DNA of 47,648 nt, taken from the NCBI GenBank assembly GCA_028278645.1, contig JANQDZ010000088.1:1-47648 (forward strand). Reading direction: 5' to 3'. Under the pieces are notes generated by a model that worked only from the letters and a program-made list of their open reading frames with translations, was not told the DNA's origin and did not search any database. This DNA is from Longimicrobiales bacterium (lineage in GTDB: Bacteria > Gemmatimonadota > Gemmatimonadetes > Longimicrobiales > Gaopeijiaceae). Below are positions 1 through 47,648 of the stretch, piece by piece (position 1 is the first letter of the stretch; each line of letters starts with the position of its first letter). Made by a program: the position numbers and the translations under genes.

Positions 1-458
1 ACCGCTCCGTAGTCAGCGGGATCCACCACCACCCACACACTCCGGTAGTTCTTGGCAGCTGACCGGATCATGGTGGGGCCACCGATATCGATCTTTTCGA
101 CGGCCTCCTCCAGGGTCACGTCGGGCTTGGCCACCGTCTCCCGGAAGGGGTAGAGGTTCACCGCCACAAGATCGATAAGGCCGTACCCTTGGGCTCCCAG
201 GGCAGCCAGATCGTCCAGGTTTTCCCTCCGGGCCAGGAGCCCGGCGTGGACTGCAGGATGGAGAGTCTTCACCCGACCGTCCATCATCTCCGGGTGCCCG
301 GTGACCTCGGCCACCTCGGTGACCGGCAGGTCGGCTTCCCGGAGAGCTTTTGCGGTCCCTCCCGTCGATAGCAATTCCCACCCTCGGTCCACGAGGCCGG
401 AGGCAAACTCCTGAATCCCAGTTTTATCGGAGACACTGAGGAGGGCGCGCTTCTTCAT
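1..458 (-). CDS. purH: PurH, IMP cyclohydrolase end (partial)
   Basis: This is the N-terminal 152 codons of the bifunctional AICAR formyltransferase/IMP cyclohydrolase, which carries out the last two steps of purine synthesis; the rest lies beyond the left edge of the window. The reading frame opens at the ATG at 458 ([15 protein letters not shown]). It shows the IMP cyclohydrolase signatures STGGT near residue 32, a KTLHP motif near residue 64, and the [16 protein letters not shown] stretch near residue 125. All visible sequence belongs to the cyclohydrolase domain, so nothing can be said of the formyltransferase half. It lies 86 bases downstream of purN on the same strand, the common purN-purH arrangement. 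Identification is firm. Confidence 0.95.
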
Positions 459-544
459 AAGTTTGGCTCACCACGTGTAGAGGTTCATCGGAGGAGCAAC
501 CTCGGAGGGCTCCCCGCACAGGGTCACTATCCGGACAGGGAATC

Positions 545-1246
545 TTACGGCCTTAGAGCCCGGAACGCAGCGTCGATTTGATCCCTTGCTTCTTCCGAGG
601 AAAAGGTCTTCAAAACTCCGATCCCCTCTCCCGGAAGACCGAGACGGGTCACCGGCTCTCCCTTTTCCACCGCCCTGCACAGGTGGTCTGCAGCCAGGGG
701 GTAAAGGATGTGCTCGACCTTCAGCACCCGGGCAGCGAGGGTGTCCGCCGTGTCGTCGGGTAGCACTGGTACGGGCCATTGGGCCAGGATGGCGCCGGTG
801 TCGTATTCCTCATCCACAAAGTGGATGGTGGGACCCGAGAAGGTGGCTCCCGAAGCGAGCACCGCTTCATGGACATGGTGTCCCCACATCCCCTTCCCTC
901 CGAACGACGGGAGGAGAGCCGGATGAATGTTCAGGATCAGCTTCGGGAAAGCCTGAACCACAACCGGCGGGATCAGCCTCAGGTATCCGGCAAGGAGGAC
1001 AACGTCGATTTCGTATTCCTCCAGAACCTCCAGAGTCTCGAGGGCCACAGCATCCAAGGACCGACCCTTAACCGGGATGATCTGGGAGGCGACACCGGCC
1101 TTCTCTGCTCGTTGCAACGCCCCGGCGGAGGTCCGGTCGCTGACGAGGAGCTCGATTTGGCCGGGGCCGTCGTCGGGCAGGTAGTCCAGAAGAGACTGGA
1201 AGTTTGAGCCTCCGCCAGACGCAAAGACCGCCACCGACACGCTCAT
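545..1246 (-). CDS. purN: Phosphoribosylglycinamide formyltransferase
   Basis: This is the 10-formyltetrahydrofolate-dependent GAR transformylase, which catalyses the third step of cytosolic purine synthesis. The protein has 233 residues, slightly longer than the E. coli enzyme because of a C-terminal tail. The N-terminal phosphate-binding loop is visible (FASGGGSNFQ, residues 8-17). The catalytic triad can be placed as N106 and H108 in NIHPALLPSF and D149 in EEYDTGAIL. The ATG at 1246 directly precedes the conserved beta strand, so the start is secure. purH follows it on the same strand, and the MBL-fold gene ends 49 bases upstream. Confidence 0.96.
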   Translation of the reverse strand: MSVSVAVFASGGGSNFQSLLDYLPDDGPGQIELLVSDRTSAGALQRAEKAGVASQIIPVKGRSLDAVALETLEVLEEYEIDVVLLAGYLRLIPPVVVQAFPKLILNIHPALLPSFGGKGMWGHHVHEAVLASGATFSGPTIHFVDEEYDTGAILAQWPVPVLPDDTADTLAARVLKVEHILYPLAADHLCRAVEKGEPVTRLGLPGEGIGVLKTFSSEEARDQIDAAFRALRP

Positions 1247-1295
1247 TTGGACCTCCTGGGTCAGCTGTTCCTGCTGGATCCCCCGAGATTATGGG

Positions 1296-2006
1296 CTAGA
1301 CCAGCTCCCCTCCGTACTGTCCAACCAAGAAGGGATTGGTTCTCCGCTCCCAGCCTACTGTAGTCTCGGGCCCATGGCCAGTGAGGAGCCGGGTTTCATC
1401 GGGTAGAGAGAGGACTTGAGTCCGGATGGACTCCATGAGCTGGTGGAAATTCCCCCCGGGCAGGTCGGCCCGCCCAATGGCTCCGAGAAAGACGACATCG
1501 CCCACGAAAGCTGCTTGTTCTTCTTCGGAGTAGAGGATTATGTGGCCAGGGGCGTGCCCCGGGGCATGGCGGATCTGGAACCGACAGTCCCCGAAGGTCA
1601 GCTCGTCCCCATGAACCATCGTGTGGGTCGGTGACGGGAGTGCACCGACGGACGGAAGGTTGAATGCCTTTGCCTGCATCCCCACCGACTGGTAAAGGGG
1701 TCCGTCGTCGGCATGCAGATAGATGGGGGTTTCAGGGGCGAGAGTACGGATCGTCGGAACGCCTTCGACGTGGTCCAGGTGTGCGTGGGTGAGGATGATG
1801 GCGTCCAGTTGGATCTGTTCGTCTTCGATGGTCCTGACCATGGAGGAAGCAGAAGCCCCGGGGTCGATTACGATCCCGGGGCCTTTGTCTCCACACACGA
1901 CCAGATAACCGTTCTCTGCAAAATCACCTCCGGAGAACGCCTGTATCCGGATCATTGTCGTAAGCTCTTGTTGGTTAGGCGCATCCGCAGCTTTTTGATC
2001 GGACAC
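1296..2006 (-). CDS. MBL-fold metallo-hydrolase (glyoxalase II-like)
   Basis: This is a single-domain metallo-beta-lactamase-fold hydrolase of 236 residues. The binuclear metal site is complete: H74, H76, D78 and H79 in THAHLDHVEG, then H151 or H155 in the GHAPGH segment, D170 in FVGD and H211 in LLTGHGPET. The order and the GHxPGH segment resemble the YcbL/glyoxalase II group, which hydrolyses thioesters, but the substrate cannot be read from sequence. The GTG at 2006 has a GGAG seven bases upstream and overlaps the nadA end by 32 bases. The ATG at 1955, which sits immediately before the conserved domain, is an alternative start. The gene probably shares a transcript with nadA. Confidence 0.88.
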   Translation of the reverse strand: MSDQKAADAPNQQELTTMIRIQAFSGGDFAENGYLVVCGDKGPGIVIDPGASASSMVRTIEDEQIQLDAIILTHAHLDHVEGVPTIRTLAPETPIYLHADDGPLYQSVGMQAKAFNLPSVGALPSPTHTMVHGDELTFGDCRFQIRHAPGHAPGHIILYSEEEQAAFVGDVVFLGAIGRADLPGGNFHQLMESIRTQVLSLPDETRLLTGHGPETTVGWERRTNPFLVGQYGGELV

Positions 2007-3012
2007 CGGCCATCTCCAACCTCTCCTGCTCAGGCGTGGCGTCCTGCCATCCGCCAGACACGGCCAACATCCTCTGAAGGGCGGTCTCAGCCCTGACCCT
2101 GATATCCTCCGACATGGTTACCTCGAACCTGAGGTGGTCCAGGGACCAGGCGAGCTTGGCCAGCGTATTGGCCTTCATGTTCCCGCAGATCGCAGCCTTG
2201 GAGAGGGGAACGAAGGTCTTCTCGGGGTACTCCTTCTGAAGTTTGTCGATCAGGCCCCGTTCCGTGCCGATGATCAGCTCATCGTGATCCGCCGCCATAT
2301 CGACCATACCCGACGTAGAGGTCACGACATCGGCCTGGTCAAGGAGCTCTTGGCGAGCCTCAGGATGGATGACCACGAGAGCATTGGGGTGGTCTTCCTT
2401 TGCGAATTCCAACTCATCCAGCACCATGTCGTCGTGGACGTGGCAGTAGCCTTCCCATGGGATGATGTTGTCCCGGCCGGTCTGGTCAATGACCCATTGA
2501 GCCAGGTTTCGATCGGGGACAAATATGATGGGTTGGTCTTCAGGGATGGTCTCGACTACCTGCACGGCGTTGGCAGAGGTGCAGCAGATATCCGATTCCG
2601 CCTTCACCTCAGCGGATGAATTGACGTAGGTCACCACCGCTGCGTCGGGGTGTTTGGCCTTCAGAGCCCTCAAACCCTCCCCCGTGACAAAATCGGCCAT
2701 GGGACATCCTGCCCCAGGGTCCGGCATCAAGACTTTCTTTTGGGGGGAGAGGATCTTGGCGGTTTCGGCCATGAAATGGACACCGCAGAAAACGATGATA
2801 TCGGCGTCGGTGTCAGCCGCCTCCTGGGAAAGAGCCAGGGAATCTCCAACAAAATCGCTGACATCCTGAATGTCCACGACCTGATAGTTGTGGCCCAGGA
2901 TAACAGCGTTCAGTTCCTTCTTCCGCTCCTGAATCCGTGCTACGAGCTCCTCTCTTGAGAGAGAGGCGTACTCCCGGACGGTGCTCAGGAGGGGATGGGC
3001 AGCTTCGATCAT
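1975..3012 (-). CDS. nadA: Quinolinate synthase NadA
   Basis: NadA condenses iminoaspartate with dihydroxyacetone phosphate to quinolinate, the second step of de novo NAD synthesis. It uses a [4Fe-4S] cluster. The 345-residue protein has the expected N-terminal HNYQ motif near residue 41. It also has FCGVHFMAETAKIL near residue 75, the CPMADF segment near 103, an AICGNMKANT segment in the C-terminal third and a cysteine-rich SCGCA terminus. No nadB or nadC is in the window. The gene for an A-type Fe-S carrier lies 38 bases upstream on the same strand, which fits maturation of an Fe-S enzyme. The ATG at 3012 begins the family-typical N-terminus. Confidence 0.95.
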   Translation of the reverse strand: MIEAAHPLLSTVREYASLSREELVARIQERKKELNAVILGHNYQVVDIQDVSDFVGDSLALSQEAADTDADIIVFCGVHFMAETAKILSPQKKVLMPDPGAGCPMADFVTGEGLRALKAKHPDAAVVTYVNSSAEVKAESDICCTSANAVQVVETIPEDQPIIFVPDRNLAQWVIDQTGRDNIIPWEGYCHVHDDMVLDELEFAKEDHPNALVVIHPEARQELLDQADVVTSTSGMVDMAADHDELIIGTERGLIDKLQKEYPEKTFVPLSKAAICGNMKANTLAKLAWSLDHLRFEVTMSEDIRVRAETALQRMLAVSGGWQDATPEQERLEMAGVRSKSCGCA

Positions 3013-3050
3013 TTTACCTCTGGACTGCTAAAGAAAAGATCCTTCGCCGA

Positions 3051-3380
3051 TCAAACGGTGAAGGAACTTCCGCAGCCACAACCTCCCGCAGCGTTGGGGT
3101 TCTTGAAGGTGAACCCGGACCCCATCATTGTCGTAACGTAATCGATCTCAACACCTTCCAGGTACTGGGCGCTGAAGGGATCCACGAAGACCTTCAGGCC
3201 CTCGAGCTCGAAGATCTCGTCGTCGTTCTCGGGGGCATCCTCGATATTCAAGCCATACTGGAACCCGGAACACCCACCGGGAAGAACGGCTACCCGGAGC
3301 CCGGCTCCCTCGGCTGCGCCCTGATCCTCGATGAACTGCTGAATCGTGCTTACAGCCGTGGGGGTCACATTGATCTGCAT
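3051..3380 (-). CDS. erpA: A-type iron-sulfur carrier (ErpA/IscA-like)
   Basis: This 109-residue protein belongs to the HesB/IscA/ErpA family, which passes Fe-S clusters to apo-enzymes in the cytosol. The three cluster-ligand cysteines are C37 (PGGCSGF), C101 and C103 (GGCGCGSS). The strongly acidic middle (EDAPENDDEIFELEG) and the C-terminal GCGCG are like ErpA. I chose the ATG at 3380 because GGAGG lies ten bases upstream; a GTG at 3410 would add ten residues that do not look conserved. The gene lies just upstream of nadA, whose product needs a [4Fe-4S] cluster, so a common transcript is likely. The assignment to ErpA rather than IscA or SufA is tentative. Confidence 0.9.
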   Translation of the reverse strand: MQINVTPTAVSTIQQFIEDQGAAEGAGLRVAVLPGGCSGFQYGLNIEDAPENDDEIFELEGLKVFVDPFSAQYLEGVEIDYVTTMMGSGFTFKNPNAAGGCGCGSSFTV

Positions 3381-3561
3381 TGTCCAACTTCCTCCAATAG
3401 TTCCGTTCACCTCGACAACAGGGGCTTATTCCTACCCGACGCTCCCTTTGCCAGTTCCGATGCGAATTTGGGTGAAAACCAAGACCTTTCAAGCTATTTG
3501 GGAGCCCCCGAAGGGTCAAGATGCCTGCGGTCAGGACACTTTTTCGTTAGTGCAAGATTGG

Positions 3562-3582
3562 GGCCGAAGAGTCGGCCTTTTT
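3562..3582 (+). terminator. Hairpin with T5 tail, plus-strand orientation
   Basis: A perfect six-base stem (3562-3567 pairing with 3572-3577) with a four-base loop is followed by five T on the plus strand. It has the form of an intrinsic terminator reading rightwards, although the genes on both sides are on the minus strand. It lies in the 251-base gap between gmhB and the A-type carrier gene. No plus-strand gene was found upstream of it. Confidence 0.4.
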
Positions 3583-3631
3583 GGCAGGCACCGGCCCGGG
3601 TTCGATCTCGAAATGCCAATAGCACGGGGGA

Positions 3632-4288
3632 CTACCTGCTCAGAATCAAGCCTGCGGCGTGAAGCAGATCGTCGGCAATCTGAAAGACCGCTGGGAGGCC
3701 GTCTTCTTGGTCGGCACCATATCCGGTTCGGACCAGGATTCCCTGCCCGCCCATCTCCAAGGCGGGAAGGAGGTCCCTTTTTTTGTCACCGACGAAATAG
3801 GAGGCTTCCGGGTCCAACCCTAACGCCTCGGACGCTTCCCTGTGCATTCCGGTAGCCGGTTTTCTGCACGGGCAGTCGCCGGTGAAGTCCGGGTGGTGGG
3901 AGCAAAAATAGGTGGCATCCAGGGTGAGGCCGTGGGAGGCAAGGTCCTCATCCAGACGGAGGGCAACCGCTTTGTAATCCTCCACCGTGAGACGTCCCCG
4001 GGCGATCCCCGACTGGTTCGTGACCACCACGAGGGCAAACCCGGCATCCCTGAGAAGGGAGAGGGCTTCCACCGCGCCCGGGATTAGCCTGACTCCTTCG
4101 GGATCCGAAAGGTAGTCGGCTTCTTCGATGATGGTTCCGTCCCGGTCCAGGAATACCGCCGGCCTGAGACCGGACGCACCGTTGGATCCGGGGCCGTCGG
4201 GTCCCGGTTCGTTGGTTCCGGAAACACGGGACTCAGTCACCGGCGTCCACGGCTTCGGAGAGGGCGGATGCGAGGGCTGGATCCTCAT
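3632..4288 (-). CDS. gmhB: D-glycero-manno-heptose-1,7-bisphosphate 7-phosphatase (GmhB-like HAD)
   Basis: This is a HAD-superfamily phosphatase of the GmhB/HisB-N type, acting in ADP-heptose synthesis for lipopolysaccharide. The DxD nucleophile motif is at D48 and D50 (FLDRDGT). Motif II appears as VVVTNQSGIARG, and the zinc loop that marks this family appears as CSHHPDFTGDCPC. Motif III/IV is YFVGDKKRD. The first 40 residues are proline-rich and not conserved. The ATG at 4288 makes the gene overlap the selA end by 56 bases; a GTG at 4240 would shorten the overlap to eight bases and is an alternative. Heptose synthesis implies an outer membrane. Confidence 0.87.
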   Translation of the reverse strand: MRIQPSHPPSPKPWTPVTESRVSGTNEPGPDGPGSNGASGLRPAVFLDRDGTIIEEADYLSDPEGVRLIPGAVEALSLLRDAGFALVVVTNQSGIARGRLTVEDYKAVALRLDEDLASHGLTLDATYFCSHHPDFTGDCPCRKPATGMHREASEALGLDPEASYFVGDKKRDLLPALEMGGQGILVRTGYGADQEDGLPAVFQIADDLLHAAGLILSR

Positions 4289-5627
4289 CGGGGTCCACGG
4301 TTCTCAAGTCGATGACCACCTCCTCGTCCTCCACCCGGATGACCACCGGCCGAGGCAGGCTCCGAAGCTCCATGGCGAGGGCCCGGGGGGAAGAACCGGA
4401 AGGCTTTATGCGCACCGTCCAGGTCGGCAGATCGACCCCAGGACAGGTACCCCCACCCACCACTCCAATCCCTTCGGCGACCCTGTTCCCGGGGAAGCTC
4501 CGGTGGAGTTCCCTGGACAACCGGTGGGCCCTTTCCTCCAAAACACCCAAAGGGGCGGCCAGCATCCGAAGGGTGGGAATCTCCCGCAACGCTTCCTCCG
4601 GATCCAGGTAGTGCTTGAGGGTCGCCTCAAGACCGGCCAGGGTGACTTTATCCACGCGGAAGGCACGGCAGAGAGGGTTCTTCCGCATAGCCCCAACAAC
4701 CTCCGGGTCTCCCAGGATAATCCCGGCCTGGGGGCCGCCCAGGAGCTTGTCCCCGGAGATGGCCACGGCCGTTGCGCCGGCTTTGAGGCTTTCGATAGCT
4801 CTTGGTTCCCGAGGCAATCCGAGCCGCTCCGGATCGGCGAGAAGGCCCGACCCCAGGTCGTGGAAGAGGAAAAGCCCCAGCTCCTGGGCTAAGGTGGCCA
4901 GATCGGAGATCTGGACCTCCTCGGTGAAGCCCGAGATCCGGAAGTTGGACCGGTGGACTTTCAGGATGGCCCCAACGTCCCCGGTCTCCGCCGCCCCTCG
5001 GTAGTCTTCCACGCGGGTTCGGTTGGTGGTTCCGACTTCCTTCAACACCGCCCCTGAGCGCGACAACATGTCGGGAATGCGAAATCCCCCGCCGATCTCC
5101 ACCAACTCTCCCCTGGAGACCAGGACCTCCCTCCCCGTCGCCATGGAGTTCAACCCCAGAACCACCGCGGCGGCGTTGTTGTTCACCACCAGGGCGTCTT
5201 GAGCCCCGGTCAGCTCTTTCAGGAGGTCCACACAATGGACATACCGGGACCCCCGTTCTCCCCTGTCCAGGTCGAACTCGAGGTTGGAATACCCCCATCC
5301 TGCCCCGGCCATGGCGGCACGGGCCGCCTCCGAGAGAGGCGCACGCCCGAGGTTCGTATGGAGGACCACCCCAGTGGCATTTATGACACCCCTCAGTGAA
5401 GGAAGGTCTCGAACCGAGAGGAGGTCTTCTACTCGCCGGGCCCACTCCGCCTCGTCGGACGGAACCGCCGCCTCACCCCTGGTAGCGATCTCGCCCCGGG
5501 CCAGAACCAACGTGTCCCGGGCAGCCTCCACTACGCGGCCCCTGGGGTAGGCTTCCAGGATCCCCTGGAAAGCTCCAGATGCCAGCAGGACATCCACACC
5601 CGGGAGGTTCCTCCGAGGGTCGGTCAC
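4233..5627 (-). CDS. selA: L-seryl-tRNA(Sec) selenium transferase SelA
   Basis: SelA is a PLP enzyme that converts seryl-tRNA(Sec) to selenocysteinyl-tRNA(Sec) with selenophosphate. Diagnostic segments are VINATGVVLHTNLGRAPLS near the N-terminus, VVNNNAAAVVLGLN, the EIGGGFRIPD loop, HDLGSGLL and the PLP-lysine motif ISGDKLLGGPQAG (K294 from this start). The GTG at 5627 forms a GTGA overlap with the stop of the lipoprotein gene upstream and gives the family-like N-terminus. A GTG at 5648 would add seven residues. No selB, selC or selD was found here. The gene shows that the lineage probably decodes UGA as selenocysteine at some sites. It is placed between a lipoprotein gene and gmhB, with no functional link visible. 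Confidence 0.93.
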   Translation of the reverse strand: MTDPRRNLPGVDVLLASGAFQGILEAYPRGRVVEAARDTLVLARGEIATRGEAAVPSDEAEWARRVEDLLSVRDLPSLRGVINATGVVLHTNLGRAPLSEAARAAMAGAGWGYSNLEFDLDRGERGSRYVHCVDLLKELTGAQDALVVNNNAAAVVLGLNSMATGREVLVSRGELVEIGGGFRIPDMLSRSGAVLKEVGTTNRTRVEDYRGAAETGDVGAILKVHRSNFRISGFTEEVQISDLATLAQELGLFLFHDLGSGLLADPERLGLPREPRAIESLKAGATAVAISGDKLLGGPQAGIILGDPEVVGAMRKNPLCRAFRVDKVTLAGLEATLKHYLDPEEALREIPTLRMLAAPLGVLEERAHRLSRELHRSFPGNRVAEGIGVVGGGTCPGVDLPTWTVRIKPSGSSPRALAMELRSLPRPVVIRVEDEEVVIDLRTVDPDEDPALASALSEAVDAGD

Positions 5628-7231
5628 GGTCTTCGCCGGAGAACCCACGGCCCGGGGTCCCGGAGGCCGGCGGGGGGCTCAACCCGCCTGGGACGCCGGA
5701 GGGGAGCTTGATGGGGTTTCCTGCGCAACGCTTGGACCGGTCTGATTGCCTCTGGGGCCGTGCCCGCCCAGGCCTCTGGGGCCGTGCCCGCCCTGGCCTG
5801 CGGGGCCACCACACCCGTATCAGGCGGCACACTCCCAGCCGTATCCGGGGGGGTCACCCCGGCCGTATCGGGGACGGCACCCGCTGTGTCCGCCACCTCC
5901 TCCGGCGGGGGCTCGGGAGGCTCCCAGGTGAAGGACGCTTCTCCACCACCTCCCCCCAACCCATTGATGTTGACCACCCTGTCGATGACAGCCTGCAGGA
6001 GCTCATCCGGGGGCAATCCAGCCTCCATGCGGACAAAAAACTCTTGCTGTGGAAGAATGGGCGGGGTTTGAACGGGTTCCCCTGCAGGCGGTTCCATGGC
6101 CGGGGGCTCCGGGGGTTCCTCGGCGGTGGCAAGCTGATCCGATGCTTGTTCGATCTGGGCGCTTACGGAATCGGCGGCCAACGTGTCGCCCGCCGTCTGG
6201 AGTTCGATGAGTTGGTCGCCCAGAGTTTCGACAACCATCCGTAGCGAATCGATCCGGGCAAGGCGTTGCTCCTCAAAGGCCACGGAATCGGCTACGGCCT
6301 GCAAGGAGTCCACTTGCCGCGGCCACAGGAGCCGCGCGACCGGTAGGGCCTCACCCCCCTCGGGTGCGATCAGTACCCGGACAGAGTCCAGCGAAGCTTC
6401 GGCGTCCATGTAGTCGTCAAAGGTCACCCTGACCAGTAGGGAATCCACCGCTGCCACCTCGATGACCCGCGATGGAACGGTGTCCGGCGTCAGGAGGGTG
6501 ACTTCGGGAAGCAGGATCGTGTCAGCGGGGGCGGTCCCCAACCCCAAGCCCAAAGAATCGGCCATCCCCTGAAGCTCCCGGTAGTCCGGCTCCGAGTTTC
6601 GGTTGATGTCTTGATAGAGGGTCAACTCGTAGGACCCGGCGGGGAGATACCGAAGGGCAAAAACGCCCGCCGAATCGGACACGGCCACGTAAACGGGTGG
6701 GTCCACCCGGCCCTGCTCCCTCGCCTCCACACGTACGCCTTCGGCCGGTTCAGCGGTGATTCTCTCGGTGACGATCCCGGCCACCACATTTGTCTCAAAA
6801 ACGGGACCAGTGGAGAACACGAGCTCGAAGGGCCCCTCCAGCCTGTTATTGAAAAGGTCCTTCACGGTGGGGAGCACACGGACCCGGTACACCAGGTCGG
6901 GTTGGAAGCCTCCGATAACATCGATCTCCAAGCCCGAACGGGTGTGTTTGACCCTATGTTCTCCCGTTACCGGGGATACCAGAACCGCGTTGTCCAACCT
7001 ACCGTCGGTGGGAGTTTCACTGATCCGTTCACTGAAAATGATCTTCACCGGATCGCGTGTGGCCTCGATGGTCGCGAAGGTATCGGGCCAGGTCGAGGCG
7101 ATCATGGGCGGGATCACATCCCGAGGCCCCCCCGAGGGAGCCGACGGCCGGGCGCAGGCGGCAAACAGGACCACCCCACCGAAGAGGACGAACCTGCTCG
7201 GCCACGCCAACCACCGACTGGGTAGATTCAT
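5624..7231 (-). CDS. Ig-like (Big_5) domain lipoprotein
   Basis: This is an exported lipoprotein of 535 residues. A signal peptide ends in a lipobox (VVLFAAC, cysteine near residue 26), followed by the GGPRD motif often seen after the lipobox in FCB-group Big_5 proteins. Residues of about 40-150 form a Big_5 domain (DTFATI, KIIFSERI, LVYRVRVLPTVKDLFNNRL). A carboxypeptidase-regulatory-like fold follows (VVAGIVTERI to SYELTLYQDINRN). A region of about residues 310-370 is rich in acidic and glutamine residues and is probably a coiled coil. The tail, after about residue 440, is a low-complexity run of PDTAG-like repeats and then arginine-rich residues. The function is unknown; surface display or envelope binding is likely. 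Confidence 0.82.
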   Translation of the reverse strand: MNLPSRWLAWPSRFVLFGGVVLFAACARPSAPSGGPRDVIPPMIASTWPDTFATIEATRDPVKIIFSERISETPTDGRLDNAVLVSPVTGEHRVKHTRSGLEIDVIGGFQPDLVYRVRVLPTVKDLFNNRLEGPFELVFSTGPVFETNVVAGIVTERITAEPAEGVRVEAREQGRVDPPVYVAVSDSAGVFALRYLPAGSYELTLYQDINRNSEPDYRELQGMADSLGLGLGTAPADTILLPEVTLLTPDTVPSRVIEVAAVDSLLVRVTFDDYMDAEASLDSVRVLIAPEGGEALPVARLLWPRQVDSLQAVADSVAFEEQRLARIDSLRMVVETLGDQLIELQTAGDTLAADSVSAQIEQASDQLATAEEPPEPPAMEPPAGEPVQTPPILPQQEFFVRMEAGLPPDELLQAVIDRVVNINGLGGGGGEASFTWEPPEPPPEEVADTAGAVPDTAGVTPPDTAGSVPPDTGVVAPQARAGTAPEAWAGTAPEAIRPVQALRRKPHQAPLRRPRRVEPPAGLRDPGPWVLRRRP

Positions 7232-7244
7232 GATTGTGGGTTCG

Positions 7245-10016
7245 TCATGGCCCTTGGAAAACCTTCAGTTTCTCCTGAAGCTTCGTCATCTGTTCCTGGA
7301 AATTGCTCTCCTTGTTCCTCTCCCTCTCCACCACCTCGGCCGGGGCCCTACTCACGAAGTTCTCGTTCTGGAGCTTGGCCCGTACACCCTTCAACTGCCC
7401 CGCCAGTCTCTCGATCTCTTCGGAAAGGCGCACCCTCTCCTTCTCCAAGTCGATGACCCCTTCCAGCGGGAGGAACAGCTCCGTTCCGTTCCGGAGAACT
7501 CCATGGGCTCCGGCCCCGCCCTCGTTCAGGCTGCTCTCCATCGTCAAGGAGCCGACCCGGGCCAGCCTCCTGATGGAGGAGTCCTCTGACGCCAATGCAT
7601 TCTTGAAGGAGGTCGGCGCCCCGGTGAGTACGACGTCCACCTCCGCCCCTTCAGGTACACCGTATTCCTTCCTCAGGCTCCGCACCTGCGTTATGAGATC
7701 CTGAACCGCTCCCAGCTGGGCTTCAGCTTCTTGGTCTTCCAATGCCGGGTCTTTCACTGGCCACTGGGCCGAGATGAGGGACTCGGGCCGCGGCGAACCG
7801 GCCGGCCATGGCAGCTTCTGCCAGAGCTCCTCCGTGACGAAGGGGGTGATGGGATGGAGCAATCGGAGGATCCCGTCGAAGGCCAAGACCAGAGTGGTCC
7901 GGGCCGCCTCCCTGCTCCGGGCATCGGCGTCCTCCCTGAGCCTCGGCTTCACCAACTCGAGGTACCAGTCGGCCAACTCACCCCAGAAGAAGTGGTAGGC
8001 TTTTTCCGCCACGTCGTGGAGCCGGAACTTTTCCAGCTCCTGGGTAAGGCTTTCGGCCGTAACCGACAGTCTGGAGAGGATCCACCGGTCGGAAAGCTCC
8101 AGATCATCCCTTACTTCGGAGAGAGGTCGGATAGGATCGTCACCCACTGTCATCAGCGTAAACCGGCCGGCGTTCCACACCTTGTTGGCAAAGTTCCGTC
8201 CGGGAGCGAAGGAAGCCTCCAGGTCGTCGGGATTCAGCTGGATATCGGTTCCCACCGCCGCCGCAGAAATCACCGTGAATCGGAGAGCGTCGGCACCGAA
8301 CTGGTCCACGACCTCCAAGGGATCGATTCCGTTCCCCAGGGACTTGGACATCTTCCTGCCTTTAGTGTCCCGGACCGTCGCATGGAGGTAGACCGTGCTG
8401 AACGGAGCCTCACCCATGAATTCGTACCCGGCCATGATCATCCGTGCGACCCAGAAGAAAAGGATCTCCGGAGCCGTGGAGAGGACATGGCCCGGGTAGA
8501 AAGCCTTCAGATCCTCCGTATTCTCCGGCCAGCCGAAAATGGAGAACGGCCATAGCCAGGAAGAGAACCAGGTGTCCAAAACATCGGGATCTTGCTGGAG
8601 GTCGTCGCTGCCGCACGACCTGCAGGAGTCGGGATCCTCCCTGGCCACGATGGTCTCACCACATCCCTGGCAGTACCAAACCGGGATTCGGTGCCCCCAC
8701 CAAAGCTGCCTGGAGATGCACCAATCCCGGATGTTTTCCATCCAGTGTTCGTAGACCTTTTTCCACCGATCCGGGACAAAAGTGACCGTGCCATCCTGGG
8801 ATGCCTTCAGAGCGGGCTCGGCCAGCGGTTTCATCTTCACAAACCACTGTTCGCTGAGTCGGGGCTCCACCACCGTGTCACATCGGTAGCACCGGGGGAT
8901 ATTGTGGGTGTGGGGATCCTCCCCGCCGAACAGACCTTCCTCCTGGAAAGCCTTAACCACTGCCTTCCGGGCATCAAATCGGTCCATCCCCTGGAACGCC
9001 TCCGGGGCGTTCTCACTCATCACGGCTTCCGGGGTCATGACGTCCAACGGCGGGACTCCGCTCCGCTGCGCCATCTCGAAGTCATTGGGATCATGGGCTG
9101 GGGTCACTTTGACCATGCCCGTCCCGAACTCCCGGTCTACGTATTCGTCGGCGATGATGGGAATCCTACGGCCCGTTAGCGGCAGGTCGACCTCCCCGCC
9201 GATAAGGCTCTTATAGCGGTCGTCAGCCGGATTCACCGCCACCGCCGTGTCGCCCAGCATGGTTTCCGGGCGGGTAGTGGACACGGTGAGGTACCAGCGG
9301 CCGTCGGGGAGTTGGCCGATGGCCTCAGCTGCAGCTTGGACCCCATCAAAAGCCGATGCGGCCGCATCGGTCATTTCGGGAGCCAGGGGATACCGGAGGT
9401 GATACAGACGCCCCTCGACCTCATCCCCCTCCGCTTCCTCGTTGGAAAGGGCGGTGAGGCAGCGGGGACACCAGTTGATGATGTATTCCCCTCGATAGAT
9501 GAGGCCTTTCTGATAGAGGCGGACAAAAACCTCCCTGACCGCCCGACTGAGGCCTGGATCCAGTGTGAAGCGGGTCCGATCCCAGTCACAGGTGCACCCA
9601 ATGGCCTTCAGCTGGTCCAGGATAGCCCCACCCGTTTCCCGAACGAATTCCCAGGTTCGGTCCACAAAAGCCTCACGGCCCAGGTCCTCCCGTGTCTTCC
9701 CCTCCTTGGCTATGAGACGCTCCACCACGTTCTGCGTCGCGATCCCCGCGTGGTCGGTTCCGGGAGCCCAGAGAGATGCCTTCCCCTGCATCCGCCGCCA
9801 GCGGATGAGAACATCCTGGATGGTGTTGTTGAGGCCGTGGCCCATGTGGAGGACCGCGGTCACGTTGGGGGGAGGGATCACAATGACGAAGGGATCCCGG
9901 CCTCCTTCCAGAACGCTGGCGGGATCGACGCTGAACTCCCCTGCCTCCATCCATCGGGAGTAGAGGGGCGGTTCGATACTGTTGGGATTCAGCCGGGGAT
10001 CCATCTCGGTGGGCAC
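7245..10016 (-). CDS. valS: Valyl-tRNA synthetase
   Basis: ValS charges tRNA(Val) in the cytosol. The 923-residue class Ia enzyme has its HIGH-type motif as HMGH (residues 57-60) and its KMSKS motif in GRKMSKSLGNG, with the editing domain between them (TTRPETMLGDTAVAVNP). Two CxxC pairs form a zinc knuckle (WYCQGCG and CRSCG). The C-terminus is the heptad-rich coiled coil typical of ValS (LEKERVRLSEEIERLAGQ onward). The GTG at 10016 is preceded by GGAG five bases upstream; an ATG at 10004 is an alternative. A 14-base gap separates it from the Big_5 lipoprotein gene downstream. Confidence 0.97.
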   Translation of the reverse strand: MPTEMDPRLNPNSIEPPLYSRWMEAGEFSVDPASVLEGGRDPFVIVIPPPNVTAVLHMGHGLNNTIQDVLIRWRRMQGKASLWAPGTDHAGIATQNVVERLIAKEGKTREDLGREAFVDRTWEFVRETGGAILDQLKAIGCTCDWDRTRFTLDPGLSRAVREVFVRLYQKGLIYRGEYIINWCPRCLTALSNEEAEGDEVEGRLYHLRYPLAPEMTDAAASAFDGVQAAAEAIGQLPDGRWYLTVSTTRPETMLGDTAVAVNPADDRYKSLIGGEVDLPLTGRRIPIIADEYVDREFGTGMVKVTPAHDPNDFEMAQRSGVPPLDVMTPEAVMSENAPEAFQGMDRFDARKAVVKAFQEEGLFGGEDPHTHNIPRCYRCDTVVEPRLSEQWFVKMKPLAEPALKASQDGTVTFVPDRWKKVYEHWMENIRDWCISRQLWWGHRIPVWYCQGCGETIVAREDPDSCRSCGSDDLQQDPDVLDTWFSSWLWPFSIFGWPENTEDLKAFYPGHVLSTAPEILFFWVARMIMAGYEFMGEAPFSTVYLHATVRDTKGRKMSKSLGNGIDPLEVVDQFGADALRFTVISAAAVGTDIQLNPDDLEASFAPGRNFANKVWNAGRFTLMTVGDDPIRPLSEVRDDLELSDRWILSRLSVTAESLTQELEKFRLHDVAEKAYHFFWGELADWYLELVKPRLREDADARSREAARTTLVLAFDGILRLLHPITPFVTEELWQKLPWPAGSPRPESLISAQWPVKDPALEDQEAEAQLGAVQDLITQVRSLRKEYGVPEGAEVDVVLTGAPTSFKNALASEDSSIRRLARVGSLTMESSLNEGGAGAHGVLRNGTELFLPLEGVIDLEKERVRLSEEIERLAGQLKGVRAKLQNENFVSRAPAEVVERERNKESNFQEQMTKLQEKLKVFQGP

Positions 10017-10190
10017 GGTTTCTCCAATGTCGGCCTGGTAGGCGGAACTCGTCGGGAAATGGATTCGCTCCCCCCGGGGACCCCCCGGAAAGAGCGGAGA
10101 ATAGTAAAGATGACCTGCGCCCTTAGGGGCGTCAATTTGGCGTTCCGGTCGGCTCGACCTGGAGTCCTACCGGCTGGGTGATTCGTAGGG

Positions 10191-11021
10191 TTACGAACCG
10201 CCTCCGCCGGTCCGGGTGGTATCGGGCTTTCGCTCGGCGTTCATCCGTTCCCGAATGGCCCTGTCCCTCTCCCTCCAGGTCTGGATGACTGCACCCGTGG
10301 CAGCACCACGCTCGACCTCCTCCCACAGCCACAAGCGGTCTTCAGCACGTTCTCGGTCGAATGACGAAGTACCGAACGCGAAGGGCATGGGGAGGGTAAG
10401 ATCTCCCAAATGGATCTTGCCCGGCGATACCCCCCAACGCTTCCCTTCCTCGTCGGTGAAGGTCCAGTCGGTAGCCCGTCGTTCCAGCTCGGCCGCGATG
10501 GCCGCTGAGTCGTTGAGGGCCTCTAACTCGGCGGCGAGCTGAAGCCGCATGACTTCTTCCCGGGTGGGGGCCGATCGGGACGGGTCCACCGGCGCCCAGT
10601 ACCGCAGATCGCCCCTCTTTGGGCGGATCCGCTCGGCCGCGGTGGGGCCCGGTGGGCCGAACTCGGGGGGTTCGGGGCCGGGCGGAGCAACAACCCCCGT
10701 TGGCTGGACCTGAACCGAAATCACCTCGACTTCGGCCTCCGGGACCTCTTCTGGCGGAGGTGGCTCCTGGTCCGCCCGAAGTTCCACGAGGTTCACCAAC
10801 TCTGTACCGGTGGGCGTGAGGGTTTGAACAAATCCGCCGGCTTCCATGTCGGCTTCAGGGATTCCCGAGAAAAAGCTGGGGTAGAGAGCCACGAGGATAA
10901 GGTGGGCTGCGATACTGAGGCCAAACGCCACCCTACGAGCCCCACGATACCGGGTTCGCGGATCAAACCAGGCAGGTAGCCCCGATCGGGGCGTTCCAGG
11001 GGGGGTCGGCCAGTCATTCAT
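10191..11021 (-). CDS. TonB-like single-pass membrane protein, function unknown
   Basis: This 276-residue protein has a basic N-terminus, one transmembrane helix at about residues 31-51, and a proline- and glutamate-rich stretch (residues 80-130), as in TonB-family energy transducers. The C-terminal part is not a recognisable TonB domain. Instead it contains a charged helical segment (REEVMRLQLAAELEALNDS, then RRATDWTFTDEEGKRWG) and ends in a glycine run. It lies between valS and an aminotransferase gene on the same strand. It may be a periplasm-facing scaffold anchored in the inner membrane; that is inference from topology only. Confidence 0.7.
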   Translation of the reverse strand: MNDWPTPPGTPRSGLPAWFDPRTRYRGARRVAFGLSIAAHLILVALYPSFFSGIPEADMEAGGFVQTLTPTGTELVNLVELRADQEPPPPEEVPEAEVEVISVQVQPTGVVAPPGPEPPEFGPPGPTAAERIRPKRGDLRYWAPVDPSRSAPTREEVMRLQLAAELEALNDSAAIAAELERRATDWTFTDEEGKRWGVSPGKIHLGDLTLPMPFAFGTSSFDRERAEDRLWLWEEVERGAATGAVIQTWRERDRAIRERMNAERKPDTTRTGGGGS

Positions 11022-11081
11022 CGTCTCTTAGAATCTAACCCCACCTGCTACGCCGGTTCCCAGGTCGTTTCGCTCGGATGC

Positions 11082-12248
11082 TTAGTCCAGAAGGCGCCCC
11101 AGCCGGGACGCGGCCAAGCGCAGTCGATCCTCGGTGGTCGTGAGGGCAATTCGGAAAAATCCCTCCCCCCCCTTCCCCATGGAACTCCCCGGAAGGACAA
11201 TCACGCCCTCCTGCTCGAGAGCTCGGCGGCAAAAGTCCATGGACGTCTCATTGGTTGGGACTGGGACCCAGAGGTACATGGTTGCTTTGGGCTTTCGAGC
11301 CTCGAACCCCTGTTCCAGCATACCCTCCACCGCTGCGTCCCGGCGCTTCTGGAAAATCTCGATGTTCCCGGGAACCCACTCGTCCCACGACCGGAGGGTG
11401 GCGGCACAGGCGGCCTGGACCCCCAGGAACGCGCCGGTGTCCATGAAGCTCTTCACTTTCGCCAGGATGCCGATGAGGGCAGGATCGCCAACAGCCCAGC
11501 CCATTCGCCAGCCGGTCATATTGAAGGTCTTGGAGAAAGAGTGGAACTCCAAGCTCGTTTCCCTACCCCCATCAATTTCGAGGATGCTGGGTGGACGATA
11601 CCCGTCGAAGGCAATCTCGCTGTACGCGTTGTCGTAGACTAGGAGCAGGTCGTTGCCGTGACAGAACTCCACGGCTTCTTTCAGATACTCCCGGGGGGCC
11701 AAGGCGGTGGTAGGGTTATTGGGGTAATTGAGGTAGAGAATCTTCGACCGCTTCACGTCCTCGGTGGAAAGGTCCTCCAACGCGATCAGGAAGTCGTTCT
11801 CACGCCGGAGTGGTACCAGGATCGGCTCCCCGCCGGCCAGCCATACACCCCCTTTGTAAGGCTGATATCCTGGGTCGGGGATCAACGCGGCGTCCCCAGG
11901 ATCCAGGAAGCCGAAAGGTAGGTGAGCGATACCGTCCTTCGATCCAATGAGCGGGAGGAGCTCCGTGCTCGGATCCACATCGACTCCAAACCTCTTCTTC
12001 ATCCAAGCCACCACCTCGTGACGAAAGTCTGCGAGGCCGAGGTTGAACGGATACCGGGACATGGCCGGGTCTTCCACCGCCTCCTGCAGGCCACGGATCG
12101 CAGCCGGAGGCGGAGCCAAATCCGCATCGCCTGCGCTCAGGTCGATGACGTCCACACCTTCCTCCAGAAGCCGCTTTCGGGTCTCCGGGATTCCGGCTAG
12201 GGGATAGGGGGGAAGTCCCTGATATCGATCACTCGTTTCGGGATGCAT
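11082..12248 (-). CDS. Class I/II PLP aminotransferase (LL-DAP aminotransferase-like)
   Basis: This is a fold type I aminotransferase of 388 residues. PLP contacts can be placed: N178 in NYPNNPT, D206 and Y209 in YDNAYSE, and the Schiff-base lysine K240 in SFSKTFNMTGWRMGW. The IGSKDGIAHLPF and PGYQPYKGG segments are shared with LL-diaminopimelate and alanine/glutamate aminotransferases. A role in lysine/diaminopimelate synthesis is possible, since lysA is elsewhere in the window, but substrate assignment needs comparison with characterised enzymes. The FAH-family gene ends three bases upstream, so the two are almost certainly cotranscribed. Confidence 0.87.
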   Translation of the reverse strand: MHPETSDRYQGLPPYPLAGIPETRKRLLEEGVDVIDLSAGDADLAPPPAAIRGLQEAVEDPAMSRYPFNLGLADFRHEVVAWMKKRFGVDVDPSTELLPLIGSKDGIAHLPFGFLDPGDAALIPDPGYQPYKGGVWLAGGEPILVPLRRENDFLIALEDLSTEDVKRSKILYLNYPNNPTTALAPREYLKEAVEFCHGNDLLLVYDNAYSEIAFDGYRPPSILEIDGGRETSLEFHSFSKTFNMTGWRMGWAVGDPALIGILAKVKSFMDTGAFLGVQAACAATLRSWDEWVPGNIEIFQKRRDAAVEGMLEQGFEARKPKATMYLWVPVPTNETSMDFCRRALEQEGVIVLPGSSMGKGGEGFFRIALTTTEDRLRLAASRLGRLLD

Positions 12249-12251
12249 TCT

Positions 12252-12884
12252 TCAGGCCTCCGACCGTGCCATGACCGGGTTCGTCAGCGTACCCAGGCTG
12301 GGAATTTCGATTTCCACAACGTCGCCGGGGCTCAAGGGACCTACCCCTTCCGGCGTCCCGGTGGCCAGCAGGTCACCGGGCTCTAGAGTCATGATCTTCG
12401 AGACATATGAAATGAGGAAAGGGATGGAGAACACGAGCTGATCAACGGACCCTCGTTGCCGTTCCTCGCCGTTTACCCGTGTAGTGACTCCCAGCCGCTC
12501 GAGATCAATATCCAGGATCGGTACCATCTCGCCGACAGGGCAGAACGTGTCGAAACCTTTGGCCCGACTCCACTGGCTGTCTTTTCGCTGGAGCTCCCGG
12601 GCCGTGACGTCGTTCACCGGGGCGATCCCATCGACGAATTCCCAGGCGTCGAACTCCGAGATCTGGGAAGCCCTCCGACCGATGACCACGCCGATCTCTC
12701 CCTCGTAGTCCACACGGCCGACATCAGGCGGCAAGAGGATTGGCTCCCCCACCGAGATCAAAGCTGACGGAGGCTTGAGGAACAGAAGGGGCTCAGATGG
12801 GACCTCGTTCCCCATCTCTGCTGCATGGGCCACATAGTTTCGCCCGACACAAACGATCTTCGACGGCCGTGGATGAGAGTTCAT
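12252..12884 (-). CDS. Fumarylacetoacetate hydrolase family protein
   Basis: This 210-residue enzyme belongs to the FAH superfamily, whose members hydrolyse C-C bonds of 2,4-diketo acids or decarboxylate oxaloacetate. The family core is clear: KIVCVGRNYVAHAAEMG at the N-terminus, the metal-site segment DYEGEIGVVIG, and the C-terminal DLLATGTPEGVGPLSPGD. I chose the ATG at 12884 because AAAGGA lies about five bases upstream; an earlier start at 12911 adds nine unlikely residues. The exact substrate cannot be decided. The next gene on the same transcript is the aminotransferase, three bases away, so a shared amino-acid pathway is plausible. Confidence 0.87.
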   Translation of the reverse strand: MNSHPRPSKIVCVGRNYVAHAAEMGNEVPSEPLLFLKPPSALISVGEPILLPPDVGRVDYEGEIGVVIGRRASQISEFDAWEFVDGIAPVNDVTARELQRKDSQWSRAKGFDTFCPVGEMVPILDIDLERLGVTTRVNGEERQRGSVDQLVFSIPFLISYVSKIMTLEPGDLLATGTPEGVGPLSPGDVVEIEIPSLGTLTNPVMARSEA

Positions 12885-13001
12885 CGTGTCCTTTCCCGGA
12901 ATGGCTGCCAAGAAAAGAAGCGCCCACTCCAGAGAGGGGAGTGAGTCCCCTGGGTCAGGAGTGAAGCGCCGTCAGCACCGGCGGTCCCCATGGGGGGAGC
13001 G

Positions 13002-13202
13002 TCAGTCTTCTGCGGGACGGGTATGGAACATCGTCCCGAAGAACGCGCCGAGGCTGGCGATTCCCAGGAGAGTTCCGATAACGGCCCACCAGAGTCCAAG
13101 GTCCGAATTCTCCAAAGACCAGTTCCGAGCAGAGCTCGTGAAGGCCAAAGCCGCGAGGGCCGCGTAGATGACGCAGATAGCGATACCAAGGATTCTATTC
13201 AT
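13002..13202 (-). CDS. Small two-helix membrane protein, unknown
   Basis: This is a 66-residue protein starting at the ATG at 13202. Two hydrophobic helices are visible, at about residues 4-22 and 38-58, separated by a short polar loop (SSARNWSLENSD). It lies between the JAMM-DinG helicase gene (11 bases upstream) and the FAH gene (117 bases downstream), on the same strand. There is no strong ribosome-binding site, only a weak purine stretch. I do not recognise the family. Hydrophobicity, the clean start and the tight position after the helicase make it more likely a gene than not. Confidence 0.6.
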   Translation of the reverse strand: MNRILGIAICVIYAALAALAFTSSARNWSLENSDLGLWWAVIGTLLGIASLGAFFGTMFHTRPAED

Positions 13203-13213
13203 AGTGGAATAAT

Positions 13214-15796
13214 CTAGGGGTGACGGTAGAACTCCTCCAGTGCACGCTGGAGGTCCGTCCACAAGCCTTTGACCATGGGTGCCGGTGGCAACGATTGCCG
13301 TAGGTAGGATCCGTACTTCCTGGTAAGGATGCGGTTGTCCAGGAGCAGGACGGCGCCATGATCGTCCCGGGTACGGATCAGGCGGCCAAAACCCTGCTTC
13401 AGCCTCAGCGCCGCCCCTGGCAGGCTGAAGCGCCAAAAGGAATCCTCGCCCCTGGCTTCGATGGCCTCCAAGCGAGCCGCTACGATGGGCTCCGTGGGTA
13501 CCTGGAACGGCAACTTCTGGATGATCAGACCGCGCAGAGGTTCGCCGGGCACATCAACGCCCTCCCAAAAGGAGGCCGTGCCCAGAAGGATGCCACTGCC
13601 GGAGTTGGTGAACTCATGGAGGAGGTGGATCCGGGGAGCTTCGCCCTGAACAAAAAGGGGCCAGGACAAACCGCCCGGCTCACCTTCCCTTTCCCGGAGC
13701 AATGCAGCGACTCTCCCCAGCGCACCGTGGGACGTAAAAAGGACGAAGAGGCCTCCGTTGGTCATCTGAGCCAGATCGAGGGCTACCTGGGCCGTCCCCT
13801 CCAGAAACGCGTCTCCGGGATCCTGGGGGGCCCCCAGGTCGGTAGGAATGGCCAGGAGGGCCTGTGTTGGGAAGTCGAACGGGGACGGGACGACCTTCTC
13901 CTCCAGTTCCAGCCCGCCGCCCTCCTCCTCAAGGATCGATCCGGCCAGCCCCAACCGTTCCCGCAGGTAGTCGAAGCCCGACTGGGTGGTCAGGGTTGCC
14001 GACGTCAGTACTGACGTATCCAACCGCCGAAAGAGGTCTTCCCTGAGCTGAGACCCCACCTCGATGGGTGCGGCGGCCAGAGCCAGGTTCCACCCGGGAC
14101 TTTTTCCCCGCCTCTCGATCCAACGCACCAGAGCCGATCCTTCGTCACCAGGATCCAGCACCCTCTGTAGCCCCCGGGCATGGGAATCAAGCCGGCTTTG
14201 GGCGCTGAAAAGGTCCAGCGTCCGGCCCTCCAGAGCTTCGGCCCAGGCCTCGTCGTCCTGGATTCGGGCCCGAAGCTCCCCCACCTCCCGGCCCAAGCGA
14301 CCGAGGGCGAACACCAATCCGTCGCTGGATTCCCGAACCGGTGCACGCTCTCTTGGTTCGAGCCTGTCGGGGCCTCCGAGTCTCAGGCTTTGGCTTTCCC
14401 CGTCCTGCAAGACGTCGGTGAGGGCAGACAGGAAGGGTTCAATGCGGCCCCTTGCCTCGTCCAGAGCCGGCCGGACTCGCTTTTTGATCCTGTCCAGGAG
14501 CTCTTCGGCCCCACCCCGGTCCGGATCGGCGGCTAGCTGTTCCTGAATATCCGCCAGGACTCCCTTTCCTCGCCGGTCGAGGCGGGAGAGCACCCGGAAC
14601 AGGCCCCGCCGAGTGACTTCCACACCCAGGTGGTCCGTGGCGGCCTCCTCGGCGTTGTGGGCCTCGTCCAGGACGAGGTGGCGGAAGGGAGGCAGGACCG
14701 CCGCCTGGGTGAAGTTGTTGGAGGCCCTCCTGACCGCCAGGTCCGTAAAAAGGAGGTGATGATTCACGATCAGGAGTTCAGCCGACGCAGCGTCTCGCCG
14801 GGCTCTCTGAAAAAAACACTCCTGGAAGTGAGGGCATCTGGTCCTGAGGCAAATGTCGGCATCGGATTGAACCTCTTCCCAAACCTCAGGGGAAGGTGGG
14901 GAGAGGAGGTCGGATAGGGACCCGTCCTCGGTGGTCTCGATCCACTCGAGCAGCCCGTCCATCTCCTGGGATCTGTCCTCGTCGAACAAGGACGGCGCGG
15001 TTGCAGCGGCGAGGTGAGCCCTTCGGATGGACACGTAGTTTCCCCGACCCTTTACCAACGCCCACCGGAGGGCCCGTGCCGGTTCCCCGGTGGCCTCCCG
15101 CACGGCCTCCTCCAGCTCAAGCGACGCTTGGAGAAGGGGCAGGTCCTTCCCCACCAACTGCTCCTGAAGGTTGATGGTGTTGGTGGAAATCACCGTGCGC
15201 TCTCCGTTCCGGAGAGCCCAGAGGGCTGCCGGTAGAAGATAGGCCAGGGACTTTCCGGTTCCGGTCCCGGCCTCTACCAGCCCGACCCCGCCCTGGTTGT
15301 ACCGGCGGGCCACCAGGAGGGCCATGTCTTTTTGCCCGGGTCGGTCCTCGAAGGCCGGGTGCGCCCGGGCCAGCGGTCCGGTGGGTCCAAGGAACCGCTG
15401 GATCTCCCCGAGATCGAGGGGCTCTACTACCCTCGGCGGTGGCGGCTCCACCACCACGTAAATCTCCGAAGCCTCGTTGTTCACGATGGCGGAGCCCAAT
15501 CCACCCTCGTGGAGAACGGCGGCCACAGCCAGGTCCGCGCCGGAGGGTTCCAGATCCCCGGACGGATGGTTGTGGATCATCACCGAGCCTTCCGGGGCAT
15601 CGCGGGCCACGGCCAACACCGCCCCCCGGTTCCCTCGTGCAACTGCCCGGGGGTTCTGCAAGGTGCGATCTTCCCCCACTTCCAGGAGAAAGGTCACTTC
15701 CCGCCCCCCGGCCTTGCCGATCTCATCTCGGATGGCGGCGGAGGCTTCTTCACTCAGACGGAGCGGAGGAGGAGAGATTCCAGAGGCCTTGGGCAT
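13214..15796 (-). CDS. JAMM (RadC-like) domain fused to DinG-family helicase
   Basis: This 860-residue protein has two parts. Residues of about 10-120 form a JAB/MPN domain with a full JAMM motif: E39, H75, H77, S85 and D88 (MIHNHPSGDLEPSGAD), most like RadC. Residues of about 150-860 form an XPD/DinG superfamily 2 helicase: Walker A EAGTGTGKS (175-183), DEAH at 377-380, VLTSATLTT, GTASFWEGVDVPG and GFGRLIRTRDD. Three cysteines with DinG spacing (C316, C321, C327) match the iron-sulfur domain, but the first ligand position (GRGNYVS, S256) is serine. It starts at the ATG at 15796, seven bases after rsmI ends. Repair of structured DNA or R-loops is the likely role of the helicase core. What the JAMM domain acts on is unknown. 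Confidence 0.88.
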   Translation of the reverse strand: MPKASGISPPPLRLSEEASAAIRDEIGKAGGREVTFLLEVGEDRTLQNPRAVARGNRGAVLAVARDAPEGSVMIHNHPSGDLEPSGADLAVAAVLHEGGLGSAIVNNEASEIYVVVEPPPPRVVEPLDLGEIQRFLGPTGPLARAHPAFEDRPGQKDMALLVARRYNQGGVGLVEAGTGTGKSLAYLLPAALWALRNGERTVISTNTINLQEQLVGKDLPLLQASLELEEAVREATGEPARALRWALVKGRGNYVSIRRAHLAAATAPSLFDEDRSQEMDGLLEWIETTEDGSLSDLLSPPSPEVWEEVQSDADICLRTRCPHFQECFFQRARRDAASAELLIVNHHLLFTDLAVRRASNNFTQAAVLPPFRHLVLDEAHNAEEAATDHLGVEVTRRGLFRVLSRLDRRGKGVLADIQEQLAADPDRGGAEELLDRIKKRVRPALDEARGRIEPFLSALTDVLQDGESQSLRLGGPDRLEPRERAPVRESSDGLVFALGRLGREVGELRARIQDDEAWAEALEGRTLDLFSAQSRLDSHARGLQRVLDPGDEGSALVRWIERRGKSPGWNLALAAAPIEVGSQLREDLFRRLDTSVLTSATLTTQSGFDYLRERLGLAGSILEEEGGGLELEEKVVPSPFDFPTQALLAIPTDLGAPQDPGDAFLEGTAQVALDLAQMTNGGLFVLFTSHGALGRVAALLREREGEPGGLSWPLFVQGEAPRIHLLHEFTNSGSGILLGTASFWEGVDVPGEPLRGLIIQKLPFQVPTEPIVAARLEAIEARGEDSFWRFSLPGAALRLKQGFGRLIRTRDDHGAVLLLDNRILTRKYGSYLRQSLPPAPMVKGLWTDLQRALEEFYRHP

Positions 15797-15803
15797 AATC
15801 CGG

Positions 15804-16661
15804 CTAGTCGTCCGCGGAGGTATCGGCCTTGGCCACGCCCTGTACGATGTCGTAGGAGAGGTTCCTGGGGATCTTGAGCCGCCTGGCCACCTCCTGTGCT
15901 GCCCTTGAAGGCGACGAGCCCTCCCCGAGCAAGGCCGCCGCCAAGGCCTTGGCGGCCTCGCCATCCACCTCCGTCACACCGTCGGGTTCCGGGGCCCCTG
16001 AGACCACCACCACGAACTCGCCCCGGGGCCGATTGTCCTGGAAGCGGGTCCCCACCTGGGCCAGACTGCCCCTCACGAACTCTTCGTGGAGTTTCGTGAG
16101 CTCCCTGGCTACCGCGACCAGACGGTCCGGACCGCATGCCCCGGTTAAAGCGGTGAGCAGGTCATGGACCCGCTCGGGAGATTCAAAGAGGACCACGGTA
16201 TCCGGAGAGCGGGAGATCCGGTCCAACAACTCGGTCCTATCAGCACCTTTCCGAGGGAGAAAGCCAAAAAAGGAGAACCGATCTCCGGAGAAACCCGACC
16301 CCACCAGGGCGGCAAGCACCGCCGACGGGCCCGGGACGGGGACGACCGTGACCCCAGCCTCTAGGACAGCGTCAACCACTCTTTTTCCGGGATCCGACAC
16401 CAAGGGTGTCCCCGCGTCGGAGACCAACGCCAAATCATCCCCCCCACGAAGCCAGCCCAAGATCATCTCCAGCCTGGACGCCTCGTTGTGGGAGTGTAAG
16501 GAGACCAACGGAACCTTTACCCCCAGATGATTCAGGAGCGTGCGGGTCCGACGGGTATCCTCGGCAAGCACACGGCTAACTGAACCCAGTACCACACCGG
16601 CCCTGGGAGACAGGTCCCCGAGGTTCCCGATGGGTGTGCTGACAAGGAATAGCTTCGCCAT
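15804..16661 (-). CDS. rsmI: 16S rRNA (cytidine-1402-2'-O)-methyltransferase
   Basis: RsmI methylates the 2'-OH of C1402 in 16S rRNA with S-adenosylmethionine. The 285-residue protein has the family N-terminus MAKLFLVSTPIGNLGDL, then AEDTRRTRTLLNHLG, SDAGTPLVSDPG and VPVPGPSAVLAAL, and the FFGFLPRKG segment. The C-terminus holds the small HTH-like tail (SRAAQEVARRLKIPRNLSYD). The ATG at 16661 matches the family start; a TTG at 16712 would add 17 unconserved residues. The helicase gene follows at once on the same strand. No mraZ or mraW gene is nearby. Confidence 0.95.
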   Translation of the reverse strand: MAKLFLVSTPIGNLGDLSPRAGVVLGSVSRVLAEDTRRTRTLLNHLGVKVPLVSLHSHNEASRLEMILGWLRGGDDLALVSDAGTPLVSDPGKRVVDAVLEAGVTVVPVPGPSAVLAALVGSGFSGDRFSFFGFLPRKGADRTELLDRISRSPDTVVLFESPERVHDLLTALTGACGPDRLVAVARELTKLHEEFVRGSLAQVGTRFQDNRPRGEFVVVVSGAPEPDGVTEVDGEAAKALAAALLGEGSSPSRAAQEVARRLKIPRNLSYDIVQGVAKADTSADD

Positions 16662-16755
16662 ACAATTAGGATGGGGCCGGCGTTCACGTGTGGCCAGTGC
16701 CAGGTGGGGCAAAACATCGTGTCAGATGAGGTAAAGGACCGGTTCGGACGAAGAA

Positions 16756-16808
16756 CCGGCCCCACAGGCATAAAGCCTGGGGGCCGGGCTCTCTTCTTCG
16801 AAGAAGAG
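16756..16808 (-). terminator. Double hairpin downstream of trxA
   Basis: Two adjacent inverted repeats lie between trxA and rsmI. One is an 18-base perfect palindrome (16791-16808). The other is a strong stem with arms 16756-16763 and 16780-16787, extended by 16766-16769 pairing with 16775-16778. On the minus strand the second stem is followed by TTCTTC. This fits termination of the trxA transcript, although the T tract is short. Confidence 0.55.
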
Positions 16809-16827
16809 CTGTTCCGGAGGAGGACGG

Positions 16828-17166
16828 CTACTGAATGTGCTCGTTGACCTTCGCCTCCAGGAACGGCTTTGGCACGGCGCCGACCACGGTGTCGACGTGG
16901 GCCCCGTCTTTGAAGAACAGGATGCTGGGGATGGAGCGGATCCCGAACTTGCTGGCCGTCTGCGGGTTCTGGTCCACGTCCAGCTTCCCGACCCGAAGGC
17001 CCTGTGTCGAGTACTCCTCCGCCAGATCCGCCACAATGGGAGCCACCATACGGCACGGCCCACACCATGCTGCCCAGAAGTCCACGATGGTGAGCCCCGA
17101 GCTGTTTTCGATTTCATCTCCGAAGTTCGTATCGGTAACTTCGAAAACCAGTTCACTATCGGCCAT
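16828..17166 (-). CDS. trxA: Thioredoxin
   Basis: This is a cytosolic dithiol-disulfide oxidoreductase of 112 residues, the normal length for thioredoxin 1. The active site WCGPC is at residues 34-38, in the context FWAAWCGPCRMVAPI. The cis-proline is in RSIPSILFF, and the GKLDVDQNP strand is conserved. The ATG at 17166 has AAGGAG eight bases upstream. It is divergent from the methylmalonyl-CoA epimerase gene, with about 100 bases between them. There is no signal peptide, so it is a cytosolic thioredoxin. Confidence 0.96.
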   Translation of the reverse strand: MADSELVFEVTDTNFGDEIENSSGLTIVDFWAAWCGPCRMVAPIVADLAEEYSTQGLRVGKLDVDQNPQTASKFGIRSIPSILFFKDGAHVDTVVGAVPKPFLEAKVNEHIQ

Positions 17167-17268
17167 CAAACCTGCTCCTTGTTCATTTACGCGGCTCTGG
17201 ATACCATGCCGCCGGGTTCAGGCACCATCGGGAGTCCCAAACGCTCTCACCCAGGCACCATAAAAATC

Positions 17269-17670
17269 ATGTTTTCCTATCCGCTCGACCACGTCGCCGT
17301 AGCCGTGACCTCCCTGGAGGAGGCTGCTTCCCTGTTCCAACTCGTAGCCGGAGACTCCAGTTCCCCCGTCGAGGAGCTCCCGGAACAAGGCGTTCGCGTG
17401 CTCTTCGTGGGCTCTATCGAGCTCCTGGAACCCCTGGATCCTGAAACGACTGTTGGACGCTTCCTTCAAAAACGGGGCCAAGGTCTCCATCACATCGCCT
17501 ACCGGGTACCGAACCTTCCGAAAGCCCTCTCCCGGCTGAAACATGAAGGCGTCGAACTCATCGACGAAACCCCTCGCCCAGGCGCCCGTGGCCACCAAGT
17601 CGCCTTCCTTCATCCCAGGAGCACGGGCGGAGTCCTCATCGAGCTGGTTCAGGCCACTACATCCGAGTAG
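17269..17670 (+). CDS. mce: Methylmalonyl-CoA epimerase
   Basis: This 133-residue VOC-fold enzyme interconverts (2R)- and (2S)-methylmalonyl-CoA, in propionate and odd-chain fatty acid metabolism. Two betaalphabetabetabeta modules are visible. Metal ligands can be placed at H8 (LDHVAVAV), H74 or H75 (GLHHIAYRV) and E125 (VLIELVQ). The GHQVAFLHPRSTGG segment is typical. The ATG at 17269 has no recognisable ribosome-binding site; the upstream sequence is A-rich. A weak promoter-like pair (TTGTTC at 17179, TACCAT 17 bases later) lies between it and trxA. The epimerase gene is one of only a few plus-strand genes. The mutase is not in the window. Confidence 0.9.
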   Translation: MFSYPLDHVAVAVTSLEEAASLFQLVAGDSSSPVEELPEQGVRVLFVGSIELLEPLDPETTVGRFLQKRGQGLHHIAYRVPNLPKALSRLKHEGVELIDETPRPGARGHQVAFLHPRSTGGVLIELVQATTSE

Positions 17671-17696
17671 AGGACCACCCTGCTTCCCGTGGCGAG

Positions 17697-18197
17697 CTAC
17701 ACTCCCGTGATCCTCTCCAGGCCTATCTCCTCAATCAACCAGCGTCCCTTACTCGTCTGAACCACCAAAAAGGGGACGTCTGATATGTCCCGCCCACGGA
17801 TCCGCATGTTCACGCCCACTCGGGTGGTGGGCTCCACTCTTCCCGGCACCCTTTCATCGGTGACGATCGTGTAGTCCTCATGCTGGAGGATCTCGGCGAT
17901 GGCGTCCATTCGAAGCTCCACCTCCTGGAGCGTCGTGCACCGGTCGCCGAGACCGATCCAGGAACCGATCCTCTTGAACATGCAACCGAAGGCCCCGCCA
18001 GTGTCGATGGCCGCCCCGTCTACGGTCCCGAAGAGGCTCGCCATGCCATGCAGATCCCTCCCGTTACTGGCCTGAAGGAACCTCTCCACCGAAAGCCTGG
18101 GTGCGACTGTAGCCATCTCGCCTGAGGAGATGACCTGAGTTGTGGTACATCCCGCCGAGAAAAGGAGCGGGATTGCTGCGATAAGTAGGCGTTTCAT
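17697..18197 (-). CDS. Lipoprotein, unknown function
   Basis: This is a 166-residue protein with a lipoprotein signal peptide (MKRLLIAAIPLLFSAGC, cysteine 17). The mature part begins with a threonine-rich linker and then a single domain (SVERFLQASNGRDLHGMASLFG, VELRMDAIAEILQHEDYTIV, PFLVVQTSKGRWLIEEIGLE). The order of helices and strands resembles an NTF2-like fold, but this is only a guess from the pattern. The start at ATG 18197 gives the best signal peptide. It lies after clpB on the same strand (66 bases apart) and converges with mce (26 bases apart). Confidence 0.72.
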   Translation of the reverse strand: MKRLLIAAIPLLFSAGCTTTQVISSGEMATVAPRLSVERFLQASNGRDLHGMASLFGTVDGAAIDTGGAFGCMFKRIGSWIGLGDRCTTLQEVELRMDAIAEILQHEDYTIVTDERVPGRVEPTTRVGVNMRIRGRDISDVPFLVVQTSKGRWLIEEIGLERITGV

Positions 18198-18263
18198 TTC
18201 TAGGCCGGGTTCGGGATGTGCATTAACCTCACATATCGACACTGGCAGCTTACGGGTCGGTCG

Positions 18264-20900
18264 TCAACGGCCGTCACCGTCAGTCGACGGTTCCTCGTTT
18301 CCTATCGGCCGACCGAGTCGGAAATCCAGGCTTCCCGATCCCTCAGAGGGGAAAACTTCGACCACCGTTCCCTCCGGAATCTCCGCTTCCAACAGCTTCA
18401 GGGCCAGGGGGTCTTGGACCATTCGCTGGATCGCCCGCTTGAGGGGTCTGGCCCCGTAGGCCGGATCATGCCCCTCCCGTGAGATTTGCTCCTTCGCTTC
18501 AGGAGATACGACGAGGGTGATTCCCAGCTCGGATGCAAGAGCGGCCACACGCTCAAGCTGGAGTTCCACGATTGCTCTCAGGTCGCCCTCCCCCAGCGGC
18601 CGGAAGAGAATCACGTCGTCCACACGGTTCAGGAACTCCGGTCGGAAATGATTGTGAAGCTCCCCGGAAACGAATCCTTCGACCAGTTCCCATTCGGACT
18701 CTTTTGCCCGTTCAAGTATGAACTGACTCCCGATGTTCGATGTCATGATGACCACAGCGTTCCGGAAGTCCACTGTGCGCCCGTGGGAGTCGGTAAGGCG
18801 GCCCTCGTCCATGATCTGCAAAAGGACGTTGAAGACCTCGGGATGAGCCTTTTCGATTTCGTCGAATAGGATGACCGCATGCGGCCGCCTTCGGACGGCC
18901 TCGGTGAGCTGGCCTCCCTCGTCGTAACCGATGTACCCCGGGGGTGCGCCGATCAGTCTCGCGACCGCATGCTTCTCCATGTATTCCGACATGTCGATGC
19001 GGACCATGGCCCGCTCGTCATCGAACAGGAACTCCGCCAAGGCCCGAGCGGTCTCGGTCTTCCCGACGCCTGTGGGTCCCAGGAAGATGAACGATCCCAC
19101 CGGTCGGTTGGGGTCCTGAAGGCCTGTCCGGGCTCTCCGCACGGCGTTTGAAACCGCGTCCAGGGCTTCCCTCTGGCCGATAACCCGCCGCCCGAGTAGC
19201 TCCTCAAGATGGGCCAGCCGCTCCCTTTCGGATTCCAAGAGACGACTCACGGGGATTCCGGTCCATTCACCCACCACGGCGGCGATATCGTCGGCATCAA
19301 CTTCTTCTTTAAGGAAGCTGCCGTCGGACTGGAGCTCCGTCAGACGGGCTTCCGCCACCTCGAGAGCCTGTTCTGTACCGGGTATCTCCCCGTACTGAAG
19401 CTCTGCCGCCTGGTTGAGATCGCCGGTCCGGGTGGCTCGATCGGCTTCCAGGCGAAGCTCGTCGATCTTCTCTTTCAGGTTCTGAATCCGGGTGATGGCC
19501 TCCTTCTCGCTCTGCCACCCGGCCTTCATACCTGCGCTTTCCTCCCTCAGCTCAGCCAGCTCCTCCTCGATCCCCTTAAGCCGATCCCTGGCACCCGCTT
19601 CCTTTTCCTGAGACAAGGCCTGCTTCTCGATCTCCAACTGTGTGATCCGGCGCTCGACTTCGTCGATCTCCTGTGGGAGGGAGTCGATCTCGATTCGCAG
19701 ACGACTCCCAGCCTCGTCGATGAGGTCGATGGCCTTGTCGGGTAGGAAGCGCCCGCCGATGTACCGGTCGGACAATCGGGCCGCCGCGATGATTGCGTCG
19801 TCTTTGATCCGGACCCCGTGGTGGACCTCATACCGTTCCTTGAGGCCCCGAAGAATTGCCACGGTGTCCTCCACCGACGGTGGGGCAACGAAGACCGGCT
19901 GAAAACGCCGCTCCAGAGCCGGGTCTTTCTCGACGTGCTTCCGGTACTCGTCCAGAGTGGTGGCGCCAACCATCCGAAGCTCGCCCCGGGCCAGCATGGG
20001 CTTCAGCATGTTGCCCGCGTCTACCGCCCCCTCCGCCGCTCCGGCGCCGACGACCGTGTGAAGCTCGTCCAGGAAGACGATGTACTTCCCTTCCCCTTCG
20101 GCGATCTCTTTCAGGACCGCCTTCATCCGCTCTTCAAACTCCCCACGGTATTTGGCGCCGGCGAGCATGGACCCGATGTCCAGGGCCACGAGCTTCTTGT
20201 TGGCGAGTGTGGATGGGATGTCCCCCGCCACGATCCGCTGAGCCAGACCTTCGACGATGGCGGTCTTCCCCACCCCGGGCTCTCCAATGAGCACCGGGTT
20301 GTTCTTGGTACGGCGGGCGAGGACCTTGACCACCCGCCGAATCTCTTCGTCCCTCCCGATGACCGGGTCCAGCTTCCCGAGGCGGGCGGCTTCCGTCAGG
20401 TCCCGGCTGTATCGGGCGAGAGCCCGGTACGTGTCCTCCGGCGTCTGGTCGGTCACCCTGTGGGACCCTCGGACGCTCTCCAAAGCTTCCCGAAGCTCCC
20501 TTCGTGTCGCCCCGGCGTCTTTGAGAATCTTCCCGGAATCTCCTTTCTCCTCTGTGAGCCCGAGGAGGAGGTGCTCCGTGGAGATGTACTCGTCGTCCAG
20601 ATCCCGGGCCTCTTTCTCAGCCACGTCGAGGGCTTTATTCAGGTCCCGAGAAAGGGTCGGATCGGAGCCGCCGGACACCTTCGCCCGGGTCCCCAGGGAC
20701 TCATTGGTTCTTTCACGAATCAGGGCAGGATCGGCGCCCAGCTTCTGAAGCACCGGGACCACGATGCCCTCCTCCTGCTCCAGGAGAGCTAAGAGGAGAT
20801 GGACCCCCTCGATCTGGGGGTGCTCCCGTCGCCGGCTTTCCTGGGCGGCGGCCTGGATGGCCCCTGCGGCTTTGACGGTGAGTCGGTCGGGATTCAGCAT
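18264..20900 (-). CDS. clpB: ATP-dependent chaperone ClpB
   Basis: ClpB is the AAA+ disaggregase that works with DnaK to rescue aggregated proteins. The 878-residue protein has the Clp N-domain repeats (residues 1-150), NBD1 with Walker [14 protein letters not shown] and the [17 protein letters not shown] loop, and the long coiled-coil middle domain (about residues 400-530). NBD2 follows, with [19 protein letters not shown] and the [13 protein letters not shown] pore loop. The presence of the middle domain and the lack of a zinc finger or a ClpP-binding loop rule out ClpA and ClpC. The ATG at 20900 starts the conserved N-domain, with AAGGA about 12 bases upstream. Its leader contains two stem-loops. 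Confidence 0.96.
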
Positions 20901-20917
20901 CTTGGTCGTTTTCCTTC

Positions 20918-21015
20918 CATGCCTGCCAAACTGGCAGCCTTTCTTCCTGTGCACCACCGATCCGGCGCCAGAAAGGCCGGATTTCTTGGTATTTTTCTCT
21001 TCAGCACCTTTATAG
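20918..21015 (-). promoter_or_regulatory. clpB leader with two stem-loops and -10-like box
   Basis: Upstream of clpB is a -10-like TATAAA on the minus strand (21009-21014). A TTCTTG 16 bases further upstream is a weak -35 candidate. The predicted leader holds a seven-base stem with a nine-base loop (20960-20966 with 20976-20982) and a perfect inverted repeat CTGCCA-AAC-TGGCAG (20923-20937). Neither is a CIRCE or HAIR element. A heat-shock operator or a structured leader is possible; this is inferred. Confidence 0.4.
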
Positions 21016-21037
21016 AGACAAGATCCGGACCAAGAAG

Positions 21038-21066
21038 CGGGCGCCCCCTGGCAATGGAGACGCCCG
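21038..21066 (-). terminator. Possible terminator after M48 peptidase gene
   Basis: A six-base GC stem (21038-21043 with 21061-21066) with a 17-base loop lies 70 bases after the M48 gene end, on the minus strand. It is followed by CTTCTTGG, only a poor T tract. It separates the M48 transcript from the clpB promoter candidate. Confidence 0.3.
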
Positions 21067-21136
21067 TCTGGATTTCCTATCAGTCGGTGACTTCACTCTG
21101 GACTGGGTGCGCCCATCCGCCGCCAAACACCCATCC

Positions 21137-22585
21137 CTAATCCTCTCCTTGCCATACCCCACCCACAGGGAGTTTTAACACTCGCCCCGCAGGGAGGGTC
21201 GGATTCCCCTCGATCCTGTTCAGGAGACGGACTGCATCGGCCCGATCCGGGATCCCTTCCCGGTTCAGAAGGGTGGCGAGATCCATGTCCCTCGACACCG
21301 TCACGACCCGGAGCCGGACGGGCTCTACGTCCAGCTTGGTTCGGTCCCGGAGGGGCCGAAAGCTCTCCAAAGAGGCATTGACGGCCCCCCGGCGGTTTTG
21401 CCAGGCATCAGCCGGTCCAAAACCAATAAACCGAAGCATGGTTCCATTGTAGTTCAAGAAGATCACCCGGCCCTGTAGCACGCCGTCCTGAGTGTCGGCC
21501 CGGAAATTGGCTGAGGCCGCCGGTATTCCGTTGATGGCGGCGTTGGAGGGTTGACCCGACTCCAGGCCCTCTTGGGAGAGGAAGGTGCTCAGGGCTGCCG
21601 AAGGGGTAGCTCCTTCGGCCAGAGTCAGACCCATGAGTGCGTCCCCCTCGGGGGAACCGGCCTGCACAGCCTGTTTAGAGTTGAGGGTTTGCCATCCATC
21701 CGGGAAATTAACCTGGAAGGCCATGTCGGGGTGGAAGAAATTGGACCCTTCGAAGAATCCCTCTCTCGGATTCTCACCGAAGGTCATCCCGTCCAACCAA
21801 GGCAGATACTCACCCCGTTTTACCATGGCCGGGTCCATGGCCACTTCGGCGTCATTCGCATGGCGGATGATATCCTGCTCCCGGTTCGCCGGGTTAGGAT
21901 GAGTTGACAACCATTCCGGTGGCCCGCCTCCGGCGTCCGAGGTCACCTGACCGAGCATGGCCATGACACCGCTGAGCTGGACCGGGTCATAGCCAACACG
22001 GCTCATGTACCGGACACCCAGTTCGTCGGCCTGCCTCTCGTCGTCCCGACCGAACTTAAGAAAGAGGAGCTGCAAAGACGCCCCGGCAAGGCCGGCATAT
22101 TCTTGAAGCTCCGGCTTCAGGATCATGCCCACCCCCAGGCCGAATTGGGCGATCTGTTGTTTGCTTATCTGGCTCACGGAGTGCCGGGCTGTGACGTGTC
22201 CGATCTCGTGGCCCAGGACCCCAGCCAGCTCGGCCTCCGACTCGAAGTGTGCGAGGATCCCCCGGGTGACGTAGATGTATCCCCCGGGAAGGGCGAACGC
22301 GTTGATGAGGGGATCGTCCAGAACCCTGAAGGTCCAGGGGAGATCAGGCCGTTCGGAGCTGGCCGCCAACTGGGTACCCAGCTCCTGGACGTAGGCTTGG
22401 AGGGACTCATCCGGATAAAGGCCCATGGAGGCCACGATCTCCGGGTCTGCGTCCCGGCCCATCTGGATTTCTTGGCCCTCGCTCATCAAAGAAAACTGCC
22501 GCTTTCCGGTGGCCGGGTTGATGGCACATCCGACTAGCCAGAGGAGTAGAACAACGGGCAAACCGACCTTCGCGGGTAGGCGCAT
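21137..22585 (-). CDS. M48 family metallopeptidase lipoprotein (BepA/LoiP-like)
   Basis: This is an exported zinc peptidase of 482 residues. The lipobox is LLWLVGC (cysteine 20), which puts it in the envelope. The peptidase domain has HEIGH at residues 126-130 and the third ligand E188 in DDERQADELG. The STHPNPANRE segment is typical of BepA- and LoiP-like M48 enzymes, which act in outer-membrane quality control. The C-terminal part (about residues 260-480) holds an FxNPREGFFEG segment, then a beta-rich domain and a final LNRIEGNPTLPAGRVLKLP segment resembling a LysM-like or peptidase-associated fold. The gene is divergent from the small lipoprotein-ridA pair. Confidence 0.9.
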   Translation of the reverse strand: MRLPAKVGLPVVLLLWLVGCAINPATGKRQFSLMSEGQEIQMGRDADPEIVASMGLYPDESLQAYVQELGTQLAASSERPDLPWTFRVLDDPLINAFALPGGYIYVTRGILAHFESEAELAGVLGHEIGHVTARHSVSQISKQQIAQFGLGVGMILKPELQEYAGLAGASLQLLFLKFGRDDERQADELGVRYMSRVGYDPVQLSGVMAMLGQVTSDAGGGPPEWLSTHPNPANREQDIIRHANDAEVAMDPAMVKRGEYLPWLDGMTFGENPREGFFEGSNFFHPDMAFQVNFPDGWQTLNSKQAVQAGSPEGDALMGLTLAEGATPSAALSTFLSQEGLESGQPSNAAINGIPAASANFRADTQDGVLQGRVIFLNYNGTMLRFIGFGPADAWQNRRGAVNASLESFRPLRDRTKLDVEPVRLRVVTVSRDMDLATLLNREGIPDRADAVRLLNRIEGNPTLPAGRVLKLPVGGVWQGED

Positions 22586-22686
22586 GGTAGAACCGCTCGT
22601 GTTGGGGCTGGTGCCTTTGAGAATGCCAAAAAGTTAGAAACAAGGACGGAGGCCGGGCAAGCGCCCCCATCCTCCTCGACCCTCTC

Positions 22687-23124
22687 ATGGACAAGACCGC
22701 CGTGCGATTTGTCACTCTGTTGATCCTCGGATTTACCCCTTTCGCCGCCCTTGCTTGCGGTGGTGCCACCTCCGACTCTCCTGCTCCCGATACCATCTCC
22801 AAGGACCAGTTCGTCGAAGCCTACTTCGAGTTGAGGAAGGCCGGGCTCCGTTCCAGGGGTATGGAGATCACCCTCGACACGAGAGATTCGGTGCTAGCGG
22901 AGCTCGGGCTTACCGAGGAAGATCTGATAACGTTCGCGGAAGTGTGGGGAGATGACGGGGAAGTGATGATCTCGGTGTGGGAGGAGGTGGATAGCCTCCT
23001 CGTCCAAGCTCGGACCCCCCAGGGGGAAGAAGGGGGATTAAGCGAGGAAGGGCTTGATCCCCGTTGGGATGGCCCGGAGTCAGGGGGAGACGCGGGGCAA
23101 GGCCGAGAGGAGACCCCCTCATGA
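22687..23124 (+). CDS. Small lipoprotein, unknown
   Basis: This 145-residue protein has a signal peptide with a lipobox (PFAALAC, cysteine 24) and then an acidic, mostly helical mature part (SKDQFVEAYFELRKAG, ELGLTEEDLITFAEVWGDD). The short helix pattern is reminiscent of small DUF4296-like lipoproteins, but I cannot confirm this. The tail is low-complexity and rich in E, G and D. The last four bases (ATGA) form the start of the ridA gene, so the two are translationally coupled. No function can be assigned. Confidence 0.65.
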   Translation: MDKTAVRFVTLLILGFTPFAALACGGATSDSPAPDTISKDQFVEAYFELRKAGLRSRGMEITLDTRDSVLAELGLTEEDLITFAEVWGDDGEVMISVWEEVDSLLVQARTPQGEEGGLSEEGLDPRWDGPESGGDAGQGREETPS

Positions 23125-23513
23125 CCTTCGAGCGTGTCTTCAGCGGAGCTCCTTGGGAGGAGGCGGTGGGCTATTGCAGGGTCCTCCGGGCAGGGAATCT
23201 GGTCTTCGTAACAGGGACCGCTCCGGTGGATCCGGATGGCGACGTGCACGCCCCGGGTGACGCCCTGGCCCAAACCCGTCGGTGTCTTGCCATCATCCGT
23301 GAGTCTCTGGAGAAAATCGGAGTGGGGATGGACTCTGTGGTGAGAACTCGGATGTTCACTACCGACATCGATCGGTGGGGAAGCTACGGAGAGGCCCACC
23401 GCGAGGTTTTTGGAGAACACCCGCCCACAACGACCCTCGTTGAGGTCTCCCGCCTGATCCACCCGGACATGCTAATCGAAATCGAGGCGGACGCAGTGGT
23501 AGGGGAGGACTGA
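23121..23513 (+). CDS. RidA family deaminase
   Basis: RidA-family proteins deaminate reactive enamine/imine intermediates. The protein has 130 residues. Family features are SGAPWEEAVGYCRVLRAGNLVFVTGTAP, the VVRTRMFTTDID segment with the substrate-carboxylate arginine, and the C-terminal VEVSRLIHPDMLIEIEADAVV. The start is the ATG at 23121, overlapping the upstream lipoprotein stop as ATGA, with AGGAG nine bases upstream. Membership of the YjgF/YER057c/UK114 family is firm, but the subgroup cannot be chosen. Confidence 0.88.
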   Translation: MTFERVFSGAPWEEAVGYCRVLRAGNLVFVTGTAPVDPDGDVHAPGDALAQTRRCLAIIRESLEKIGVGMDSVVRTRMFTTDIDRWGSYGEAHREVFGEHPPTTTLVEVSRLIHPDMLIEIEADAVVGED

Positions 23514-23612
23514 AACCTTCGGCCGGGGGTTTCGTTGTGTTTGTGTGGGGGGGCGAGGCGTAGGCTAAGGCCATCGGAATCGGCAACAGCACCAACAATC
23601 GAGAGGTGAAAA

Positions 23613-23861
23613 ATGGGCTTAGTGTCCTGGATGATCCTTGGACTCTTGGCTGGAGCCCTGGCGAAGTGGATCCGGCCAGGCAAAGACAAGGGTGGCTGGC
23701 TCAACAGCATGTTTATCGGCATCGGTGGCGCCATGATCGGAGGATTCATCGGCTCTATGCTCGGCATTGGGCGTGTGACCGGCCTGAACCTCTGGTCGAT
23801 CCTCATCGCCACCGGCGGCGCTCTGATCCTGCTCTGGATCATGGGGAAGATCCGCGACTGA
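23613..23861 (+). CDS. GlsB/YeaQ/YmgE family stress membrane protein
   Basis: This is an 82-residue glycine-rich membrane protein of the transglycosylase-associated family, often stress-induced. Three hydrophobic segments with glycine zippers are visible (residues 3-17, 32-48, 60-77), with the family start MGLVSWMILGLLAGALAKW. The ATG at 23613 has a GAGGTG about five bases upstream. It stands alone, about 100 bases after ridA. A G-rich stretch and a TAGGCT hexamer lie upstream. Confidence 0.88.
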   Translation: MGLVSWMILGLLAGALAKWIRPGKDKGGWLNSMFIGIGGAMIGGFIGSMLGIGRVTGLNLWSILIATGGALILLWIMGKIRD

Positions 23862-23944
23862 ATCGGACCGCACTGCCCGTGAGGTAGGTCCAGGGCAACA
23901 CCACCCTCGCCGTATTGAAGGCAATGGTGAGATTGTGCTGGAGG

Positions 23945-24028
23945 CTACCGCTCAGAACCGGTAGGCGGCGAAAAGAGAGATCACCCCCGCGGGCCTTACG
24001 GATACCGACAGCCCGGGGGGCTTCTTTT
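23945..24028 (+). terminator. Tandem hairpins with T-rich tail after the GlsB gene
   Basis: Two plus-strand stems lie downstream of the GlsB gene. The first has arms 23945-23950 and 23959-23964. The second is a GC-rich stem (23984-23994 with 24011-24020, with a two-base bulge) followed by CTTCTTTTT. This is a typical intrinsic terminator, about 120 bases after the stop codon. The remainder of the 23862-24133 gap shows no gene. Confidence 0.55.
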
Positions 24029-24133
24029 TGGGTCCAGGCGGTGTTCCAGGATCCTCCCTCCTCCCCCAACGCCGATCTGCGGCCTATACTCCTCTCAACG
24101 GTTTCCCTACCCCGATCCGATTGGAGTGTCATC

Positions 24134-25012
24134 ATGAAAGGTGCTATCCGAGCATTGATGGTGCTGGTCGCCGTCGTGGGATGTCGGTACCAACCTTCTG
24201 AAGAGCCCGCCGGGCAGGCCGGAAACGGCCTCAAGGTCTTCATCTCGGTGGACATGGAGGGAATCGCCGGCGTGATCACGGGGAACGAGGTCAGCAGCTC
24301 AGCCCCCGAGTACCAGTACTTCCGTGAGCTGACTACTCAAGAAGCCAACGCCGCCGTTGAGGGTGCCCTGGCGGCCGGGGCCACTGAGATCGTCGTCCGA
24401 GACGGGCACGGTGCCAAAAACAACATCATTCCCCATCTGCTCCATACCGAGGCAAAGCTACTCCGAGGCGTGACCGATCGCCCCGAAAACATGATGCTGG
24501 GGATCGACGAGAGCTTCGACGCGGTCATCTTCATCGGGTATCACGCCAAAGCCGGGACCGAGGAGGGGATCCTCGCCCACACATCTTCCGGAAACGTCAT
24601 CGACCTGTCCGTGAACGGGGTTTCGTTCCCCGAAGCCGGTTATAACGCTGTGATCGCCGGACTCTTCGATGTACCGGTGGTCCTGGTAGCCGGCGACAAC
24701 TGGATTTGCGATCAGGCCACGGATCTTTTTGGCAACGTGGTGACCGTGGAAACCAAGGTCGGCATGGACGTGGCCGCATTGGGGCTGCATCCGAAGGCGG
24801 CCCAGGACTTGATCCGGTCGGAGACCGAGGCGGCCCTCAGTGATCTGGGGCGGTTCGAGCCATACCGGATGGAGCCACCTTACACCATGGTCCTGAAGGT
24901 CTGGCGCGAGAGGGGACAATTCCCGGGAGCGGAGAGGACCGGTGAGGGAGAATTCACCTTCACCAGCGACGACTTCCTGGAAGTGATGGACGCTTTCAAC
25001 GCGTTGAAGTAA
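24134..25012 (+). CDS. M55 family D-aminopeptidase lipoprotein (DppA-like)
   Basis: This 292-residue zinc peptidase of family M55 is related to DppA, which removes D-amino acids such as D-Ala from short peptides. It has a lipoprotein signal (MKGAIRALMVLVAVVGC, cysteine 17), whereas classical DppA is cytosolic. The metal-site motifs are visible: SVDMEG (D40 and E42), RDGHGAKNN, and GYHAKAGTEEGILAHTSSG. The ATG at 24134 has GGAG nine bases upstream. A TATACT hexamer is at 24085-24090 without a clear -35. A role in recycling or scavenging wall-derived peptides in the periplasm is plausible. Confidence 0.88.
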   Translation: MKGAIRALMVLVAVVGCRYQPSEEPAGQAGNGLKVFISVDMEGIAGVITGNEVSSSAPEYQYFRELTTQEANAAVEGALAAGATEIVVRDGHGAKNNIIPHLLHTEAKLLRGVTDRPENMMLGIDESFDAVIFIGYHAKAGTEEGILAHTSSGNVIDLSVNGVSFPEAGYNAVIAGLFDVPVVLVAGDNWICDQATDLFGNVVTVETKVGMDVAALGLHPKAAQDLIRSETEAALSDLGRFEPYRMEPPYTMVLKVWRERGQFPGAERTGEGEFTFTSDDFLEVMDAFNALK

Positions 25013-25041
25013 AGGGGACCCTCCACTTGAAGGTCCCCTTT
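25011..25041. terminator. Bidirectional terminator between convergent peptidase genes
   Basis: A perfect ten-base inverted repeat (25011-25020 with 25032-25041, loop of 11 bases) lies just after the M55 stop codon. The M28 gene converges from the other side, ending at 25073. The arms end in TTT on either strand, so it can serve both transcripts. Confidence 0.7.
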
Positions 25042-25072
25042 CCAAGGTTTTGCTCGGCAAGCCGGCTGCGGG

Positions 25073-26659
25073 TCACCGGCCGGACGGTGGAGCCTTCCGT
25101 GGCAGCAGCTCATCCCGCATGGCCGCATGGTAGGCGAAGGTGGCCATAACCACCGCGTTCACCATCATGTCCTCCGGCACCAACCCGTCGACGACATCCA
25201 TGTTCGTGTGGTGTCTGCGGGGACGGTAGTCGATCCGGTCCTGGATGAACTGCCATCCGTTGAGCCCCGCCCTGTCAAAAGACAGGTGGTCGGTACCACC
25301 GGTGTTCCCCGGAGCCAGCGTCTCGACACCGAGATCGGTGAGGGGCTCCATCCACGCTTCGAAGATGGGCTTCACGAACATGTTCTCTTGAAGGTAGACG
25401 CCACGGAACTGGCCGGTGCCGTTGTCCATGTTGAAGTACCCGGAGAACCTGTCGTAGTCCGGCTTGGTCCCGTTTCGCGGGTTCCCGAAATGCTCGTTCA
25501 CGTACTCGCGGGATCCGTTTAATCCGCCCTCTTCATACGACCAGAACGCCACACGAATCGTTCGGCGAGGTCGCACCCCGACGGCCTTTAGAATGCGAGC
25601 GGCTTCCAGGGCCACTGCACAACCAGAAGCGTTGTCGACGGCTCCCGTTCCTCCATGCCAGGAATCGTAGTGACCACCAACAATTACGATCTCATCTGCC
25701 AGGTCGGTCCCAGGTATCTCTCCCACAACGTTGTAGTAGTAGGGATCTGAGTTCTCGATGCGGTTTCTGACCTCCGCTTCCATGGTGACCGGAATGCCTC
25801 TCTCGAGGATCCGATACATGCGATTGTAGTGTTCCGTGGCGATGTCCACCTCCGGGAGGCTGTTCATCACCCCTTCATAGCTCCTGTCGCCCCGACTGTC
25901 GTGCCTGCTTCCCACGAGAAGGATCCCGTCGTCACCCCTTCCGCTTCCGATGTCGACGACCAGTGCCACGCCCTCTGCTTTGAGAAAGGCGTCCAGATCG
26001 GGCCGGGATACCGGTTGGACTCCGGTTCCGCCGGCGCGCATCGCGGCCAACTGCTGCATGGTCACCGTCATCGTGGCCACTCCCTGGCCGCCACCGACCG
26101 ATGTCCGGGATAGCGCCGCGAGGGACTCATCGGTGTGTCGGATCGCATCCGGCGTAAAAGGTGGCGGCGTCTCGAAGGGCGGGGCGATGAGGGCGATCTT
26201 CCCGTTCAACTGCCCTCGGTACTGGGCGAAGTCCGCTTCGGTGTCCACCTGCACGATGACGGCCTCTGCTTCGATCTTCCCGTCGGTGCTGGCCGTGAAC
26301 GCTTTCGCATACCCGATGATCGGTTGGTAGTCCGGGGCGATCATATGGAGCGACACATACTCGTTGTCCCAATTGACCCCGTGCTCCCCGGCCCTCTCCA
26401 TCACGATGTTCTCGAGGCCGACCTCGGCCATCTTTTGCATGGCCCATTCCTGAGCATCCCTCATACTCGGGGAGGCGGTGAGACGTGGCCCGATGACATC
26501 AGCCATATAGCCGACGATATCCATCACCTGGGATCGTTCCAGACCCTCTTCGCGGATCTTTGAGACAGCTTGCCAGTCTACTTTCTCCTGGGCCACAAGG
26601 CTGGGCACAAAGACCAAGAGGCCAACCGTAACCAACATCAAAGACCTGACAGCACGCAT
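25073..26659 (-). CDS. Exported M28 family aminopeptidase
   Basis: This is an M28 zinc peptidase of 528 residues with a cleavable signal peptide (LMLVTVGLLVFVPSLVAQ). After an N-terminal region and a protease-associated-like insert (about residues 120-260) comes the peptidase core. The co-catalytic zinc motifs are VGGHYDSWHGGTGAVDNASG, WSYEEGGLNGS, YFNMDNGTG and the final RRHHTNMDVVD. The ATG at 26659 is followed by the signal peptide and preceded by GGGAGA about seven bases upstream; a TTG at 26704 is rejected. Such enzymes are common in proteolytic FCB-type bacteria. Its product is periplasmic or secreted. Confidence 0.9.
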   Translation of the reverse strand: MRAVRSLMLVTVGLLVFVPSLVAQEKVDWQAVSKIREEGLERSQVMDIVGYMADVIGPRLTASPSMRDAQEWAMQKMAEVGLENIVMERAGEHGVNWDNEYVSLHMIAPDYQPIIGYAKAFTASTDGKIEAEAVIVQVDTEADFAQYRGQLNGKIALIAPPFETPPPFTPDAIRHTDESLAALSRTSVGGGQGVATMTVTMQQLAAMRAGGTGVQPVSRPDLDAFLKAEGVALVVDIGSGRGDDGILLVGSRHDSRGDRSYEGVMNSLPEVDIATEHYNRMYRILERGIPVTMEAEVRNRIENSDPYYYNVVGEIPGTDLADEIVIVGGHYDSWHGGTGAVDNASGCAVALEAARILKAVGVRPRRTIRVAFWSYEEGGLNGSREYVNEHFGNPRNGTKPDYDRFSGYFNMDNGTGQFRGVYLQENMFVKPIFEAWMEPLTDLGVETLAPGNTGGTDHLSFDRAGLNGWQFIQDRIDYRPRRHHTNMDVVDGLVPEDMMVNAVVMATFAYHAAMRDELLPRKAPPSGR

Positions 26660-26717
26660 TGGTAATCTCCCTGAACCGAAGGATTCCGGTTGCGGTGAAG
26701 ACAAAATGAAGGACGCT

Positions 26718-27215
26718 CTAGCGACCCCGGCCCGCAGCTTCCCATTCTTCTTCCGTCGCCGGCGACTTCTGATATTCCATCACCATCTTCCAACCCTCCT
26801 TTTTCACCAGCAGAGCCTCGAAATGAACAAGAGAGCCGGCTCGCCGACCCTCCGAATCTACGGTGAAATAGTGGAAAATGCCGGTCTCGTGGGCGGTGTT
26901 CTCGTCCGACAGGCGCTGGGTGAACCGGAACTCCACCACCGCCTTCATCCTTCCAGCTTTTGTGTCGTCAAACCCCTGCTTCCACCCGTCCAAGGCCTGG
27001 GCGATGGGGTAGCTGGTCCCGGACGGGCCGGACACAAGAACCGCATCCGGATGATAGGTAGCAGAGTAGCCTTCGAAGTCCCCCTCACCAACGGTCCGAG
27101 ACACCTCGGCCCAGAAAGCGTCCAGCTCGGCCTGGACGGACTGGGATGAGACGGGGGTAGCCCATGCAGGGAGGAGGATTGCGAACACTGGGAACAGTCT
27201 TGCGAACCGCTTCAT
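26718..27215 (-). CDS. Exported DUF4440/SnoaL-like protein
   Basis: This 165-residue protein has a signal peptide (RLFPVFAILLPAWATPVSSQ) and one NTF2-like domain of the DUF4440/SnoaL type. The domain runs from VQAELDAFWAEVSRTVGEGDFEGYSATYHPDAVLVSGPSG to FEALLVKKEGWKMVMEYQ. Members of the fold include ketosteroid-isomerase-like enzymes and non-enzymes; no catalytic role is evident here. The ATG at 27215 gives the signal peptide. It is transcribed towards the M28 gene, 58 bases away. Upstream lies the repeat-containing intergenic region. Confidence 0.8.
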   Translation of the reverse strand: MKRFARLFPVFAILLPAWATPVSSQSVQAELDAFWAEVSRTVGEGDFEGYSATYHPDAVLVSGPSGTSYPIAQALDGWKQGFDDTKAGRMKAVVEFRFTQRLSDENTAHETGIFHYFTVDSEGRRAGSLVHFEALLVKKEGWKMVMEYQKSPATEEEWEAAGRGR

Positions 27216-27586
27216 GGTTTCGTCCAGAAAAGAGGAGTTCGGCACCCAGGCCCTGGTGACACCCAGAGCTTCTCGAGTGGCCGACTGGAGTTGAATTCAC
27301 AGGATGGGGGCAGCCCGGTGGTACGGCAAGGAGAGGGCATCTATCCACGGAGAATTCGAGGACTGCTGGGAGACAGGCGAAGCGCTGTGCGGCCAGGCGG
27401 ATCGGACGAGGGAAGGAGTTAAACGTGAAGCGCCCGCCGACCAAGCGCAGTCGCTCTGGTGCGAAAGGAGGCCCGGCGCGACCAACGCGAAACGGGATCC
27501 GGAGAACTGCTGATTGAAGCTAGAGCCGAAGCGACAGAGGCGACTCAATGAGTTGATCTGTCTGCCCGGCGCTCCGCCATGATCAT
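27216..27586. other. Intergenic region between DUF4440 gene and DsbA-like frame
   Basis: This 371-base stretch has no credible gene. It holds one copy of the 34-bp direct repeat. It also holds an 11-base palindrome ACTCAATGAGT at 27543-27553. No strong promoter (TTGACA) for the DUF4440 gene was seen. Short frames on the minus strand have no ribosome-binding sites and no family features. Confidence 0.6.
27330..27363 (+). repeat. 34-bp direct repeat, copy 1
   Basis: This copy differs from the second one (30373-30406) at a single base: A here at 27343, C there. Both begin with GGAGAGGGCATCT and end with GAATTCGAGGAC, and both are in the same orientation. Weaker similarity (GGGGGCA then CCGG) extends about 25 bases upstream of both copies. 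The pair encloses 3,009 bases holding the beta-propeller, cysteine-rich and DsbA-like genes. Confidence 0.85.
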
Positions 27587-28216
27587 CTAATCAAACTCCT
27601 CCAGAGAAGGCCGACGAGCGAAAAGCCTACCGTTGACGATCAAAGTCGGAATCCCCAGTAAGCCCAACTTCCTGCCGGCCTCAATATCCGCCTCGATCTC
27701 CTCAACAGGTCCTTCTTGTCAGACACAGTTTTCGAATCTCTCGACGTTCGGCACGCCAACCTCCTCCGCGAACCGAAGGAAGGAGTTTCCAAGCCGGGTC
27801 TCCTCTTCGAAGAGTCGTCCATGGAATCCCCAAAACCGACCTTGATTAGCGGCGCACTGCGCAGCGCTCGCAGCCGTGTAGGCATATCGATGATAAGGTA
27901 GTGGAAAGTGACGGTACACCATTTCTACCTCCTTCGGCCACCGATCCATCACCTTTTCGAGAACCGGGCGGAGGCTTCGACAACCCGAACACTCATACTC
28001 ACCGAAGACGATAATTGTAACTGGAGCGTCGGCCGGACCCGTCAGTTGGCCCGCCTTTGCGAACTCTCGCCACCCTGAAACTTGGCGATCCTGTTCCTCG
28101 ATGATCAAGTTTTCGGATTGGTGGCGCGACAGGAGCGTAATCAGCGCGACCGCCAGAGCAACGGCTCCAATCGCGACTGTCAGAATATCGATTATAGCCT
28201 CGCGGGAACCTCTCAT
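27587..28216 (-). pseudogene. Membrane-anchored DsbA-like oxidoreductase with in-frame TGA
   Basis: Codons 1-165 (28216 to 27722) encode a DsbA-type thioredoxin-fold protein. It has an N-terminal transmembrane anchor (residues 9-29), the redox motif CSGC in FGEYECSGCRSLRPV, and the helical insert (YTAASAAQCAANQGRF, HGRLFEEE). TGA at 27719-27721 follows FENCV. The frame continues without other stops for 43 codons to TAG at 27587. It encodes what the family needs next: EEIEADIEAGRKLGLLGIPT with the cis-proline, then LIVNGRLF. So the protein would lose an essential strand if the TGA stops translation. A CGA-to-TGA mutation is the simplest cause. Readthrough or selenocysteine is possible because selA is present. 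It is last in the island operon. Confidence 0.8.
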
Positions 28217-28350
28217 ATGACCAAGTGCCCCTCAGGTGGAAACCCGGTTCAAGGAGTCGGTGTGAGCCTCCTCATGGAGGAGATCTCAGGATGCTGGCGT
28301 GGCAGCAGGTCAGTATGAACCCCGACTCCGGATCCTGGATCACACCAGGT

Positions 28351-28581
28351 CTACGCGTTAAAGCAGTCGATCTCCCAATCCGGGCATTTTGAGCTGGGGA
28401 ATATGCATCTGGCAGAATCCCTGTCACAGTGCTCCTGACACTGCTCCTCGATATCAACAGGGCAGTTGGGGCTGCAGATGTCTATGCATGGTTCATCAGC
28501 CATCGCGACGTTGGACTAGGCCTGCAAAGAGACACCCAACGCCACACAAGTCACGGACAATCGGACCATTCTTCTGACCAT
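28351..28581 (-). pseudogene. Small exported eight-cysteine protein with in-frame TAG
   Basis: A frame of 76 codons starts at ATG 28581, with a good GGGAG about nine bases upstream. The first 21 codons form a signal peptide core (RRMVRLSVTCVALGVSLQA). Codon 22 is TAG (28516-28518). The frame then continues SNVAMADEPCIDICSPNC, followed by EEQC, QEHC, ARC, SSKC and EIDC, and ends in FNA with TAG at 28351. The part after the stop has eight cysteines in about 45 residues and a likely cleavage site after VAMA. This is a short secreted disulfide-rich peptide if the TAG is not real or is read through. Otherwise it is a recent pseudogene. It lies between the propeller and DsbA-like genes on the same strand. 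Confidence 0.6.
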
Positions 28582-28666
28582 ACGAATACTCTCCCTGTGG
28601 TTTTTTTTGACCTGCCGCCACGCGAGCGGAGAAGAAAAGAAGGCATGGATGTTGCCTCGAGCCCCC

Positions 28667-29881
28667 TCAGCCGGCTTCGATTCTGTACCTCAAAATGGAC
28701 TCCTCGCCGAACTGTCCTTCCTCGATCACCCAAACCGAAAAACCCTTAGCCACGACCGGCTTGGTGAGATGGTTCGGGAACTGAATTGTCCCGAGGAAAT
28801 GACCGGTCGGATCGATCACGTCGAAAACGAGCGGTTCCCACCATTCGCGTGGAGGGTTCCCGAAGCGATCGCGCCGGTCCTGTTCAGTGGGAGTCTCGGG
28901 AATCCGACTCGCCACGCCATGCCTCGCGACCCAGAGCCGTCCAGTTTGGTCTATCCAAAGCCTCCAGAAAGGGGGCTTCTGGGAGGGAACTTTTCGGGCT
29001 GTTCTTCCGTTTCGGAGGGCGTAGTGATCTTCCAGACGTTGAAAGGCCCGGCGTTCCTTTCGTCCCACGGGAAGTGGTTCCCAGGAACGTTCAACTCTCA
29101 CTGTACAGCCGTCTCCTCGAAGCCGGTCAAAAGCGTAGGTGTCGTTTCTTCCGACGATCAGATTTCCGGCCGGGTCCAGCTCACTCATGGTTCTTTGGGA
29201 AAAGGCGTACATTTTCCCGATTGGATAGTTTTGGCCAGTCTGAGGTCCTTCGATTTCCATCGGCGGGGACCAGATCGTGTCCTGGACCTGGCCATCGAGT
29301 GCAACGCGGATCCAGGCTTCCCGGATCTGGCCAAAAGCTCCGATCGCATCTCTAACGTACAAGAAACCCGCTTTGTCCGACCGGAGTGTTTCTGGTCCCG
29401 AAATCACCGGGGCGGCTACTCGGAATCCGCCGAGATACTTGCCGGCTGAGGAGAACAGGCTCATCCGTCCGAGAGCAGGATCCCACGCAGCAACACGGCC
29501 ATCCGGCAGTCTCGCGATGCCTGAAAGGCGCTCGAATTCTCCCGGCCCCTCTCCGCGCCGTCCCACGTCCCCCACCGGGACTCCTTCTGCGGTGAACCGA
29601 CGGATCTTCATAGCGATCCCATCGGCAGCCCAGATGACCCCATCATCCTGCACCACGACACCCAAGATCCGACCGAAGTTGTACGCCTCCTCGGCTTCCG
29701 CGCCGCCGATCCGGATTTCCTCCACCACGGCAGGCGCTCCCCCCCAAACCGGAGGATTGTCAGCGCGAACCACGAGGGTATCTTGGGCGCTGCCGGCACC
29801 CGCCCACAAAGCAAGGAAGAGGAGTGAACAGACGGGAGGACTCCCTCTGCGCAAAGGATAGTTGACACTTTCGACGTCCAT
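28667..29881 (-). CDS. Exported 6-bladed beta-propeller protein
   Basis: This 404-residue protein has a signal peptide (CSLLFLALWAGAGSAQ, cleavage near residue 32) and then a propeller of the 6-bladed beta-propeller family (PF17170-like). Repeating blades are visible, for example VVVQDDGVIWAADGIAMKIRRF, VGRRGEGPGEFERLSGIARL, DPALGRMSLFSS and FWRLWIDQTGRLWVARHG. The GxGPGEF motif is characteristic. The ATG at 29881 is chosen because it starts the signal peptide; the frame is open another 63 codons upstream. It is the first gene of the island operon, before the cysteine-rich peptide and the DsbA-like gene. The function is unknown; ligand or protein binding outside the inner membrane is likely. 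Confidence 0.82.
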   Translation of the reverse strand: MDVESVNYPLRRGSPPVCSLLFLALWAGAGSAQDTLVVRADNPPVWGGAPAVVEEIRIGGAEAEEAYNFGRILGVVVQDDGVIWAADGIAMKIRRFTAEGVPVGDVGRRGEGPGEFERLSGIARLPDGRVAAWDPALGRMSLFSSAGKYLGGFRVAAPVISGPETLRSDKAGFLYVRDAIGAFGQIREAWIRVALDGQVQDTIWSPPMEIEGPQTGQNYPIGKMYAFSQRTMSELDPAGNLIVGRNDTYAFDRLRGDGCTVRVERSWEPLPVGRKERRAFQRLEDHYALRNGRTARKVPSQKPPFWRLWIDQTGRLWVARHGVASRIPETPTEQDRRDRFGNPPREWWEPLVFDVIDPTGHFLGTIQFPNHLTKPVVAKGFSVWVIEEGQFGEESILRYRIEAG

Positions 29882-30185
29882 CTCATCAGCCCTGAAGAGA
29901 AAAAGACTCTTTATGTCTCGTTGTATGATGCCATGAGAAACCCGGTTCGGTCTCCGCCGCATCGGTAGCTTTTCCTTATCCCTAGGAAATCGGTAAGCCA
30001 GCATCTTTGGCCTGAGGGACCAGCCTTCAGGTTTTCTTTTCCAGTGGGCGGACGGAGAAATCAGCGGCAACTCTGAAATCGGCTTGACTCCGAATCTCCC
30101 CGACAGTCATCAACGGAGCCCACCCAAACCTGGCTCGGCGATCCAGCTCCTCCTCGGCGAATCAGATGATCACAGAGTTGCAGAT

Positions 30186-30218
30186 ATCCTACCCTACCCC
30201 CCCCGCGGCGATTGTCAA
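30186..30218 (-). promoter_or_regulatory. Candidate promoter for the island operon
   Basis: On the minus strand, a perfect -35 TTGACA (30213-30218) is followed after 16 bases by TAGGGT (30191-30196), with TAGGAT overlapping next to it (30186-30191). The spacer contains a run of eight G. The box faces the beta-propeller gene and would give a leader of about 300 bases. Confidence 0.45.
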
Positions 30219-30372
30219 GTCGAGGACGGAAAGGACCTGAAGACCCCGGGGCCGGGGCGATTCCCACAGCGGCCATCGGGCGGTCAGGGGCCGAACGGCC
30301 CCGCCGCCCGTAGCGAAGCGGGGCCGCGAGGGAACGGGCCGGGACCGGGGGCAACCGACCGGAATTGGGGGC

Positions 30373-30406
30373 GGAGAGGGCATCTCTCCACGGAGAATTC
30401 GAGGAC
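30373..30406 (+). repeat. 34-bp direct repeat, copy 2
   Basis: This copy matches 27330-27363 at 33 of 34 positions. The first 17 bases can form a perfect hairpin (GGAGAG, five-base loop, CTCTCC); in copy 1 this stem has one mismatch. It lies between lysA and the island promoter. Sequences beyond the core differ, so the repeat is not just a duplicated gene end. Confidence 0.85.
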
Positions 30407-30529
30407 GGCCGGGCTTTTTGTTCGTCCCCCGGCGGCATGCAAGAAGGCTGGAAGGAAGAGGGGCGGTGCGGAACCCGATTCCACAGAATCCGAGTGGAAG
30501 ACAATGCCAGAAGGGCAGGACCCGAAAGG

Positions 30530-31801
30530 TCAGGGAATCACCTCACCCCGGATCAGATCCTCGAAGCTCTCCCGCTCCCTGACCAGCAGGACCTCGTCCC
30601 CGTCTACCAAAACCTCAGCCGGCCGCGGCCGGGCATTGTAGTTCGAGGCCATGGAGAACCCATAAGCCCCCACGTTCCCAACGGCCAACACCTCACCAGC
30701 CCTCGGCAAAGGCATGGACCGATCTAGGGCCAGAAAGTCTCCCGTCTCACAGACCGGGCCCACCACGTCCACCACCTCCACCTTCCGATCCTTTTGAACG
30801 ACGGCAGCCTCGACGGGATGATGGCTCCGGTAGTGGCTGGGCCGGAGGAGGTCGTTCATCCCGGCGTCGGTCACCACGAACACGTGATCGCCCGACCGCT
30901 TTACGGCTCTGACACTGGTCAGGAGCACACCGGCCTCCGCCACGAGGAACCGACCGGGTTCGAGGATCATCCGTAAGCCTGATCCCTGGAACACCGAGAG
31001 GAGCTCGTCAGACAACGCCCCCATGTCCATCCCGCCGGATCCGTCCCCGATCCCGAAGCCCCCTCCGATATCCACGTACTCGAGGTGAATGTCCTCCTTC
31101 TTCAGGAGATGAACCACCTCCAGAACCTGTCGGAGGGCCTTTTTATACGGGACGGGGTCCACGATCTCGGAACCGATGTGGACGTCGATGCCGCGAGGCC
31201 GAAGGTGGGGCCGGGTCTTCGCCCAACGGTAGAGTCCTACGGCCACCGGGACCGGAAGCCCGAACTTGGTCTCTGCGTGACCGGTCCGGGTGTATTGGTG
31301 GGGGGTAGGGGCCTGAATGTCGGGGTTGATCCGGACGCCGAAGGGCGCCCGGGCCCCGAGCTCGGTGGCGAAGTCATCCAGACGGTGAAGCTCGTCGATG
31401 GTCTCGACGTTGAAGGAGTAAATCCTGGCGTCGAGACCGGCCTTCAGCTCCTCGTCCGTCTTTCCGACGCCTGCAAAGAGGATTTTTCCAGGTGTGACCC
31501 CCGCCTTAACGGCTCGGAATAGCTCCCCTCCGCTGACGATATCGGCCCCGGATCCCAAGGCGGCCAGACGGTTCAACAGCGCCAGGTTCCCATTGGCCTT
31601 CACCGAGTAGGCCAGCAGTGGGTCCGCCGAGGCAAAGGCGGACTCCACCTGCCGGAACCGCTCCCGGACGAAGTCCATGGAATAGACGTAGAGGGGCGTA
31701 CCGAACCGGTCGGCCAGATCCCGGAGTTTGAACGACCCGCACCTGAGACTCTTCCCCTCCCTCGGGAAAGCCGAAAGGCCAGTGGGGGCTTCCGCACGCA
31801 T
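30530..31801 (-). CDS. lysA: Diaminopimelate decarboxylase
   Basis: LysA decarboxylates meso-diaminopimelate to L-lysine. The 423-residue PLP enzyme has the Schiff-base lysine K68 in AYSVKANGN, then SGGELFRA, the DIGGGFGIGDGS glycine loop, ILEPGRFLVA and the second-subunit active-site GPVCETGD. The QYTRTGHAETKFG segment is typical. The ATG at 31801 is preceded by AGAGGA close to the start; an earlier start at 31870 lies inside proS. It directly follows proS (14 bases). The C-terminal ISSEDLI-like end is complete. Confidence 0.95.
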   Translation of the reverse strand: MRAEAPTGLSAFPREGKSLRCGSFKLRDLADRFGTPLYVYSMDFVRERFRQVESAFASADPLLAYSVKANGNLALLNRLAALGSGADIVSGGELFRAVKAGVTPGKILFAGVGKTDEELKAGLDARIYSFNVETIDELHRLDDFATELGARAPFGVRINPDIQAPTPHQYTRTGHAETKFGLPVPVAVGLYRWAKTRPHLRPRGIDVHIGSEIVDPVPYKKALRQVLEVVHLLKKEDIHLEYVDIGGGFGIGDGSGGMDMGALSDELLSVFQGSGLRMILEPGRFLVAEAGVLLTSVRAVKRSGDHVFVVTDAGMNDLLRPSHYRSHHPVEAAVVQKDRKVEVVDVVGPVCETGDFLALDRSMPLPRAGEVLAVGNVGAYGFSMASNYNARPRPAEVLVDGDEVLLVRERESFEDLIRGEVIP

Positions 31802-31815
31802 GGGTCCTCTGAGCC

Positions 31816-33276
31816 CTAATACGCCTTCGCGAAGACCACTTCCATCTTGGCGTCGCCTCCCCCTACGCACCTCCGGGGGGGTTCGCCCGTCTTGAACTCT
31901 TGGTCGGGGATGACGCGAATGGTGGCTTTGGTCTTTTCTTTGACCATGTCCTCTACCGCCGGATCACCGTTCCAACCGGCGTACACCAAGCCGCCGTCAC
32001 CCTCCATGATCTCCTGAAGTTCCGCTAGCGTGTTCACACCCCGGTGAGAGTTGGCTTCGCGACGTTCCCGAGCAGCGTTGAGAAGGTTGGCCTGGAAGAG
32101 CTCGAGACGGTCCGACATACCCCCCACAGCCTCCGACTCGAGCAGGAATTCCTTGCGTTCTTCATCCCCGAAGGTCTTCCTCCTGACCAGGACGGCCTGT
32201 TCGTTGGCCAGGTCCTTGGGACCGATCTCCAGGCGGAAGGGTACCCCTTTCCTCTCCCATTCCCAGAACTTCGCCCCCGGGGACATGTGGTCCCGCGCGT
32301 CCACTCTCACACGAACGCCGTCGTGTTTCAGCTGGGCAGCCAGTTGGTCGGCCTTCTCCTTCACCGCCACCCTCTCCTCTTCTTTTCTGGAGATGGGGAC
32401 GATAACCACCTGGGTCGGTGCCAGCCGCGGCGGCACAATGATGCCGACGTCGTCGCCGTGGGTCATGACCATACCACCTACCAGGCGCGTGCTCACCCCC
32501 CAGGAGGTATTCCACGCATACTCCTCCTGGCCGGCCTCAGACTGAAACTTCAGGTCGAACTGCTTGGAGAAGTTCTGCCCCAGGAAGTGGGACGTCCCCG
32601 CTTGAAGCGCCTTGTTGTCCTGCATCAGCGCCTCGCACGCCAGGCTATGGACCGCGCCGGCGAATTTTTCGGACTCGGATTTAAATCCCGTAACCGGGGG
32701 CATGGCCACCCAGTCTTCCATGAAGGTCCGATAGACGCCCAACATCTGTAGGGTTTCGGCCTGGGCCTCCTCGGCGGTGGCGTGGGCTGTGTGTCCTTCC
32801 TGCCAGAGGAACTCGGCCGTGCGCAGGAACAAACGCGTCCGGAGTTCCCACCGCATGACGTTGGACCACTGGTTCATGAGAATTGGGAGGTCCCGATAGC
32901 TCTGAACCCACTTGGCGTACATGTGGTAGATGATGGTTTCCGACGTCGGGCGTATGGCCAGAGGCTCCTCCAGCTCTTTCCCACCAGCCTGGGTTACCAC
33001 CGCCAACTCCGGCGCGAACCCCTCCACATGCTCCTTTTCACGCTCGATGAAGCTCATTGGGATGAGGAGCGGGAAATAAGCGTTTTCGTGGCCAGTGTCC
33101 TTAAAAAGGCCATCCAGGCCCTTCTGCATATTCTCCCAAATGCCGTACCCCCAGGGTCGGATGACCATGCTCCCGCGGACAGGGGAGTAGTCGGCCAATT
33201 CCGCTCCCTGTACCACCTCGTTATACCAGGCGCTGAAGTCATCACCCCGCGGGGTCAGCCCTTTGTTGTCAGCCAT
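31816..33276 (-). CDS. proS: Prolyl-tRNA synthetase (short, archaeal/eukaryote-type)
   Basis: This class IIa synthetase of 486 residues charges tRNA(Pro). It is the short ProS form without the bacterial editing insert: motif 2 is MRWELRTRLFLRTAEFLWQEGHTAHAT, and motif 3 is WGVSTRLVGGMVMTHGDD. The anticodon-binding domain (PTQVVIVPIS) and a C-terminal zinc-like domain end in FAKAY, a terminal tyrosine typical of this type. It overlaps the small membrane protein gene by eight bases and is followed by lysA. The ATG at 33276 is secure because it matches the family start. Confidence 0.95.
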   Translation of the reverse strand: MADNKGLTPRGDDFSAWYNEVVQGAELADYSPVRGSMVIRPWGYGIWENMQKGLDGLFKDTGHENAYFPLLIPMSFIEREKEHVEGFAPELAVVTQAGGKELEEPLAIRPTSETIIYHMYAKWVQSYRDLPILMNQWSNVMRWELRTRLFLRTAEFLWQEGHTAHATAEEAQAETLQMLGVYRTFMEDWVAMPPVTGFKSESEKFAGAVHSLACEALMQDNKALQAGTSHFLGQNFSKQFDLKFQSEAGQEEYAWNTSWGVSTRLVGGMVMTHGDDVGIIVPPRLAPTQVVIVPISRKEEERVAVKEKADQLAAQLKHDGVRVRVDARDHMSPGAKFWEWERKGVPFRLEIGPKDLANEQAVLVRRKTFGDEERKEFLLESEAVGGMSDRLELFQANLLNAARERREANSHRGVNTLAELQEIMEGDGGLVYAGWNGDPAVEDMVKEKTKATIRVIPDQEFKTGEPPRRCVGGGDAKMEVVFAKAY

Positions 33277-33589
33277 TAGGATCTTTCGGTTCCGATTTCA
33301 GTTCTGGAGGGGATCCCTTACCCCTCTTCCGAAGCTCACGAAGATAAACGAATCCCCCTGGAATAATGAAGAGAAGGATGGCGCCAGCTGCCCAAACCGC
33401 CCGGAAGGACATTTCCAGCAGCGGAGCCAACACCCAGGCGACCAGGGCGCCGCCAGCCAGGGCCAGGATCAGGGCGAAAAAAAGGATGAGGTACTCGAGG
33501 ACATCCAACCGCCGCATGACCCAAGTCACGGCTTCCCGTGCCGCCTCGGCTTTTTCCTCGACCTCATCCCTCTTCTTCTTAGCCCTCAT
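33269..33589 (-). CDS. Small membrane protein, unknown
   Basis: This 106-residue protein has a charged N-terminal helix (RAKKKRDEVEEKAEAARE), two transmembrane helices (about residues 31-54 and 64-82) and a basic proline-containing tail. It overlaps the hisS stop by 11 bases and proS by eight bases, so it is part of the same translationally coupled run. I do not recognise the family. The tight overlaps and the plausible topology support a real gene. Confidence 0.7.
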   Translation of the reverse strand: MRAKKKRDEVEEKAEAAREAVTWVMRRLDVLEYLILFFALILALAGGALVAWVLAPLLEMSFRAVWAAGAILLFIIPGGFVYLRELRKRGKGSPPELKSEPKDPNG

Positions 33590-34895
33590 TCCCTTCCAAA
33601 CCTTCTCCCGCCTTCAGGACCTGGAGGGCCACCTCCGCCTCCGTCCCGGAGGCCATGTCGCGTACCACCGCCACTCCCCTCTTCACTTCGTCGGGGCCCA
33701 GGATGATCACCCACCTTGCGCCCTCCGTCGATGCCGAGGAGAACTGTTTCTTCACCGACTGGGAACGAAGCGAATAGAGGACCCTCCGGCCCTTTTCCCG
33801 GTGGACCCGAGCCAGCTCATGAACCAGGGGACGCAATTCGGGAGAGATGCTGACCAGATAAAGATCCGCATCCCGGGAGACGTCGGGGAGGAGGCCCCGG
33901 TCGGTGAGGAGCTCCGTGAGGACAACGTCCCCCATGCCAAAGCCGGTGGCCGGGAGGGGTTCTCCGCCTACCAGCTCCAACAGCCGGTCATAACGGCCTC
34001 CGCCACAAATAGCCCTGAATTCCCGATCCCGGTCGAAGATCTCGAAGACAATTCCGGTATAGTAGGCCAAGCCCCGGACAATCCTCAGATCGAACTGGAT
34101 GAAATCGCCCAGTCCCAGCCGTCGGAGGACCTCCTGGTAGTCCCGCATATCCGTCAGGGCTTCCGCCACTCCCGGATCCTGGCCGAAAAGGCGGTGAACG
34201 TCCTCTAACCCACCGGTTCCCACCAAACTCAGGAAGTCTTCTGCCTTGGCCCCGCTCATACCACATCCGTCACGAAGCCGGAGGAGGCTCTTCCCTCGTT
34301 CTTCCCGCTCCACCTTGTCGACGACCTCGAACGCCTCCGGATGCGCCTCAGGGGACACACCCAGAGAGGTGAGGATGGCAGTCAACAGTCGGCGATCGGA
34401 GACCCTCGCAACGATATCATCCTGGCTCAAACCCAGATCCCTCAAGGCGTCCAAGGCCACCGCCAGAATCTCGGCGTCGGCGCCGACTCCTGCCTCCCCT
34501 ACGATGTCCACGTTCCACTGGAAATGCTCTCGGAGGCGGCCTCGTTGCTGCCGCTCGTATCGGAAGAGCTGGGGAAGCGTGAACCAGCGGATGGGTTTCG
34601 GCATGGCCCGACTTCGCTCACCGAGGATTCGAGCCAGTGACGGGGTCATTTCGGGCCGAAGGGTAATCTCCCGCCCGCCCTTGTCCTCGAAGGCATAAAG
34701 CTGCCCGACGATCTCCTCACCGCTCTTTTCGGTATAGAGCTCGAGGGCTTCGAGGGGCGGCCCGTCGTACTCCTGGAAGCCATAACGGCGAGAGATCCGC
34801 CGCCAACTCTCAAAGACATGGGACCGGATCTGGAGCTCCTCGGGAGGGAAGTCCCGGAACCCCGGAAGTCTCGCAAACGCTTTGTCTTTTGCCAT
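33579..34895 (-). CDS. hisS: Histidyl-tRNA synthetase
   Basis: HisS charges tRNA(His). The 438-residue class IIa enzyme shows motif 1 (LPGFRDFPPEE, REITLRPEMTPSLAR), motif 2 (FRYERQQRGRLREHFQWNVDIVG) and the histidine-specific loop VRGLAYYTGIVFE, followed by AICGGGRYDRL. The C-terminal anticodon-binding domain is present (DLYLVSISPELRPLVHELARV). GLAYYTG marks a true HisS rather than HisZ. The ATG at 34895 is the family start; the frame stays open upstream through the folC end, so longer starts are rejected. The upstream stop of folC is at 34979. Confidence 0.95.
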   Translation of the reverse strand: MAKDKAFARLPGFRDFPPEELQIRSHVFESWRRISRRYGFQEYDGPPLEALELYTEKSGEEIVGQLYAFEDKGGREITLRPEMTPSLARILGERSRAMPKPIRWFTLPQLFRYERQQRGRLREHFQWNVDIVGEAGVGADAEILAVALDALRDLGLSQDDIVARVSDRRLLTAILTSLGVSPEAHPEAFEVVDKVEREERGKSLLRLRDGCGMSGAKAEDFLSLVGTGGLEDVHRLFGQDPGVAEALTDMRDYQEVLRRLGLGDFIQFDLRIVRGLAYYTGIVFEIFDRDREFRAICGGGRYDRLLELVGGEPLPATGFGMGDVVLTELLTDRGLLPDVSRDADLYLVSISPELRPLVHELARVHREKGRRVLYSLRSQSVKKQFSSASTEGARWVIILGPDEVKRGVAVVRDMASGTEAEVALQVLKAGEGLEGNEG

Positions 34896-34978
34896 GGCGG
34901 CGAATCTACCCAGGGGGCGTTTGCAGGGGAACCCCCGAGGGGGTCGGTCAGGAGCGGAAAAAACGGACTCCCGGCTGG

Positions 34979-36325
34979 TCAGTCCGGACCGTAGGGGAGG
35001 AGTCCCAGGACATTCATTGCGTCCCCAACCGTATGGTGGGACCCCGTCACGACTACGGTTCCCCCCTTCCCTGCCACCGAACGCGCCATGTCCATCGCTT
35101 CCTGGAAATCTGGAAGGATGTGCAGGTTCGGTCGTGGTTTCACCGCCCCGGCTGCTTTCAAGGGGTCCCACCTCCGATCCGGAGGTACCGTGGGCGGTTG
35201 GGTGAGGACCGCTTCCGGGGCCATGGTGAAGAGGGGAGGTAACATAGACCGCCAGTCTTTGTCGCCCTGGATGCCCACGAGGAGGATCATGGGTTCCGGG
35301 AGGGCCAGGCGCCGAAGGCTGGTGGCCAACGCCCTGACACCCGCCACGTTGTGGGCAACGTCGAAAACCCAGAGGCCCCGAGGACCCTGGTGGATCTGGA
35401 GTCGCCCGGGCCACCGGACGCCGGCAACACCCCTTCGGATGGCTTCCTTGGTCGGGCGTAGACGCTCCGGAAGGAGCTCGAGACTCCGGATGGCCAAAGC
35501 CGCGTTCGCCGCCTGATGTCGCCCCGGGAGGGGTGAAGTCAGCGATAGGCCCCCCCACGTTTCTGTCTCCAGCCGGAATGAGTTCCCGTCCGGGGCCACC
35601 TCGAGGTCTCTTATGTCCTCGACCGGATTAATGGCGCTAAAAGGTGCTCCCGCCTCGAGAGCCTTGAGCCGGAATATCTCCCTGAGGGCGGCGTCCCGTT
35701 CCGCCGTGATGACCGGTACCCCGGCCTTGATGATTCCGGCTTTTTCCCCTGCGATCTCCTCCAACGTGTACCCGAGGTACTCGGCGTGGTCCAGGGCGAC
35801 GTTGGTTATGGCCGTGACCTGAGGAGTGATCACGTTGGTGGAATCCAAGCGGCCGCCCAACCCCACCTCTACCAACCCTACCTCGATACCCACTTTCGAA
35901 AACAGCTGAAAAGCGAGAACCGTGGCCGCTTCGAAGAATGTCAGTCCCAGACGGGCGATGCTTTCACGCAGCTCAGCGGCCGTCTCGAGGAGCACATCGG
36001 CAGGAATCGGCTTTCCGTTGATCTGAAAGCGTTCGCGAAAAGAACAGAGGTGGGGGGAAGTGTACAGGCCAACCTTGCGCCCGTCTTCCTTGAGGATCTG
36101 AGCCCAAACAGCGGCCAGGGACCCCTTTCCGTTCGTGCCTCCGACATGAAGCGTTGGATAAGCTGCTTCGGGATTCCCCCACTCTTGGAGGAGATTCTCG
36201 GTGCGCTCGAGACCCCAAGCGACCCCCACCGGGAGAGGCGGGAAGACGTCGTCGAGGGAGATATCGCCTCCGCCCTGGAGCACTCCACCCTTGCCCGAGA
36301 ACGCGGAATCGGGCGGTGCCTTCAC
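34979..36325 (-). CDS. folC: Bifunctional folylpolyglutamate/dihydrofolate synthase
   Basis: FolC adds glutamate to dihydropteroate and folates. The Mur-ligase-like protein has 448 residues: P-loop GGTNGKGSLAAV, the TSPHLCSFRERFQING loop, VGLVEVGLGGRLDSTNV, ITNVALDHAEYLG, the SPLPGRHQAANAALA segment and DVAHNVAG. The GTG at 36325 forms a GTGA overlap with the accD stop; a GTG at 36346 would add seven residues. accD and folC are neighbours in many bacteria. hisS follows after 83 bases. Confidence 0.94.
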   Translation of the reverse strand: MKAPPDSAFSGKGGVLQGGGDISLDDVFPPLPVGVAWGLERTENLLQEWGNPEAAYPTLHVGGTNGKGSLAAVWAQILKEDGRKVGLYTSPHLCSFRERFQINGKPIPADVLLETAAELRESIARLGLTFFEAATVLAFQLFSKVGIEVGLVEVGLGGRLDSTNVITPQVTAITNVALDHAEYLGYTLEEIAGEKAGIIKAGVPVITAERDAALREIFRLKALEAGAPFSAINPVEDIRDLEVAPDGNSFRLETETWGGLSLTSPLPGRHQAANAALAIRSLELLPERLRPTKEAIRRGVAGVRWPGRLQIHQGPRGLWVFDVAHNVAGVRALATSLRRLALPEPMILLVGIQGDKDWRSMLPPLFTMAPEAVLTQPPTVPPDRRWDPLKAAGAVKPRPNLHILPDFQEAMDMARSVAGKGGTVVVTGSHHTVGDAMNVLGLLPYGPD

Positions 36326-37176
36326 TCTTCTATCCAGCCCGCCCACATGTGTCTGAGAAGGCTCGCGATAGTCCCTTTTAACTCTCGGCGGTCCACCACT
36401 TTGTCGATCATTCCGTGGTCGAGTAGGAACTCCGACCGCTGGAATCCCTCCGGAAGGCCCTGTTTGATGGTCTCCTCAATGACGCGAGGACCGGCGAAGC
36501 CGATGAGGGCTTTGGGCTCGGCCAGATTCACGTCCCCTAACATGGCGAAGGAAGCGGTGGTGCCCCCGGTGGTGGGATCGGTGAGGACAGAGATGAATGG
36601 CAGGCCCTCGTCGTGTATACGCGCCAGGACCGACGAGGTTTTGGCGAGCTGCATCAGGGAGTAGATCCCCTCCTGCATCCGGGCACCGCCAGAGGCGCTG
36701 ACAATGATCAACGGGCATTGAAGCTCCAGGGCCCTTCGCCCAATCCGGGCCACCTTCTCTCCCACCACCGAACCCATGGACCCACCCAGGAACCTGAAGT
36801 CCATAATTCCGATGCAGACAGGAATCCCGTCCAGGGTTCCCTCCCCCACCACAACGCCATCCCGGGTACCGAGCTTCGCCTCCGCAGCTTCCAACCGAGC
36901 AGGGTAGGGTTTGAGGTCTTCGAACTCCAGCGGGTCTCTGCTCCTCAGAGCCTCATCGCTCTCCTGGAACGTCCCTGAGTCGAGAAGGAGGCCTAGGTAG
37001 AGGTCGGGAGAAACCCGGAAATGGAAACCGCATTCCGGACACACCTGGGCGTTCTGCGCCAGCCGCTCCCCATAAACAATCTCCCCACAACCCTTGCATT
37101 TATTGAATACGTCCGACGGGAGGTCCCGCTTGTCAGTGGATTTCAGGGGTTGTTTGGGCTTCCGAAACCAGGCCAT
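36322..37176 (-). CDS. accD: Acetyl-CoA carboxylase carboxyltransferase subunit beta
   Basis: AccD is the beta subunit of the carboxyltransferase that makes malonyl-CoA for fatty acid synthesis. The 284-residue protein has the four-cysteine zinc finger at C27, C30, C46 and C49 (CKGCGEIVYGERLAQNAQVCPEC) and the crotonase-like core. The core includes GGSMGSVVGEKVARIGRRAL, SASGGARMQEG and LTDPTTGGTTASFAMLGD. GPRVIEETIKQGLPEGFQRSEFL is also typical. The accA gene is not in the window. It sits between rodA (43 bases upstream) and folC (coupled). Confidence 0.96.
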   Translation of the reverse strand: MAWFRKPKQPLKSTDKRDLPSDVFNKCKGCGEIVYGERLAQNAQVCPECGFHFRVSPDLYLGLLLDSGTFQESDEALRSRDPLEFEDLKPYPARLEAAEAKLGTRDGVVVGEGTLDGIPVCIGIMDFRFLGGSMGSVVGEKVARIGRRALELQCPLIIVSASGGARMQEGIYSLMQLAKTSSVLARIHDEGLPFISVLTDPTTGGTTASFAMLGDVNLAEPKALIGFAGPRVIEETIKQGLPEGFQRSEFLLDHGMIDKVVDRRELKGTIASLLRHMWAGWIEE

Positions 37177-37219
37177 CCAATGCCCTTTCGTCGGGAGGGG
37201 CCGACATTACCGACCGCCC

Positions 37220-38455
37220 TCAGGTGTCCTGTGAAACCCGCACTGCCAACGCCAAAGCGACCCAGGACATCAGGAGGAAGGACCCTCCATAACTCACAAA
37301 TGGAAGCGGGATGCCCGTGATGGGAACCAAACCGACGGTCATCCCGATGTTTACGAAAACATGCGTGATCCAGGCTCCGAAGATACCGAAGATGACAAGA
37401 CCGGCAAAGGGATCTGTGACCTTAGCGGCGAGCTGGACCAAGCGAACCAAAATGAAGCCAAAAGCAAGAATCACCAGGGATGTCCCCAAAAACCCGAGTT
37501 CCTCCCCGATGACGCTGAAGATGAAGTCCGTGTGTTGTTCGGGCAGGAAGTCCAGACGCTTCTGGGGCCCGGCTGTGAAACCTTTCCCGGTGAGTCCCCC
37601 ACTTCCGATAGCCACCTTGGATTGAATGATCTGCCATCCGGCTCCCTGGGGATCGACGGTCTGATCGAGGAAAACCAGGAGGCGGTTTTTCTGGTAGTCG
37701 GCTAGCGACCGCCAGAGCGGAAGGGCAATGGTACCAGCCGCCAGATTGGCCAGAACCACAGCCACCGATTCCACCAGGTAGAGCCTGTACCGGTAGAAGA
37801 AGAGGGAGAAGGTCAGGAGGATGATATAGCCGGACCAAACCCAGATATCGTAACTGAGAATCAGGCCCAATCCGGGGCTGGCCAATAGGACCAGGAGAGG
37901 GATGGGTGTTCCGCCCCAGTATAGCATGGTGAAGAGGATTCCGATGAAAGCCAGGGCGGTTCCAAGGTCGGGCTGGAGGACCACCAGAGCCAGGGGGAGT
38001 CCTATCAGGGCGACCGGCGGGAAAAGCTCCCTAAGGTATTGGAAGGCCTCCCGACGAGTGGATAGGAGGCGTGCCACGGCCAGGATCGTGGCGATTTTGG
38101 CCACTTCGGCTGGCTGGAAGCGGAACCCGGCGATGGAGATCCAGCTTTTAACACCGGCAGCGGTCCCTGCTCCAGTCCCGATGACCAGGGTAGCCATCAG
38201 GACCAGGATCCCTCCGACATAAGCGGGGAGAGCGGCCCACTCGATCCACCGGGAGGGAACCGACCCCAGTACTGTAAATGCCAACAGTCCCAGGACCAGC
38301 CACTGCGCCTGTCGTTGCCAGATGTCCTCGGTGACGGGGCTGGGAAGGTTCAGCACCCCGGCCGAGTAGATCATGGCCACGCCGAACACGGAGAGAGCGA
38401 GGACCGTGAAGACCAGAGCAGGTGTCGTGGCCCATGCTCGGAGAAGCCTGATCAT
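37220..38455 (-). CDS. rodA: Peptidoglycan glycosyltransferase RodA
   Basis: RodA is the SEDS-family polymerase of the elongasome, working with PBP2 on lateral wall growth. The 411-residue protein has about ten transmembrane helices. Conserved SEDS segments are GVKSWISIAGFRFQPAEVAKI, VLQPDLGTALAF, the IAIGSGGLTGKGF loop with FLPEQHTDFIFSVIGEELGFLG, and the end VPITGIPLPFVSYGGS. The ATG at 38455 lies 13 bases after the mrdA stop; a GTG at 38482 is an alternative. It belongs to the mreBCD-mrdA-rodA cluster. Confidence 0.95.
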   Translation of the reverse strand: MIRLLRAWATTPALVFTVLALSVFGVAMIYSAGVLNLPSPVTEDIWQRQAQWLVLGLLAFTVLGSVPSRWIEWAALPAYVGGILVLMATLVIGTGAGTAAGVKSWISIAGFRFQPAEVAKIATILAVARLLSTRREAFQYLRELFPPVALIGLPLALVVLQPDLGTALAFIGILFTMLYWGGTPIPLLVLLASPGLGLILSYDIWVWSGYIILLTFSLFFYRYRLYLVESVAVVLANLAAGTIALPLWRSLADYQKNRLLVFLDQTVDPQGAGWQIIQSKVAIGSGGLTGKGFTAGPQKRLDFLPEQHTDFIFSVIGEELGFLGTSLVILAFGFILVRLVQLAAKVTDPFAGLVIFGIFGAWITHVFVNIGMTVGLVPITGIPLPFVSYGGSFLLMSWVALALAVRVSQDT

Positions 38456-38468
38456 AGAGCGGCCCCAC

Positions 38469-40349
38469 TCACTCCCCGCCACCGGCGCCGCCTGCCTCGG
38501 CAGGAACCGGCTCGGCCCATGGGGCGGGGGTCCCGGTCATCCAATGCTCGGTGAGCGTTTGGATGCTGTCGATGGGAATCCCGTATTTCTTTCTAAGAAA
38601 GAAGTCGGCGGTCTTGGCCATGATGGGCGCCGCCACCCGGGATCCGCTCTCGCCGAACTCCACGAAAACCACCACCACGATCTCCGGATCGGACCCCCTG
38701 GGCCCGGCCATGCCGGCGAACCAGGCATGGTCGGGGTTTCCGTCGTTCTGGACCGTTCCGGTCTTCCCCATGAGGTCCCAATGTTCCAGGGATGACCCAT
38801 ACGCCGTGCCTCCCGGCTGGACCACGGCCCGGATTCCCTCCCTCATGATCTCCAGCGCCTCCTGGGAGAGGTCGAGGGTCCACCCCCCCTCGGGAGGCTC
38901 CTCCGTCTTCAAGAGTCGAGGCGGCGGGGCCGATCCATCCCGGGCAATGGCCAGATAGAACTGGGCCATCTTCAGGGGTGTCTGGTCGATGGGTCCCTGG
39001 CCGATGGACAGGTTGAGGGTTTCCCCCTCCCGGGGCCGATACCCGTACACCCGCTGCCAGTAGGTAGTGTCAGGAAACGTCCCCCGTGCCTCGGACGGAA
39101 GGTCGATCCCACATCGCTCGTTGAACCCGAGGCGGGCCCCCTCGTCCAGGAAACGTCGGAGCCCGATACGCGCAGCCACCTGGTAGAAGTACACGTCACA
39201 GGAGCCCTGGAGGGCTTTCAGTAGATCCACGTCTCCGTGACCTTCCCGTTCCCAGCAATGCCAAACCCTGTTCCCGAAGGGCATCCCGCCGGTGCAGGGG
39301 ATGGGCATGATCTCGTCTGCCTCGATTAGACCGAGATCCAGGGCCATGGCCGCCGTGGCCAGCTTAAAGGTGGAGCCCGGGGCGTAGGTGCCCTGAACGG
39401 ACCGGTTGTAGAGGGGAAGATCCGGGTCCTCCACCAGCGACGCCCATTCCGCCCCCCCGATCCCGCCGACGAAGGCGTTCGGATCGAAGCTGGGGGCAGA
39501 GTAGAGGGCCAGGACTCCACCGTCGTCCACGTTCAGGGCCACCACGGCCCCTCGCAGGGTGTCCGGGAAGATGTCGTGGACCCATTCCTGGAGCTCCAGG
39601 TCGATGTTCAGCCGAATGTCCAATCCGGCCCTGGCCGTGTCCCCCGGGAATCCGTCCAGGGAGCCGACGATCCGTCCGAGGACGTCCACTTCCACATATC
39701 TGAATCCGGCCTTCCCCTGGAGGAGCCCCTCGTACTGCCTTTCGATCCCGTCCTTTCCCACGATGGCCCCCGGTACGTAGCGACCCAGGGAGTCCTGCGC
39801 GAACTCCGGTTCGTCCAGCTCCTCCTGGGTGACCTCCCCCAGATAGCCGAGGATGTGGCCCACGGCCTCCCCGGCCAGGTACCGGCGCCGTGGCCTTCGT
39901 TCCAGATAGAGGCCCGGGAACTCCCCCTTCCTCTCCTCTAAGGCCGCCACCTCGTCGAACGGGGCGTTCACTTTTACGGTCAGGGGTTGCCGTGGGTAAG
40001 TCCGGGCCGTCTCCATCAAGCGCTCGACGCGCCCGTCAGTGAGGCCCAAGTGGGGCCTGAGGCTTTCGATGCGGGACCGAATGGAATCCCGACTTCCGGG
40101 CAAAAGGACCACAGCCCATCCGGGTACGTTGTCAGCGATCAGACTGTCGTTCCGATCGAAGATGGTGCCCCGGGGGGCCGGAACGATGAGCTGTCGCAGG
40201 GGGTTGCTCTCGGCCTGCAGTTCCCACGTGGTTTTTCGGAGGACCTGGGCCCGAAAAAACGCCACCATGAGGAGGCCCATGAGAACCACCACCAAAGCAG
40301 TCCCACCTTGGGCTCGCCTCCTCCGGGAAAGGGGGTGGTCGAGCCTCAT
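38469..40349 (-). CDS. mrdA: Penicillin-binding protein 2 (MrdA)
   Basis: PBP2 is the elongasome transpeptidase. The 626-residue protein has a basic cytoplasmic tip, one transmembrane helix (about residues 17-33), the dimerisation domain (PAPRGTIFDRND to EFPGLYLERRPRRRYLAGEAVGHILGY) and the transpeptidase domain. Its active site is S326 in STFK (326-329), with SCD in QGSCDVYFYQ and KTGT in MGKTGTVQN. The ATG forms an ATGA overlap with the mreD stop (40346-40349). The C-terminus is a low-complexity PAEAGGAGGGE tail. Partners mreD and rodA are adjacent. Confidence 0.96.
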   Translation of the reverse strand: MRLDHPLSRRRRAQGGTALVVVLMGLLMVAFFRAQVLRKTTWELQAESNPLRQLIVPAPRGTIFDRNDSLIADNVPGWAVVLLPGSRDSIRSRIESLRPHLGLTDGRVERLMETARTYPRQPLTVKVNAPFDEVAALEERKGEFPGLYLERRPRRRYLAGEAVGHILGYLGEVTQEELDEPEFAQDSLGRYVPGAIVGKDGIERQYEGLLQGKAGFRYVEVDVLGRIVGSLDGFPGDTARAGLDIRLNIDLELQEWVHDIFPDTLRGAVVALNVDDGGVLALYSAPSFDPNAFVGGIGGAEWASLVEDPDLPLYNRSVQGTYAPGSTFKLATAAMALDLGLIEADEIMPIPCTGGMPFGNRVWHCWEREGHGDVDLLKALQGSCDVYFYQVAARIGLRRFLDEGARLGFNERCGIDLPSEARGTFPDTTYWQRVYGYRPREGETLNLSIGQGPIDQTPLKMAQFYLAIARDGSAPPPRLLKTEEPPEGGWTLDLSQEALEIMREGIRAVVQPGGTAYGSSLEHWDLMGKTGTVQNDGNPDHAWFAGMAGPRGSDPEIVVVVFVEFGESGSRVAAPIMAKTADFFLRKKYGIPIDSIQTLTEHWMTGTPAPWAEPVPAEAGGAGGGE

Positions 40350-40825
40350 CGGATCGGCCGGGTGCCACCCAGCAGGAAGACCATCAGGGTGCCCAGAGCG
40401 GCCACGTAAAGAGCGCCCAGCCCACCGTCCACCAGGACACCGGCCACGAACGGCTCCCTCACGGTTTCACCGGCCACGATCCAGTACATCACATCCCGAA
40501 CCAGCTTCCCACCGAAGAAGTAGACGAAGAAAAAACGGAGTGAGTCACCAACGAACAGGTCTCGCGTCCTGGCACCAAGAATCCCCACCACTGTGAGGGC
40601 CAGGGTGTTTGCACCGAAGGCGAGAACTGAAAACGCATCTTCCAGGATCCCGAATAGGAAGCCCAGGGCCCCGGCCAGGCCCATTCCTGAGACCCGGGCC
40701 CCCAGAAGCACGGCAAGGGTCAGGAAATCCGGGGCCGCTCCCTCGATCTCGAGGCCTACATGGAGAAGGAAGTGGAGAATGGCCAGGAGAGGAACGAAGA
40801 CCCCAAGAACGCTTTTTCTGGTCAC
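40346..40825 (-). CDS. mreD: Rod shape-determining protein MreD
   Basis: This 159-residue integral membrane protein is part of the MreBCD elongasome. Five hydrophobic segments are visible. The pattern PDFLTLAVLLGARVSGMGLAGALGFLFGILEDAFS is typical of MreD. The GTG at 40825 overlaps the mreC stop as GTGA (40822-40825), and the end overlaps mrdA as ATGA, so translation is coupled in both directions. Sequence identity among MreD proteins is low, so position in the cluster is the main support. Confidence 0.9.
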   Translation of the reverse strand: MTRKSVLGVFVPLLAILHFLLHVGLEIEGAAPDFLTLAVLLGARVSGMGLAGALGFLFGILEDAFSVLAFGANTLALTVVGILGARTRDLFVGDSLRFFFVYFFGGKLVRDVMYWIVAGETVREPFVAGVLVDGGLGALYVAALGTLMVFLLGGTRPIR

Positions 40826-41715
40826 GGGCCTCCACCTCCCTCCGCGGGGGCATCCTCCTCACCACCCTCCAACAATTGCATGAGCTGCTCTACCGATGGA
40901 TCGGCCCGCACCACGAGGACGTGGGTGGCACTCCCGGTTTCCACCACCGGCTTGAGCCAATACTCGGAGGTATACTCCCCGAAGTCCTCATGGAGCTCCA
41001 GAACCTCTCCGATGGGGATACCCCTCGGGAACACTCCTCCCTGCCCCGTCGTGGTGATGAGCGTGCCGGCTTCTAGCGGTTCATAATAGGGGATCGCGCT
41101 CAAGAGGAGGCGGTCACCGCCGCGGAAATCGCCTCGTCGGGGTTCGACGAACCCGAACACCTCTCCATCCGCCGTCATTGCGCTGGCGCTGAAGTCGGGA
41201 TGGCTCCAGTCGATGCCGATGGCGGCGTCAGGCGTGACCTCCCTTATAACACCCACAAGACCGATTCCACCATTCCGCATCAGGACCGGGTCTCCCGACC
41301 GGATCCCGTCATTCGAGCCGACATCCAGGAGGAACATGCTCTCGGACCCGGTGGTCCGGGGCCGACTCAGATTGGCATGTATGAAAGTCCCAGGGGACCG
41401 GTCATCCAGATCCAGGTGTTCACGAAGCCGTCGGTTCTCCTCCACGAGGCTTGCTTGGGCCGCTACAACGGATGCCAGGGAGTCGAGTTGGGCCTGCAAT
41501 GTGAGGGCGTTTTCAGCCCGAAGGCGGGCTTGGGCGAGGGCCACCTGCGTGGCGACAAACGGGCGGAGAACCGACCGTCGCAGACCTTCGGCCACCTGAC
41601 TCTGGAGAGGGTCAGGCAAATAGAGCGCAACGGCGGCAAAAAAGAGGAAAACCAGGGCGACGGTGAGGTCCCGGCGCCCTCGACCCTCCTCGGGCGGATC
41701 GGTGTAGCTGGCCAT
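40822..41715 (-). CDS. mreC: Rod shape-determining protein MreC
   Basis: MreC is the periplasmic scaffold that activates PBP2. The 297-residue protein has one N-terminal transmembrane helix (about residues 18-36), a coiled coil (about residues 60-98, ALAQARLRAENALTLQAQLD) and the C-terminal double beta-barrel. The barrel includes DVGSNDGIRSGDPVLMRNGGIGLVGVI, SAMTADGEVFGFVEP, and LITTTGQGGVFPRGIPIGEV. The tail is acidic and glycine-rich. It lies between mreB and mreD on the same strand. Confidence 0.95.
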   Translation of the reverse strand: MASYTDPPEEGRGRRDLTVALVFLFFAAVALYLPDPLQSQVAEGLRRSVLRPFVATQVALAQARLRAENALTLQAQLDSLASVVAAQASLVEENRRLREHLDLDDRSPGTFIHANLSRPRTTGSESMFLLDVGSNDGIRSGDPVLMRNGGIGLVGVIREVTPDAAIGIDWSHPDFSASAMTADGEVFGFVEPRRGDFRGGDRLLLSAIPYYEPLEAGTLITTTGQGGVFPRGIPIGEVLELHEDFGEYTSEYWLKPVVETGSATHVLVVRADPSVEQLMQLLEGGEEDAPAEGGGGP

Positions 41716-41807
41716 CGTCTGAGTGTTTCAGCCTGGTCCGAGGCGAGGGGAACGAACAAGGGGACGGCTCGGGAGACACGGCGGAACGCCCTGCCCCCTT
41801 CGGTCTC

Positions 41808-42863
41808 CTAGGTGGTGAGCACGTTCCTGTACTTCTGGACGTCGTCCAGGATTCTCCCGGCCCCTCTGACGACACAGGTGAGGGGTTCATCATCCACATG
41901 AATGGGGAGATTCGTTTCATGTTGGAGGAGACGGTCCAGGCCACGGATCAGGGCCCCTCCACCCGTCATGACGATTCCACGGTCCACGATATCGGAAGCC
42001 AACTCGGGAGGAGTGATTTCCAACGATCGACGCACGGCTTCGACGATGGACTGGATCGGCTCCTGAATGCACTCCCGGACTTCCTGAGAATGGACGGAAA
42101 CGGTCTTCGGAATTCCGCTGACCAGGTCCCGCCCCTTCACCTCCATCTCCCGCTCTTCCCCGAAATCGAACGCCGACCCGATCTGGATCTTGATCGCCTC
42201 CGCCGTGGGCTCTCCAATGAGGAGGTTGTAGTTCTTCCTCAGGAAAGTCACGATGGCCGAATCGAGCTCGTCCCCACCAACTCTTATGGACGTGTTGGAA
42301 ACGATTCCAGAAAGGGCGATAACGGCGATTTCGGTCGTGCCCCCACCGATATCGATCACCATATTCCCGGTGGGGGTTTCCACCGGGAGCCCCACCCCGA
42401 TGGCGGCGGCCATGGGCTCAGCCACCATGTAGACCACCTTGGCGCCGGCGGCCATGGCAGAGGATCGAACGGCCCTCCGCTCCAGCTCCGTGATCCCGGA
42501 CGGGACGCCTACGACCACACGGGGTTTGATTCGAAAGATCCGCTTCGCCGTTACCTGCTTCAGGAAATGGCGGAGCATCATCTCGGTAATGTCGACGTCG
42601 GCGATCACCCCGTCTTTGAGGGGCCGAACGGCTTCGATTCCTTCCGGCGTGCGTCCCAACATTCTCTTGGCTTCCAGCCCAACACCAAGGATGCGCCGGG
42701 AGCCCTTTTCCACAGCCACGACGGAGGGCTCGTTCAGAACGATGCCCTCTCCCTTCACATAGACCAGAGTGTTCGCCGTGCCGAGATCGACAGCGATGTC
42801 GTTTACCGGAACCAGCCGGCCTGTGTTGAACCAGCGGGACAGGGTGGAGGTTTCGTTGGGCAA
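41808..42863 (-). CDS. mreB: Rod shape-determining protein MreB
   Basis: MreB is the actin-like filament that places the elongation machinery. The 351-residue protein carries the phosphate-1 motif DIAVDLGTANTLVYVKG, phosphate-2 VIDIGGGTTEIAVIAL, and the adenosine motif VMTGGGALIRGLDRLL. VVVGVPSGITELERRAV and MVAEPMAAAIG are also family motifs. The start is uncertain: the frame is open to 42965, but the first 34 residues look unlike MreB. I take the TTG at 42863, which gives a usual length; no strong ribosome-binding site marks any candidate. mreC starts 92 bases downstream. Confidence 0.93.
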   Translation of the reverse strand: MPNETSTLSRWFNTGRLVPVNDIAVDLGTANTLVYVKGEGIVLNEPSVVAVEKGSRRILGVGLEAKRMLGRTPEGIEAVRPLKDGVIADVDITEMMLRHFLKQVTAKRIFRIKPRVVVGVPSGITELERRAVRSSAMAAGAKVVYMVAEPMAAAIGVGLPVETPTGNMVIDIGGGTTEIAVIALSGIVSNTSIRVGGDELDSAIVTFLRKNYNLLIGEPTAEAIKIQIGSAFDFGEEREMEVKGRDLVSGIPKTVSVHSQEVRECIQEPIQSIVEAVRRSLEITPPELASDIVDRGIVMTGGGALIRGLDRLLQHETNLPIHVDDEPLTCVVRGAGRILDDVQKYRNVLTT

Positions 42864-42997
42864 GTCAGGACTTTGTGAGAGGAAAAAGGCTCCCAGCCGG
42901 ACTCCGAACCGGACCTGGAGCCCCTGGCAGACCACGTAAACGTATGATGTCCAGAAAACCCACAAAAGGCAAGAAAATCAGGGCGCAAACCCCGTTT

Positions 42998-43450
42998 TTA
43001 GCCCCTGCCCGTACTCCCGAACCCACCTTCGCCCCTTTCGGTCTCTGAAAGAGACTCCGTTTCGACTACTTCCGGGGCCACAAAACGGGCAAATACCAGC
43101 TGGGCGATCCTTTCTCCTCTGCGGATCGTCACAGCCTCCCCTCCTCCGTTCTGGAGGAGAACCTTCAACTCCCCCCGGTAGTCGGGATCGATGGTCCCAG
43201 GACTGTTGGGGAGGGTGATTCCATATCGGGCCGCCAATCCCGACCGGGGCCTGACTTGGCATTCCACCCCGGCAGGGAGCTCCATTACCAACCCGGTCGA
43301 GACCGCCCGGATCTCTCCCGGTTGGAGCTCGAGGTCGGCTTCCGCCGAGCGGACGTCATAGCCGGCGGACTGGGGCGTGGCCCGGCTGGGAAGGGGAAGG
43401 TCCGGGTTCCCCGGTAGCCGGAGAAACCGGACCTCTGAGGGGTCAGACAT
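42998..43450 (-). CDS. dut: dUTP diphosphatase
   Basis: Dut hydrolyses dUTP to dUMP, keeping uracil out of DNA and feeding dTMP synthesis. The 150-residue trimeric enzyme has all five motifs: SAGYDVRSAE, RPRSGLAARYG, GTIDPDYRGELKVLLQN, RGERIAQLVF and the C-terminal phosphate-binding arm ERGEGGFGSTGRG. The ATG at 43450 has a strong GGAGGGG-type ribosome-binding site upstream. It lies between ald and mreB on the same strand. Confidence 0.96.
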   Translation of the reverse strand: MSDPSEVRFLRLPGNPDLPLPSRATPQSAGYDVRSAEADLELQPGEIRAVSTGLVMELPAGVECQVRPRSGLAARYGITLPNSPGTIDPDYRGELKVLLQNGGGEAVTIRRGERIAQLVFARFVAPEVVETESLSETERGEGGFGSTGRG

Positions 43451-43485
43451 ACCACCCCCTTCCCCTCCCTCTCACCTTACCTCTC

Positions 43486-44601
43486 CTATTCGAGATGAGG
43501 TGCGAGGTCTTCCCACTTCATCCTGAAGGCCTCGGCCACGGCCGGGTAGACGATCTTGCCGTCCACGATGTTCACACCGAGAGCGAGGGCGTCGTCATCC
43601 AGGCAGGCCTGCTTCCAGCCTTTGTTGGCAAGCTGGATGGCATAAGGCAGCGTGGCGTTGGTGAGGGCCAGGGTGCTGGTCCTCGGCACAGCGCCGGGCA
43701 TGTTGGCAACGCCGTAATGGATCACGCCGTCCACCGTGTAGATCGGGTTCTCGTGTGTCGTGGGCTTGGTGGTCTCGACGCAGCCACCCTGGTCTACTGA
43801 CACGTCGACGATGACCGACCCGGGCTGCATGAGTTTGAGGTCTTTCTTCGTGACCAGGTACGGAGCCTTGGCACCCGGGAGCAGCACGCCACCGATGAGG
43901 AGATCGGTGAGAGGCAGCCGGTCCAGGATGTTCTGGCGGTTGGAGTAGATGACGTCACAGTTGGCCGGCATGAAGTCGGACAGGTCACGCAGCCGGTGCA
44001 GATTGGTGTCCATGATGGTCACATGGGCACCGAGACCGCAGGCCATCTTGGCCGCGTGGGTTCCGACGATCCCGCCGCCCAGCACCAAGACCTCTGCCGG
44101 GGGGACCCCAGGTACGCCACCCAGGAGCACGCCGCGCCCGCCGAAATACTTCTCCAGGTACTTGGCGCCCTCTTGTGTCGCCATCCGGCCAGCGACCTCA
44201 CTCATGGGCGTGAGAAGCGGAAGCTCACCAGTTGGCAGCTCCACCGTCTCGTAAGCGATGCTCACCGACTTGGTCTTCTTCAGGGCCACCGTCAGGGCCC
44301 GGTCGGCGGCATAGTGGAAGTAGGTGAAGAGGACCTGACCCTCGCGGATCTTCGGCCACTCGGGCTTGATGGGCTCCTTGACCTTCATGATCATCTCGGC
44401 CTTCGCCCACACCTTGTCGGCGTTCGGCAGGATCTTGGCGCCCACAGCCTTGTACAGGGCGTCCGGGAAGCCACTGCCGATGCCGGCACCCTTCTCGATG
44501 AATACCTCATGGCCCTCGCCAATCAGGGCTTCGGCACCAGCGGGAACCAGAGCGATTCGGTTCTCGTTGGTCTTGATTTCCTTCGGCACGCCGATACGCA
44601 T
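43486..44601 (-). CDS. ald: Alanine dehydrogenase
   Basis: Ald oxidatively deaminates L-alanine to pyruvate with NAD. The 371-residue protein begins MRIGVPKEIKTNENRIALVPAGAEALI, the shared Ald/PntA start, and shows the conserved lysine in IMKVKEP and the histidine in LFTYFHYAADR. The Rossmann loop is VLGGGIVGTHAAKMACGLGAHV, and DQGGCVETTKPTTH and NMPGAVPRTST follow. It is full length. The ATG at 44601 is chosen over 44661 because the extra residues are not conserved. The gene can supply pyruvate and ammonia from peptide-derived alanine. Confidence 0.95.
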   Translation of the reverse strand: MRIGVPKEIKTNENRIALVPAGAEALIGEGHEVFIEKGAGIGSGFPDALYKAVGAKILPNADKVWAKAEMIMKVKEPIKPEWPKIREGQVLFTYFHYAADRALTVALKKTKSVSIAYETVELPTGELPLLTPMSEVAGRMATQEGAKYLEKYFGGRGVLLGGVPGVPPAEVLVLGGGIVGTHAAKMACGLGAHVTIMDTNLHRLRDLSDFMPANCDVIYSNRQNILDRLPLTDLLIGGVLLPGAKAPYLVTKKDLKLMQPGSVIVDVSVDQGGCVETTKPTTHENPIYTVDGVIHYGVANMPGAVPRTSTLALTNATLPYAIQLANKGWKQACLDDDALALGVNIVDGKIVYPAVAEAFRMKWEDLAPHLE

Positions 44602-44679
44602 ATGTCTCAAATCTCGTCTAAGGTTGATCTCTTCACGGTCCTGTCGGACCTCCCCTGCCACTACAAAAACTGGACCATC

Positions 44680-45930
44680 TTAGGTGAGTTCAGGCTCCGG
44701 CGGTAGGTCACCCGCGGGACCAAGCCTGAGAAGGAATTGCCGGTCGGAGGAAAAGAACTCCGCAGCGATGTCGGATACCTGTTTTTCCGTTACGGCATCG
44801 ATCTTCCCGAGCAGTTCGTCGAGGGTGGCAAACGGCTCACCGTGGAGGGAAAAAGCAGCCAACCGATAGAGGCGGGCACCGGTAGATTCCAGGGAGAGCA
44901 TGATTTGCCCCTTCACCTGCTGTTTGATCTGCTCCAACTCTTCCGAAGCCATCCCATTCTGGGCCACATAGTCCAACTCCTCCCGCACCACCGCTACAGC
45001 TTTTTCGGCGGTCGACGGCCGAGTGCCGACGTACACACCGGAGATTCCCGCCTTGGAGTAGTAGGACTGGAACGTGAACACGGAATACGCCAAACCTAGC
45101 TCCTCCCTGACCCGCTGAAACAAGCGCGAGCTCATTCCTCCGCCCAAAGCTGAGGAAAGGAGGGCCAGGGGGAACCGACGGGGATCCGAGTGCCCCGGGA
45201 TAGCTCGGCCAAACACGAGGTGGGTTTGTGAGGTTGGCTTGGCCTCCAATTCCTCGCCAGCCACTCCCGCCGGGATATCCGGCAGGGAGGGGACCGGCTC
45301 TCCCGCTGGACAGCCGCCGAACAATCTCTCTACCTGATCCACCACCTCCGCGTGCTGGACCTGGCCAGCCGCGGCCAACACAAGGTTCTGACCGGTGTAC
45401 CTCGTTCGGTGGAGATCCCGCAACACATCCCCTGGAATACTGGACACCGTTTCCCTGGTCCCCAGGATGTTGTTCCCGTAGGGGTGCGTTCCCCAGAGTC
45501 GGGATCCGTGGAGGTCGAACACCAGATCGTCGGGTGTATCCAGGACGGTGGCGATCTCCTCCAGCACGACCTCCCGCTCCAACTCCAGGTCTTCGTCCCG
45601 GAGGAGGGGCGAGAGGACCAGGTCGGCCAGGACGTCCAGGGCGAGGGGAAGGTGTTCGTCCAACACCCTGGCTTGGAAACTCGTGTGTTCCCGGGAGGTG
45701 AACGCGTCCAGGGACCCCCCCAAGCTCTCCAAGGCCAGGGCGATTTGCCGGGCCGTCCGGTTCTCTGTCCCTTTGAACACCAGGTGTTCCAGCAAGTGGC
45801 TGGCCCCCATGAGGTCCACCGGTTCATGGGCCGATCCCTGTCGTACCCAGACCCCGATGGCAGCAGAGCGGACCCCAGGGATCCGCTCCGTTAATACCTG
45901 CACCCCGTTTGGCAAACGGGTCTGGTTCAT
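44680..45930 (-). CDS. M16 family metallopeptidase (pitrilysin/processing peptidase-like)
   Basis: This 416-residue protein is an M16B-type zinc peptidase with the inverted motif HLLEH (H45 to H49) in MGASHLLEHLVFKGTENR. A downstream glutamate in ELEREVVLEEIATVLDTPDD completes the zinc site. The R-loop/Y segment of the C-terminal half (GGGMSSRLFQRVREELGLAYSVFTFQSYYSKAG) is complete, as in the mitochondrial-processing-peptidase group. There is no signal peptide. It follows pnp by 31 bases on the same strand, the pnp-M16 order seen in many bacteria. Confidence 0.93.
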   Translation of the reverse strand: MNQTRLPNGVQVLTERIPGVRSAAIGVWVRQGSAHEPVDLMGASHLLEHLVFKGTENRTARQIALALESLGGSLDAFTSREHTSFQARVLDEHLPLALDVLADLVLSPLLRDEDLELEREVVLEEIATVLDTPDDLVFDLHGSRLWGTHPYGNNILGTRETVSSIPGDVLRDLHRTRYTGQNLVLAAAGQVQHAEVVDQVERLFGGCPAGEPVPSLPDIPAGVAGEELEAKPTSQTHLVFGRAIPGHSDPRRFPLALLSSALGGGMSSRLFQRVREELGLAYSVFTFQSYYSKAGISGVYVGTRPSTAEKAVAVVREELDYVAQNGMASEELEQIKQQVKGQIMLSLESTGARLYRLAAFSLHGEPFATLDELLGKIDAVTEKQVSDIAAEFFSSDRQFLLRLGPAGDLPPEPELT

Positions 45931-45961
45931 CTCCCCGGTGAGGGAAGTGACCCTGGCGCTA

Positions 45962-47648
45962 CTAGCCAGATGCGCCTCCTTCGCCTTCCTCGGCCAGCGC
46001 GGCCTTCCTCGATAGCTTCAGGCGCCCTCGCTCGTCGATGGCAAGGAGCTTGACTCGGGTGATGTCGCCCTTCTTCAAGACGTCCTCGGTCTTCTCGGTT
46101 CGGGCGTCTTGGAGCTCGGAGATGTGGCAAAGGCCTTCGGTACCCGGCATGATTTCGATGAAAGCGCCGAACGTGGTGGTGTTCTTCACCGGGCCTTCGT
46201 AGATGCGGCCGACTTCGGGCTCCTGGACGATGGCCTCGATCATCTCGCGGGCCCGGTCCCCGGCTTCGCCAGAGACGGCGGCGATCTTCACCAAGCCTGT
46301 GTCGTCCACATCGATGGTGGCTCCGGACTCTTCCTGGATGGCCCGGATGGTTTTGCCCTTGGGCCCGATGATGTCACCGATCTTCTCGGGATTGATTTGG
46401 ATGGAGACGATCCGGGGAGCGTACTCCGAAAGATCATCCATGGGCCTGGCCAGGGTTTGGTCCATGATATCCAGGATGTGCATCCGGCCCTTGTTCGCCC
46501 GCTCCAAAGCCTCCTTCAGAATTTCATGGGTCAGGCCCTGGATCTTGATGTCCATCTGGATCGCCGTAACGCCTTTTCGGGTCCCGGCGACCTTGAAGTC
46601 CATGTCCCCGAGGGCGTCTTCAAGGCCGAGGATATCGGTGAGCACCGCCACCCGCTCCCCTTCCTTGATGAGGCCCATGGCAACTCCGGCGCAGGCTGCC
46701 CTCGTGGGGACTCCAGCGGCCATCAGGGAGAGGGACGCACCGCAAACCGACGCCATGGACGAGGATCCGTTGGATTCCAGCACGTCGGAGACCAGCCGGA
46801 TTGTGTACGGGAAGTCGTCATAAGCCGGAAGGAGGGGCTGGATAGCCTTCTCTGCCAGGGCGCCATGCCCCTGCTCCCGCCGGTTCGTTCCCCGATAGGG
46901 CTTTGCCTCTCCGGTGGCGAACGGCGGGAAGTTGTAATGGAGCATGAACGACTTGGTGATCTCCTCGGTGGAATCGATGGAATCGATCCGCTGTTCGTCC
47001 CTGGCCGTACCAAGAGTGGTCACCGCCAGCGCCTGGGTTTGGCCCCGCGTGAAGAGGGCCGAGCCGTGAGTCCGGGGGAGGATCCCAACCTCACAGGTGA
47101 TGGGGCGGACCTCCTCGACCTTCCGGCCATCCGCCCGCTCGCCCAAGTTGAGAATCCGCTCGCGCATCGTGTTTTTCTCGATGCTCCTCAGGATCTCTTT
47201 GATGTCACCCTGTCTCTCCTCGTACTCCTCGCTCTCCTCCACGAGGCGGGCGAAGACGTCTTCCTTCACCGCGGCGATGGCCTGGTTCCGCTCCTGCTTC
47301 TCGGTCAGCTGGAGGGCCTCCTCAACTCGGCTTTTGGCCAGGCCTTCGACCTTTGCTTTCAGCTCTTCGTCAGGGAGGATGGGCGTCCACTCCATCTCCG
47401 GCACCCGCTCGTCCCCCAGAAAGGCCTTCTGGATCTCGATGAGCTCTTGAATGCCTTTGTGGGCGATGTCCAAACCCTCGATGAGCTCCTCCTCCGGGAC
47501 CTCAACCGCGCCGCCCTCGACCATGAGAAGGGCGTCCTCGGTTCCCGCCACCACGATGTCGACGTCGGAGTATTCCAACTGCTGGAAAGTGGGATTCAGA
47601 ACCCAGTTCCCCTGAATCCGCCCGATCCGGACGCCGGCCAGGAGGGTG
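45962..47648 (-). CDS. pnp: Polyribonucleotide nucleotidyltransferase (partial)
   Basis: PNPase degrades RNA by phosphorolysis. The N-terminus lies beyond the right edge of the window; about 561 residues are visible. The frame continues upstream of 47578 to the window end as TLLAGVRIGRIQGNWVLNPTF, matching the end of the first RNase PH domain. Then come the linker helices, the second RNase PH domain (FTRGQTQALAVTTLG, YRGTNRREQGHGALAEKA, SNGSSSMASVCGASLSLM, GDMDFKVAGTRKGVTAIQMDIK), the KH domain (IGDIIGPKGKTIRAIQEESG) and the S1 domain (GRIYEGPVKNTTTFGAFIEIMPG). The M16 gene follows 31 bases downstream. Confidence 0.97.
   Translation of the reverse strand, partial: TLLAGVRIGRIQGNWVLNPTFQQLEYSDVDIVVAGTEDALLMVEGGAVEVPEEELIEGLDIAHKGIQELIEIQKAFLGDERVPEMEWTPILPDEELKAKVEGLAKSRVEEALQLTEKQERNQAIAAVKEDVFARLVEESEEYEERQGDIKEILRSIEKNTMRERILNLGERADGRKVEEVRPITCEVGILPRTHGSALFTRGQTQALAVTTLGTARDEQRIDSIDSTEEITKSFMLHYNFPPFATGEAKPYRGTNRREQGHGALAEKAIQPLLPAYDDFPYTIRLVSDVLESNGSSSMASVCGASLSLMAAGVPTRAACAGVAMGLIKEGERVAVLTDILGLEDALGDMDFKVAGTRKGVTAIQMDIKIQGLTHEILKEALERANKGRMHILDIMDQTLARPMDDLSEYAPRIVSIQINPEKIGDIIGPKGKTIRAIQEESGATIDVDDTGLVKIAAVSGEAGDRAREMIEAIVQEPEVGRIYEGPVKNTTTFGAFIEIMPGTEGLCHISELQDARTEKTEDVLKKGDITRVKLLAIDERGRLKLSRKAALAEEGEGGASG

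What the first reader, a model, noticed from the sequence alone, without database searches (positions are those of the whole stretch)
27330..30406. Repeat-flanked accessory island: beta-propeller, eight-cysteine peptide and DsbA-like enzyme
Seen: a minus-strand unit encodes an exported 6-bladed beta-propeller, a tiny exported protein with eight cysteines, and a membrane-anchored DsbA-like enzyme with a CSGC motif. A strong TTGACA promoter faces it, and two 34-bp direct repeats enclose it. It looks lower in GC than its surroundings by eye. Known: DsbA proteins make disulfide bonds, and cysteine-rich peptides need them. Inference: the three genes could form a cassette for making, folding and binding a secreted disulfide-rich peptide. 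I know of no described system of this kind. It may be decaying, because two of the three frames carry a stop codon.
Basis: partly seen in the sequence, partly recalled or inferred. Interest (0 to 1): 0.78.

Follow-up and report, generated by a model that had tools for sequence, protein, structure and literature searches.

The report
Secreted disulfide-peptide cassette with own DsbA
A broken copy of a three-gene set (a tiny exported cysteine-rich peptide, a dedicated disulfide-forming enzyme and a propeller-shaped exported protein) turns out to have many intact, highly varied relatives across the soil and marine bacterial phylum Gemmatimonadota, and I found no description of it.

Summary
In detail: propeller intact (28667-29881, -), eight-Cys frame with a TAG in its signal peptide (28351-28581), DsbA frame with a TGA (27590-28216), 41-bp direct repeats (93%) around them. 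The promoter claim is weak. The best-scoring homologues of this DsbA across Gemmatimonadota sit beside a same-strand exported small ORF with an even number of cysteines (59 of 65 peptides even), usually with a six-bladed propeller too; no other gene recurs widely around them. Within 113 DsbAs, one branch (SH-aLRT 99) holds all 70 peptide-linked ones and 22 others; the opposite 21 have none. The window peptide's best match among the recovered peptides, all eight cysteines aligned, lies in the locus that is also its best DsbA match. Three DsbA-propeller fusion proteins, each beside such a peptide, link the parts physically. The mature peptides vary far more than their leaders. Pfam, NCBIfam and the held papers give no name. 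Most likely mechanism: Sec export, then oxidative folding of each peptide by its own membrane-anchored DsbA, with the propeller as binding partner. What the peptides do is unknown. The window copy is decayed; its genome keeps two other loci with intact peptide and DsbA.

The parts
28667..29881 (-). exported six-bladed NHL-type beta-propeller (intact)
   Evidence: ORF; AF2 and PDB fold/profile matches to NHL propellers; 38% identical to the propeller of cassette L099/L139
28351..28581 (-). exported small peptide with eight cysteines, TAG at 28516-28518 in the signal peptide (decayed)
   Evidence: eight Cys aligned with the G060:C25 peptide, score above all 500 Cys-preserving shuffles when searched against all peptides
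27590..28216 (-). membrane-anchored DsbA-like thiol oxidoreductase, CSGC motif, TGA at 27719-27721 (decayed)
   Evidence: lies within the peptide-linked DsbA branch, in a 12-row set at SH-aLRT 96
27330..27370 (+). direct repeat, proximal copy
   Evidence: only two copies in the genome
30373..30413 (+). direct repeat, distal copy, just downstream of lysA
   Evidence: flanking repeats recur at other cassettes

Best explanation
The locus is a decayed copy of a recurrent cassette that makes a secreted disulfide-rich peptide. Steps: (1) the small gene is exported by a Sec-type signal peptide [shown as sequence prediction in about 79 relatives]; (2) the neighbouring membrane-anchored DsbA, from a branch specialised for these peptides, puts in its 3-5 disulfides [inferred from clade-specific linkage, even Cys counts and an intact catalytic motif]; (3) the exported propeller, in places fused to the DsbA, binds the peptide or positions it for the DsbA and/or acts as its surface receptor or holder [inferred]; (4) the folded peptide acts outside the cytoplasm. 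Fast variation of the mature part on a fixed cysteine frame, many copies per genome and mobile-looking insertions suggest a diversifying role such as competition or recognition between cells [speculative]. In this genome this copy is dead or dying, while two other loci (L133, L134) keep an intact peptide and DsbA.
For: Top DsbA homologues lie next to exported Cys-rich ORFs and propellers. Of 84 DsbAs scoring >=178 bits, 55 have such an ORF on the same strand within 1.7 kb and 3 on the opposite strand; no peptides in 144 kb around non-cassette propellers. DsbA tree: 70 of 92 in one branch (SH-aLRT 99) have a peptide, 0 of 21 outside it (Fisher 3e-11; 10 of the 70 were called by hand after the filter missed them). 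Even Cys number in 59 of 65 (p=5e-12); within L107/L110/L249 a nine-residue insertion adds two Cys at once. Close peptide pairs have pN below pS (0.07/0.14, 0.17/0.37, 0.22/0.42, 0.10/0.40). Window peptide, DsbA and propeller all have cassette relatives in one locus, G060:C25. Three DsbA-propeller fusions, each with a peptide gene. Neighbourhoods share no other gene in more than 3 of 34 loci. Precedent for a cluster-borne DsbA oxidising a peptide: TmcD of TMcin (PMC13252029).
Against: Gene order varies; 23 of 62 peptide loci have no detected propeller, some having a CarboxypepD_reg protein or an FtsX/MacB permease instead, so the propeller may not be essential. The closest propellers to the window's are mostly outside cassettes. 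22 DsbAs in the linked branch have no recognised peptide, some because of contig ends or fewer Cys. Nothing shows the reaction or the binding; the peptide model is of low confidence (pLDDT 65.7). The mature parts are mostly acidic (mean charge -3.9), unusual for antimicrobial peptides.
Confidence: 0.7

Rival explanations
1. A quinone-cofactor enzyme like methylamine dehydrogenase or quinohemoprotein amine dehydrogenase: propeller large subunit, Cys-rich small subunit carrying a Trp-derived cofactor, DsbA-like MauD as maturase.
For: Same three kinds of part; in the Mau operon they are the propeller MauB, the Cys-rich MauA and the thioredoxin-like MauD (own knowledge).
Against: No Pfam or NCBIfam match of the peptides to MauA or QhpC families; 21 of 65 peptides have no Trp at all; mature parts are hypervariable; no MauG, MauE or radical-SAM gene recurs; the propeller is six-bladed NHL type.
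Confidence: 0.03
2. The peptide is a redox or metal-handling partner: the cysteines cycle or bind metal, and DsbA and propeller form a thiol relay or sensor.
For: A Dsb partner with a propeller domain is known (Helicobacter DsbI, PMC4597128); Cys-rich acidic peptides could bind metal.
Against: Cys spacing and number differ widely while parity is kept, which fits structural disulfides better than a conserved redox or metal site; mature sequences diverge strongly.
Confidence: 0.12
3. A bacteriocin-type system in which the peptide is the toxin and the propeller its immunity or receptor-blocking protein.
For: Hypervariable mature part with conserved leader, tandem peptide genes, many copies per genome, mobile-looking loci; dedicated oxidoreductases are known in peptide bacteriocin clusters.
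Against: No transporter or small immunity gene recurs; peptides mostly acidic; propeller absent from some loci. This is a version of the best explanation that goes one step further than the data.
Confidence: 0.25
4. Chance neighbours: DsbAs, propellers and small frames are common, so some will adjoin.
For: Propellers are very numerous in these genomes.
Against: Clade-specific linkage, same-strand bias, even Cys counts, purifying selection in close pairs, fusions.
Confidence: 0.02

Closest known systems
TMcin biosynthetic cluster (TmcA peptide + DsbA-family TmcD), PMC13252029
   Same: A ribosomal peptide with a cluster-borne DsbA-family protein that forms its disulfide, needed for activity.
   Different: TMcin is a transmembrane peptide with one disulfide, an intramembrane protease and an ABC transporter; here a Sec-type signal, 3-5 potential disulfides, a propeller and no recurrent transporter.
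Sublancin/glycocin clusters with thiol-disulfide oxidoreductases (own knowledge; glycocins in PMC12457901 seen only as a search hit)
   Same: Small disulfide-bonded peptide with its own oxidoreductase.
   Different: Glycosyltransferase and ABC transporter are defining there; neither recurs here.
Methylamine dehydrogenase maturation (MauA/MauB/MauD)
   Same: Propeller, Cys-rich small protein and DsbA-like maturase together.
   Different: No conserved Trp, no MauG/MauE nearby, hypervariable peptide, NHL propeller.
Helicobacter DsbI, a membrane Dsb protein with a beta-propeller (PMC4597128)
   Same: A propeller joined to a disulfide-forming system.
   Different: DsbI is the membrane redox partner of a general periplasmic oxidoreductase; here the propeller is fused or next to the oxidase itself and peptides are linked.
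Bacteroides NVEALA peptides near 6-bladed propellers (PF14055, PF17170; association recalled, not tested)
   Same: Small exported Cys-containing peptide genes and propellers of the same broad family (L099 propeller matches PF17170 weakly).
   Different: No NVEALA match in this genome; no tested peptide matched the family; association could not be tested because my Bacteroidota sample had no member above cut-off.

Membership tests
Methylamine / quinohemoprotein amine dehydrogenase | small subunit with conserved Trp (and partner) forming TTQ or CTQ | tested here: not met
   21 of 65 peptides lack Trp; no match to the small-subunit families
Methylamine / quinohemoprotein amine dehydrogenase | accessory maturation genes (MauG/MauE or radical SAM) | tested here: not met
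   no such gene recurs in the neighbourhoods; elsewhere in the genomes not searched
Disulfide-containing bacteriocin/RiPP cluster with own oxidoreductase | exported precursor peptide with cysteines | tested here: met
   (signal peptides by a simple hydrophobicity rule)
Disulfide-containing bacteriocin/RiPP cluster with own oxidoreductase | linked DsbA-type oxidoreductase acting on the peptide | tested here: inconclusive
   linkage met; action not testable here
Disulfide-containing bacteriocin/RiPP cluster with own oxidoreductase | dedicated exporter and immunity gene | tested here: not met
   no such gene in more than 3 of 34 loci; a cluster with a MacB-type permease in 4 of 62
Disulfide-containing bacteriocin/RiPP cluster with own oxidoreductase | antimicrobial activity | not testable with these tools
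   needs the folded peptide
NVEALA peptide family (PF14055) | match to the family profile | tested here: not met
DsbA-like thioredoxin-fold oxidoreductases | thioredoxin fold with CxxC and cis-Pro loop, exported or anchored | tested here: met
   Thioredoxin_4 match, invariant CxxC cysteines and near-invariant P190, PDB profile hits to DsbA/BdbD
Six-bladed NHL/DUF5128-type propellers | NHL-type six-bladed propeller fold | tested here: met
   PF17170 met only by a relative

The most novel reading that the evidence does not exclude
A phylum-wide class of diversifying secreted cystine-rich peptides in Gemmatimonadota, each made by a private disulfide machine (DsbA plus propeller, sometimes one fused protein), carried by mobile cassettes including integron-type arrays, and used for recognition or antagonism between cells. 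It would be a Gram-negative counterpart, in design, of defensin-like peptide arsenals.
Probability: 0.35. Interest if true: 0.9.

Novelty: new variant of a known kind. Interest (0 to 1): 0.77.

Why it matters
It points to a large unannotated set of disulfide-rich peptides in a common but little-studied phylum, and gives each one its probable folding enzyme, which is what is usually missing when such peptides are made in the laboratory. It also makes testable whether bacteria use specialised rather than general DsbA enzymes for hypervariable secreted peptides, and what propellers, very abundant in these genomes, are for.

Tried and rejected
Direct similarity search with the 50-aa peptide found nothing below E=0.02 in 121 genomes: too short and too variable; linkage to DsbA found the relatives instead. 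DsbA search of viral contigs: none. Alignment of all cassette DsbAs was too varied for the genome-contig scan, so a closer subset was used. Empty-site test in the two same-genus genomes failed because no lysA match was found in either. NVEALA association could not be tested. Integron origin for the window: no attC-like sites. Mau/Qhp-like enzyme: rejected on Trp. Apparent DsbA-propeller fusions in L253 and L255 were artefacts of long upstream frames. PADLOC and Rfam gave nothing. AlphaFold2 of the peptide was uninformative.

Full report
WHAT IS THERE. The window is one whole contig (C10) of a 4.9-Mb genome in 103 contigs. On the minus strand, between lysA and a SnoaL/DUF4440-like gene, lie a 404-residue exported propeller (28667-29881), a small frame (28351-28581) and a DsbA-like frame (27590-28216). 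The small frame has an SD-like GGGAG before its ATG, a TAG at 28516-28518 in the signal peptide, and then eight cysteines in 50 residues. The DsbA frame has a TGA at 27719-27721 and then continues in frame. The propeller is open. A 41-bp direct repeat (93%) encloses the set and occurs nowhere else in the genome. GC is mildly lower (0.576 against 0.605 and 0.621). The claimed promoter has a -35-like TTGACA but no -10 in the consensus scan.

SEARCH BY LINKAGE. The small peptide alone finds nothing below E=0.02 in 121 family genomes. I therefore ranked DsbA homologues in the family, took about 10 kb around the best ones and looked for exported Cys-rich ORFs by a fixed rule. 22 such ORFs fell in 214 kb around the DsbAs and none in 144 kb around the closest propellers that have no such DsbA. 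A phylum-wide DsbA profile search and 80 more contexts gave: high-scoring DsbAs have a same-strand exported ORF with 6, 8 or 10 cysteines nearby, while generic DsbAs do not. With a relaxed rule, 55 of 84 DsbAs at >=178 bits have one on the same strand within 1.7 kb and 3 on the opposite strand. Inspection of the misses showed contig ends, fewer cysteines, or peptides that failed the signal rule. On a tree of 113 DsbAs one branch (SH-aLRT 99) holds all 70 peptide-linked DsbAs and 22 without a recognised peptide; the other side holds 21 with none. Ten of the 70 labels were set by hand after inspection.

THE PEPTIDES. 59 of 65 have an even number of cysteines. In the L107/L110/L249 set, an insertion of nine residues brings in two cysteines together, and all other cysteines align. 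Four close pairs show pN below pS, so they are coding. In pairs chosen for leader identity of at least 0.5, the leader median is 0.59 and the non-Cys mature median 0.25; the choice favours the leader, so this is indicative only. Mean mature charge is -3.9. 21 of 65 lack Trp. Ten tested peptides gave no meaningful Pfam or NCBIfam match. Tandem peptide genes occur at several loci (for example L114, L278, L305, L339).

THE WINDOW COPY BELONGS. Scored against the recovered peptides, the window's mature frame matches that of G060:C25 best (86; no Cys-preserving shuffle out of 500 reaches it when searched against all peptides; all eight cysteines align). The same locus gives the window's best DsbA match (43%, E=5e-53) and a propeller at 38%. 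The order of genes differs: peptide-DsbA-propeller there, propeller-peptide-DsbA here.

UNIT AND PARTNERS. Around 34 loci the one large recurrent cluster is DsbA plus propeller; the next clusters reach only 3 loci. Three proteins fuse DsbA and propeller in one frame, each with a Cys-rich exported ORF beside it (L114, L330, L331; 26-34% identical to one another). In 23 of 62 peptide loci no propeller was found; six loci have members of a cluster that contains CarboxypepD_reg proteins and four a cluster that contains a MacB/FtsX permease. The window's own genome has two further peptide + DsbA loci without stops (L133 at C9, L134 at C19). Named records with the best matches are nearly all Gemmatimonadota metagenome-assembled genomes; outside the phylum only a Longilinea locus (L169) showed a similar ORF. 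G138 is a single contig of 4,636,964 bp, which I recall as the length of Gemmatimonas aurantiaca T-27; the genome handle carries no name.

MOBILITY. Six of 60 cassettes, the window included, are flanked by direct repeats scoring over 50 bits against 1 of 250 null placements. At L112 the repeat is the 3' end of an arylsulfatase gene, 305 bp at 94%. At L300 the repeats look like integron attC sites, with toxin-antitoxin-like genes nearby. The window itself has no attC-like site. These patterns suggest repeated insertion by more than one route; for the window the empty site could not be seen.

STRUCTURE. The propeller model (pLDDT 77.6) matches NHL propellers and Bacteroides exported propellers. 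The DsbA profile matches DsbA/BdbD structures. The peptide model is of low confidence.

MECHANISM. Shown: linkage, coding, predicted export, even cysteines, a specialised DsbA branch, fusions. Inferred: the DsbA oxidises the peptide; the propeller binds or presents it. Unknown: what the peptide does. A cluster-borne DsbA acting on its own peptide has an experimental precedent in TMcin (PMC13252029), and a propeller in a Dsb protein in Helicobacter DsbI (PMC4597128). The library searches found no account of this set; subscription journals are mostly not held, so a published account may exist.

VERDICT. The window copy is a relic; the family is the finding. I rate it a new variant of a known kind (peptide with dedicated maturation enzyme), with a real chance that it is something new in function.

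Noticed in passing
L114:8526-10325 (+), L330:920-2725 (-), L331:2899-4788 (-): DsbA-propeller fusion proteins of about 600 aa, each beside an exported Cys-rich ORF; only 26-34% identical to each other.
   Followed up: yes
L112:3227-3530 and 6420-6724: A cassette inserted after an arylsulfatase gene whose last 305 bp are repeated (94%) on the far side; similar long flanking repeats at L270, L102 and L307.
   Followed up: partly
L300 (G081:C199) about 1294-1425 and 4338-4465: attC-like sites and toxin-antitoxin-like genes around a peptide + DsbA cassette: an integron-type array in a Gemmatimonadota genome. Strong integron-integrase relatives found in G327 and G193, not in G081.
   Followed up: partly
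window 30246-30336: GC-rich palindromic element with five further copies in the genome (L002-L006), next to the distal repeat.
   Followed up: no
L308:5273-7543, L133:982-3459, L278:5183-7666: In cassettes without a propeller the next gene is sometimes a CarboxypepD_reg (Ig-like) protein or a MacB/FtsX permease.
   Followed up: partly
L169:5564-5845: An eight-Cys exported ORF beside a DsbA in a Longilinea (Chloroflexota) genome, the only case seen outside Gemmatimonadota.
   Followed up: no
G000:C38 (L122): Array of paralogous propellers in the window's own genome, the closest being 40% identical to the window's, with no peptide or DsbA nearby.
   Followed up: partly
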